Shown here: piece after piece, positions 1 through 37,137 of the stretch
How the letters are laid out: each line of letters begins with the position of its first letter
How positions within the stretch are numbered: position 1 is the first letter of the stretch
DNA from: Coriobacteriaceae bacterium
GTDB lineage: Bacteria > Actinomycetota > Coriobacteriia > Coriobacteriales > Atopobiaceae
Reading direction: 5' to 3'
Assembly (NCBI GenBank): GCA_003862195.1
Contig: QOUO01000018.1
Location: 1 to 37,137 of the forward strand
DNA length: 37,137 nucleotides
Program-made: the position numbers and the translations under genes
The notes under the pieces: generated by a model
The model's database searches: none
Told to the model about the DNA's origin: nothing
Seen by the model: only the letters and a program-made list of their open reading frames with translations

Positions 1-536
1 GCTCGCGTCAGCGCGCGCTCCAGGTAGTCCCTTGCGAGTAGCTGCGCGCCCGTGACCTCGAAGCTCAGCATGAAGTCCTCGCGCCAGCCGGCGAGCGTGA
101 GGTCCGTGCCGCGGTACGACACGTAGCGCACGCACTTCTGCCACCCGCCAAGGCAGCCCGCGGGCAGTGCCACCTCGAGCGCGGCAAACTGCACGGAGCG
201 CTCGGTATCCATCACGTCCACGTACGAGCCGACGACAAGCTCGCCAAAGCGCCGCGAGTCCGCAAGCGCGCGCAGGTATCCGGCATCTATAGTGGCGAGC
301 GAGCGCACGTACGGCGCCACGTCGCCGCCCGACTGCTCGAGCAGGTTCCCCAGCGCCTGCGCCACGGTCACGCTGCCGCCCTCCGCCTCGCTTGGCACGA
401 TGCCCGCGAGGTCCACGTAGCTCAGCGTCGCGAGCACGAGCGCGTCGGCCTCCGTGAGCGGCCGCTCGCGCAGGCTCATGTCCCCGCGCCACAAGAGGTA
501 GTCCGTGAGGTTCCCGATTCCGTCGCCAGCTGCCAT
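1..536 (-). CDS. DUF2974 (Mbeg1-like) protein, 3' end cut by the window
   Basis: This minus-strand gene starts at ATG 536, preceded by a GGGGGAGAG-type ribosome binding site, and runs off the left edge, so only about 178 N-terminal codons are visible. The product begins MAAGDGIGNLTDYLLWRGDM. It carries the family pattern TEADALVLATLSYVDLAG near residues 27-44 and, near residues 130-150, SYRGTD followed by GWREDFMLSF. Both are typical of DUF2974 proteins, which have an alpha/beta-hydrolase-like fold with an unproven substrate. The lipase-like GxSxG nucleophile region would lie outside the window. It is downstream of, and on the same strand as, the alcohol dehydrogenase, but two strong inverted repeats separate them, so it is probably a separate transcript. 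The family call is from recognised pattern only. Confidence 0.7.
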   Translation of the reverse strand, partial: MAAGDGIGNLTDYLLWRGDMSLRERPLTEADALVLATLSYVDLAGIVPSEAEGGSVTVAQALGNLLEQSGGDVAPYVRSLATIDAGYLRALADSRRFGELVVGSYVDVMDTERSVQFAALEVALPAGCLGGWQKCVRYVSYRGTDLTLAGWREDFMLSFEVTGAQLLARDYLERALTR

Positions 537-611
537 CTCTCCCCCGTCACTCCTGGCCACCGCGCGCCGCCGCGGTCGGCCGACATCGCCATTGTGGACA
601 TGATACGCGAA

Positions 612-641
612 GGCCCTCCCCCGCCGTGACGAGGGAGGGCC
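612..641 (-). terminator. GC-rich hairpin between the alcohol dehydrogenase and DUF2974 genes
   Basis: Perfect 9-bp arms GGCCCTCCC (612-620) and GGGAGGGCC (633-641) enclose a 12-nt loop. On the minus strand the stem is followed by TTCG, not a long T run, so this is a plausible but imperfect intrinsic terminator. A TATCAT -10-like hexamer (600-605, minus) follows and may serve the DUF2974 gene. Confidence 0.45.
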
Positions 642-655
642 AACGAAGGCGGCAC

Positions 656-701
656 GTTCTTCTCGCCCGCATGGGCATCGCCCGCTTTGGGCGAGAAGAA
701 C
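656..701. repeat. Inverted pair of the dispersed GGGCGAGAAGAAC motif
   Basis: GTTCTTCTCGCCC (656-668) and GGGCGAGAAGAAC (689-701) are exact reverse complements across 20 bp that contain a smaller hairpin. This is the only head-to-head pair of full-length motif copies in the window. It sits about 30 bp downstream of the alcohol dehydrogenase stop codon, where it could act as a factor-assisted terminator. Uptake-sequence pairs in Neisseria and Pasteurellaceae often play that role; the parallel is inference. Confidence 0.75.
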
Positions 702-733
702 ACCGCCTGACTAGGTAAGCTAAGCCGCTCTGG

Positions 734-1894
734 CTAGGCCATGATCTGGCGGAACATGTCCTTCACCTGCTCGGGCGTGGCCTCGCGCGGGTTGCCGGGG
801 TAGCAGGCGTCCGCGAGGGCGTCCTTGGCGAGCTGGTCGAGGTCCTCCTCCACGAGGCCCTTGCAGGTCTTGGGGATGCCCACGTCCTCACCGAGCTTGC
901 GGACCGCGGCGATCGCGGCGTCCGCGGCCTCCTCGTCGGACATGCCCTTGGTGTCGACGCCCATGGCGACGGCGATCTGCGCCTGCTTGTGCGCGGCGAC
1001 CGGCTTGTTGAACTCCATGGAGATCGGGAGCAGCATGGCGCAGGCGACGCCGTGCGGCGTGTCGTAGTGCGCGGAGAGCGTGTGCGCCATGGAGTGGTCG
1101 ATGCCGAGGCCGACGTTGGAGAAGCCCATGCCGGCGACGTACTGGCCGAGCGCCATCTCCTTGCGGCCGGTGCCGGGCTCGCCGGACTTGGCCTCCGCGA
1201 CGGCGTCGCGCAGGTTGTGCGAGATGATCTCGATGGCCTTGTAGTGGAACATGTCGGAGAGCTCCCAGGCGCCCTTGGTGGTGTAGCCCTCGATGGCGTG
1301 CGTGAGCGCGTCCATGCCGGTCGCGGCGGTGAGGCCGACGGGCATGGAGGCCATCATGTCGGGGTCGACGACGGCGACCTCGGGGATGTCGTTGGTGTCG
1401 ACGCAGACGAACTTGCGCTGCTTCTCGGGGTCGGTGATCACGTAGTTGATCGTGACTTCGGCCGCGGTTCCGGCCGTCGTGGGGACGGCGATGGTGAAGA
1501 CGGCGTGCTCCTTGGTGGGGGCCACTCCCTCGAGGGACCTGACGTCCGCGAACTCGGGGTTGTTGGCGATGATGCCGATGGCCTTGGCCGTGTCCATCGC
1601 GGAGCCGCCACCGATGGCGACGATCGCGTTGGCGCCGGAGGCCTTGAACGCCTTGACACCGTCCTGCACGTTCTGGATGGTCGGGTTGGGCTTGACCTCG
1701 TCGTAGAGGTCCCACTTGATGCCGGCCTGGTCGAGCAGGTCGGTGACCTTGTTCGTGACCTTGAACTTGACGAGGTCGGGGTCGGAGCTCACGAAGACGT
1801 GGTCGTACCCGCGGCGGGACAGCTCGCCCGGGATCTCCTTGATCGCACCAGAGCCGTGGTACGAGATGCCGTTGAGGACAAAACGCTCAGCCAT
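734..1894 (-). CDS. fucO: Iron-containing alcohol dehydrogenase, lactaldehyde reductase (FucO) type
   Basis: The 386-residue protein is a group III iron-dependent NAD(P)H alcohol dehydrogenase that closely follows E. coli FucO (about 383 residues) in order and motifs. FucO reduces lactaldehyde to 1,2-propanediol during anaerobic fucose/rhamnose use; related enzymes reduce other short aldehydes. The nucleotide-binding GGGS lies at residues 95-98. The PTTAGTAAEVT block starts near 138. Iron ligands align at D195, H199, H267 and H281, with the same 4- and 14-residue spacings as FucO. Start ATG 1894 is chosen because AAGGAG lies just upstream and the protein then begins at the family N-terminus; a 26-residue upstream extension is not conserved. 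The gene is monocistronic in appearance, with a possible Rex operator upstream. Physiological substrate is not determined by sequence. Confidence 0.88.
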   Translation of the reverse strand: MAERFVLNGISYHGSGAIKEIPGELSRRGYDHVFVSSDPDLVKFKVTNKVTDLLDQAGIKWDLYDEVKPNPTIQNVQDGVKAFKASGANAIVAIGGGSAMDTAKAIGIIANNPEFADVRSLEGVAPTKEHAVFTIAVPTTAGTAAEVTINYVITDPEKQRKFVCVDTNDIPEVAVVDPDMMASMPVGLTAATGMDALTHAIEGYTTKGAWELSDMFHYKAIEIISHNLRDAVAEAKSGEPGTGRKEMALGQYVAGMGFSNVGLGIDHSMAHTLSAHYDTPHGVACAMLLPISMEFNKPVAAHKQAQIAVAMGVDTKGMSDEEAADAAIAAVRKLGEDVGIPKTCKGLVEEDLDQLAKDALADACYPGNPREATPEQVKDMFRQIMA

Positions 1895-2036
1895 GCCATA
1901 CTCCTTCTTGTCGAAGTTTACGTGCCGATGAGGGGCGCCCGCCCCGCGGACGCCAGACCCATTGTTACCCAATACGCCTGGCGCGATTCAGAAAATGACG
2001 CTCTTCTCGCCCAACGGATATCGCGTTGCTGGGGAT

Positions 2037-2054
2037 TTGCGGAAGAATTCGCAA
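2037..2054 (-). promoter_or_regulatory. Candidate Rex-type (NADH-sensing) operator
   Basis: TTGCGGAAGAATTCGCAA is an 18-bp interrupted palindrome about 145 bp upstream of the alcohol dehydrogenase start. It matches 13 of 18 positions of the classical Rex site TTGTGAAATATTTCACAA, keeping the TTG and CAA ends. Rex commonly controls fermentative alcohol dehydrogenases, so context supports it; the match itself is moderate. Confidence 0.35.
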
Positions 2055-2190
2055 GATTGCTAATACGAGCGATCCGGCCTTAGTAGCAAGCGACGCCAGC
2101 TGACTCGCCGTGGCGCATAGCTTGGTCTGGCCACGAAGGCGCATCGGGCCTAGTCGAGCGCACGACGCGGGGCCAACAACAGGAGGCTCC

Positions 2191-2768
2191 GGCACAGAAC
2201 CCAACGTTCCGCGCAGGTCCCGGCGACTGACGTGGGATCTGTTACGAATCGACATGTGGCCCTGGCACAGAACCCACTGCACTTTCTGAATGCTCGCAAA
2301 CTCGAGCGAGAACTGTGCCGAGCTCGCCAAGGCCACGCACAGAACCCGCCCCACCTAACCCGAGGTCGCAAGCAACGCCGGGTTATGTACCATCCGAGCA
2401 CAGCCGAAACCGAGTGCGAAGGGTTCTGTACCACGTTTTGCAAGAATTGAAGGGTTCTGTGTGGCACCGATTTAGTTCAATCACATATAACCAGAGGTAT
2501 AAGACGTGCCTCATTTTTCCCGAGATCGCCGCCTTGGTACAGAACCCCGCAGAGCTGGAGAGCAGTCGTTCCAGGTGGCACAGAACCAAGGGCTTCTTGC
2601 GTGATGGAGCAAGAACCTCTGGGTTCTGTGCCGCCCTGCGCTGCATGGCCGGTACAGAGCCCACCCTTTCTCACATCGCCGTAACGTCACGAGGCTTCTG
2701 TACCAGTGGGCGGCTCGTTATCGCAGCGGGCCGCCTTGGCGCCTACGAACATCGAGGAGTTCTGTACC
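2191..2768 (-). repeat. Palindrome array A (higher-order unit in minus orientation)
   Basis: This gene-free stretch holds complete palindromic units at about 2191-2245, 2264-2319, 2336-2391, 2577-2632 and 2651-2704, each 54-56 bp, with arms GGYACAGAACCC and GGGTTCTGTRCC. Half units with one arm lie at 2421, 2452, 2536 and 2757. The unit 2577-2632 has perfect 11-bp ends and an inner TCTTGC/GCAAGA stem. The order unit, unit, half pair, linker, half, unit, unit recurs with a 313-bp step (2264 to 2577). It mirrors arrays B and C read backwards, so this array points in minus orientation, downstream of the NlpC/P60 gene. It is less GC-rich than the genes. Open frames across it show only repeat-derived residues. 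Confidence 0.85.
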
Positions 2769-2829
2769 GCCCTTGGCGGCCCGAGCCCCTCTGGTTGCCA
2801 CGACCCGCTGGATCGTTTGCGTTCCAGAC

Positions 2830-2860
2830 AAAAAAACGCGCGCCCCAGTTGGGACGCGCG
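2830..2860 (-). terminator. Intrinsic terminator of the NlpC/P60 gene
   Basis: On the minus strand, a stem with arms CGCGCG and GGG/CCC around an AACT loop is followed directly by seven T residues (2830-2836). It lies 37 bp downstream of the NlpC/P60 stop codon and separates that gene from array A. Confidence 0.85.
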
Positions 2861-2896
2861 CTTGATAGTCCATATGAGCGGATTCTGTCTCTGTGG

Positions 2897-4150
2897 CTAG
2901 ACGGGAGAGCCGCACCTGGAGAAGCTGCTCACGGAGCCATAGCCGATGCCCTGGCTCGGGGAGAACGCCTCGATGGTGACGCCACCGCCGATGTAGATGC
3001 CCACGTGACCCGGACGCCAGACCACATCGCCAGGCTGCGCCTGGGAGATGGGCTTGGTGCAGAACGACGCCTGGGAGGCGGAGCTGTGGTTGATGCTGAT
3101 GCCCGCGACCGAGTAGGCATACGACGTCAGGCCAGAGCAGTCGAACGTGCGCGTGGAGGGGCTGCAGGCGGCCCACACGTAGTTGCCGCCGACCATGGAG
3201 GTGGCAGCAGCGATGACGGTGTTGCGCCAGTTGCCAGAGACGGACGTCTTGCTGCCGGAGTTCGAGCTGTTGTTGGAGCTCGAGTTGCCCTTGTTCGAGT
3301 TGGAGCTGGAGTTCGACTTGGAACCACCGTTGGTGGACGTGTTGGTCTTGGTCGAGCTGGAGCTGGAGTTCGTGGTGCTCTTCGAGCTGGAGTTGCTGTT
3401 CGTGTTGGTGCTGGTGCTGCTGGAGTTGGTGCTCGTGGCGCCGTTGTCAGCGGCGATGTAGTTGCCGCCGTTCTGGGCAGCCTTGGCCTGCTGCGCGGCA
3501 GCCTCCTGGCGTGCCTTCTCCTGGGCCGCGGCCTGCTCCTCCTGCAGTGCCTTCTGCACCTCAGAGCTCAGGCTGTTGACGTACTCCTGGGCCTTCTTGG
3601 ACTGCTCGTTCAGAGACTCGCTCTGGGCCTTCTTGTCGGCAACGAGCTTCTCCTGGGAGGCCTTCTGCTTCTCGAGCTGGGACTTCTGGTCGGACAGCTG
3701 GGTCTGCAGGGTCTTGACCTCGTTGATCGCCTGGGTGTCCTTCTCGCTCACCTTGTTGGCGTACGTGATGTTGCTCGTGAGCGTCTCGAAGGAGTCGGAG
3801 CCGAGGAGGATGCTCAGCAGGTCGGTGTCGCCGTCCTTGTAGTTGGCGGCAACGCGCTTGCTCAGCACGGCCTGCTTCTCCTTCAGCTCGGACTGCGTCT
3901 TGGTGATGTCCGAGTTGAGGGAGTCGATCTTGGAGTTGGTCTGGTCGAGCTCGACCTGGGTCTGGTTCAGGTCCTCGGAGGCCTGCTCGGCCTTGGAGTA
4001 CAGGCTATCAAGCTTGGACTGTGCCGTCGCGAGCTCGCTCTTGAGCTCGGAGCTGGACGGAGTCGCTAGCGCGGGAACGGTCGCGCCAGAAAAAACGAGC
4101 GTCGCGGAGAGCGCGGCAGCAATGGCTTTTTGGGCTTTATTATGCTTCAA
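2897..4150 (-). CDS. Secreted coiled-coil NlpC/P60 (C40) peptidoglycan hydrolase
   Basis: The 417-residue protein is predicted to cleave peptidoglycan stem peptides outside the membrane. Start TTG 4150 is chosen because it follows a GAGG site and gives a clean signal peptide: KHNK basic start, hydrophobic core 10-24, cleavage after the ALA at 27-29. Residues about 33-228 form a long Gln/Lys/Glu-rich coiled coil like PcsB/RipC-type hydrolases, which FtsEX regulates in other bacteria. Residues about 238-305 are a low-complexity Ser/Thr/Asn linker. The C-terminal NlpC/P60 domain (about 315-417) keeps the catalytic Cys338 (in TFDCSGL) and His382 (in RPGHVGIYIGG). The third polar residue is probably near E394, where His or Asn is commoner. 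It has its own promoter and terminator. Division role is inference. Confidence 0.88.
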   Translation of the reverse strand: MKHNKAQKAIAAALSATLVFSGATVPALATPSSSELKSELATAQSKLDSLYSKAEQASEDLNQTQVELDQTNSKIDSLNSDITKTQSELKEKQAVLSKRVAANYKDGDTDLLSILLGSDSFETLTSNITYANKVSEKDTQAINEVKTLQTQLSDQKSQLEKQKASQEKLVADKKAQSESLNEQSKKAQEYVNSLSSEVQKALQEEQAAAQEKARQEAAAQQAKAAQNGGNYIAADNGATSTNSSSTSTNTNSNSSSKSTTNSSSSSTKTNTSTNGGSKSNSSSNSNKGNSSSNNSSNSGSKTSVSGNWRNTVIAAATSMVGGNYVWAACSPSTRTFDCSGLTSYAYSVAGISINHSSASQASFCTKPISQAQPGDVVWRPGHVGIYIGGGVTIEAFSPSQGIGYGSVSSFSRCGSPV

Positions 4151-4557
4151 AACCCGCCTCTTTCCTACTTCGTCGTGGACAACATGTCCCGACAATTCTA
4201 GCATCGTACGGACCCAACGGGCCAAATTGCCCCCGTTCGGGCGCCGCCAGGCAGGGCTGTCCCAGATGTCCTTCCCGTGTGCCAGCGGACTTTCTGCAGA
4301 TGGCAAGGGCGTTTTGGCTTCCTAAACGTCCCGTTTGGTCACGTGGCAGAAGTGTGAATTTGCAGAAATCATGGGCAGGTCCTCACGAATCCGCAGCTAA
4401 ACCCTCACGTTACCCTCAAGTAGCGCCACGCGACGCAAACGGGGAGCCCCTCCGCGGGCCGTCCGCAAGGGCGGATCGGCCGGGCGAGAAGGACTCCCCC
4501 ACGCGTCGAGACCGGGCCTCAGCCCGGGCCTTGGGCCACCCACGGCCCGGACCCTGG
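4151..4557. other. Gene-free region between the NlpC/P60 start and gatB end
   Basis: About 400 bp without a supported gene. It holds the NlpC/P60 promoter, an exact AAACG/CGTTT inverted repeat at 4324-4336 of unknown role, and one copy of the dispersed motif at 4482. GC-rich inverted segments at 4524-4550 (CCGGGCC / GGCCCGG) downstream of gatB could be a terminator, but no T run follows. A c-di-AMP riboswitch was looked for in the leader and not recognised. Confidence 0.5.
4195..4225 (-). promoter_or_regulatory. Candidate promoter of the NlpC/P60 gene
   Basis: On the minus strand, TTGGCC (4220-4225) is followed after 19 bp by TAGAAT (4195-4200), with an upstream TGC giving an extended -10. 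It lies about 45 bp before the TTG start. The spacer is slightly long, so the -35 assignment is tentative. Confidence 0.45.
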
Positions 4558-6108
4558 CTACGCCTCCAGGGCCTCGCGCAGCATCTGGTTGAAGAGCTTG
4601 GGGTTGCCCTTGCCCTTGCTCGCCTTCATGCACTGGCCCACCAGGTAGCCCACGACCTTCTTGTTGCCGTCGTGGTACTGGTTCACCTGGTCCTGGCAGC
4701 GCGCGAGCACCTCCTCCACGATGGGCGCGAGGGCCGACGTGTCGCTCACCTGACGCATGCCGCGCTCGTCCACCACGCGCTCCGGGTCGTCGTCCGTGCC
4801 GTCCACGGCCTCGAGCACCTCGCGTGCCTGGGCAAACGTGATCGCGTCCGTGGCGAGGAGCCTCGCGAGCGAGAAGACCTGCTCGGCGGAGACGCCTTCG
4901 TGTCCGGGCAGCAGGTTGACCATCACGTTGGCGACGGTCGCCTGGACCTTTGCCGCGTCCTTCTCGCCCGGCTTGACGAGCGCCACGGCGGACTCGAAGA
5001 GCGCCGCCGTTGCGGGGTCGCCGGCGAGCTGGCGCGCGTCGGCGGGCTTGAGGCCAAAGTCGCGCACGTAGCGGTCGCGCTTCGCGTGCGGCAGCTCCGG
5101 GATGCGGGCGCGGGCCTCGTTGATGAAGTCGTCCGTCAGGTCGAAGGGCGCGAGGTCCGGGTCCGGGAAGAGCCGGTAGTCGTCCTCGGTCTCCTTGACG
5201 CGCATGACCACGGTGCGGTGGTGGCTGGGCTCCCAGTGGCGGGTCTCCTGGTAGATGATGCCGCCCTCCTCCAGCACCTCGGCCTGGCGGCAGATCTCGT
5301 ACTCCAGGGCGTCGTGCAGGCTCTTGAAAGAGTTGATGTTCTTCATCTCGGCCTTGGTGCCCAGGCGGGTCTCGCCGCGGCGGCGCAGGCTGATGTTGCC
5401 GTCGCAGCGCATGGAGCCGCTCTCGAGCGAGCAGTCGCTAATGCCCAGCGTGCGGAACGTCTGCTGCAGGTCCTCCATGAAGAGGCGGGCCTCCTCGGGC
5501 GTGCGCAGGTCGGGCTCCGTCACGAGCTCGATCAGCGGCGTGCCACAGCGGTTGTAGTCGATAAAGGATTCCGACGCGCCGGTGATGCGGCCCTCCGTTC
5601 CGCCGGAGTGGACCATCTTGGCGGCGTCCTCCTCCATGTGGATGCGCAGGATCCTGATGGGCACGGTGTAGGAGCCGTCGGCCGCGCGCTCCACGGGCGT
5701 GCCGTCGCCGGCGGTGGACTCCCACTCCGGGCGCTCCGCGGCGCCCTCGCCCTCCACGGAGAGGTCGAGGTGGCCGTGCATGCAGAACGCGACCGGACCC
5801 TGCGTGGTCTGGAAGTTCTTGGCCATGTCCGGATAGAAGTAGTGCTTGCGGTAGAACATGGAGTGCTTCATGATCTGGCAGTTCGTGGCCAGGCCCGCCA
5901 TCACGATGGACTGGATGGCCTTGCGGTTGGGCACGGGCAGCGCCCCCGGCATGCCCAGGCACACGGGGCACACGTTGGTGTTGGGCGGGTCGTCGTGGGA
6001 GAGGCGGCAGTTGCAGAACATCTTGGTGTCGAGCGTGGTGAGCTCGGTGTGGACCTCCAGGCCGATGACGGCCTCCCAGTCCCTAAGGACCTCCTGGAGC
6101 TTCTTCAC
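4558..6108 (-). CDS. gatB: Aspartyl/glutamyl-tRNA amidotransferase subunit B
   Basis: GatB is the tRNA-binding kinase/transamidase subunit of GatCAB, which converts Glu-tRNA(Gln) and Asp-tRNA(Asn) to the amidated forms. The 516-residue product is slightly longer than the usual 475-500. The N-terminal hallmark EAVIGLEVHTEL (about residues 12-23) is present. The zinc ligand pattern is C32, C34, C47 and C50, followed by LGMPGALP. The C-terminal YqeY-like tail domain is present (CMKASKGKGNP near 490). Start is GTG, sharing one base with the gatA stop (TAGTG), with a near-perfect GGAGGTGA site six bases upstream. It is last in gatC-gatA-gatB. One copy of the dispersed motif encodes PGEKD at about residue 381. 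Confidence 0.95.
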   Translation of the reverse strand: MKKLQEVLRDWEAVIGLEVHTELTTLDTKMFCNCRLSHDDPPNTNVCPVCLGMPGALPVPNRKAIQSIVMAGLATNCQIMKHSMFYRKHYFYPDMAKNFQTTQGPVAFCMHGHLDLSVEGEGAAERPEWESTAGDGTPVERAADGSYTVPIRILRIHMEEDAAKMVHSGGTEGRITGASESFIDYNRCGTPLIELVTEPDLRTPEEARLFMEDLQQTFRTLGISDCSLESGSMRCDGNISLRRRGETRLGTKAEMKNINSFKSLHDALEYEICRQAEVLEEGGIIYQETRHWEPSHHRTVVMRVKETEDDYRLFPDPDLAPFDLTDDFINEARARIPELPHAKRDRYVRDFGLKPADARQLAGDPATAALFESAVALVKPGEKDAAKVQATVANVMVNLLPGHEGVSAEQVFSLARLLATDAITFAQAREVLEAVDGTDDDPERVVDERGMRQVSDTSALAPIVEEVLARCQDQVNQYHDGNKKVVGYLVGQCMKASKGKGNPKLFNQMLREALEA

Positions 6109-7619
6109 TACAGGTCACCTCCCCTTCCGGCAAAGTCGGGCGCGACGGGGGCGCCGCCGCCCAGGCCCAGGCCCTGGTCCACGCCGCGCTCGATGGCACG
6201 GGCAAAGCGCAGCAGCCTGCGGTCGCTAAAGGCGGGGCCCTGCAGCTGCGCGGAGACGGGCATGTGCGATTGCGTCGCGAGGCCCAGCGGGACGGAGATG
6301 CCGCCGTTGCCGCAGATGTTGTTGCTGATGGTGAACATGTCCGAGGCGTACATCTGCGTGGGGTCGCTCACGTCGCCAAAGCGCCACGCCGTGGTGGGCG
6401 CGCTCGGCAGCAGGATGACGTCGCACTTCTGGTACGCGCGGGCGTAGTCCTGCGTGATGAGGGTGCGGACCTGCTGCGCCGGATAGTAGTACTTCTCGTA
6501 CACGCCGCTGGAGAGCAGGTACGCGCCGAGCATCTGGCGGCGCTTGGCCTCCTCGCCAAAGCCGTGCGCGCGGCTGAGCGAGGTCTGCTCGGCCAGCGTC
6601 TGGCAGTCGGGCTCCTGGTAGCCGTAGCGCACGCCGTCAAAGCGCGCGAGGTTGCTGAAGGCCTCGCACGGGGCGATCACGTAGTACGCCGCGATGGCGG
6701 AGGCGATGTTGGGGAGCTCGACCTCGACCACGCGCGCGCCCTGCGACGCGAGCGAGGCCACGGCCGCCGTCAGTGCGTCGCGCACCTCCTGCGAGAGGCC
6801 CTTTGCCTCCATGAGCTGCGGAACCACGCCCACCGTGAGGCCCTCCACGGGATCGTCCAGGTGCTCCAGGAAGTCAACCGCGCAGTTCTGGGACGTGCTG
6901 TCGAGAGGATCGGCCCCCTCGGCCGTGAGGGCGTTCATGGCCAGGGCCACGTCCTCGACCCGGCGGCCAAAGGGCCCCACCTGGTCGAGCGACGAGCCAA
7001 ACGCGACCACGCCGTAGCGGCTGACCGCCCCGTAGGTGGGCTTCATGCCCACGACGCCGCAGAAGCTGGCCGGCTGGCGGATCGACCCGCCCGTGTCCGA
7101 CCCGAGCGCGAGCGTGGCCTCGCCCGCGGCGACCGCTGCGGCGGAACCGCCCGAGGAGCCGCCGGGCACGCGGCCCGTGTCCCACGGGTTGTTGGTGCGG
7201 TGGAACGCGCTGGACTCCGTGGTGCTGCCAAAGGCGAACTCGTCCATGTTGGTCTTGCCCACGGGCGTGGCGCCGGCGTCCAGCAGGCGCTGCACGCACG
7301 TGGCCGTGAACACGGAGTCGTAGTTTGCGAGCATCTTGGACGCGCAGGTCGTGCGCGTGCCTACCAGGTGCATGTTGTCCTTAAAGGCCACGGGCACGCC
7401 GGCCAGGGGGCCGAGCTTCTCGCCCGCCGCGCGGCGCGCGTCCGTGCGCTTGGCCGCTTCGAGCGCCAGGTCCGCGGATACCTGCAGGAAGGCCTGGACG
7501 TCCTTCTCGCGCGAATCTATTGCGTCGAGCGCGGCCTGGGCCACCTCCGTGGCCGTAAAGTCGCCCTGCGCGACGCCCGCGGCGATCTGCGCCGCAGAGA
7601 GTGAGTCGAGGCTAGCCAT
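6108..7619 (-). CDS. gatA: Aspartyl/glutamyl-tRNA amidotransferase subunit A
   Basis: GatA is the glutaminase of GatCAB and feeds ammonia to GatB. The 503-residue protein has the full amidase signature. The catalytic Lys-Ser-Ser triad falls at K80 (PVAFKDN), S155 (GGSSGGSA) and S179 (DTGGSIRQPA), with the same 75- and 24-residue spacings as S. aureus GatA (K79, S154, S178). The ATG overlaps the gatC stop by one base (TGATG), and its own stop overlaps the gatB GTG, so the three genes are translationally coupled. The dispersed motif encodes AGEK near residues 65-68, just before the catalytic lysine region. Confidence 0.96.
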   Translation of the reverse strand: MASLDSLSAAQIAAGVAQGDFTATEVAQAALDAIDSREKDVQAFLQVSADLALEAAKRTDARRAAGEKLGPLAGVPVAFKDNMHLVGTRTTCASKMLANYDSVFTATCVQRLLDAGATPVGKTNMDEFAFGSTTESSAFHRTNNPWDTGRVPGGSSGGSAAAVAAGEATLALGSDTGGSIRQPASFCGVVGMKPTYGAVSRYGVVAFGSSLDQVGPFGRRVEDVALAMNALTAEGADPLDSTSQNCAVDFLEHLDDPVEGLTVGVVPQLMEAKGLSQEVRDALTAAVASLASQGARVVEVELPNIASAIAAYYVIAPCEAFSNLARFDGVRYGYQEPDCQTLAEQTSLSRAHGFGEEAKRRQMLGAYLLSSGVYEKYYYPAQQVRTLITQDYARAYQKCDVILLPSAPTTAWRFGDVSDPTQMYASDMFTISNNICGNGGISVPLGLATQSHMPVSAQLQGPAFSDRRLLRFARAIERGVDQGLGLGGGAPVAPDFAGRGGDL

Positions 7620-7936
7620 CAGAAGTCCTCCTCTGAGTCGCCCAGGATGGAGGGCACGCGGAAGTAGCGGTCGTGCGTGGAGCCGGCGTTGTGGAGCGCG
7701 ACGTCGATGGGCAGCGCGCGGACGGAATCGTCAACCACGTCCTCGCCCATCACGTTGGACAGGTCTCCGATGGGATGGAACGTTGGCTCGACGCCGTCGA
7801 GGTCATAGTGGGTGATTGGTTCGAGAAGATCGACGGCCTCGTTCATGTACGTCGTCATCTGCTCGAGCTCCGAGGGCGTGAGCGCTATGCGCGCGTAGTC
7901 CGCGATCTGCGCCACGTCGTCCTGGGACAGTGCCAT
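7619..7936 (-). CDS. gatC: Aspartyl/glutamyl-tRNA amidotransferase subunit C
   Basis: GatC is the small scaffold that belts GatA to GatB. The 105-residue length and the order of segments are typical: an N-terminal helix (DVAQIADYARIALTPSEL), a central EPITHYDLDGVEPTFHP, and a C-terminal HDRYFRVPSIL. Start ATG 7936 has an AAGGAGG site 6-7 bases upstream. An 11-bp tandem repeat begins immediately 5' of that site, so repeat-number changes would alter the leader. A TATGAT -10-like hexamer lies at 8050-8055 (minus), giving a leader of roughly 100 nt. It is first gene of the gatCAB operon; the MFS gene ends 206 bp upstream on the same strand. Confidence 0.93.
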   Translation of the reverse strand: MALSQDDVAQIADYARIALTPSELEQMTTYMNEAVDLLEPITHYDLDGVEPTFHPIGDLSNVMGEDVVDDSVRALPIDVALHNAGSTHDRYFRVPSILGDSEEDF

Positions 7937-7947
7937 GGCAGCCCTCC

Positions 7948-8002
7948 TTGCGGCTTGCTTGCGGCTTGCTTGCGGCTTGCTTGCGGCTTGCTTGCGGTTG
8001 CA
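7948..8002. repeat. 11-bp tandem repeat in the gatC leader
   Basis: Four exact copies of TTGCGGCTTGC run from 7948 to 7991, followed by one diverged copy (7992-8002) and further decayed TTGCGG/TGCGGTT echoes to about 8045. The first copy reaches the AAG of the gatC ribosome binding site. The unit is not a multiple of three and is non-coding. It resembles a slippage-prone VNTR. Confidence 0.9.
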
Positions 8003-8142
8003 TGCGGTTGGCGTGCGTCGGGCGCACGCTTGCGGTTTGCATGCGACCCATCATACGCAAACGCGGCCCGCGCGGGAGGGCGCGCAGGCGCTCGCGCAAC
8101 CGCACCGTTACGTTGCGGGGCTAGCGGCGGTCGGTACGGACG

Positions 8143-9468
8143 CTAGCCGCGGCCGGTCGGGACGCCGTCGCCCGAGTGCCGCCCGCGGCTCGTGCCGACC
8201 ACAAAGCCCGCCGCGATGACCGCGACCATGGCGGAGGCCGAGAAGAGCACGGCCTGCACGCCGAAGGCGTCTGCCAAAAAGGGCGCCACCAAAAGCGGCA
8301 GCGTGCCGGCGCTGTTCATGCCGACGCGCATGACGGAAATGACGCGGCCCACCTGCTCGAAGCTGGCATAGCGCTGCGTGAGCGTGGTGCGGATGGGCCC
8401 CATGGCGCCAAAGCCCAGGCCCGTGACCAGCTGCCCCACGCACGCCCACGCGATGGAGCCCGTTCCCACGTAGATCATGGAGCCCACGCCCGTGACCAGG
8501 AGCATCGCGGAAAGCAGCGTGACGCTGAGCCGCTTGGCCGGCACGCGCATGGCCAGAAGCGACCCCGCCGTGCCGCCCACGCCCACGATGGCCGAGAGCC
8601 AGCCCATCCACTGCGCGCTCGCGTGCAGCACGTCGCGATAGAAGAGCGACTCGAGCGAGTCGAACGCGCCGTACGCGAAGAATCCCAGGAAGCCCACCAG
8701 GAAGAGCAGCCTGAGGCTCTTGTTGGCAAACGTGGCGCGCACGCCCTCGGCAAGGGACGACCAGAAGCCGGCGGATGCGAGTGCGGGGGCGCCGTCCGCC
8801 TCGCCCGCGGCGGGGGCGCCGGGAGCCGCATCGGGATCGCCGTTGGCAGCAGCCTGCGAGCGGTTGGGCACGACCTTCTCGCCCGTGGCACGCACGAGCG
8901 CCAGCGCGGGCAGCGGGGCAAACGCGAGCACCGCGAAGTCCGCCTGCGTTGGAAAGGCGGACACGATGAGCCCGCCGAGCGCCGGCCCCGCGACGACGGC
9001 GACGCTCGCGGCCGAGCTCACGAGGCTGTTGGCGCGCAGCAGGAACCGGTCGTCGGCGCTGACGAAGCGCGGGTACGCGTCCATGGCCGTGGTGGACAGG
9101 CCAAACAGCGAGCCCAGCAGCGCCGCGACCACGTAGAGCAGCGGGTAGCTGACGGGCAGGAGCCATCCCGCGAGGCCCGCCGCGGACATGAGCGCAAGGG
9201 AGAAGAGCAGCGTCCGTCGCGGTCCCACGGCGTCTATCAGCGGGCCCGCGGCTAGCCCCGCGACCACGAGCGCCATGTTGAGGACGAGCACCATGCCGGA
9301 CACGGCGAACGCGTCCGCGTCGAGCACGTACGTGGCGCACCCGATGATCCCCACGAAGTACGTAGCCTGGAAGCCGAGCTGCATGAAGAAGCTCGCGGCC
9401 ACGATCCGGGCCGCGGCTCCGGAGCGGGCGTTCTTCTCGCCCGCCGCGTCCCTCTTGCCCGCCGTCAT
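8143..9468 (-). CDS. Major facilitator superfamily transporter
   Basis: The 441-residue integral membrane protein has about 12 hydrophobic segments, beginning with ARIVAASFFMQLGFQATYF. The MFS loop signature between helices 2 and 3 reads GPLIDAVGPRRTL. A charged, Ala/Pro/Gly-rich central cytoplasmic loop (about 195-245) joins the two six-helix halves, as in drug and sugar efflux proteins. Substrate cannot be told from sequence. Start ATG 9468 overlaps the stop of the upstream symporter gene (ATGA), so the pair is coupled; the frame stays open much further upstream, but only as a shadow of that gene. Two dispersed-motif copies encode AGEKN near the N-terminus and TGEKV at the start of the central loop. 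A GGCTAGCG/CGCTAGCC inverted repeat spans the stop codon. Confidence 0.85.
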   Translation of the reverse strand: MTAGKRDAAGEKNARSGAAARIVAASFFMQLGFQATYFVGIIGCATYVLDADAFAVSGMVLVLNMALVVAGLAAGPLIDAVGPRRTLLFSLALMSAAGLAGWLLPVSYPLLYVVAALLGSLFGLSTTAMDAYPRFVSADDRFLLRANSLVSSAASVAVVAGPALGGLIVSAFPTQADFAVLAFAPLPALALVRATGEKVVPNRSQAAANGDPDAAPGAPAAGEADGAPALASAGFWSSLAEGVRATFANKSLRLLFLVGFLGFFAYGAFDSLESLFYRDVLHASAQWMGWLSAIVGVGGTAGSLLAMRVPAKRLSVTLLSAMLLVTGVGSMIYVGTGSIAWACVGQLVTGLGFGAMGPIRTTLTQRYASFEQVGRVISVMRVGMNSAGTLPLLVAPFLADAFGVQAVLFSASAMVAVIAAGFVVGTSRGRHSGDGVPTGRG

Positions 9469-10433
9469 GACCGCACCGGGGCGTCGGGCGCCACGCCGAG
9501 GAGCCGGCCCATCAGCTTTCCGTACGTGGCCGCGAGCACCTGCTGAAACAGCGTGCCCGCCACCACGGGGAACATGACCTGCGCGGGAAAGAACTGCGCC
9601 GCGATGACTGCCCCGCAGGATATGTTGCGCATGCCGCACTGGAACACCATCGCGACGGTGGACGGCACGCTCTGCCCCATGCGCCTCGCCAGCGCGAGCC
9701 CGGCCAGGTACCCCGTGGACGCGAACACCAGGATGAACGCGAGCACGCCCACGAGCTGTGGCGTCAGGTGCGTGAGGTACGGCGCGGCCCCCGTGGCGTT
9801 GGACGCGATCACGAGCACGATGGCCACGCGCGCCGCCGGCATGACGACGGGCGAGAGGGACGAGCCCGCCCAGCCGCGGGTGAGGTCGTTGAGCAGCATC
9901 CCGCACAGGGCCGGCAGCGCGACGGTCATCACGACCGAAAGCATCATGGGGCCGGCGTCCACGTGGACGGCGTGTCCCAGCAGAATCTGCAGCGTGGCCG
10001 GGATGGTCGCCGGCGCCAGGAGCGACGACACCATGAGCGTCGCGAGGCCCTGGGCAACGTCGCCGCCGTACATCGCGACCCACATGGTGGATATGGCCGC
10101 CACGGGCACGCTGTACTCCAGCACAAGGCCCGTCACGAGGTTGGGACTGCTTCCAAACAGGGCCTCTGCCAGCACAAACGCCACGACTGGCATCACGACG
10201 GACGCCAGGATGATGGTCGCGACCATGGGCAGCGGGTGGCGCACGGCATGAACCAGGTTGTGCAGCCCGTTGGTGAGCGCCCCCTGGAACGACACGAGCG
10301 CGAACAGCCACGGCACCGCTGGCTTCAGGCACGACAGCTGCGCCGGGAAGACGCACGCCGCCACGACGCAGCCGATGGCGATGGGCGCCATGTGCGCCCC
10401 GATGAACCTACCAAACGCCTGCCACGTGGTCAC
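9465..10433 (-). CDS. Bile acid:sodium symporter (BASS/SBF) family transporter
   Basis: The 322-residue protein has the length and about ten membrane segments of the SBF/BASS family, which couples sodium to uptake of bile acids, pantoate, pyruvate or other organic anions. Supporting blocks include ALTNGLHNLVHAVRHPL near residue 50 and the late helix region VAMVFQCGMRNISCGAVIA, where family members carry a conserved G-x-R-N/G-x-x segment used in ion binding. Start GTG 10433 is preferred because GAGGGGGAG lies about nine bases upstream; ATG 10466 would add 11 residues. The ribosome binding site is itself part of a GGGGGAGAAG dispersed-motif copy (10437-10449). It is co-transcribed with the MFS gene through a 4-bp stop/start overlap. 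Substrate unknown. Confidence 0.72.
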   Translation of the reverse strand: MTTWQAFGRFIGAHMAPIAIGCVVAACVFPAQLSCLKPAVPWLFALVSFQGALTNGLHNLVHAVRHPLPMVATIILASVVMPVVAFVLAEALFGSSPNLVTGLVLEYSVPVAAISTMWVAMYGGDVAQGLATLMVSSLLAPATIPATLQILLGHAVHVDAGPMMLSVVMTVALPALCGMLLNDLTRGWAGSSLSPVVMPAARVAIVLVIASNATGAAPYLTHLTPQLVGVLAFILVFASTGYLAGLALARRMGQSVPSTVAMVFQCGMRNISCGAVIAAQFFPAQVMFPVVAGTLFQQVLAATYGKLMGRLLGVAPDAPVRS

Positions 10434-10778
10434 GATGCTCTTCTCCCCCTCACGCGGGCGCCGCATGCCGGCTGGCCGCCGGCTGTCGGCCGCTGCCAGC
10501 CGCTGACTGTCAGCCACAGCCGACCGCACCCGTGCGGTCAATCGTAGCAGACGCCGCCGACTACGCAGATGACGGGTGACGGCCGGCGCGCAGGCGCGAA
10601 TCTGTGGAGAAGGGATGAACCGCGCCTGGAGGGATGAATGCGGGATTGATGGGCGGCTCTTCTCGCCCGCCCGCGGTGCCTGCGCGGACCGCGCCCCGTG
10701 GCCGAACGCGACGCATATAAAAGACTGGGGCAAGGCATGCGCGAGCCAAGTGCAAGCCGCCCGTGCCATGATGCGGCA
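10434..10778. other. Divergent intergenic region between symporter and PD-(D/E)XK-like gene
   Basis: This region should hold two outward promoters. Visible items: a GC-rich series of overlapping CCGGCTG/CAGCCGG-type inverted repeats at about 10457-10515; a perfect hairpin GACCGCAC/GTGCGGTC at 10525-10542; two GGGATGAA direct repeats near 10614 and 10632; a dispersed-motif copy at 10656; and a CATATAAAAG tract at about 10713-10722 that could be a -10 for the plus-strand gene. No ORF here shows coding character. Confidence 0.5.
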
Positions 10779-11810
10779 ATGACGGTGCTCATCTCACATA
10801 CCACGGCGCCCTGGATCCTGTGCAGCCCACGGCTGCGCGCGGCGCTTGGCGCCTGTCGCGGGGTCGTGACGCTGGGCACGCCGCGCGAGCTTGCGGACCG
10901 CCTGCCAAACATTTGCAAGGTGCTAGGTTGGAACGCCGCTGGTTGCAGGGCAATCGACATCCTGGTCCGGCCGAGCACGAACCGGCGCAAGACGCAGCTG
11001 GCATACCCGCACGCCTGGACGCGCCCGCTTCCCGAGGGTGCGCTGCTGAGCCTCTGCGACGGGGTGGCGGTCGCATCCCCCGAGCTGTCGTTTCTGCAGA
11101 TGGCGGAGTACCTCGACGTGATCGAGCTGGCGCAACTCGCGTGCAGCCTATGCGGTGGGTACTTCCCCAGCGCGGACGAGAGGGGCTTTGTTGACCGGCA
11201 ACCGCTCACCTCGATCGAGCGGATTGACGGCTTCCTGGCAAAGCTGCGCGGAACGAGGAACGTCACGAAGGCGCGGCGGGCCCTGCGATGCGCCCACGAC
11301 CACGCGCGGTCACCCATGGAGACCACGACGGCGATGCTTCTCTCGATGAGCAGGCGCCAAGGTGGGTACGGCCTCCCAAAGCCGCAGCTCAACCACCGCG
11401 TCGAGCTTCCCGGGGACGTCGCCGCCGCTGCTGGCACGGGCCACTTCACGGTGGACCTCTTCTACCAGCGGGCCGGCAAGCCCAGCGGCGTCGCCATCGA
11501 GTACCTGGGGCGCGCCTATCACAAGGACGTCGCGCGCGACATCACCCGCGAACTGCTGCTCAAGCGGGCGGGATGCCCCGTGGTCGACGTCACGATCAGC
11601 CAAATCGTCCGAAGCGACCTGAGGAACCAACTTGTTGGCGACATCGCGCACGAGATCGGCTATCGCCTCAGGAAGGGGACGCCGCGCATCCGCGAGCGCC
11701 GCAACGACCTGCTGAACCGAATCCTCCCCCACCCGTCGCAGATCTCCCCGGACGGAAGCGTCACGTGGGAGAAGCCGGCGTGGGCACTCCCGCCAGAGCT
11801 CGCAACCTAG
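10779..11810 (+). CDS. Predicted PD-(D/E)XK nuclease-like protein of a coriobacterial paralog family
   Basis: The 343-residue protein resembles an actinobacterial family with an AbiEi-antitoxin-like N-terminal half and a DUF559/Vsr-like C-terminal half. Residues about 58-130 carry AIDILVRPSTNRR, an LPEGALLSLCDGVAVASPELSF strand-turn-helix and QLACSLCGGYF, all family marks. The putative nuclease core has E181, D226 (HFTVDLFY), E241 (VAIEYLG) and then HKDVARDITRELLLKRAGCPVVDVT, matching the D...E-x-x and DxxR...L..G pattern of Vsr/DUF559 folds, though no lysine follows E241 directly. Start ATG 10779 is preferred over 10698 because the upstream 27 residues lack similarity and the possible -10 lies there. 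It stands alone, between divergent transporters and palindrome array B. Function, antitoxin or nuclease, is not established. Confidence 0.6.
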   Translation: MTVLISHTTAPWILCSPRLRAALGACRGVVTLGTPRELADRLPNICKVLGWNAAGCRAIDILVRPSTNRRKTQLAYPHAWTRPLPEGALLSLCDGVAVASPELSFLQMAEYLDVIELAQLACSLCGGYFPSADERGFVDRQPLTSIERIDGFLAKLRGTRNVTKARRALRCAHDHARSPMETTTAMLLSMSRRQGGYGLPKPQLNHRVELPGDVAAAAGTGHFTVDLFYQRAGKPSGVAIEYLGRAYHKDVARDITRELLLKRAGCPVVDVTISQIVRSDLRNQLVGDIAHEIGYRLRKGTPRIRERRNDLLNRILPHPSQISPDGSVTWEKPAWALPPELAT

Positions 11811-11891
11811 CTCGACTGGCGGTGGGCGAATCTGCCAACGCCGCGGTTCCGCCGCGGACCGCTCACGGCACAAACAGCTTTATTAGTATCT

Positions 11892-11926
11892 AGCGCGCCA
11901 ACCATCAGAGGGCGGCGCGCGCTTTT
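11892..11926 (+). terminator. Intrinsic terminator after the PD-(D/E)XK-like gene
   Basis: GCGCGCC (11893-11899) pairs with GGCGCGC (11914-11920) across a 14-nt loop and is followed by GCTTTTC. It lies about 80 bp after the stop codon and just before array B. Confidence 0.65.
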
Positions 11927-11993
11927 CGGCTGAAACACTGCGGAGAACCCCCGTCCCAGCCAGCCCAATCGCCCTGCCAACGTTGGCGCCGCG

Positions 11994-12540
11994 CGTACAG
12001 AACCCCAACGACCTTGCTACAACGCAAGAATCCTCAGGTTCTGTGCCGGCTACTTCGGACAAGCTGGCACAGAACCCACTGGACGTTGCACAGCCGCGCA
12101 ACAATGAGCGGCTTCTGTGTGCCCTGGCTATCGTGGCTTCCAATTCAACGGTGTTCTGTACCAACAAAGATTCTAGTTGCAGACTTGATGTAGGCTGTTA
12201 CCTGCAGCTATACGTTTTTGAACGACCACGCCTCGCACAGAACCCGCTGGTCCTACCGCACGGATGGTACAGAACCCACCTCACCCGTAAGCGACCACCC
12301 AGGGATGGCACAGTTTCCCAGTCTTCTTACGTAGGCTCGCAAAGTGAACGGAGATTTGTACCGGGCTCAAGGCGGCCGCCACACAGATCCCCCGCCACCT
12401 TGCCATGCGTTGCAACCTCAGCCTGGTTCTGTGCCGGCCCCCTCAAGCTCGCCACACAGAACCCCACCCACATCCACCACCCCGCAAACCTCCTGCGGGT
12501 TCTGTGCACGCCGCCCCTCCGCCCCACACAGAACCCGCAC
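11994..12540 (+). repeat. Palindrome array B
   Basis: Complete units occur at 11994-12047, 12066-12123, 12307-12362 (degenerate), 12380-12435 and about 12452-12508, with single arms at about 12151, 12236, 12265 and 12524. The first unit has outer GTACAGAACC/GGTTCTGTGC arms, symmetrical 8-nt internal loops and an inner CTTGC/GCAAG stem with a 6-nt loop; the second has GTTGC/GCAAC. Corresponding units repeat at a 314-bp step (12066 to 12380), with the linker near 12206-12230 resembling that of array C. Orientation is plus, the same as the upstream gene. An open frame of about 280 codons crosses it but consists of repeat translations, so it is not called. The 11811-12763 gap holds nothing else except the flanking terminator and the suf promoter. 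Confidence 0.85.
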
Positions 12541-12622
12541 CTCGCGCCAGCCACCTCCCACCCCAAATTGCCACCGCCCAACTATGAATTGCCTGTGACG
12601 GCAGAAAATCCTCCCTGGAAGA

Positions 12623-12675
12623 TTGAAAACATCGCACATGTCGGAGTAAAATCCCCCTTCGTAAGTAGGATTTAC
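12623..12675 (+). promoter_or_regulatory. suf operon promoter with overlapping dyad (candidate Rrf2 operator)
   Basis: TTGAAA (12623-12628) and TAAAAT (12647-12652) are separated by 18 bp, the best sigma-70-like promoter in the window. Arms GTAAAATCC (12646-12654) and GGATTTAC (12668-12675) form a dyad that covers the -10 element and the expected start of transcription. That is the position expected for a repressor. The dyad partly fits the IscR type 2 pattern (AxxxCC ... GGxxxT). The operon's own Rrf2 protein is the obvious candidate; binding is inference. Confidence 0.6.
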
Positions 12676-12763
12676 GTCAGGGCGACGCGCCAGACGCGCT
12701 GCCACCCCGGCACGAGTGACCAGGGACCCGCCCATCGCGAGTCCCGGCAAAGAGAGAGGCGCC

Positions 12764-13534
12764 ATGTCACAGCTACTCAACATCTCCGGTCTTTCGGCAG
12801 GCACGGAGGAGAAACCCATCCTCCATGACATGAACCTTTCCGTGGGCGCGGGCGAGACCCACGTCCTCATGGGCCCCAACGGCGCGGGCAAGTCCACGCT
12901 CGGCCACGTCATCATGGGTGACCCCGTGTACAAGGTCTCCGGCGGCACCATCACGTTCGACGGCCAGGACATCACGGACAAGACCCCCGACAAGCGCTCG
13001 CTTGCGGGAATCTTCCTCTCCTACCAGGCCCCCGTCGAGGTCCCCGGCGTGCCCCTGTACAGCTTCCTGCGCACCATCACCCAGATGCGCCCCGAGCTCA
13101 AGATGACCGCGCGCAAGTTCCGCCAGCGCGTCGGCGAGATCTGCGACCAGCTCGACATGGGCCAGGGCTTCCTCACCCGCGAGCTCAACGTCGGCTTCTC
13201 CGGCGGCGAGAAGAAGAAGGTCGAGATGCTCCAGCTCCTGCTCCTCAAGCCCAAGCTGGCCATCCTCGACGAGACCGACTCCGGCCTCGACGTCGACGCC
13301 CTCTCCGTCGTCAGCCGCGGCATCGAGGCCTACCGCCGCGAGTGCGACGGCGCGCTCCTCATGATCACGCACAACACGCGCATCCTCGAGAAGCTCGACG
13401 TCGACCGCACCCACGTCATGGTCAAGGGCCGCCTCGTGGCCGAGGGCCCCGCGTCCCTGATCGACGACATCGACCAGAACGGCTTCGCGCGCTTCGAGCA
13501 GGACGGCGCGGCCGCCCAGAAGGCTGAGGCGTAG
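12764..13534 (+). CDS. sufC: Fe-S assembly ATPase SufC
   Basis: SufC is the ABC-type ATPase of the SufBC2D scaffold on which Fe-S clusters are built. The 256-residue protein shows Walker A GPNGAGKST (37-45), a Q-loop YQAPVEVPG (about 87-95), the signature FSGGEKKK (145-152), Walker B with LDETDSGLD (168-176) and the switch His203. The DETDSGLD form is SufC-specific. Start ATG 12764 follows GAGAGG; the frame extends 16 codons further without support. It is the first gene after the suf promoter, and sufB starts two bases after its stop. Confidence 0.97.
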   Translation: MSQLLNISGLSAGTEEKPILHDMNLSVGAGETHVLMGPNGAGKSTLGHVIMGDPVYKVSGGTITFDGQDITDKTPDKRSLAGIFLSYQAPVEVPGVPLYSFLRTITQMRPELKMTARKFRQRVGEICDQLDMGQGFLTRELNVGFSGGEKKKVEMLQLLLLKPKLAILDETDSGLDVDALSVVSRGIEAYRRECDGALLMITHNTRILEKLDVDRTHVMVKGRLVAEGPASLIDDIDQNGFARFEQDGAAAQKAEA

Positions 13535-13536
13535 CA

Positions 13537-14958
13537 ATGGCCGAGAAGAGCAAGAGGACCCAGGTCGAGGACGTCGACCGCTCCCTCTATGACTTCGTGA
13601 AGTCGGAGGAGGGTTACGAGCGCTACGCCGACGGCCTCACGCCCGACATCGTCCGCGCCATCAGCGCCAAGAAGGACGAGCCCCAGTGGATGCTCGACCT
13701 CCGCCTGAAGGCGCTCGAGATCTACCAGGACAAGCAGATGGCCTCCAACTGGGGCCCCAGCATCGCGGGCCTCGACATGGACCACATCTCCACGTATGTG
13801 AGTCCCAAGACCAAGCAGGCCAAGGACTGGAACGACGTCCCCAAGGACATCAAGGACACGTTCGAGCGCCTCGGCATCCCCGAGGCCGAGCGTGAGAGCC
13901 TCGCCGGCGTCGGCGCCCAGTACGACTCCGAGATCGTCTACCACAACATGCGCGAGGAGGTCGCCAAGCAGGGCGTCGTCTACACCACGATCGAGGACGC
14001 CATCCACGACCCAAAGTGGGAGCCCGTCGTGCGCGAGTACTTCGGCACGCTCATCCCGCCCACGGACCACAAGTTCGCGGCACTGCACTACGCGGTGTGG
14101 TCCGGCGGCTCGTTCGTCTACGTGCCCGAGGGCGTGCACCTCGACTACCCGCTGCAGAGCTACTTCCGCCTCAACGCGCAGGGCGCCGGCCAGTTCGAGC
14201 ACACGCTCATCATCGTCGAGCCCGGCGCTGACCTGCACTTCATCGAGGGCTGCTCCGCCCCCAAGTACTACGAGGCTAACCTCCACGCCGGCGCCGTGGA
14301 GCTCTTCGTGAAGGACCACGCGCGCCTGCGCTACTCCACGATCGAGAACTGGTCCAAGAACATGTACAACCTCAACACCAAGCGCGCCACGGTCGGCGAG
14401 GACTCCAAGATGGAGTGGGTCTCGGGCAGCTTCGGCAGCCACGTCAGCTACCTCTACCCCACCACGATCCTCAAGGGCGACCGCGCGAGCTGCGAGTACA
14501 CGGGCATCACGTTCTCCGGCGCCACGCAGGACCTCGACACGGGCTGCAAGTTCATCCTGCTCGGCAAGGACACCAACGTCTCCGCGGACGCCAAGTCCAT
14601 CAGCAAGGACGGCGGCGTCAACACGTTCCGCTCGTCGGTCTTCGTCGGCAAGGACGCCACCAACGCCCGCGCCACGGTCAGCTGCTCGTCGCTCATGCTC
14701 GACGACATCAGCCGCTCCGACACCATCCCCCAGATGGACATCCGCAACAACACGGCGCAGGTCGGCCACGAGGCCACCATCGGCCGCATCTCCGACGACA
14801 CGATCCTCTACCTCATGAGCCGCGGCTGCTCCGAGGCCGAGGCCAGGACCATGGTCGTCAACGGCTTCGCAGACCCGGTCTCCAAGGAGCTCCCGCTCGA
14901 GTACGCCGTCGAGATGAACAACCTGATCAAGATCGAGATGGAAGGGGCGATCGGCTAA
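13537..14958 (+). CDS. sufB: Fe-S cluster scaffold protein SufB
   Basis: SufB is the scaffold core that receives sulfur from SufS/SufU. The 473-residue protein is full length for actinobacterial SufB. It has the N-terminal region containing KALEIYQDK, the long beta-helix from about 180, and the C-terminal GHEATIGRISDDTILYLMSRG block. C383 in VSCSSLM matches the E. coli SufB cysteine needed for assembly, and the GHEATIG segment (410-416) supplies the conserved His/Glu region at the SufB-SufD interface. The ATG follows sufC by two bases and the stop overlaps the sufD ATG (TAATG), so translation is coupled. Confidence 0.97.
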   Translation: MAEKSKRTQVEDVDRSLYDFVKSEEGYERYADGLTPDIVRAISAKKDEPQWMLDLRLKALEIYQDKQMASNWGPSIAGLDMDHISTYVSPKTKQAKDWNDVPKDIKDTFERLGIPEAERESLAGVGAQYDSEIVYHNMREEVAKQGVVYTTIEDAIHDPKWEPVVREYFGTLIPPTDHKFAALHYAVWSGGSFVYVPEGVHLDYPLQSYFRLNAQGAGQFEHTLIIVEPGADLHFIEGCSAPKYYEANLHAGAVELFVKDHARLRYSTIENWSKNMYNLNTKRATVGEDSKMEWVSGSFGSHVSYLYPTTILKGDRASCEYTGITFSGATQDLDTGCKFILLGKDTNVSADAKSISKDGGVNTFRSSVFVGKDATNARATVSCSSLMLDDISRSDTIPQMDIRNNTAQVGHEATIGRISDDTILYLMSRGCSEAEARTMVVNGFADPVSKELPLEYAVEMNNLIKIEMEGAIG

Positions 14959-16124
14959 TGGCAAGCTACACCGCCGAGGAGCCCACGGTCACCCTCGAGC
15001 GCGTCAACACGCCGCCCGCGCAGACCTGGAACTACCTCAAGACAAACGACATAACGCTCACCGTCCCCAAGCTCTCGCGCAAGGGAGACGTCTACTTCGC
15101 GCTTCCCCGCCTCTTCGACAAGGTCGAGACGGGCATGGGCCAAAAGGTTACCGACTGGGTCACCTCCCAGGCCGCTGACTCCACGTACGTCGAGGTAAAG
15201 GCGGGCGAGAAGAACCATGCCCCCATCGTCGTGGACGTTGACTCCAACGCGGGCACCGTGCAGGACGCGGGCGTCCTCGTCCGCCAGGGCGCGAGCGCCA
15301 CGGTCGTCGTGGTCGCCCACGGCACCTCCGCGGAGCCCCAGACGTCCGCCGCGCTCGTGAGGATCATCGTGGAGGAGGGCGCGCACCTCTCGCTCGTGGA
15401 GGTCGTCGCCACCACGGACGCGCACCATCACCTCGAGTCCGTCGGCATCCACGCGGACGCGGGCGCCACGCTCGACATCCGCCAGTTCCTGCTCGGTGCG
15501 GGCGTCACGGCGCTCGGCACGTGCGCGACGCTCGCCGGCGACAACGGCCGCGTCAGCCTGCAGACCCACTACCTGGGCGAGCACGAGCAGACGCTCGACA
15601 TCAACCACGTCGTGCGCATGGCCGGCAAGAACGGCCGCGCCGAGGTGCACGAGAACGGCATCCTCAACGACAGCGCCCGCAAGTCGCTGCGCGCCACGAT
15701 CGACCTGATCCACGGCGGCTCCGGCTCCAAGGGCAACGAGGCCGAGACCGTGCTCGTCAACGGCGACGGCGTCGTCAACAAGACCATGCCGGTCATCCTC
15801 TGCGACGAGGACGACGTCCAGGGCAACCACGGTGCCACGATCGGCTCCGTCGAGCCCGAGCAGATCGACTACCTCATGGACCGCGGCCTGTCCCGCGACG
15901 AGGCCACCAACCTCTTCGTGCGCGCGCTGTTCGACGACGCCCTCATCGAGGCGGACCAGCCCCTGGCCCGCAAGGCCGTCTTCGAGCGCGCCCAGCAGGT
16001 GCTCGGGGCCGAGGTCGCCCAGAATCTTCTCGACACCCTGGGCCTCGAGCTCGCGGCAGACGCGGGCGAGAAGGACGCGGACGCACAGGCAACCGCAACG
16101 GCCACGAAGGAGAGCGCGGACTGA
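14958..16124 (+). CDS. sufD: Fe-S cluster assembly protein SufD
   Basis: The 388-residue SufD pairs with SufB and SufC2; it helps iron entry. It shares the beta-helix core, with LSLVEVVATTDAHHHLESVG near 135-155, and the C-terminal block QGNHGATIGSVEPEQIDYLMDRGL near 293-316, where the histidine corresponds to the E. coli SufD interface histidine. Start ATG 14958 overlaps the sufB stop and the stop overlaps the sufS start (TGATG). Two dispersed-motif copies encode AGEKN at about residues 83-87 and AGEKD close to the C-terminus in a disordered tail, so both tolerate insertion-like sequence. Confidence 0.95.
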   Translation: MASYTAEEPTVTLERVNTPPAQTWNYLKTNDITLTVPKLSRKGDVYFALPRLFDKVETGMGQKVTDWVTSQAADSTYVEVKAGEKNHAPIVVDVDSNAGTVQDAGVLVRQGASATVVVVAHGTSAEPQTSAALVRIIVEEGAHLSLVEVVATTDAHHHLESVGIHADAGATLDIRQFLLGAGVTALGTCATLAGDNGRVSLQTHYLGEHEQTLDINHVVRMAGKNGRAEVHENGILNDSARKSLRATIDLIHGGSGSKGNEAETVLVNGDGVVNKTMPVILCDEDDVQGNHGATIGSVEPEQIDYLMDRGLSRDEATNLFVRALFDDALIEADQPLARKAVFERAQQVLGAEVAQNLLDTLGLELAADAGEKDADAQATATATKESAD

Positions 16125-17413
16125 TGCTAACCACCCAACAGCTTGCAGACATCGAGCAGAACCCCTACAAGGCGGACTTCCCGCTGCTCGCACAGAACCC
16201 CGACCTCACGTTCCTGGACAGCGCCGCCACGGCGCAGCGCCCGGAGGTCGTGCTCGACGCGGAGCGCACGTTCTACACCACGATGAACGCCAACCCCCTG
16301 CGCGGCCTGTACCGCCTCTCCGTCGAGGCGACCGAGGCCATCGACGAGGCCCGCAAGACCATCGCGCGCTTCATCGGCGCGGTGGACGAGAAGGGCGACC
16401 CCCAGGGCAACCAGATCGTCTTCACCCGCAACGCCTCCGAGTCGCTCAACCTCGTGGCGCGCACGCTGGGACCCAAGGTCGTGCTCGGCCCGGACGACGA
16501 GGTCGTCATCAGCATCATGGAGCACCACTCCAACCTGATCCCGTGGCAGCAGCTCTGCCGTGCCACGGGCGCCAAGCTCACGTACCTGCGCCTGGACGAT
16601 GACTTCCGCATCACGCCGGAGGAGGTCGCCGCCAAGATCGGCCCGCACACCAAGATCGTGTCCGTCACGCAGGTCAGCAACGTCCTGGGCGTCCAGAACG
16701 ACGTCAAGGCCATCGCGCGGCGCGCGCACGAGGTCGGCGCCTACATGGTGGTCGACGGCGCGCAGTCCGTGCCCCACGTCCCAGTCAACGTGCGGGACCT
16801 CGACTGCGACCTCATGGCCTTCTCGGCCCATAAGCTGGGCGGCCCGATGGGCATCGGCGTGCTGTGGGGAAAGAGCGAGGTGCTCGACGCCATGCCGCCG
16901 TTCCTCACGGGTGGCGAGATGATCGACTCCGTGACGGAGACGGACGCCGTCTGGGCGCCCGTGCCGCAGAAGTTCGAGGCCGGCACGCAGGACGCCGCCG
17001 GCTCCTTCGCGACCAAGGCCGCCATCGACTACCTCGCAAGCAAGGACATGGCCAAGCTCGAGGCGCGCGAGCGCGAGCTTGCCACCTACCTTACCGACCG
17101 CCTGAACGACCTCCCCTACGTGGACGTCATCGGCCCCAAGGACGGCAGCAGGCACGTGAGCGCGGTCGCGTTCAACGTGCGCGGCGTGCACCCGCACGAC
17201 GTGGCCTCGATCCTGGACATGTCCAACGTCTGCATCCGCGCCGGCCACCACTGCGCGCAGCCGCTGCTCAACTACCTCGAGGTGGAGAACCGCGCCACCT
17301 GCCGCGCGAGCGTGGCGTTCTATAACGACAAGGCCGACATCGACCGCCTGGTCGAGGGGCTGGACAAGGTCTGGTCCATCTTTGGCGGCGCCGTCGACAC
17401 GAAGGAGGCGTAG
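16124..17413 (+). CDS. sufS: Cysteine desulfurase SufS
   Basis: This 429-residue PLP-dependent group II cysteine desulfurase takes sulfur from L-cysteine as an enzyme persulfide. Lys237 in SAHKLGGPMGIG is the PLP Schiff-base lysine. Cys377 in RAGHHCAQPLL is the persulfide cysteine. The MEHHSNLIPW block (132-141) and DGAQSVPH (211-218) are family cofactor and substrate segments. Start ATG 16124 overlaps the sufD stop. The N-terminal residues QNP appear twice, producing CAGAACCCC strings similar to the intergenic palindrome arms; this is taken as coincidence. The stop is followed by sufU with its AAGGAGG site inside the sufS end. Confidence 0.97.
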   Translation: MLTTQQLADIEQNPYKADFPLLAQNPDLTFLDSAATAQRPEVVLDAERTFYTTMNANPLRGLYRLSVEATEAIDEARKTIARFIGAVDEKGDPQGNQIVFTRNASESLNLVARTLGPKVVLGPDDEVVISIMEHHSNLIPWQQLCRATGAKLTYLRLDDDFRITPEEVAAKIGPHTKIVSVTQVSNVLGVQNDVKAIARRAHEVGAYMVVDGAQSVPHVPVNVRDLDCDLMAFSAHKLGGPMGIGVLWGKSEVLDAMPPFLTGGEMIDSVTETDAVWAPVPQKFEAGTQDAAGSFATKAAIDYLASKDMAKLEARERELATYLTDRLNDLPYVDVIGPKDGSRHVSAVAFNVRGVHPHDVASILDMSNVCIRAGHHCAQPLLNYLEVENRATCRASVAFYNDKADIDRLVEGLDKVWSIFGGAVDTKEA

Positions 17414-17414
17414 C

Positions 17415-17924
17415 ATGGACCGCTCCACACCGGCAAGCCTGTACAACGCGCAGTTCATGGACCACGTCGCCCACCCCGACTACAAGTACCAGATGGACGA
17501 CCCCACCTACACCCACTACGGCGTCAACCCCTCCTGTGGGGACGAGCTCACGTTCTCCGTCAAGATCGGGGACGACGGCCGCATCGAGGAGGCCGCCTAC
17601 CAGGGCCACGGCTGTGCCGTGAGCCAGGCCTCGGCCGACATGATGAGCGACCTCATGGTGGACAAGACCCCCCAGGAGGCCATCGAGCTCTGCAAGCTCT
17701 TCGGCCGCATGGTCAGGGGAGAAGAGACGGACGATTCAAAGCTCGCGGCCCTCGACGAGGCCGCGTCCCTCAAGGACGTGAGCCACATGCCCGCGCGCGT
17801 GAAGTGCGCGGAGCTTGCGTGGCGCACCCTCGAGGAGATGCTCGAGAACGGCTCCGGCGAGCCTGGCTCCACCGCGACCGCCAGCTGCACGATGCCGCCT
17901 CACACCCACGACGGGCAGGAGTAG
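17415..17924 (+). CDS. sufU: SufU zinc-dependent sulfurtransferase (IscU/NifU-like)
   Basis: SufU accepts the SufS persulfide by zinc-ligand exchange and passes it to SufBCD. The 169-residue protein keeps the SufU zinc ligands C41, D43, C67 and C131 (B. subtilis: C41, D43, C66, C128), with the usual insert between the second and third cysteines and no LPPVK motif of IscU. A roughly 22-residue Ser/Thr/His C-terminal tail with one more cysteine is additional to the fold. Start ATG 17415 directly follows the sufS stop and has GAAGGAGG upstream; a start 11 codons earlier would lie inside sufS. Confidence 0.95.
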   Translation: MDRSTPASLYNAQFMDHVAHPDYKYQMDDPTYTHYGVNPSCGDELTFSVKIGDDGRIEEAAYQGHGCAVSQASADMMSDLMVDKTPQEAIELCKLFGRMVRGEETDDSKLAALDEAASLKDVSHMPARVKCAELAWRTLEEMLENGSGEPGSTATASCTMPPHTHDGQE

Positions 17925-17929
17925 GCACC

Positions 17930-18388
17930 ATGGCTTCCATGTTCTCCACAAAGGGGCGCTACGCCCTCAGGATCATGGGCGACCTGGCCACTCACCCCGG
18001 TTGGGTGTCGCTCGGCGACGTCGCGAAGCGCCAGGGCATCTCGCGCAAGTACCTGGAGCAGGTCGTCTCGCTCATGCACAAGGCGGGCTTCGTGGAGAGC
18101 CTGCGCGGCAAGGGCGGCGGCTACCGGCTCACGCGCGAGCCTCGCGAGTACACGCTTGGCGCGATCCTGCGCGCGGCGGAGGGTTCCCTGGCTCCGGTCG
18201 ACTGCCTGGACTGCACCAACGACCACATCTGTCCGCAGTTCGAGACCTGTCCCACGGTCACGATGTGGCGTGACCTAGGCAAGGTGACGGCATCGTACCT
18301 GGACAGCAAGACGCTCCAGGACATAGTGGACCAGATGCACGAGCGCGCGGACGGCGCTGCGGAGGAGCCTGCGAGCCCTGCGCACTAG
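17930..18388 (+). CDS. Rrf2 family Fe-S-type transcriptional regulator
   Basis: The 152-residue protein is a winged-helix Rrf2 regulator of the IscR/SufR/RirA group. Residues 5-70 hold STKGRYALRIMGDLA, the recognition helix region ISRKYLEQVVSLMHKAG and the wing LRGKGGGYRLTR. Cysteines at 92, 95, 101 and 107 lie where IscR-like proteins bind a 2Fe-2S or 4Fe-4S cluster, so DNA binding probably depends on Fe-S supply. It is the last suf gene, six bases after sufU, with AGGAG upstream of ATG 17930 (ATG 17939 is an alternative). It is a good candidate for binding the dyad over the suf promoter, which would give feedback control; that link is inference. Confidence 0.92.
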   Translation: MASMFSTKGRYALRIMGDLATHPGWVSLGDVAKRQGISRKYLEQVVSLMHKAGFVESLRGKGGGYRLTREPREYTLGAILRAAEGSLAPVDCLDCTNDHICPQFETCPTVTMWRDLGKVTASYLDSKTLQDIVDQMHERADGAAEEPASPAH

Positions 18389-18427
18389 CGAACGCACCGT
18401 GCGCCAACAAGAACGACGCACCAGCAA

Positions 18428-18463
18428 GGGGTCGCCATGTCACACGGCATGGCGACCCCCTTT
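18428..18463 (+). terminator. suf operon terminator
   Basis: Perfect 12-bp arms GGGGTCGCCATG (18428-18439) and CATGGCGACCCC (18448-18459) around an 8-nt loop are followed by CTTT. It lies 40 bp after the rrf2 stop. Confidence 0.85.
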
Positions 18464-18823
18464 CCTATCTAGCGCCACGGGCTGGGCGAGCGTCTGAAGC
18501 CCCCCGACAAGAATTTTTGGACCTCGTGCACTTGAAGGGGGTTTGAGGGTACTTTTGCCCGCCCCAGACACCAAGCCAATACGGGACAACCGACGTTCAG
18601 TCATGTCAATTAGTCATTCGTACCAGATGCCGCGGAGCAAGTCACCATCAGTCGCCCAAATTGGGTCTCGAGCTCCAAATTCCGCCCGCCAAAGCACCCT
18701 CAAACCCCGGCCGCGTGCAACGCAGTCGGAAATTCCTTCCGCAGACAGCTCTCGGGAATGGACAGGCTCAAACCGCGCCGTTCGGCCAGGCGCCTCAGGC
18801 AGCACACCCAGCCGCCACAGCCC
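18464..18823. other. Convergent gene-free region around the inverted-end element
   Basis: Apart from the element at 18527-18719, the stretch 18755-18842 reads on the plus strand as a Gln/Ala/Pro-rich string (NGQAQTAPFGQAPQAAHP) with no start or domain. Such strings are common linkers in coriobacterial zinc-ribbon proteins, so it may be a gene remnant. Otherwise nothing is seen. Confidence 0.3.
18527..18719. mobile_element. Possible miniature element with about 31-bp imperfect inverted ends
   Basis: Left arm: TGCAC (18527-18531), six unmatched bases, GGGGTTTGAGGGT (18538-18550), then ACTTTTG. Right arm (18689-18719), read on the minus strand: TGCAC, six unmatched bases, GGGGTTTGAGGGT, then GCTTTGG. 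The two 13-bp blocks are exact complements. The 131-bp interior encodes nothing recognisable and holds the 11-bp palindrome CCCAAATTGGG. No clear target-site duplication is seen. The symmetry fits a MITE-like or REP-like element; transposition is not shown. Confidence 0.45.
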
Positions 18824-19810
18824 CTACTCCTCCACAGCCTGAACGTCCCAGGCATGGTTGCTGATGAAGTTGTAGCACGCCATCGAGACCTGCTCGTCAT
18901 CCTCACCCAGTTGCAGGACCTGGTCGTAACCAATCTTCCCGCCAGTGGAAAGGTCGATCAACGCCCTCAGCCCTTGCGTGGAAACCCCAAAGCTGTCCAG
19001 ACTGCCGTTCGCATTGGCGTCCGCCACGAGCCACGGCCAGTTGGGAGCCCAGACCTCGACATGGTGGTCGCCTATCGCCTGGCTGTACATCATGGCGTAG
19101 CCGACGTCTCCCGCCACGTCCGGCTCCGTGCCGTCCATGTAGTACAGCTCGGCCAGCTCGCCCTTGTAGGACGCGGAGGCGTTCTCGTATCCCTTGGCAT
19201 AAATGACGAGGCCGTCAGCGACCTTCACGACGTCCACCTTGTCGCGCCAGTAGGAAGGCAGCGTGCACCTGAAGTGCTCCGCCTCCACCACGTAGGCCGA
19301 GTCGCTCGTCGTCGCAGACCCACCGCCCGAGTCGTTCGATCCGTTCGTGGTGTTCGAGGTTCCATTCGTCTGGTTCGACTTGTCTGCGGCCCCATCGGAA
19401 TCCGACTTGTCCGAGTCGTTTGCCTTCGCGTCGCCCGCGGACTTGCCGGACTTCCCCTTCGCCTTCGGCTTCTTTACGACCTTCTGCGCCGCAGTCTGCC
19501 CCCTGCCCGTCGTGGACGTCGCAATCGCATACACACCCAGGCCGGCTACCACGACGGCAAGCACGATCGCCGTCACGACCAGCCACTTGGGAACCGAGCC
19601 CTTCGGCTTGCCGCCATGGTCGCCGTCTCCGCTGGCTGGCACCTCCGCCGCATCCGCGCTGGTCGGCGGCACGGGACTCGCCGCCGCCCCGTCGTCCAAG
19701 GCATCCGCGGCATCGCCAGCACGCGACCGCGCCTCGCTCAGGTCGAACCCGCATTGCGTGCAGAACTTCGTGTCGTCTGGCAGCTCGCTGCCGCAGTTGG
19801 GACAGAACAT
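18824..19810 (-). CDS. Zinc-ribbon, single-pass membrane protein with Ser/Thr-rich linker
   Basis: The 328-residue protein starts with a C4 zinc ribbon, C3, C6, C17 and C20 (FCPNCGSEL, KFCTQCG). It is followed by an acidic linker, one transmembrane segment at about 75-97 (WLVVTAIVLAVVVAGLGVYAI), a Lys-rich then Ser/Asn/Thr-rich stalk, and a C-terminal extracellular domain from about 170 (HFRCTLPSYWRDKVDVVKVADGL). The last domain resembles small lipid- or ligand-shielding alpha/beta domains found with coriobacterial zinc-ribbon proteins, but has no known activity. Start ATG 19810 has GGAGGGC upstream; a longer frame adds 12 unsupported residues. The gene is isolated and convergent with the suf operon. 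Confidence 0.8.
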   Translation of the reverse strand: MFCPNCGSELPDDTKFCTQCGFDLSEARSRAGDAADALDDGAAASPVPPTSADAAEVPASGDGDHGGKPKGSVPKWLVVTAIVLAVVVAGLGVYAIATSTTGRGQTAAQKVVKKPKAKGKSGKSAGDAKANDSDKSDSDGAADKSNQTNGTSNTTNGSNDSGGGSATTSDSAYVVEAEHFRCTLPSYWRDKVDVVKVADGLVIYAKGYENASASYKGELAELYYMDGTEPDVAGDVGYAMMYSQAIGDHHVEVWAPNWPWLVADANANGSLDSFGVSTQGLRALIDLSTGGKIGYDQVLQLGEDDEQVSMACYNFISNHAWDVQAVEE

Positions 19811-19965
19811 CTTGCCCTCCGCATGCGTCACGCGGGCGGACCACACCCGCAGCGACTTTCAGGTCCTTTGCAAGAAGTATGACCCAGCGGCGCGCCGGCG
19901 TTGCGTCGCATTCGGCGCGCGGTCTCTGCAGCCAACCCGCCGCACCCGCCGCAACCTCGCGCCAA

Positions 19966-19998
19966 CAAGAAAGGGGCCAGCCTCGCGGCCAGCCCCTA
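19966..19998 (-). terminator. Terminator of the aldolase gene
   Basis: On the minus strand an 11-bp stem (AGGGGCTGGCC / GGCTGGCCCCT, two G-U pairs) with a short loop is followed by TTTCTT. It is about 60 bp downstream of the aldolase stop. Confidence 0.75.
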
Positions 19999-20013
19999 AA
20001 CGCTCTAAAGCAA

Positions 20014-20031
20014 GGGAGAAGATCTTCTCCC
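20014..20031. repeat. Perfect palindrome made of fused motif cores
   Basis: GGGAGAAGATCTTCTCCC is an exact 18-bp palindrome 30 bp downstream of the aldolase stop. Each half is the GGGAGAAG core of the dispersed motif, so this is a back-to-back pair. The adjacent terminator suggests a role at transcript ends. Confidence 0.7.
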
Positions 20032-20059
20032 CTATCGAACCCCTAACGGGAGGTGAGGC

Positions 20060-20932
20060 TTATGCCCAGCCCTTGCCGTCGGAGCCGAAGTCCTTGATGA
20101 GGCCCTCGGCGGTGTCGACGATGGCATCGAAGCCCGGCTTCAGGAACTTGCGAGGATCGTAGTTCTTGCCCTCGAGGTCCTTGCCGCTCTCGACGTACTT
20201 GCGCATCGCGGCGTGGAAGGCAAGCTGCAGCTCGGTGTTGATGTTGATCTTGGCGACGCCGAGGCTGACGGCCTTGAGCACCTGCTCCTTGGGGATGCCG
20301 GAGCCACCGTGGAGGACGAGCGGCAGGTCGCCGGTCTTGGCCTGGATGGCGGCCAGACGGTCGAAGTTCAGGCCCTTCCAGTTTGCGGGATAGGGGCCGT
20401 GGATGTTGCCGATGCCGCAGGCCAGGAAGTCGACGCCCAGCTCGGCGATGGCAGCGCACTGCTCGGGATCGGCCAGCTCGCCCTCGGCGGTGACGCCGTC
20501 CTCGGTGCCGCCGATGCCGCCGACCTCAGCCTCGATGGACAGGCCCTTGGAGTGGGCGAGCTTCACGAGCTCCTTGGTGTGGTCGATGTTGGTCTGGAAC
20601 TCGGCCTCGTGGGAGCCGTCGTACATGATGGAGGTGAAGCCGGCGTCGATGCACTTGAAGCAGTCCTCATAGGAGCCGTGGTCGAGGTGCAGCGCGACGG
20701 GGACGGTAATGTTCATGGAGTCAAGCATGTCACGGACGACGTCGGCGACGGTCTTGAAGCCCTTCTGCCACTTGGCTGCGCCGGACGTGCACTGGATGAT
20801 GACCGGGGACTGGGTCTCCTCGGCCGCGGTGAGGATGGAGCGGGTCCACTCGAGGTCGTTGGTGTTGAAGGCTGCGATTCCGTAATGGCCAGCCTTTGCC
20901 GCCTGAAGCATGTGAGCAGCGTTAACGAGCAT
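20060..20932 (-). CDS. fba: Class II fructose-bisphosphate aldolase
   Basis: The 290-residue zinc aldolase splits fructose-1,6-bisphosphate in glycolysis; tagatose-bisphosphate aldolases (GatY/KbaY) share the fold, so substrate is inferred. Catalytic D84 and zinc ligand H85 are in LHLDHGS. E136 is in IEAEVG. Zinc ligands H178 (GNIHGPY) and H208 (LHGGSGIP) are present, and the phosphate-binding KININTEL block is near 228-235. Start ATG 20932 follows GGAGGT at four bases; four codons upstream are rejected. An AT-rich TAATATATC tract at about 20970-20980 on the minus strand may be its -10. The gene is single, with its own terminator. Confidence 0.92.
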   Translation of the reverse strand: MLVNAAHMLQAAKAGHYGIAAFNTNDLEWTRSILTAAEETQSPVIIQCTSGAAKWQKGFKTVADVVRDMLDSMNITVPVALHLDHGSYEDCFKCIDAGFTSIMYDGSHEAEFQTNIDHTKELVKLAHSKGLSIEAEVGGIGGTEDGVTAEGELADPEQCAAIAELGVDFLACGIGNIHGPYPANWKGLNFDRLAAIQAKTGDLPLVLHGGSGIPKEQVLKAVSLGVAKININTELQLAFHAAMRKYVESGKDLEGKNYDPRKFLKPGFDAIVDTAEGLIKDFGSDGKGWA

Positions 20933-21291
20933 GTGTACCTCCATTTGACGTGATGGACGTTCTCACTTCAGATATATTACCGCGAAATTTCCCGCCTAAT
21001 CCCCGGGGCGAAAGCTTATGCGGAATTTTGCCCTTCTCGTCCACTTGTCCCCGATTTGTATGCATTTGCCGCGCGGGTGCCGCGGGCGAGAAGGACGGCA
21101 CCCCAGGTCGCGGCCCCTTCGGGACGCGGGCGGCGCTGGCGGCGCACTGCAGCGTCCGTTACGGCTTACATTGACTTCATGAAGTTGTGGCGCCGCGGGG
21201 GCCGATGCCTATAGTCGGGTAAGCAATTCTTGAGGGATGCCCGCCGCGTGGCGGGCGCGGCTCCGCGCGGCGGGGCCAAACACAGGAAGGG
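20933..21291. other. Divergent intergenic region between fba and the Thr/Ser-rich membrane protein gene
   Basis: It carries the AT-rich fba promoter zone near 20965-20995, a degenerate motif copy near 21030 and a full dispersed-motif copy at 21084-21096. A perfect 12-bp palindrome ACTTCATGAAGT (21174-21185), a TATAGT -10-like hexamer at about 21210-21215 for the plus-strand gene, and a GCCCGCC/GGCGGGC hairpin (21239-21256) just before that gene's ribosome binding site follow. No coding frame is supported. Confidence 0.5.
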
Positions 21292-22623
21292 TTGGTCTTT
21301 CGATTGGCTTTCGACCAGATGAATCGCCAGTACGACGCGGCTTCGGCGGACAAGACGACCGTGCAGCCCAGGGGCTCGTACCAGGCGGGCGGCGCACGGC
21401 AGACGGGCCAGGCGGGTGGTACCTACCAGCCGCAGGGCTACGGCTACCAGACGCGCCAGCAAAGCTATGCGGCAGACAAGACGACGGTGGCCCCGGCGGG
21501 CCAGGCGGGCCGGCGCCCCGGCAGGACGACGGCGACCCCGCGCGACGCGTACGGCAGCGCGTATCGCGACGCCTACCAGGCGGACCGCACGCAGGTGGCG
21601 CCCGCGGCGCAAGGCGAGGGCGACGGCAGCCAGCCGCAAGACGGCAAGAAGGGCATCCTGTCCGAGTTTTCCGGCTCGGCGGTCATCGCGAGTGCGCTCG
21701 CGTCCGTCACGTCCTTTGCGCTGCAGTCCAAGATCGGCCTCGCCGGCTCGCTCATCGGCGTGGGCGTGGCCGCCGCAGCGACGACCATCGCGTCGCAGGT
21801 CTACAAGGGCATGCTGAGCGCCTCCGCAGAGAAGCTCAAGGGACTCTCCAACGACTCCCCCGCCGACGACGCGGACAGCCTCACGCAGAACCTGCGCTCC
21901 GACGCGGGCACCACGCAGGCGTGGGCCACGCCCGTCTCGCTTGACGACGCGGCCCAGACCGAGGGCGTGGCGGAATCCGGCACGCCCATCGCGCCGCAGA
22001 GCATGCGCAGCGCGGCCCAGACCAGGCACGGCAAGGTCGTCAAGCGCCGCACCGCCATCGTGCTGGCGGCCGCCGCGATTGCCGCCGTGCTCGTGTACGC
22101 GCTCGTCGTGAACCTCGCGACGGCCGGCCAGGGCATCGGCCCCACCACCACCGCAACCACGTCCCAGACGCAGTCCACGGACAGCAGCCAGACCGACTCC
22201 ACGGCAGACAACCAGAAGAGTACGGACGCCAACGCCAAGTCTGACGCTAACAAGCAGAAGGACGAGAAGGGCGACTCCAAGTCCTCCAACGGCACCTCTG
22301 GCACGAGCAGCACGGACTCCGGCACCGGCGCGTCATCCAACTCTGGCACCAGCTCCACCAGCGGCAGCGGCACGAGCTCCACCTCCGGCACCAGCTCGAC
22401 CAGCGGCAGCGGCACCGGCTCCAACTCCACCTCGGGCTCTGGCACCAGCTCCAACTCCGGCAACTCCGGCTCCACGGACAGCGGCAACACCAGCTCAGGC
22501 ACCGGCACCAACTCCGGCTCCAGCGACAGCGACTCGAGCACCACGTCCAACTCCGGAACCAGCACGAGCGGCAACTCCGCCAAGTCCACCGGCACCACGA
22601 GCACGACCTCGAGCACGAACTAG
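21292..22623 (+). CDS. Membrane protein with repeated DKTTV motifs and Ser/Thr/Gly-rich tail
   Basis: I do not recognise a named family. Possible starts are TTG 21292, TTG 21304 and ATG 21319; AGGAAGG at 21284 lies close to the first. The N-terminal cytoplasmic part contains ADKTTVQP, ADKTTVAP and ADRTQVAP in Gly/Gln/Tyr-rich sequence. A Gly/Ala-rich hydrophobic stretch (SGSAVIASALASVTSFALQ...GSLIGVGVAAAATTIAS, about residues 125-165) follows, then a basic anchor and one clear transmembrane segment near residues 253-278 (RRTAIVLAAAAIAAVLVYALVV). The last 150 or so residues are low-complexity Ser/Thr/Gly/Asn and presumably lie outside the membrane. A GGGGGAGAAG motif copy overlaps the stop codon. 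It is not an operon partner of the aminopeptidase by sequence, though it ends only 90 bp before it. Confidence 0.75.
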   Translation: MVFRLAFDQMNRQYDAASADKTTVQPRGSYQAGGARQTGQAGGTYQPQGYGYQTRQQSYAADKTTVAPAGQAGRRPGRTTATPRDAYGSAYRDAYQADRTQVAPAAQGEGDGSQPQDGKKGILSEFSGSAVIASALASVTSFALQSKIGLAGSLIGVGVAAAATTIASQVYKGMLSASAEKLKGLSNDSPADDADSLTQNLRSDAGTTQAWATPVSLDDAAQTEGVAESGTPIAPQSMRSAAQTRHGKVVKRRTAIVLAAAAIAAVLVYALVVNLATAGQGIGPTTTATTSQTQSTDSSQTDSTADNQKSTDANAKSDANKQKDEKGDSKSSNGTSGTSSTDSGTGASSNSGTSSTSGSGTSSTSGTSSTSGSGTGSNSTSGSGTSSNSGNSGSTDSGNTSSGTGTNSGSSDSDSSTTSNSGTSTSGNSAKSTGTTSTTSSTN

Positions 22624-22712
22624 TTCTTCTCCCCCGCACGCGCCGGCGGCCGGCGCGGCGCAGGCAACCGCAAGACAGACGCCCCAACCGCACGCGAACG
22701 AAAGGACCCCAC

Positions 22713-24164
22713 ATGGAACGACCCAACGCATGGCTCGACTACACGGACGCGCAGCTGGACGACCTGACGCGCATCTGCGACGGATACAAGGGCTTCATCA
22801 GCGCAAACAAGACGGAGCGGGAGTTCTGCGCGGCCGCCGTGGCCCAGGCCCGCGAGGCCGGCTATCACGACCTGTCGGAGCTCGTGGAGCAGGGCACGGC
22901 GCTAAAGCCAGGTGACAGGATCTACTGCTCCAACCACGGCAAGGGCCTGCTCCTGATCGAGCTGGGAACGGAGCCGCTCGCGCGCGGCCTCAACATCCTG
23001 GGCGCGCACATCGACTCGCCGCGCCTGGACGTGAAGCAGAACCCGCTGGAAGAGAAGAGCGAGCTAGCCACGCTGGACACGCACTACTACGGCGGCATCA
23101 AGAAGTATCAGTGGGTCACCATCCCGCTGGCAATCCACGGCGTCATCTGCAAGAAGGACGGCACGACCGTGCCCGTGTGCGTGGGCGAGGCGCCGGACGA
23201 CCCCGTGTTCTGCGTGTCTGACCTGCTGATTCACCTCTCCAAGGAGCAGCTTGCCAAGACCGCCGCGGACGTGATCGAGGGCGAGCTGCTCGACGTGATC
23301 GTAGGCAACCGCCCCGTCAAGGTGAACAAGCCCGCGGCCGGCGCGGGCACCGACGATGCCGCGGCCGAGAAGGACGGCTCCGCCGACGGAAAGGCAGCCG
23401 CAAAGGAGGCCGTGAAGGCGGGAGTGCTCGATCTTCTCGCCCGCGAACTGGGCGTGAGCGAGGAGGACTTCCTTTCCGCCGAGCTCGAGGTCGTGCCGGC
23501 CGGCCCCGCGCGCGACCTGGGGCTTGACCGCTCGCTCATCCTGGGCTACGGGCAGGACGACAGCTCGTGCGCCTACCCCAGCCTCGTGGCGCAGCTCGAG
23601 TGCGAGGCGCCGCGGCGCACGGCCGTCACGATCCTGGTGGACAAGGAGGAGATCGGCTCCGTGGGTGCCACGGGCATGACCAGCAGGTTCTTTGAGGACG
23701 CGATTGCCGAGGTCATGGAGCTGGCCGGCGAGGGCGGCGAGCTGGCGCTGCGTCGCTGCCTGCGCAGGTCGCGCATGCTGAGCTCCGACGTGAGCGCGGC
23801 GTACGACCCGAGCTACGCATCAGTCTTCGAACCAAAGAACTCCTGCTACCTGGGGCACGGCCTCACGTTCAACAAGTACACGGGCAGCCGCGGCAAGTCC
23901 GGCTCCAACGACGCGAATGCCGAGTACGTGGCGCTGATCCGCCGTTGCATGGACGATGCGGGCGTGCACTTCCAGACCGCCGAGCTGGGCAAGGTCGACG
24001 CGGGCGGCGGCGGAACCATCGCCTACATCCTGGCGAAGTACGGCATGGACGTGATTGACTGCGGCGTGCCGGTGCTGTCGATGCACGCGCCGTGGGAGGC
24101 CACGAGCAAGGCCGACGTGTACGAGGCGTACCGCGGGTACAAGGCGTTCCTGCAGCTAGACTAG
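22713..24164 (+). CDS. M18 family metalloaminopeptidase
   Basis: The 483-residue cytosolic aminopeptidase belongs to family M18 (aspartyl aminopeptidase / ApeB type), which removes N-terminal residues using two zinc ions. Metal and catalytic positions: H99 (GAHIDSPR), D282/D283 (GYGQDDSSCAYP), the Glu pair E312/E313 in DKEEIGSVG, D359 (SSDVSAAYDP) and H458 (SMHAPWE). Length is close to the usual 430-480; an Ala/Lys-rich insert at about 208-235 accounts for the excess. Start ATG 22713 follows AAAGGA. A CTTCTCGCCC motif copy lies inside the coding sequence in the opposite reading sense (23433), one of the few that does not encode GEK. Confidence 0.92.
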   Translation: MERPNAWLDYTDAQLDDLTRICDGYKGFISANKTEREFCAAAVAQAREAGYHDLSELVEQGTALKPGDRIYCSNHGKGLLLIELGTEPLARGLNILGAHIDSPRLDVKQNPLEEKSELATLDTHYYGGIKKYQWVTIPLAIHGVICKKDGTTVPVCVGEAPDDPVFCVSDLLIHLSKEQLAKTAADVIEGELLDVIVGNRPVKVNKPAAGAGTDDAAAEKDGSADGKAAAKEAVKAGVLDLLARELGVSEEDFLSAELEVVPAGPARDLGLDRSLILGYGQDDSSCAYPSLVAQLECEAPRRTAVTILVDKEEIGSVGATGMTSRFFEDAIAEVMELAGEGGELALRRCLRRSRMLSSDVSAAYDPSYASVFEPKNSCYLGHGLTFNKYTGSRGKSGSNDANAEYVALIRRCMDDAGVHFQTAELGKVDAGGGGTIAYILAKYGMDVIDCGVPVLSMHAPWEATSKADVYEAYRGYKAFLQLD

Positions 24165-24199
24165 CTGCGGATTCTAGTCCGACATAGTTGCAAGTTTGT

Positions 24200-24239
24200 G
24201 GCGCGCGGCCTCCCGACGGGGTCGCGCGCCTTTCCGTTT
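24200..24239 (+). terminator. Terminator of the M18 aminopeptidase gene
   Basis: GGCGCGCG (24200-24207) pairs with CGCGCGCC (24223-24230), followed by TTTCCGTTT. It lies 35 bp after the stop and just before array C. Confidence 0.8.
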
Positions 24240-24276
24240 GGGGCGGGCGAGCGCTGCCGGCTGGTCCTGGGGATGC

Positions 24277-25337
24277 GGCACAGAACCCCTGGCTCGTTAC
24301 GAAGGGCCGCAACGAACGCGGGGTTCTGTGCGGGACCGAGGGGCCCGATGCGGGTTTGGAAGGGTTCTGTACCAGACGTCACGACCGGCCGAATTTGAGG
24401 TAAGCCCCCTACCTGGCATTTCTTGTTGATTGGCGACTTCGACCTGACACAGAAACCGGGCTTCATTGCGAGCGCGTGGTACAGAACCGCCTGGTCCTGG
24501 CAGGGCATCACCCCAGGCGGCACAGAACCCAACGAATCTCGCGAGGGCCCGCAAGGAACTCCTGGTTCTGTACAACACTGCAAGACCACCTGATACAGAA
24601 CCCCTGACTCCTTGCAAGTCGTAGCAATGAGCACGGGGTTCTGTGCGGGACCGAGGGGCCCGATGCGGGTTTGGGAGGGTTCTGTACCAGGTGTCGGTCG
24701 TAGCGGCTTCAGACACGCCCGCCCCACCTGCGATCATACGTTTCTCAACCACAAGGCCTGGCACAGAACCCCAGTGACCTTGCAGAGCGGTGGTACAGAA
24801 CTGTCCGCTTTTGGAGGATGGGTCTCCGAGATGGCACAGAACCCAGGAATCCTCGCGTGGCGCAGCAAGGATCGCCGGGTTCTGTGCACCATTCCCTGGG
24901 AGCCGTGCACAGAACCCACCCCACGTTTCAACTCGTCGCAAAGAGCGGAGGGTTCTGTACGCGCCGAGACGGCCCATTGCGGCTTCGGAGGGGTTCTGTA
25001 CCATTCGGCAGTCGCGATGTCCTTTGGGGCAGCCGCCTCACCAGCGATCATATGTTTCTCAACCATATAGCCTGGCACAGAACCCTCGCGTCCTTGCAAC
25101 AAGGTGGTACAGAACCCGTCTCGACTGGCAACGGGTCAGTCAGGGTGACACAGAACCCAAGGCTTCCTACGCGATGTGGCAGGAATCGTTGGGTTCTGTG
25201 CGGACTTTCGCGGACGTCGTGAGCGCGCTGGCACAGATCCCACAGTTCGTTGCCCGGTGCCGTAACGAACGTTGGGTTCTGTGCACGAGCCGCAGCGCTA
25301 GGCCAGCGTGCTCGGCATTTCGTTGGGTTCTGTGCAC
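24277..25337 (+). repeat. Palindrome array C: about three 315-bp higher-order repeats
   Basis: Corresponding first palindromes begin at 24277, 24592, 24907 and 25230. Each period contains: palindrome 1 (56 bp), a single right arm, a linker with GATCATAYGTTTCTCAACCA (24735 and 25050), two left half units, and palindrome 2 (24833-24888 and 25147-25201). A 56-bp block at 24320-24375 recurs at 24635-24690 with one mismatch. Inner stems vary in a paired way (ATCCT/AGGAT versus TTCCT/AGGAA; CGTT/AACG versus CTTGC/GCAA). The array fills the gap between the convergent aminopeptidase and hydrolase genes and runs in the aminopeptidase's direction. Frames across it contain only repeat translations. Confidence 0.9.
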
Positions 25338-25385
25338 TTGCGGTCGCGCCGCAGCCGCTGGCGCCGCGGCCGCCGGCGTCGCCGC

Positions 25386-26327
25386 CTACTCGTGCTGCTC
25401 CATGAAGCGCTCCACGCACGCGTTGTACTCGTCCTTGCACTCGACGTGGGCGTTGTGCGTCGCACCCTTGAAGAGCTCCCACTCGCAGTTGGGGATGCGG
25501 TCCACCACCTGCTTCGCGATGTAGGGCGTGCACTCGTCCGCGCCGCCGGAGGTGTAGAGCGTCGGGATCTCGATCTTGTAGAGGTCGTCCGTTATGTCCC
25601 AGTGGCTGAGCTTGCCGGTGACCACGAATTCGCTCTTGCCCTGCATGAAGTGGTAGAGCTCGTCGCCAGGCTCGTCCGCGGGGCGCACGTACTTGGGGTC
25701 GAGCTCGCTGTCGAGCTGCTTCTGCACGTGGCGGCGGTAGTACTCGTTGGACGCCGCGACCACCTCGGGGCGCGTGTAGTCGCCGTCGCGGTCGGCTTGC
25801 TCCAGGGCCTCGCGCATCTCCTTGGGCAGGTAGCTACGCAGACGGATCGCCTCCTCCAGCCACAGGTCGAGCGACGCCGGTCCCGACGCTACGACCATGC
25901 TCGCGACGCCCGCCGGCAGGTGGGTCGCGTACTGCATTGCGAGCATGCCGCCCCACGACTGCCCAAGCAGGTGCACGTGGTCGAGCCCCAGCGCCTCGCG
26001 CACGCAGACGAGCTCCTCCTCCGCAAACTCCGCGCTCCACTTGTCGTACAGCGGCGGGCACGGCGACTTTCCGCAGCCCAGCGCGTCGTAGTAGATGACG
26101 GCGCGCCCGTACTTCTCCGCAATGCCATCGAGCGACGTTATGTAATAGTGCGCCGCGCCGGGGCCACCGTGGATCGCGAGCAGCGGCAGCTTGCCCGGCT
26201 CGCACTCGCCCACGATCCGGTAATAGGTCTGGTAGCCGGCAAACGGCACGTAGCCCTCGCGAATGCGCGGCGCGGGCGCGCCGGCCGTGCGCGACGCCTC
26301 GCTTGTGGTGGTGTCCTTGGTGCTCAT
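25386..26327 (-). CDS. Alpha/beta hydrolase, proline iminopeptidase-like (peptidase family S33)
   Basis: The 313-residue protein is a probable proline-specific aminopeptidase of the PIP/tricorn-interacting-factor-F1 group. The oxyanion segment is HGGPG (53-57). The nucleophile is S124 in GQSWGG. D264 is in SGGADECTP and the His is probably H291 in GATHNAHVE. A helical cap lies at about 150-240. Other S33 enzymes, including amino-acid amidases and N-acyl hydrolases, share these marks, so substrate is tentative. Start ATG 26327 has GGGGGA eight bases upstream; ATG 26333 is too close to it and longer frames are unsupported. It is divergent from the LtaS-like gene, with a dispersed-motif copy (26365) in the shared 172-bp region. 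Confidence 0.85.
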   Translation of the reverse strand: MSTKDTTTSEASRTAGAPAPRIREGYVPFAGYQTYYRIVGECEPGKLPLLAIHGGPGAAHYYITSLDGIAEKYGRAVIYYDALGCGKSPCPPLYDKWSAEFAEEELVCVREALGLDHVHLLGQSWGGMLAMQYATHLPAGVASMVVASGPASLDLWLEEAIRLRSYLPKEMREALEQADRDGDYTRPEVVAASNEYYRRHVQKQLDSELDPKYVRPADEPGDELYHFMQGKSEFVVTGKLSHWDITDDLYKIEIPTLYTSGGADECTPYIAKQVVDRIPNCEWELFKGATHNAHVECKDEYNACVERFMEQHE

Positions 26328-26499
26328 GTGCATATCCCCCGTTCCTGAATGCGCAGGACCTCGCGGGCGAGAAGCCCAATCCTGCGTAGTTGGGCCACAG
26401 TTTCGTATCGTTTGTCTGTTGATATTAGCGCTCCGCATGAACCCAAACTTGGCCGTATCTATACTGCAACCTGTATGTTTCGAGTCGTCTAGGAGAATC

Positions 26500-29013
26500 A
26501 TGTCTGCATCAAGCGTTCTGTTTGCGGTGGTCTCGTTCGCAACCGCCATCGCAGTGATCTGTCTGTGCATACGCTGGCGGCGTCTAAGTGCCACGGAGGG
26601 GTATCGGAGGCTCTCCGCTAGTACCTATGTCTGGGCCCTCTCCTATGCAATACTTCCCATCGCGCTGGGCGTCCTGTGCCTGATGGGCTACTACAAGGGA
26701 AGCCCGCTCGCGCCGTTTTTGCTAGCGGCGGCCGTGTTCGTGTGCGTGATGGGCACGCTTCACCGCGAGAACGGCAAGACGTTCCTGCGCACGGTGCGCG
26801 ACTTTGTGGGCGCGTACGCCCCCAGGGGAAGCAGGCCGCACTGGCCCAAGGCTCCCAAGTTCATGTCCAAGCGCTCCGCAAAGCACCGCGAGCGCCGCGA
26901 GGCCCGCGCGGAAGCCAAGCGCAAGAAGGCCGAGGCCGCGGCGGCCGCGGGCAAGCAGCCCAGCCGCCTCTCCACGTGGGCGCACCAGACGCTCGCGCCG
27001 TGGGCCAAGACCGACTTCGTGCGCCTGTGCGTGGCGGCGCTGTTTGCCTTCATCTCGCTCGAGATCTGCTGGCACATCAACCTTCTTACCATGAACTTCC
27101 TGAGCCGCCTGATCGACTGGGCCATGATCCTGTTCGCGATGACCGCGCTGTACTTCCTCTTCCAGCGTCGCAGCTGGGGCGCCGTCGCGGTGGCCGTCGC
27201 GTGCTTTGTCCTGGGCGTTGTCGAGTACTTCGTCGTGGTGCTCAAGGGCTCCGTCATCCAGGCGGGCGACATCTACGCACTGGGCACGGCGGCTGCGGTC
27301 TCGGACGGCCTGCGCTTCGACTTTGGCGGCACGGTGCTCCTGGGCGCCGCGGCGCTCGACCTGTCGCTCCTCGCGCTCGGCCGCATCAGCCCGCGCGTGA
27401 GCAACGCGGCGGCCGGCCTCGACTCCGCCAAGGAGGTCGAGCCCGACACCTATGCCAGCACAAAGGCCGCCGCAAGCGAGGCCACGGGCGAGAAGAACGC
27501 GGCCCCGTCGCAGCAGGCATCTGCCAGCCAGGACGCCGCGGCCGGCGCCACGGGCAGCAAGCCCAAGGCCGCCCGCAAGCCCCGAAGGGTCGCGCGCGTG
27601 GCCATCAACGTACTTCTCGCCGTGGTGTGCGCGACGGGCGCGTGGGGGTCCACGCACCTGGCGTACGCGTGGACGCAGCTTCTGGGCACCAAGTTCTGGC
27701 AGCCGGTCATCGCGTACTCCGACCACGGCTTTTTGACCAGCTTCTTCAGCATGTGGTACGGCATGCCGATCGAGGTCCCCAAGGGCTACACCACGGCCAA
27801 GGCCAAGAAGATCGAGAAGACGCTCGCCAAGGAGTACGACAGCTCCGACGCCGCGAAGACGTACAAGACGGCCAGCAAGCAGTTCAACCAGGTAAAGCCA
27901 ACCGTCATCTTCGTGCAGAACGAGACGTTCTCGGACCTGTCGAAGTTTTATGACCTGGGCTACACCGGCTACACCGGCCCGGAGTACTTCAACTCCATCA
28001 GCGACGCGCTCGCGCGCGGCACGCTCGACGTGTCCGTTGTGGGCGGCGGCACCTGCAACTCCGAGTTCGAGTTCCTGACCGGCAACTCCATGGCGTACGT
28101 GGGCACCGGCAAGTACCCGTACAACCTGTACAACTTCTCCAACGTGAACAGCCTCGCCAAGCAGTTCAAGGCGCTGGGCTACGGCACCATCGCCATCCAT
28201 CCAAACGTCCCCAGCAACTGGAACCGCGACAAGGTGTACCCGCAACTGGGCTTTGACCAGTTCCTGAGCATCAGCGACTTCGAGGGCGCGCCCGTGTTCC
28301 ACAACGGCGTGACCGACCTCTCCACGTACCAGAAGATGCTCGACCTCATAAAGGCATCCGACAAGCCGCTCTTCCTGACCGACATCACGATGCAGAACCA
28401 CACCGGCTACGACACCGGCAACATCCCGGCGGACCGCCTGACCAACTACCAGCTCAAGAACGTCAACGCGTACGAGAACGCTGAGTTCAACGAGTACGTG
28501 AGCTGCATCAAGGCGTCCGACGAGGACCTGAAGGTCTTCATGCAGGAGCTGCGCCAGCTGGACAAGCCCGTCGTGCTCGTGTTCTACGGCGACCACCAGC
28601 CCAACATCAGCTCCAACTACCTTAACGACGCCGTGTACCCCAACGAGGACTCCAGCTCGCTTTCCCATCAGCTGCGCACGTTCAAGACCCAGTACCTCAT
28701 CTGGGCAAACTACGACGTGGCCGGCACCCCCGCCACCAGCACCAACAAGGAGATTAGCCTCAGCTACCTGAGCAGCTACATGATGGAGCTGATCGGCGCG
28801 CCGCTGACCAACCACCAGAAGGCCAACCTGCAGACCGCGCTCAAGATGCCGGAGCTCACGCTCATGGGCTACTCTGACACCAACGGCAACTGGAAGGAGA
28901 CCTCCACGGACCTCACGGAGGCCACCGTGAGCGGCAGCTCCGACGCAGCCAAGGCCTACCGCGACCTCGACATGGTGCAGTACCTGGAGTTTGGCTCCAA
29001 GGTCAAGCACTAG
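26500..29013 (+). CDS. LTA synthase-like membrane sulfatase-fold phosphoglycerol transferase
   Basis: The 837-residue protein has an N-terminal membrane part and a C-terminal extracellular sulfatase-fold domain from about 465. Candidate catalytic and metal residues match S. aureus LtaS (E255, T300, D475, H476): E475 in QNETFSD, T518 in GGGTCNSEFEFLTG, and D698-H699 in YGDHQP. Membrane segments are visible near 5-22, 43-65, 70-88, 172-190, 203-222, 227-248, 278-296 and 366-385. A long basic, helical cytoplasmic insert lies at 90-170, and an Ala/Ser-rich linker at 300-365 contains the motif-encoded TGEKN; both are unusual beside the five-helix LtaS. ATG 26500 follows AGGAG. It leads a probable operon with the YfhO-like and CsbB-like genes. 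The exact polymer is unknown. Confidence 0.85.
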   Translation: MSASSVLFAVVSFATAIAVICLCIRWRRLSATEGYRRLSASTYVWALSYAILPIALGVLCLMGYYKGSPLAPFLLAAAVFVCVMGTLHRENGKTFLRTVRDFVGAYAPRGSRPHWPKAPKFMSKRSAKHRERREARAEAKRKKAEAAAAAGKQPSRLSTWAHQTLAPWAKTDFVRLCVAALFAFISLEICWHINLLTMNFLSRLIDWAMILFAMTALYFLFQRRSWGAVAVAVACFVLGVVEYFVVVLKGSVIQAGDIYALGTAAAVSDGLRFDFGGTVLLGAAALDLSLLALGRISPRVSNAAAGLDSAKEVEPDTYASTKAAASEATGEKNAAPSQQASASQDAAAGATGSKPKAARKPRRVARVAINVLLAVVCATGAWGSTHLAYAWTQLLGTKFWQPVIAYSDHGFLTSFFSMWYGMPIEVPKGYTTAKAKKIEKTLAKEYDSSDAAKTYKTASKQFNQVKPTVIFVQNETFSDLSKFYDLGYTGYTGPEYFNSISDALARGTLDVSVVGGGTCNSEFEFLTGNSMAYVGTGKYPYNLYNFSNVNSLAKQFKALGYGTIAIHPNVPSNWNRDKVYPQLGFDQFLSISDFEGAPVFHNGVTDLSTYQKMLDLIKASDKPLFLTDITMQNHTGYDTGNIPADRLTNYQLKNVNAYENAEFNEYVSCIKASDEDLKVFMQELRQLDKPVVLVFYGDHQPNISSNYLNDAVYPNEDSSSLSHQLRTFKTQYLIWANYDVAGTPATSTNKEISLSYLSSYMMELIGAPLTNHQKANLQTALKMPELTLMGYSDTNGNWKETSTDLTEATVSGSSDAAKAYRDLDMVQYLEFGSKVKH

Positions 29014-29043
29014 CCACCACAGCCGCCTAAAGACAGACGCAAG

Positions 29044-31065
29044 ATGACGTCCACAACGGACACGCAACGCAAGGCCGCCCCCCGCATGCAGAAGCGCGTG
29101 CGGGGGGCGGCCCGCGCCGTTAGGGGCGATCTTCTCCCCCGGCTCCTCCCCCGAATCGCGCCGTGCCTCGCCATCGTGGCGGTGACCGCGCTCATGGTGG
29201 GCATCCAGGCGGGCGAGAAGAGCGTGCTCATTGGCACGGACACCACCTTTCACTTCCAGCGCTTCTACGACGCGTACATGCAGCTGCGCACGGGCAGGTT
29301 CAGCTGGTTCCAGACCAACTTCGGCTTCCAGCAGTGCGGCCGCGTGGTCAACGCCGTGTACGGCCCGCTCTTCGCGTACCTGATGGGCGCTGTGCTTCTG
29401 GCGTCCGGCACGTGGCTGCGCTTCCAGATCGTGGTCAACGCAGCCGCCTACCTGCTCTGCGGTCTCGGCATGTACGCCTTCTGCCGGCGCGCCCAGGAGG
29501 CGAGCCTTGCATCTGCCTGCGCGACGCGCGGCATGTCATACGCGGGCGAGAAGGACGGCCCCCTCGCCCCGCGCGCGGTGTCCGTGCGACGCATCGTTGC
29601 GTGCGCCGTCGCCATCGCCTACATGTGCGTGGGCTGGGAGGCCCGCTGGCAGACCAACTCCAACATGGGCGCCTGGGGAGCGATCCTGGCCCCCTACCTT
29701 GGGCTTGTCTGCGTGAGGATGCTGGTGCCCGGCACGCGCCGCCGCGACGTTCCGGCCAGCGGGCGCCACACGGGCACCCGCCCGCGCGTGGGCGTGCTGA
29801 GCCTCGCGCTGGTGGTGGCGGTCATGGCGCAGATCCACCTGATGAGCTGCGCCATGTTCCTGCTGGTGCTTGTGCCGTTCTGGGTGCTGGGCATGGTGCG
29901 CGCCACGCGCCCCGGCGAGCGCCGCGACATGCTCCTGCGCACGCTGGCTGCGGCGGGCGTGGCCCTGGTGCTCACGGCGGACGTGTGGGCCGGCCTGGCG
30001 GAACTCATGCTCAAGAACCACACGGCTCAGCCCGTGGGCATGATGCTGGGGGCGGGCGCCCTCGGCCTTGACCTGGGGCTCTTCTCCAAACTGACCATCG
30101 GAATCCTGCCGCTTGCGCTGCTGGCCGTCGCCCTCGCGTGGGCGTGGCGCCGCCACGACGCCGTGGCGCTGCCGCTCGCGGCCGTGGGCGCCGCATTCCT
30201 GCTGGTTTCCAGCCGGCTCGTGCCGTGGGATGCCATCGGCCTGGCCGCGCCCGCGCTCACGCACACGATCCAGTTCCCCGTGAGGCTCACGGCCATGGCG
30301 TACCCGCTGCTGTTTGCGGCGCTCGCCGTGGCACTGGGCAGCCTGGCGACGCAGCCCGAGGCCACGCCGGCACAGCCCGCCGCGGGCGAGAAGCCCGCGC
30401 GTCCCGCGCTTCTCCCCCACCTCACGCGCCCGCGCCTCGCGCTCGCGGCGTCGCTTGCGCTTGCCTTTGCCGCGGTGGTGGCGCAGGCGGGCTGCGTGGC
30501 GTGGATGTCGCGCGCGTTCCACGAGGACTTCTCGTACGCCCAGAATGTCATGTACCTGACGGACGCCTCCGTGGCGGACCTCAAGCGCGCGGCCGCCACG
30601 GGCGAGCCGGGCCGGCTCATGGGCATGATATCCAAGCGCACGCCCGACTACCTGCCCAACCACAACCTGACGGACGCCCACGGCCTTTCCGCCCAGTACC
30701 AGGTGGAGGTCCTGGGCGCGCACGTGACGGGCGCGTTTGGCCACAGGGTTCTGGCCGATGGCGGGCTCGAGCTCACGTGGAGGCAGGATGGCGACGCGCG
30801 CGTGCGCGTGCCCGTCATCACGTACACACAGAGCCAGGTCACCGTAAACGGGAGGCGCGTCGCGGCAGACAAGCTCAAGGTTGACCGCATCGGCATGCCC
30901 ACGGTGCGGGGCCGCAAGGGCACCAACACGCTGGTCCTGCGCTTCCAACCCAGCGCGGCAACGTGCGCGTTGCTTGTGATTTCTATAGTCGCGTGGGTCG
31001 CGCTCGCCATTGACGCTACCATACGGTTGCTTAAAAGCCGTATGTCTATTCGTAATCGTGCGTAG
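29044..31065 (+). CDS. YfhO-like GT-C-type multipass membrane protein
   Basis: The 673-residue protein has roughly 11-13 hydrophobic helices. A first extracellular loop (about 62-95) reads GTDTTFHFQRFYDAY and then GRFSWF. The Asp (D66) plus H..R pattern right after helix 1 is the hallmark of GT-C sugar transferases that use lipid-phosphate sugars. B. subtilis YfhO, which adds GlcNAc to lipoteichoic acid, is the closest functional model I can name, although it is longer. The C-terminal region after about 500 is soluble and beta-rich. ATG 29044 lies 30 bp after the LtaS-like stop; the ribosome binding site is weak. Three GGGCGAGAAG copies encode AGEK (29211, 29544, 30384), and two reversed copies are also present. 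Confidence 0.65.
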   Translation: MTSTTDTQRKAAPRMQKRVRGAARAVRGDLLPRLLPRIAPCLAIVAVTALMVGIQAGEKSVLIGTDTTFHFQRFYDAYMQLRTGRFSWFQTNFGFQQCGRVVNAVYGPLFAYLMGAVLLASGTWLRFQIVVNAAAYLLCGLGMYAFCRRAQEASLASACATRGMSYAGEKDGPLAPRAVSVRRIVACAVAIAYMCVGWEARWQTNSNMGAWGAILAPYLGLVCVRMLVPGTRRRDVPASGRHTGTRPRVGVLSLALVVAVMAQIHLMSCAMFLLVLVPFWVLGMVRATRPGERRDMLLRTLAAAGVALVLTADVWAGLAELMLKNHTAQPVGMMLGAGALGLDLGLFSKLTIGILPLALLAVALAWAWRRHDAVALPLAAVGAAFLLVSSRLVPWDAIGLAAPALTHTIQFPVRLTAMAYPLLFAALAVALGSLATQPEATPAQPAAGEKPARPALLPHLTRPRLALAASLALAFAAVVAQAGCVAWMSRAFHEDFSYAQNVMYLTDASVADLKRAAATGEPGRLMGMISKRTPDYLPNHNLTDAHGLSAQYQVEVLGAHVTGAFGHRVLADGGLELTWRQDGDARVRVPVITYTQSQVTVNGRRVAADKLKVDRIGMPTVRGRKGTNTLVLRFQPSAATCALLVISIVAWVALAIDATIRLLKSRMSIRNRA

Positions 31066-31131
31066 CGGCCGCGGCCCCGCACACCCAAGCCTGGTGCCAC
31101 AACCAGACGCCGAACTGAGGAGAGTCAAACC

Positions 31132-32064
31132 ATGTGCAAGGTCCTTTCCGTCATCGTGCCGTGCTATTTTGAGCAGGAGTGCGTCCCCAAGTTCTACGAG
31201 GCCATGCAGGCCGTGGCGCCGCAGCTCAAGGGAATCGAGCTGGAATATTGGTTCGTGAACGACGGCTCCACGGACGGCACGCTGTTCCAGATGCAGAAGC
31301 TGCAGGAGCAAGACCCCGCGCACGTGCACTACGTGTCCTTCTCGCGCAACTTTGGAAAGGAAGCCGCAATGTACTGCGGCCTGCAGCGCGCCACGGGCGA
31401 CTACGTGACCGTGATGGACGCGGACCTGCAGGACCCGCCCGACCTTCTGCCCAAGATGTTCGAGTACATCGACCAGGGGTACGACTGCGTGGGCACGCGC
31501 CGCTCGGACCGCTCCGGCGAGCCGCCGCTGCGCTCGTTCCTGAGCCGCCAGTTCTACAAGCTCATCAACAAGATATCCGAGACAGAGATAGTGGATGGCG
31601 CGCGCGACTTCCGCCTGATGACCCGCCGTATGGTCGACGCGGTGCTGCAGATGTCAGAGCGCAACCGCTTTAGCAAGGGCCTCTTCAGCTGGGTCGGCTT
31701 CAAGACAATGTACATCCCCTACCACAACCGCGAGCGCGTGGCCGGCACCTCCAGCTGGAACCTGCGCAGCCTGGTGCAATACTCGTTCGAGGGGATCATC
31801 AACTTCTCAACCGCGCCGCTGGACATGGCGTTCACGGTGGGCCTGGTGCTCTCGCTCCTCGCGTTCTTGGGAATCATCTTCCTGATCGTGCGCTGGATCG
31901 TGCTGGGCCCCGTGGCGCACACCGGCCACACCGCGCTGGGCATGCTCATCCTGTTTGCGGGCGGCCTCAACCTGGAGTTCACGGGCGTCGTGGGCAAGTA
32001 CGTGGGCAAGGTCATGGGCGAGGTCAAGCAGCGCCCCGTCTACATCGTGGACCAGGAGCGCTAG
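31132..32064 (+). CDS. GT2 polyprenyl-phosphate glycosyltransferase (GtrB/CsbB/DPM1-like)
   Basis: The 310-residue protein has a cytoplasmic GT2 domain and two C-terminal membrane helices (about 230-255 and 265-290). Motifs: SVIVPCYFEQE (6-16), NDGSTDGT (43-50), FSRNFGKEAAMYCGL (70-84), the DxD-type DADLQDPP (96-103) and RVAGTSSWN. It would charge undecaprenyl phosphate with a sugar from a UDP- or GDP-sugar, for use by a GT-C enzyme outside. B. subtilis CsbB does this for LTA GlcNAc decoration with YfhO. Start ATG 31132 follows GAGGAGAG and lies 66 bp after the YfhO-like gene, so co-transcription is likely. Confidence 0.9.
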   Translation: MCKVLSVIVPCYFEQECVPKFYEAMQAVAPQLKGIELEYWFVNDGSTDGTLFQMQKLQEQDPAHVHYVSFSRNFGKEAAMYCGLQRATGDYVTVMDADLQDPPDLLPKMFEYIDQGYDCVGTRRSDRSGEPPLRSFLSRQFYKLINKISETEIVDGARDFRLMTRRMVDAVLQMSERNRFSKGLFSWVGFKTMYIPYHNRERVAGTSSWNLRSLVQYSFEGIINFSTAPLDMAFTVGLVLSLLAFLGIIFLIVRWIVLGPVAHTGHTALGMLILFAGGLNLEFTGVVGKYVGKVMGEVKQRPVYIVDQER

Positions 32065-32131
32065 GCTCGGCCCATCCCGCGCACGCGGGCGAGAAGAACG
32101 GCTCCCCTCGGCAGAAATGTGCAAGCTAGGC

Positions 32132-32168
32132 AGCGGGCGCGCTGGGCGTTGAACCCGGCGCGCCCGCT
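32132..32168 (+). terminator. Hairpin between convergent glycosyltransferase genes
   Basis: AGCGGGCGCG (32132-32141) pairs perfectly with CGCGCCCGCT (32159-32168), followed by CTTGTG. A dispersed-motif copy (32087) and two GTGCAAGCT direct repeats flank it. The T content after the stem is low, so efficiency is doubtful. Confidence 0.5.
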
Positions 32169-32225
32169 CTTGTGCGCAGATAAGTGCAAGCTTGCGGCAA
32201 CCCAGCCCGGCGACCGCCACAGCCG

Positions 32226-33950
32226 TTACCGCCCGATGCCGTCGCTTCCGCCACGCGCGCCCGCAATCGCACCCAGCCCACGCGCCGCGTACGGCAGCAG
32301 CAGGATGAAATACACGAACGTGTACTGCGACTTTGCCTCCCACACCAGGTGGAACAGGAACCCGCCCAGGAAGATAACCAGCAGAGTCAGCTTCCGCGTG
32401 TCGCCATCGCCCCACAGTGCCCAGATACCCACCACGGCCGCAAGGTAGATGACAGACTGGTACACATCCAGCAAAAAGTAGACCACGTCCGACGCCGCGC
32501 CGTGGTACATGCCCGCAACCAGAGGATGGCGCGCCGCACCCTCGCGCACGGACGCGAGCGCGCGCTCGTGAAGCTGGGCCTTGGTCTCCCCGGGATGGGA
32601 CCCCAGGTTGCCAGCGCCAAAGTCCAGCGTGGTCCAGAACGCCTCGAACGTGGGCTCGGCCCACTGTGACGCTACCTTGCCCGCATAGAAGCGTGCCGCA
32701 CGGGCCGGGCTGGACCACAGCGCATGGGCGCTCTGCCGCGCGTCGCGCTGGGCGGCCACGGTCATGGCTCGCTGACTGCCGTGTTCGCGCAGGTACAGGT
32801 CGCGCACGTAGCCGTCGTACCAGCCGGGCGCGCGCGACGAGTCGCCGTGCATGCCCATGGCGATCCACGCCACCTTGGGCGTGCCCTCGCCAATCGTCAC
32901 GCCCTGCCGGGCCTCCAGCACCGCTGTCGGGACCTTGGCCGCCAGCGCGTATGCCACTACGCACGCCACCGCCGGCATCAGCCGAAGCGCCTTGGCGTGT
33001 GCCCCGCGCCCGGCAAACGCGCGCACCACGCACACGGCCACGACCCCCAGCACAAAGATGAGCGAGTTGAGCTTGACCACGAGCGAGAAGAACATGGCCA
33101 CAAAGCCCAGGGCCAGCCGTGCGACGCGCGGCGCCGTCTCGGCTGCGGCCGCGGGGGCCGCGTCCTTCTCCCCCGCCGCAGGGGCGTCATACAGCAGCAG
33201 GTAGATGCCAAGGAGCGCCAGAAAGAGGCTCGGGACGGTGCCGTAGGCAAAGCCCGCGTACACGGGCAACGGCAGAAAGACGACAAGCAGGGCCGCGCAG
33301 ACGCGAGACGTGCGCGCCCCCGCAAAGATTCGCGAGCAGAAGCGGCGCACCAGCACCGCGATGCCGCCGCACATGAGGGCGTTGACCACTCGGACGCCCA
33401 CGACGGCAAGCTTTCCGCCAAGCACGCGATAGAACGCCGCCGCGTAGAGCGTGTAGCCAATCTGGTGAGGGTATCGCTGCAGGTAGGTGAGGTTGCGTAG
33501 GGCCCGGCCGCTCGCCATGTCGTCCGCAAGGCCCACGATGGTGCCGGAGTCCCCGCGCGCAGGCGCGTACATGAGCGCCACCCACAGGAGCCCCAGCGCC
33601 GTGACCACGAGGAAGAGCACGCCGTCGTACCAGCGCTCGGAGCGGGACGCGCGGGCCGCCGTCGGCTCGGGCGCGGGCTCAGCCTTGGCACTGGCGCGCC
33701 TGCGCCCCACATATGCGATCAGCGCGACAACCGCGACCGCGCACACGCCCGAGGCGAGCGCAGCCATCGGGAAGTTTCGCACGAGCTCCGCACGCGTGTT
33801 GCCCACTCGGTACGACGTCACCAGGGACGCAAAGGCCAGCAGCGCCACCACAATCGCGCCCAGCACCACGGCCAGGTTGTTCATCACCTGCGCGAACCGC
33901 TGGCCCGGCGCCTTGCGCGCGCTGGCCGAATCCGCCTTGTCTAGCTGCAT
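32226..33950 (-). CDS. GT39-like multipass membrane glycosyltransferase candidate
   Basis: The 574-residue protein has about 11-12 hydrophobic helices. It carries the GT-C first-loop pattern: helix ending LLWVALMYAP then ARGDSGTIVGLADDM with D134, followed by RYPHQIGYTLYAAAFYRVLGG. Such proteins transfer sugars from polyprenyl-phosphate donors outside the membrane; the acceptor is unknown. Start ATG 33950 is chosen for AGGAGG just upstream and a plausible short cytoplasmic N-terminus; 43 upstream codons lack support. Two Ala/Pro-rich cytoplasmic inserts are present, one of which holds motif-encoded AGEKD. It faces the CsbB-like gene across a hairpin and may share the same polyprenyl-sugar pool. 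Confidence 0.65.
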   Translation of the reverse strand: MQLDKADSASARKAPGQRFAQVMNNLAVVLGAIVVALLAFASLVTSYRVGNTRAELVRNFPMAALASGVCAVAVVALIAYVGRRRASAKAEPAPEPTAARASRSERWYDGVLFLVVTALGLLWVALMYAPARGDSGTIVGLADDMASGRALRNLTYLQRYPHQIGYTLYAAAFYRVLGGKLAVVGVRVVNALMCGGIAVLVRRFCSRIFAGARTSRVCAALLVVFLPLPVYAGFAYGTVPSLFLALLGIYLLLYDAPAAGEKDAAPAAAAETAPRVARLALGFVAMFFSLVVKLNSLIFVLGVVAVCVVRAFAGRGAHAKALRLMPAVACVVAYALAAKVPTAVLEARQGVTIGEGTPKVAWIAMGMHGDSSRAPGWYDGYVRDLYLREHGSQRAMTVAAQRDARQSAHALWSSPARAARFYAGKVASQWAEPTFEAFWTTLDFGAGNLGSHPGETKAQLHERALASVREGAARHPLVAGMYHGAASDVVYFLLDVYQSVIYLAAVVGIWALWGDGDTRKLTLLVIFLGGFLFHLVWEAKSQYTFVYFILLLPYAARGLGAIAGARGGSDGIGR

Positions 33951-34076
33951 TGGAGCCTCCTGAATCCCCGTTGCAAACGAATGCATGCTAGCACTTGCGG
34001 GTGGCCGCCCGACCGCCGGCCGCGTAATGCGCAGGTACGGTGACGCGCCCGTCACGCCCCGCGCCCCACTACTACG

Positions 34077-34120
34077 CAAAACGGCACGGTTAAGCCCCTC
34101 AAACCAGGCCTAACCGTGCC
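34077..34120 (-). terminator. Terminator of the thiXYZ-type ABC operon
   Basis: GGCACGGTTA (34083-34092) and TAACCGTGCC (34111-34120) form a perfect 10-bp stem, extended by AGCCC/GGCC pairs. On the minus strand it is followed by GTTTTG. It lies 55 bp after the ATPase stop. Confidence 0.8.
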
Positions 34121-34175
34121 ATCCTGCGTGCAAATCTCAAGCGCGTCGAACCTCGCCCGTGCCGCGCGCCGCGCC

Positions 34176-35009
34176 CTACCCCAGCAGCTCCAGCACCTTG
34201 CGCTTGCAGTCCAAAAACGCCGGCGTCAGCGCAAAGTCCGCCGGGGAGGTCCCGTCGCTCGGGCGCGGCACGGCCAGCTCGGCCTCCACGCGGCTGGGGA
34301 CGCCCGCGCGGGGATCGCCCTGCAGCACGTAGATGCGGTCCGCCATGGTGACGGCCTCGTCCACGTCGTGCGTGATGGCCAGCGTCGCCATGCCCAGCTC
34401 ACGCGACATCTGGCAGTACCAGCTGCGCATGTCCGTGCGGGTCAGGGCGTCCAGCGCGCTGAACGGCTCGTCCAGAAGCGTCACGTCGTTCCCCATCAGG
34501 TACGTGCGAAGGAACGCCGCGCGCTGGCGCATGCCGCCGGAAAGCTCGCTCGGCCACATGCGCTCCGTCCCGGCCAGGCCAAAGCGCTCGAACAGCGGCT
34601 CGGCCTTGGCGCGGGCGTCCGCCGCCGGCATGCCCGCCAGCACCAGCGGCAGGCACACGTTGTCCACGATCCGCTTGTTGGGCAGCAGCAGGTCCTTCTG
34701 GAGCATGTAACTCACGTGCCCCGGCTGGCCCGTCACGTCCGTGCCGTGGAGAAGGACGCGTCCCCTCAGCGGCGTGGTGAGTCCGGACAGCGCGTGGAGG
34801 ATGGTCGTCTTGCCGCAGCCGGAGCGGCCGACGAGGCACACCACCTCGCCGGCACCCAGCGTGAGCGACACGTCCTCCACCACGATGTGCTCGCCCTCGT
34901 CCCAGCTCAGGGTGAACCCCCGCGCCTCCAGCGCCGGCACCGCGGCGCCGCCAGCGCCCGCACCGGCGCCAGCCACGGCGTCCACGTCCTTCTCCCCCGC
35001 GTCAGCCAT
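34176..35009 (-). CDS. thiZ: ABC transporter ATPase for thiamine precursor (ThiZ-like)
   Basis: The 277-residue ATPase drives the importer with the permease and binding protein encoded just upstream. Walker A is GRSGCGKTT (61-69), the signature LSGGMRQR (156-163), Walker B VTLLDEPFSALD with E181, and the switch His is H214. It belongs to the nitrate/taurine/HMP group of ATPases. The first 25 residues are an Ala/Gly-rich extension that starts with motif-encoded AGEKD. ATG 35009 lies 5 bp after the thiY stop with GGAGG in the thiY end; the longer frame is a shadow of thiY. HMP/FAMP specificity rests on the binding protein. Confidence 0.85.
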   Translation of the reverse strand: MADAGEKDVDAVAGAGAGAGGAAVPALEARGFTLSWDEGEHIVVEDVSLTLGAGEVVCLVGRSGCGKTTILHALSGLTTPLRGRVLLHGTDVTGQPGHVSYMLQKDLLLPNKRIVDNVCLPLVLAGMPAADARAKAEPLFERFGLAGTERMWPSELSGGMRQRAAFLRTYLMGNDVTLLDEPFSALDALTRTDMRSWYCQMSRELGMATLAITHDVDEAVTMADRIYVLQGDPRAGVPSRVEAELAVPRPSDGTSPADFALTPAFLDCKRKVLELLG

Positions 35010-35014
35010 GCGCG

Positions 35015-36139
35015 CTAAGCCTCCAGGTAGTCCATGGTCCAGCCGGAGTTCACGTCCAGCTTGTTCTCGACCAGGTTCTTGTCGTTCAGCCACTCAAAGT
35101 AGCGCGCCCAGCGCGACTTGTCGATAACGCCCCAGGTCTTGGCGTCGGACTGGTACTGCTTTGCCAGGTACTTCGCGGATGCCTGCACCAGCTTGTCACT
35201 AAGCTCGGGCGCCTCCTTCACCAGGATCTTGCCGGCGTCGGCGGGGTGCTTGATGGCGTACTCGTAGCCGCGCTTGGCCGCGCGAACGAAGGCCTTCACG
35301 ACCTCCGGGTGCTTCTTGGCAAAGGCGTCGTTGGCCGCGATGACCGGCGTGTAGAAGTCGAACACCTTGTCCATGCTCACAAAGCTGAAGTAGTTGACGG
35401 GGTAGTTCTGGACCTTCGCGTTCTGCACGGCCCAGCCCTCGTACACCCACACGCAGTCGAACATGTTGGCCTTCAGGCCCGCGACCTCGTCGTCCACCTC
35501 GTACGGCACCTGCTTGAGCTTGGAGTAGTCGCCGCCGTCGGATTCCATCACCTGCTTGATGGTGGCCTGCTCCACGGGCATGTTCCACGTGGCGTAGGTG
35601 TGGCCCTCCATCTTCTTGGCGCTGGTGATGCCGTCAGCCTTGCGGCTCATGATGCCGCTCGTGTTGTGCTGGATGATGGCCGCCACGGCCTCGATGGCCA
35701 CGGGGTTCTTGGAGCTCAGCGCGTTGGCGATGTAGTCCTGGTAGCTCACGCCCAGCTGCGCCTGGCCAGAGCCGATCATGGCCTCGGCCGTGCCGTCGGC
35801 CGGCTGCACGATCTTGACCGTGAGCCCCTCGTCCTTGAAGTAGCCCTTCTCCTGCGCCACGTACAGGCCCGTGTGGTTGGTGTTGGGCGTGTAGTCCAGG
35901 CAGAACGTGATCTTGGCCGCCGATCCGGACACCTTCTTGTCCGCGGTGGAGGCAGACCCGCTCGCGCTTGAGTCCGCGCCCTTGTTGCTGTACGCGCCGC
36001 AGCCAGCCAGCGCCGCCGTCGCGGCCAGGACGCCGGCCGCCTTCACAAACCCGCGACGGCTCATGTCGCGCTCGAAGGCGGCCCTGTGCTCCGCCATGGT
36101 ATACGGACGAGAAGAGCCAAAACCAAACTTGCCAGCCAT
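35015..36139 (-). CDS. thiY: Thiamine precursor (HMP/FAMP-type) ABC substrate-binding lipoprotein
   Basis: The 374-residue NMT1/THI5-like binding protein has LDYTPNTNHTGLYVAQEKGYF at its core start (near residue 72), the pyrimidine-binding mark of ThiY and the yeast Thi5 fold. Its likely ligand is hydroxymethylpyrimidine or its formylamino derivative. Residues 26-47 read MSRRGFVKAAG, a hydrophobic stretch, then LAGC, so it looks like a Tat-type lipoprotein signal with lipid on C47. The first 25 residues from ATG 36139 precede the twin arginines; that start is favoured by GGAAGG and a TGATG overlap with thiX, but an internal ATG at residue 26 would give a conventional signal peptide. Confidence 0.85.
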   Translation of the reverse strand: MAGKFGFGSSRPYTMAEHRAAFERDMSRRGFVKAAGVLAATAALAGCGAYSNKGADSSASGSASTADKKVSGSAAKITFCLDYTPNTNHTGLYVAQEKGYFKDEGLTVKIVQPADGTAEAMIGSGQAQLGVSYQDYIANALSSKNPVAIEAVAAIIQHNTSGIMSRKADGITSAKKMEGHTYATWNMPVEQATIKQVMESDGGDYSKLKQVPYEVDDEVAGLKANMFDCVWVYEGWAVQNAKVQNYPVNYFSFVSMDKVFDFYTPVIAANDAFAKKHPEVVKAFVRAAKRGYEYAIKHPADAGKILVKEAPELSDKLVQASAKYLAKQYQSDAKTWGVIDKSRWARYFEWLNDKNLVENKLDVNSGWTMDYLEA

Positions 36140-37047
36140 CAACGGCCTTCCTTTCTTTCCGCACGCTTCCAGGGCATCGCGATGCGCTGGAGCCAGTCCA
36201 CCAGCCCCATCAGGGCCAGGGACAGAACGGAGATCAGTATGATGACCGCAAACATGCGGTCGTATGCAAAAGACTTGCGGACGCGCGTCATGTACACGCC
36301 CAGCCCGCTGAAGCCGCCCAGCCACTCCGCGATGACCGCGCCCACGATGGCGTAGGTCGCGCTGATGCGCAGGCCGCTAAAGAACTGGTCCAGCGCGGCG
36401 GGCAGCTTCACCTTCCAGAAGATCTGCCAACGGGTGGCGTTCATGGTGCGCATGAGGTCGATCAGGTCCGGGTCCACGCTGCGGAACCCGCTCACCAGGC
36501 TCACCGTAATCGGGAAGAACGTGGAGATCACCACCAGCACCACCTTGGGCGCCAGGCCATAGCCAAACCACAGCACCAGGAGCGGCGCGATGGCCACGGT
36601 CGGGATGGTCTGGCTCACGGTCACGATGGGGTCCAGCGCCAGGCTCACGGTCTCAAACCGGTCCATCAAGACGGCAACCACAAAGCCCACGGCCGTGCCG
36701 ATGACCAGGCCCAGCGCCGCCTCCGTCAGCGTGGCCACGCTGTGCATGGCCAAAAGGGACGCGTCCGCCACCAGCGCGTACACCACCTGCACGGGGCTCG
36801 GCAGCAAAAAGTTGGGCACGATGCCAAACGCCACCACGGCCTGCCACACGCCAATGATCACGGCGGCAGTCAGCAGCGGCACCACGACCCGGCGCCGCTT
36901 CGCGCGCCTGAGTGCCGCTTTACGGCGAGAAGAACGGTCCTCCTGCCCCGCGTGCCCTGCCGTTGGCTGCGCCTCCGTTGGCCGCACCTCCGCCGGCGTC
37001 CCAACCTGCGACGCGCCGTCCTTCTCCCCCGTTGGCTCGGTTGCCAC
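36139..37047 (-). CDS. thiX: ABC transporter permease for thiamine precursor (ThiX-like)
   Basis: The 302-residue permease has a basic Ala/Gln-rich N-terminus, then about six helices. The first helix is VVVPLLTAAVIIGVWQAVVAF. The family ATPase-contact loop is FWKVKLPAALDQFFSGLRI, followed by AIVGAVIAEWLGGFSGLGVYM, as in the SsuC/TauC/ThiX group. It starts with GTG 37047 immediately after the stop of the upstream gene (TAG then GTG). Its stop overlaps the thiY start. The variable N-terminus contains a TGEKD from a GGGGGAGAAG copy; a motif copy in the other sense lies at 36923. Confidence 0.85.
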   Translation of the reverse strand: MATEPTGEKDGASQVGTPAEVRPTEAQPTAGHAGQEDRSSRRKAALRRAKRRRVVVPLLTAAVIIGVWQAVVAFGIVPNFLLPSPVQVVYALVADASLLAMHSVATLTEAALGLVIGTAVGFVVAVLMDRFETVSLALDPIVTVSQTIPTVAIAPLLVLWFGYGLAPKVVLVVISTFFPITVSLVSGFRSVDPDLIDLMRTMNATRWQIFWKVKLPAALDQFFSGLRISATYAIVGAVIAEWLGGFSGLGVYMTRVRKSFAYDRMFAVIILISVLSLALMGLVDWLQRIAMPWKRAERKEGR

Positions 37048-37137
37048 CTAGGCCACCTGGCCCTTCTTGTGGGCAAACTCGCTGTCCGTGGGGTGGTACT
37101 TGCCGATCTTGTGGTCCGTGGACATGACGTCGCCGTC
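37048..37137 (-). CDS. C-terminal end of an unidentified gene upstream of thiX
   Basis: The last codons of a minus-strand gene are visible and end DSEFAHKKGQVA before the TAG that abuts the thiX GTG. The fragment, about 29 residues with MSTDHKIGKYHP, is too short to assign. Direct abutment says it is in the same operon, so a thiamine-related or pyrimidine-salvage role is possible but unproven. Confidence 0.6.
   Translation of the reverse strand, partial: DGDVMSTDHKIGKYHPTDSEFAHKKGQVA

Follow-up and report, generated by a model that had tools for sequence, protein, structure and literature searches.

MITEs and other non-autonomous transposable elements are non-coding, dispersed and bounded by inverted termini, and they are present or absent at given sites among relatives. 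The subterminal transposase-binding arrays of Tn7 ends and of En/Spm place repeated sites in both orientations near the element ends, and plasmid centromeres such as parC of R1 consist of iteron arrays in which half-sites lie on both sides of a central region. Excerpts of PMC2817692 and PMC3116915 describe the REP, BIME and REPIN elements that go with RAYT as intergenic inverted repeats with regular spacing and composite arrays, whose species-specific sequence presumably coevolves with an enzyme acting in trans; REPs are highly abundant, usually with more than 100 copies per genome (PMC2817692, in excerpt). The pneumococcal BOX, RUP and SPRITE families are, in an excerpt of PMC3049150, likewise modular intergenic repeats, set beside the present elements by description only.

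Here we report a family of non-coding DNA elements in Coriobacteriia that combine a conserved core and geometry with swapped arms, and whose presence varies between congeners. Like MITEs, they are dispersed, non-coding, present or absent at orthologous sites and, in the type-2 and g4 forms described below, bounded by inverted termini; they differ from MITEs in repeating the terminal motif many times internally under a fixed grammar, in keeping the core while the termini are swapped, and in having no convincing target duplication and no partner transposase in the loci fetched. Unlike Tn7 and En/Spm ends, they consist of array and core alone, with no inner gene save an insertion sequence (IS) at one locus, L154, and unlike parC of R1 they occur in several dispersed chromosomal copies. 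We know of no REP in which a shared core is flanked by swapped arms, and of no such design among BOX, RUP or SPRITE.

REP or BIME elements mobilised by RAYT, a Y1 tyrosine transposase, would account for the regularly spaced extragenic palindromes in alternating orientation that the arrays contain (by crude gene calls), for their composite build and for their species-specific sequence, all of which have counterparts in the REP literature cited above. However, no Y1_Tnp (PF01797) was detected in any of the three genus members, against 5 of 14 genomes for the control, and the roughly 25 dyads listed in the source genome are far below 100 copies. The arrays also differ from REP, BIME and REPIN elements in their bipartite half-sites of 24–28 bp, in the conserved core between the arms, in having several arm types per core and in the lack of covariation among congener dyads, and we regard this origin as very improbable.

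Arms, spacing and period in the source genome

The window, that is, the whole stretch of 37,137 nucleotides that was analysed, is contig C65 of a genome (G000) of 2.42 Mb in 155 contigs, which carries four arrays: A, B and C in the window and D on contig C145 (3510–4420). The building block is a 12-bp arm, GGYACAGAACCC, pairs of which form 56-bp dyads in a strict spacing grammar. The window contains 106 matches to this arm with up to three mismatches, against 63.0 ± 8.0 expected, and none of 100 shuffles reaches 106; the palindrome pattern ACAGAACCCN{12,42}GGTTCTGT matches the genome 12 times forward and 11 times in reverse, against zero for the control. Together with the regularity of the spacing, these counts rule out chance repeats.

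Array C (24277–25336, plus strand) lies between a gene for an M18 aminopeptidase (+) and one for an alpha/beta hydrolase (−) and holds three tandem core units. Arm scoring gives its layout, with signs for arm orientation and numbers for spacing in bp, as + 44 − 41 − 84 + 32 + 41 + 44 − 29 + 44 − 41 − 83 + 32 + 41 + 44 − 29 + 44 −, and so on. Seven 56-bp palindromic dyads occupy positions 24277–24332, 24519–24574, 24592–24647, 24833–24888, 24906–24961, 25147–25202 and 25230–25285, the last displaced by 10 bp from the 29-bp rule. Lone minus-strand arms at 24362–24373, 24677–24688 and 24991–25002 stand ahead of the three plus-strand cores, which the core alignment and core model place at 24374–24445, 24689–24759 and 25003–25073. 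Each core is followed by two lone plus-strand arms, starting at 24446 and 24478 (24446–24489), at 24760 and 24792 (24760–24803) and at 25074 and 25106 (25074–25117), and a terminal lone arm on the minus strand (25325–25336) closes the array. Direct repeats of 101 nt start at 24280, 24595 and 24909, with identities of 100, 85 and 69% and steps of 315 and 314. Other intergenic palindromes or repeats (AATGAGACAAAT / ATTTGTCTCATT; GTGGACAAATGGCTYTGACCGAAGCGTCC) lie downstream of the M18 gene at L049 and L055 of two relatives, G029 and G004.

Arrays A, B and D share the arm order of array C, A in reverse, and some of their arms have decayed. Array A (2191–2768, minus strand) has five listed dyads and lone arms around one core (2464–2535, minus strand), an 84-bp gap between opposed arms that scores E 8.2e-18 with a core model containing this very sequence. 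Array B (11994–12536, plus strand), with its core at 12163–12233 (+) by core alignment and core model, lies upstream of an ABC ATPase gene that adjoins SufB and that we read as sufC. Array D has two cores, 314 bp apart. Across 68 adjacent arm pairs no more than 130 bp apart in the four arrays, the spacing is 44 in 18 of 23 +/− pairs, 29–30 in 10 and 82–84 in 7 of 21 −/+ pairs, 32 in 6 and 41 in another 6 of 14 +/+ pairs, and 41 in 7 of 10 −/− pairs.

A step of 315 bp corresponds to the span across a single AT-rich gap, the core, and it recurs in tandem in arrays C and D only. A sequence-only reading of the window had described repeated palindrome units in array C, and the direct repeats, arm enrichment, palindrome pattern and spacing values show these to be real. 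It had placed their starts at 24277, 24592, 24907 and 25230; the recurrence stands, with the third arm starting at 24906 and the last step (24906 to 25230) measuring 324, one −/+ gap being 39 where 29 is the rule. A step within 310–320 bp is seen in all three window regions. The steps of 314 and 313 bp that the same reading gave for B and A are real, but each spans a single core, so that neither array has a tandem period. The 315-bp period is a tandem amplification within the source genome; the counterpart in the suf array of a congener, G001, measures 386 bp.

A profile model of 20 dyads, applied to the source genome, found only arrays A–D at E < 0.005; because 150 of 1,317 candidates were scored, copy numbers in this genome are lower bounds, and at least 25 dyads are listed. 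Four matches on other contigs all have E ≥ 0.011 within the same scored set; that on C89 sits in apparent coding sequence and was set aside, and those on C68, C132 and C101 are weaker. By crude gene calling the arrays lie between genes, with two loci overlapping a called gene by 10–79 bases, and among the window proteins searched are such common chromosomal products as lactaldehyde reductase, NlpC/P60, GatB, an amidase, the ABC ATPase beside SufB, FBP aldolase and M18 aminopeptidase.

The window also contains the word GGCGAGAAGGAC (up to one mismatch) 22 times on both strands against 0.32 expected, for example at 4483–4494, 16065–16076 and 29545–29556, all on the plus strand, and GGCGAGAAG and its complement are the most frequent 9-mers in a 400-kb sample of G001; the repeated word is possibly an uptake- or Chi-like signal. 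Short direct repeats at 22320–22571 and 3239–3435 (families D2 and D5) are probably low-complexity coding sequence unconnected with the arrays.

A shared core with other arms in congeners and other genera

In two congeners, G001 and G002, the spacing grammar is retained to within about 1 bp but is built on another arm, YACRCACCCG; G002 has beside it a third arm type, GGTACACGTSNG. Arrays in G001 were sought by scanning a 400-kb sample for locally repeated 9-mers. At the site of array B, upstream of sufC, G001 has an array with the arm GTACACACCCG, and G002 likewise has an array there; both match the spacing of array B to about 1 bp (44, 29, 41, 84, 31, 41, 44). No comparable array was flagged at sufC in 27 other relatives with a coarse repeat filter, whose 8-mer test missed the array of G002, several of these loci being cut by contig ends and six being read by eye. 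Next to array B, the window encodes a PDDEXK-like protein (10698–11810, plus strand; motif VAIEYLGRAYH, by eye) with no Pfam or NCBIfam match, and among the loci scanned its motif recurs solely in G001 and G002, at suf in both.

With a model of 12 congener dyads at E ≤ 1 and both strands counted, G002 gave 152 matches and G001 gave 34. Each of the 11 core-bearing type-1 arrays of G002 has a single core and obeys the grammar, with no tandem period; one type-1 example reads + 44 − 18 + 44 − 41 − 31 − 84 + 41 + 44 − 29 + 44 − 29 + 44 −. The type-2 arm, GGTACACGTSNG followed by GAGTTTGC, builds elements of about 680 bp that are 81–91% identical over longer alignments. Around the type-2 core the order is − 41 − 84 + 31 + 41 or its reverse at eight loci, amid many chance arm matches, and inverted termini can be read as GGTACACGTGAGCCCCGAGTT and, reversed, GGTACACTTCTGCC.

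Alignment of the 83/84-bp gaps of all arm types from the three species revealed a common core, TCTACCTGC..TAT.TG..TTGAACCAA, or in a fuller rendering TCTACCTGC.AT.ATRTG..ATTGAACCAA. A core model of 127 positions, built from 29 cores, was searched against 140 family genomes with 24 candidates scored per genome and stricter filters. Strong matches are confined to the genus, with at least seven cores in G000 (plus one overlapping reverse match), at least three in G001 and at least 22 in G002. Weak matches, with E from 2e-5 to 1e-2, occur in 23 further genomes of seven further genera, bringing the count to at least 26 of 140 genomes and at least eight of 35 genera, the own genus included. Many of the weak matches outside the genus span core positions only; those of G102 and some others in genus g4 span model positions 2 to about 100, helped by an arm similar to that of the congeners.

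Cores outside the genus are mostly flanked by inverted arms that are specific to a genus or subfamily, among them CTCTACTAACCTGAAGTTCG and CACCTGCAAGTGACA in G007, GTACACACCCGG, GCTCGTGCAAAAGT, GTTGTGTACAC and GGTTATGCG in genus g4, and AGTTACGCACTT in G149. An inverted repeat of at least 12 was found at 28 of 53 core rows, or at 22 of 45 distinct cores after removal of eight re-fetched copies, compared with 20 of 300 positions drawn at random from these loci (6.7%). By origin, such a repeat is present at 17 of 21 loci from the core model and at 5 of 24 from a short pattern, CTACCTGCNNHTATNYG. The distance from arm to core is constant to 1 bp in five subfamilies (7/7, 8/8, 3/3, 3/3 and 3/3 loci), and at two G007 loci one flank of the core shows the 41-bp step and the opposite flank 39 or 52. 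The short pattern, scanned in 396 class genomes and tallied by hand, has matches in 88 of them: across the 111 family genomes it matches 102 times (15 in G007) and the controls 6 times, and across the 285 class genomes from outside the family 34 and 14 times, respectively; in its exact form it scores 0 in all three genomes of the own genus. Because only 5 of the 24 pattern-only loci have an inverted repeat of at least 12, the tally over-counts elements.

No array with the exact own arm was found outside the source genome in the 140 family genomes, in genome_contigs or in viral contigs. Own-arm palindromes do occur, in 21 stretches of genome_contigs and 4 of viral_contigs with one palindrome each, matched on both strands, in counts from which records of or near the source genome were perhaps excluded; the sole own-arm palindrome among the 140 family genomes, in G076, is terminator-like by eye and was rejected. 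Rfam at gathering score gave no match in the window and nothing but one tRNA in 20 related loci, blastn against plasmid and phage collections gave no match with either array C or a G002 type-2 element, and no published description of the element was found in the open-licence PMC papers searched. The sequence-only reading, which had recognised no described element of this build, is in agreement with the empty Rfam, plasmid and phage searches, and its proposal of one composite family whose parts keep a set order, as opposed to independent hairpins, is borne out by the grammar, the core and the congener arrays. Following the family through the genome and its relatives, as that reading had suggested, showed core and spacing to be conserved and the arms to differ between species and subfamilies. 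As a defining property the 315-bp period finds no support, the 11 core-bearing type-1 arrays of G002 keeping the grammar without it.

Symmetry and base pairing of the dyads

The 20 own dyads with 44-bp spacing share the consensus GGYACAGAACCC-N5-WYCTTGC-N8-GCAAGRW-N5-GGGTTCTGTRCC, in which positions 13–17 are near random. In these dyads the named stem pairs have a covariation score of 0.144 against 0.094 for shuffles, none of 500 shuffles scoring as high, and two-sided changes, mainly in the inner stem, number 17 against 10.1 (reached by 4 of 500 shuffles); there is little covariation outside the named pairs. Folded against shuffles, three of four window dyads score z between −5.6 and −6.7 and the fourth −2.4; a single G002 dyad gave −1.5. 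The covariation and strong folds of the own dyads fit selection for pairing and speak for a structured RNA or a hairpin-forming single strand, either a transcript or ssDNA, in which pairing itself would matter. The elements of genus g4 point the same way, as they fold as long stems around the core, and at L181 and L207 the predicted stem extends into flanks without obvious sequence conservation. Minimal g4 elements have, by reading, terminal inverted repeats.

Against such a role, the 44 dyads of G001 and G002 lack covariation. Most of their variable positions pair at or below the level expected from independence; columns 12, 16, 18 and 23 have one or two more paired dyads than that. The variable arm position shows A-C in 15 dyads, A-T in 12, G-T in 12 and G-C in 5, with any trend running against pairing (Fisher p = 0.12). 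Because these dyads were chosen by exact arm cores, their invariant arm columns are so by construction. The arrays moreover contain more lone same-strand arms than there are possible partners, Rfam is empty at gathering score, and the strand of the core relative to neighbouring genes is mixed by reading; a promoter reading of the core was weighed by eye only. Taken together, we consider a structured RNA or single strand distinctly unlikely. We read the dyad instead as a two-fold symmetric protein site, with the pairing in the source genome as a counter-signal. The −/+ gaps of 18, 20–21, 27–30 and 39 between opposed arms appear by look to be roughly one DNA turn apart; in a period test of the gaps, 10.5 bp (R 0.87 and 0.92) is not favoured over other periods between 9.5 and 12, so that helical phasing is a suggestion.

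Turnover between species and a possible nucleoprotein platform

Nineteen array loci of G002 were placed in G001, leaving aside L146, whose flank has no G001 match, and two cores, at C1:51913 and C1:243513. Where G002 has its array, G001 has at most 61 bp at 10 loci, 155–206 bp at three and 0.8–0.9 kb of other DNA, with no array flagged, at three more; both congeners have an array at two loci, suf and L154/L163, and a single dyad at one. The cleanest case is the type-2 copy at L162, which is absent from L094 of G001 (about 376 bp; flanks 97% identical). The target duplication at L162 is at most 3 bp (GCC), and the other junctions read are not clean. Absence at G001 sites may reflect loss in G001 as an alternative to gain in G002. 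The presence of the suf array in all three species implies that some copies are old and stationary, and the G002 copies overall, at 66–92% identity, record no burst recent enough to serve as proof of movement.

Apart from one IS3-type insertion, neither a transposase or recombinase nor an autonomous element with matching ends was found in the array loci fetched. The exception, at L154:3760–5400 of G002 (type by reading; rve and HTH_Tnp_1 proteins), splits a type-2 array; as a candidate autonomous partner it was rejected, because it interrupts the array and its ends are by eye unlike the arms. Comparison by blastp of frames of at least 100 aa from 18 G002 loci, the window, L043, L097 and L163 gave no common partner gene; the clusters represented in at least three loci were array-derived frames, suf-region counterparts and one cluster of ABC-type ATPases, labelled from two of its three members.

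A fixed platform of the host, bound by a chromosomal protein for chromosome organisation, segregation or regulation of genes such as suf, with copies changing by ordinary rearrangement, would explain the strict geometry, the retention of array B at the suf operon in three species and of one array at the L154/L163 locus in two, and the failure to find a transposase beside the arrays. It sits poorly with the variation in copy number (at least 7, 3 and 22 cores in G000, G001 and G002), with the absence of the array from G001 at most of the G002 sites compared, with the coexistence in G002 of two arm types under one grammar and with the varied genes beside the arrays, and we think it unlikely. Scattered intergenic sites and differences in presence between congeners make a non-autonomous mobile element the most likely reading of the dispersal.

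We therefore favour, at a probability of roughly 40%, a nucleoprotein platform in which dyad sites surround a core and which is dispersed in the manner of a non-autonomous mobile element, both the bound protein and the mobility being putative. On this reading, each 56-bp palindrome would be the dyad site of a dimeric protein, each half-site being bipartite, with the outer 12 bp and an inner TTGC block spanning about two helical turns, and the lone arms would be bound by the same dimeric protein. The fixed spacings would allow many copies of the protein to join the core in a single nucleoprotein complex. The arm sequence would track a fast-evolving arm-binding protein and be replaced in concert, with core and geometry kept; this protein may act in trans as, or together with, a transposase or recombinase. 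In the source genome, the core unit would have been amplified in tandem, giving rise to the 315-bp period.

A broader reading, possible though on the doubtful side, is that these arrays form a new class of DNA element in which a common core would serve shared machinery, exchangeable arms would act as a lineage address through a fast-evolving adaptor, and the geometry would stay fixed, in up to eight genera of one family of Coriobacteriia and turning over between species. If the proposed platform is right, this bacterial family would harbour an unrecognised intergenic element whose recognition sequence shifts between lineages while core and geometry remain fixed. Its arms would then provide naturally occurring sets of matching sites and proteins in which to follow the evolution of DNA-binding specificity, and the arrays would point towards a mobilising or organising protein not yet described.
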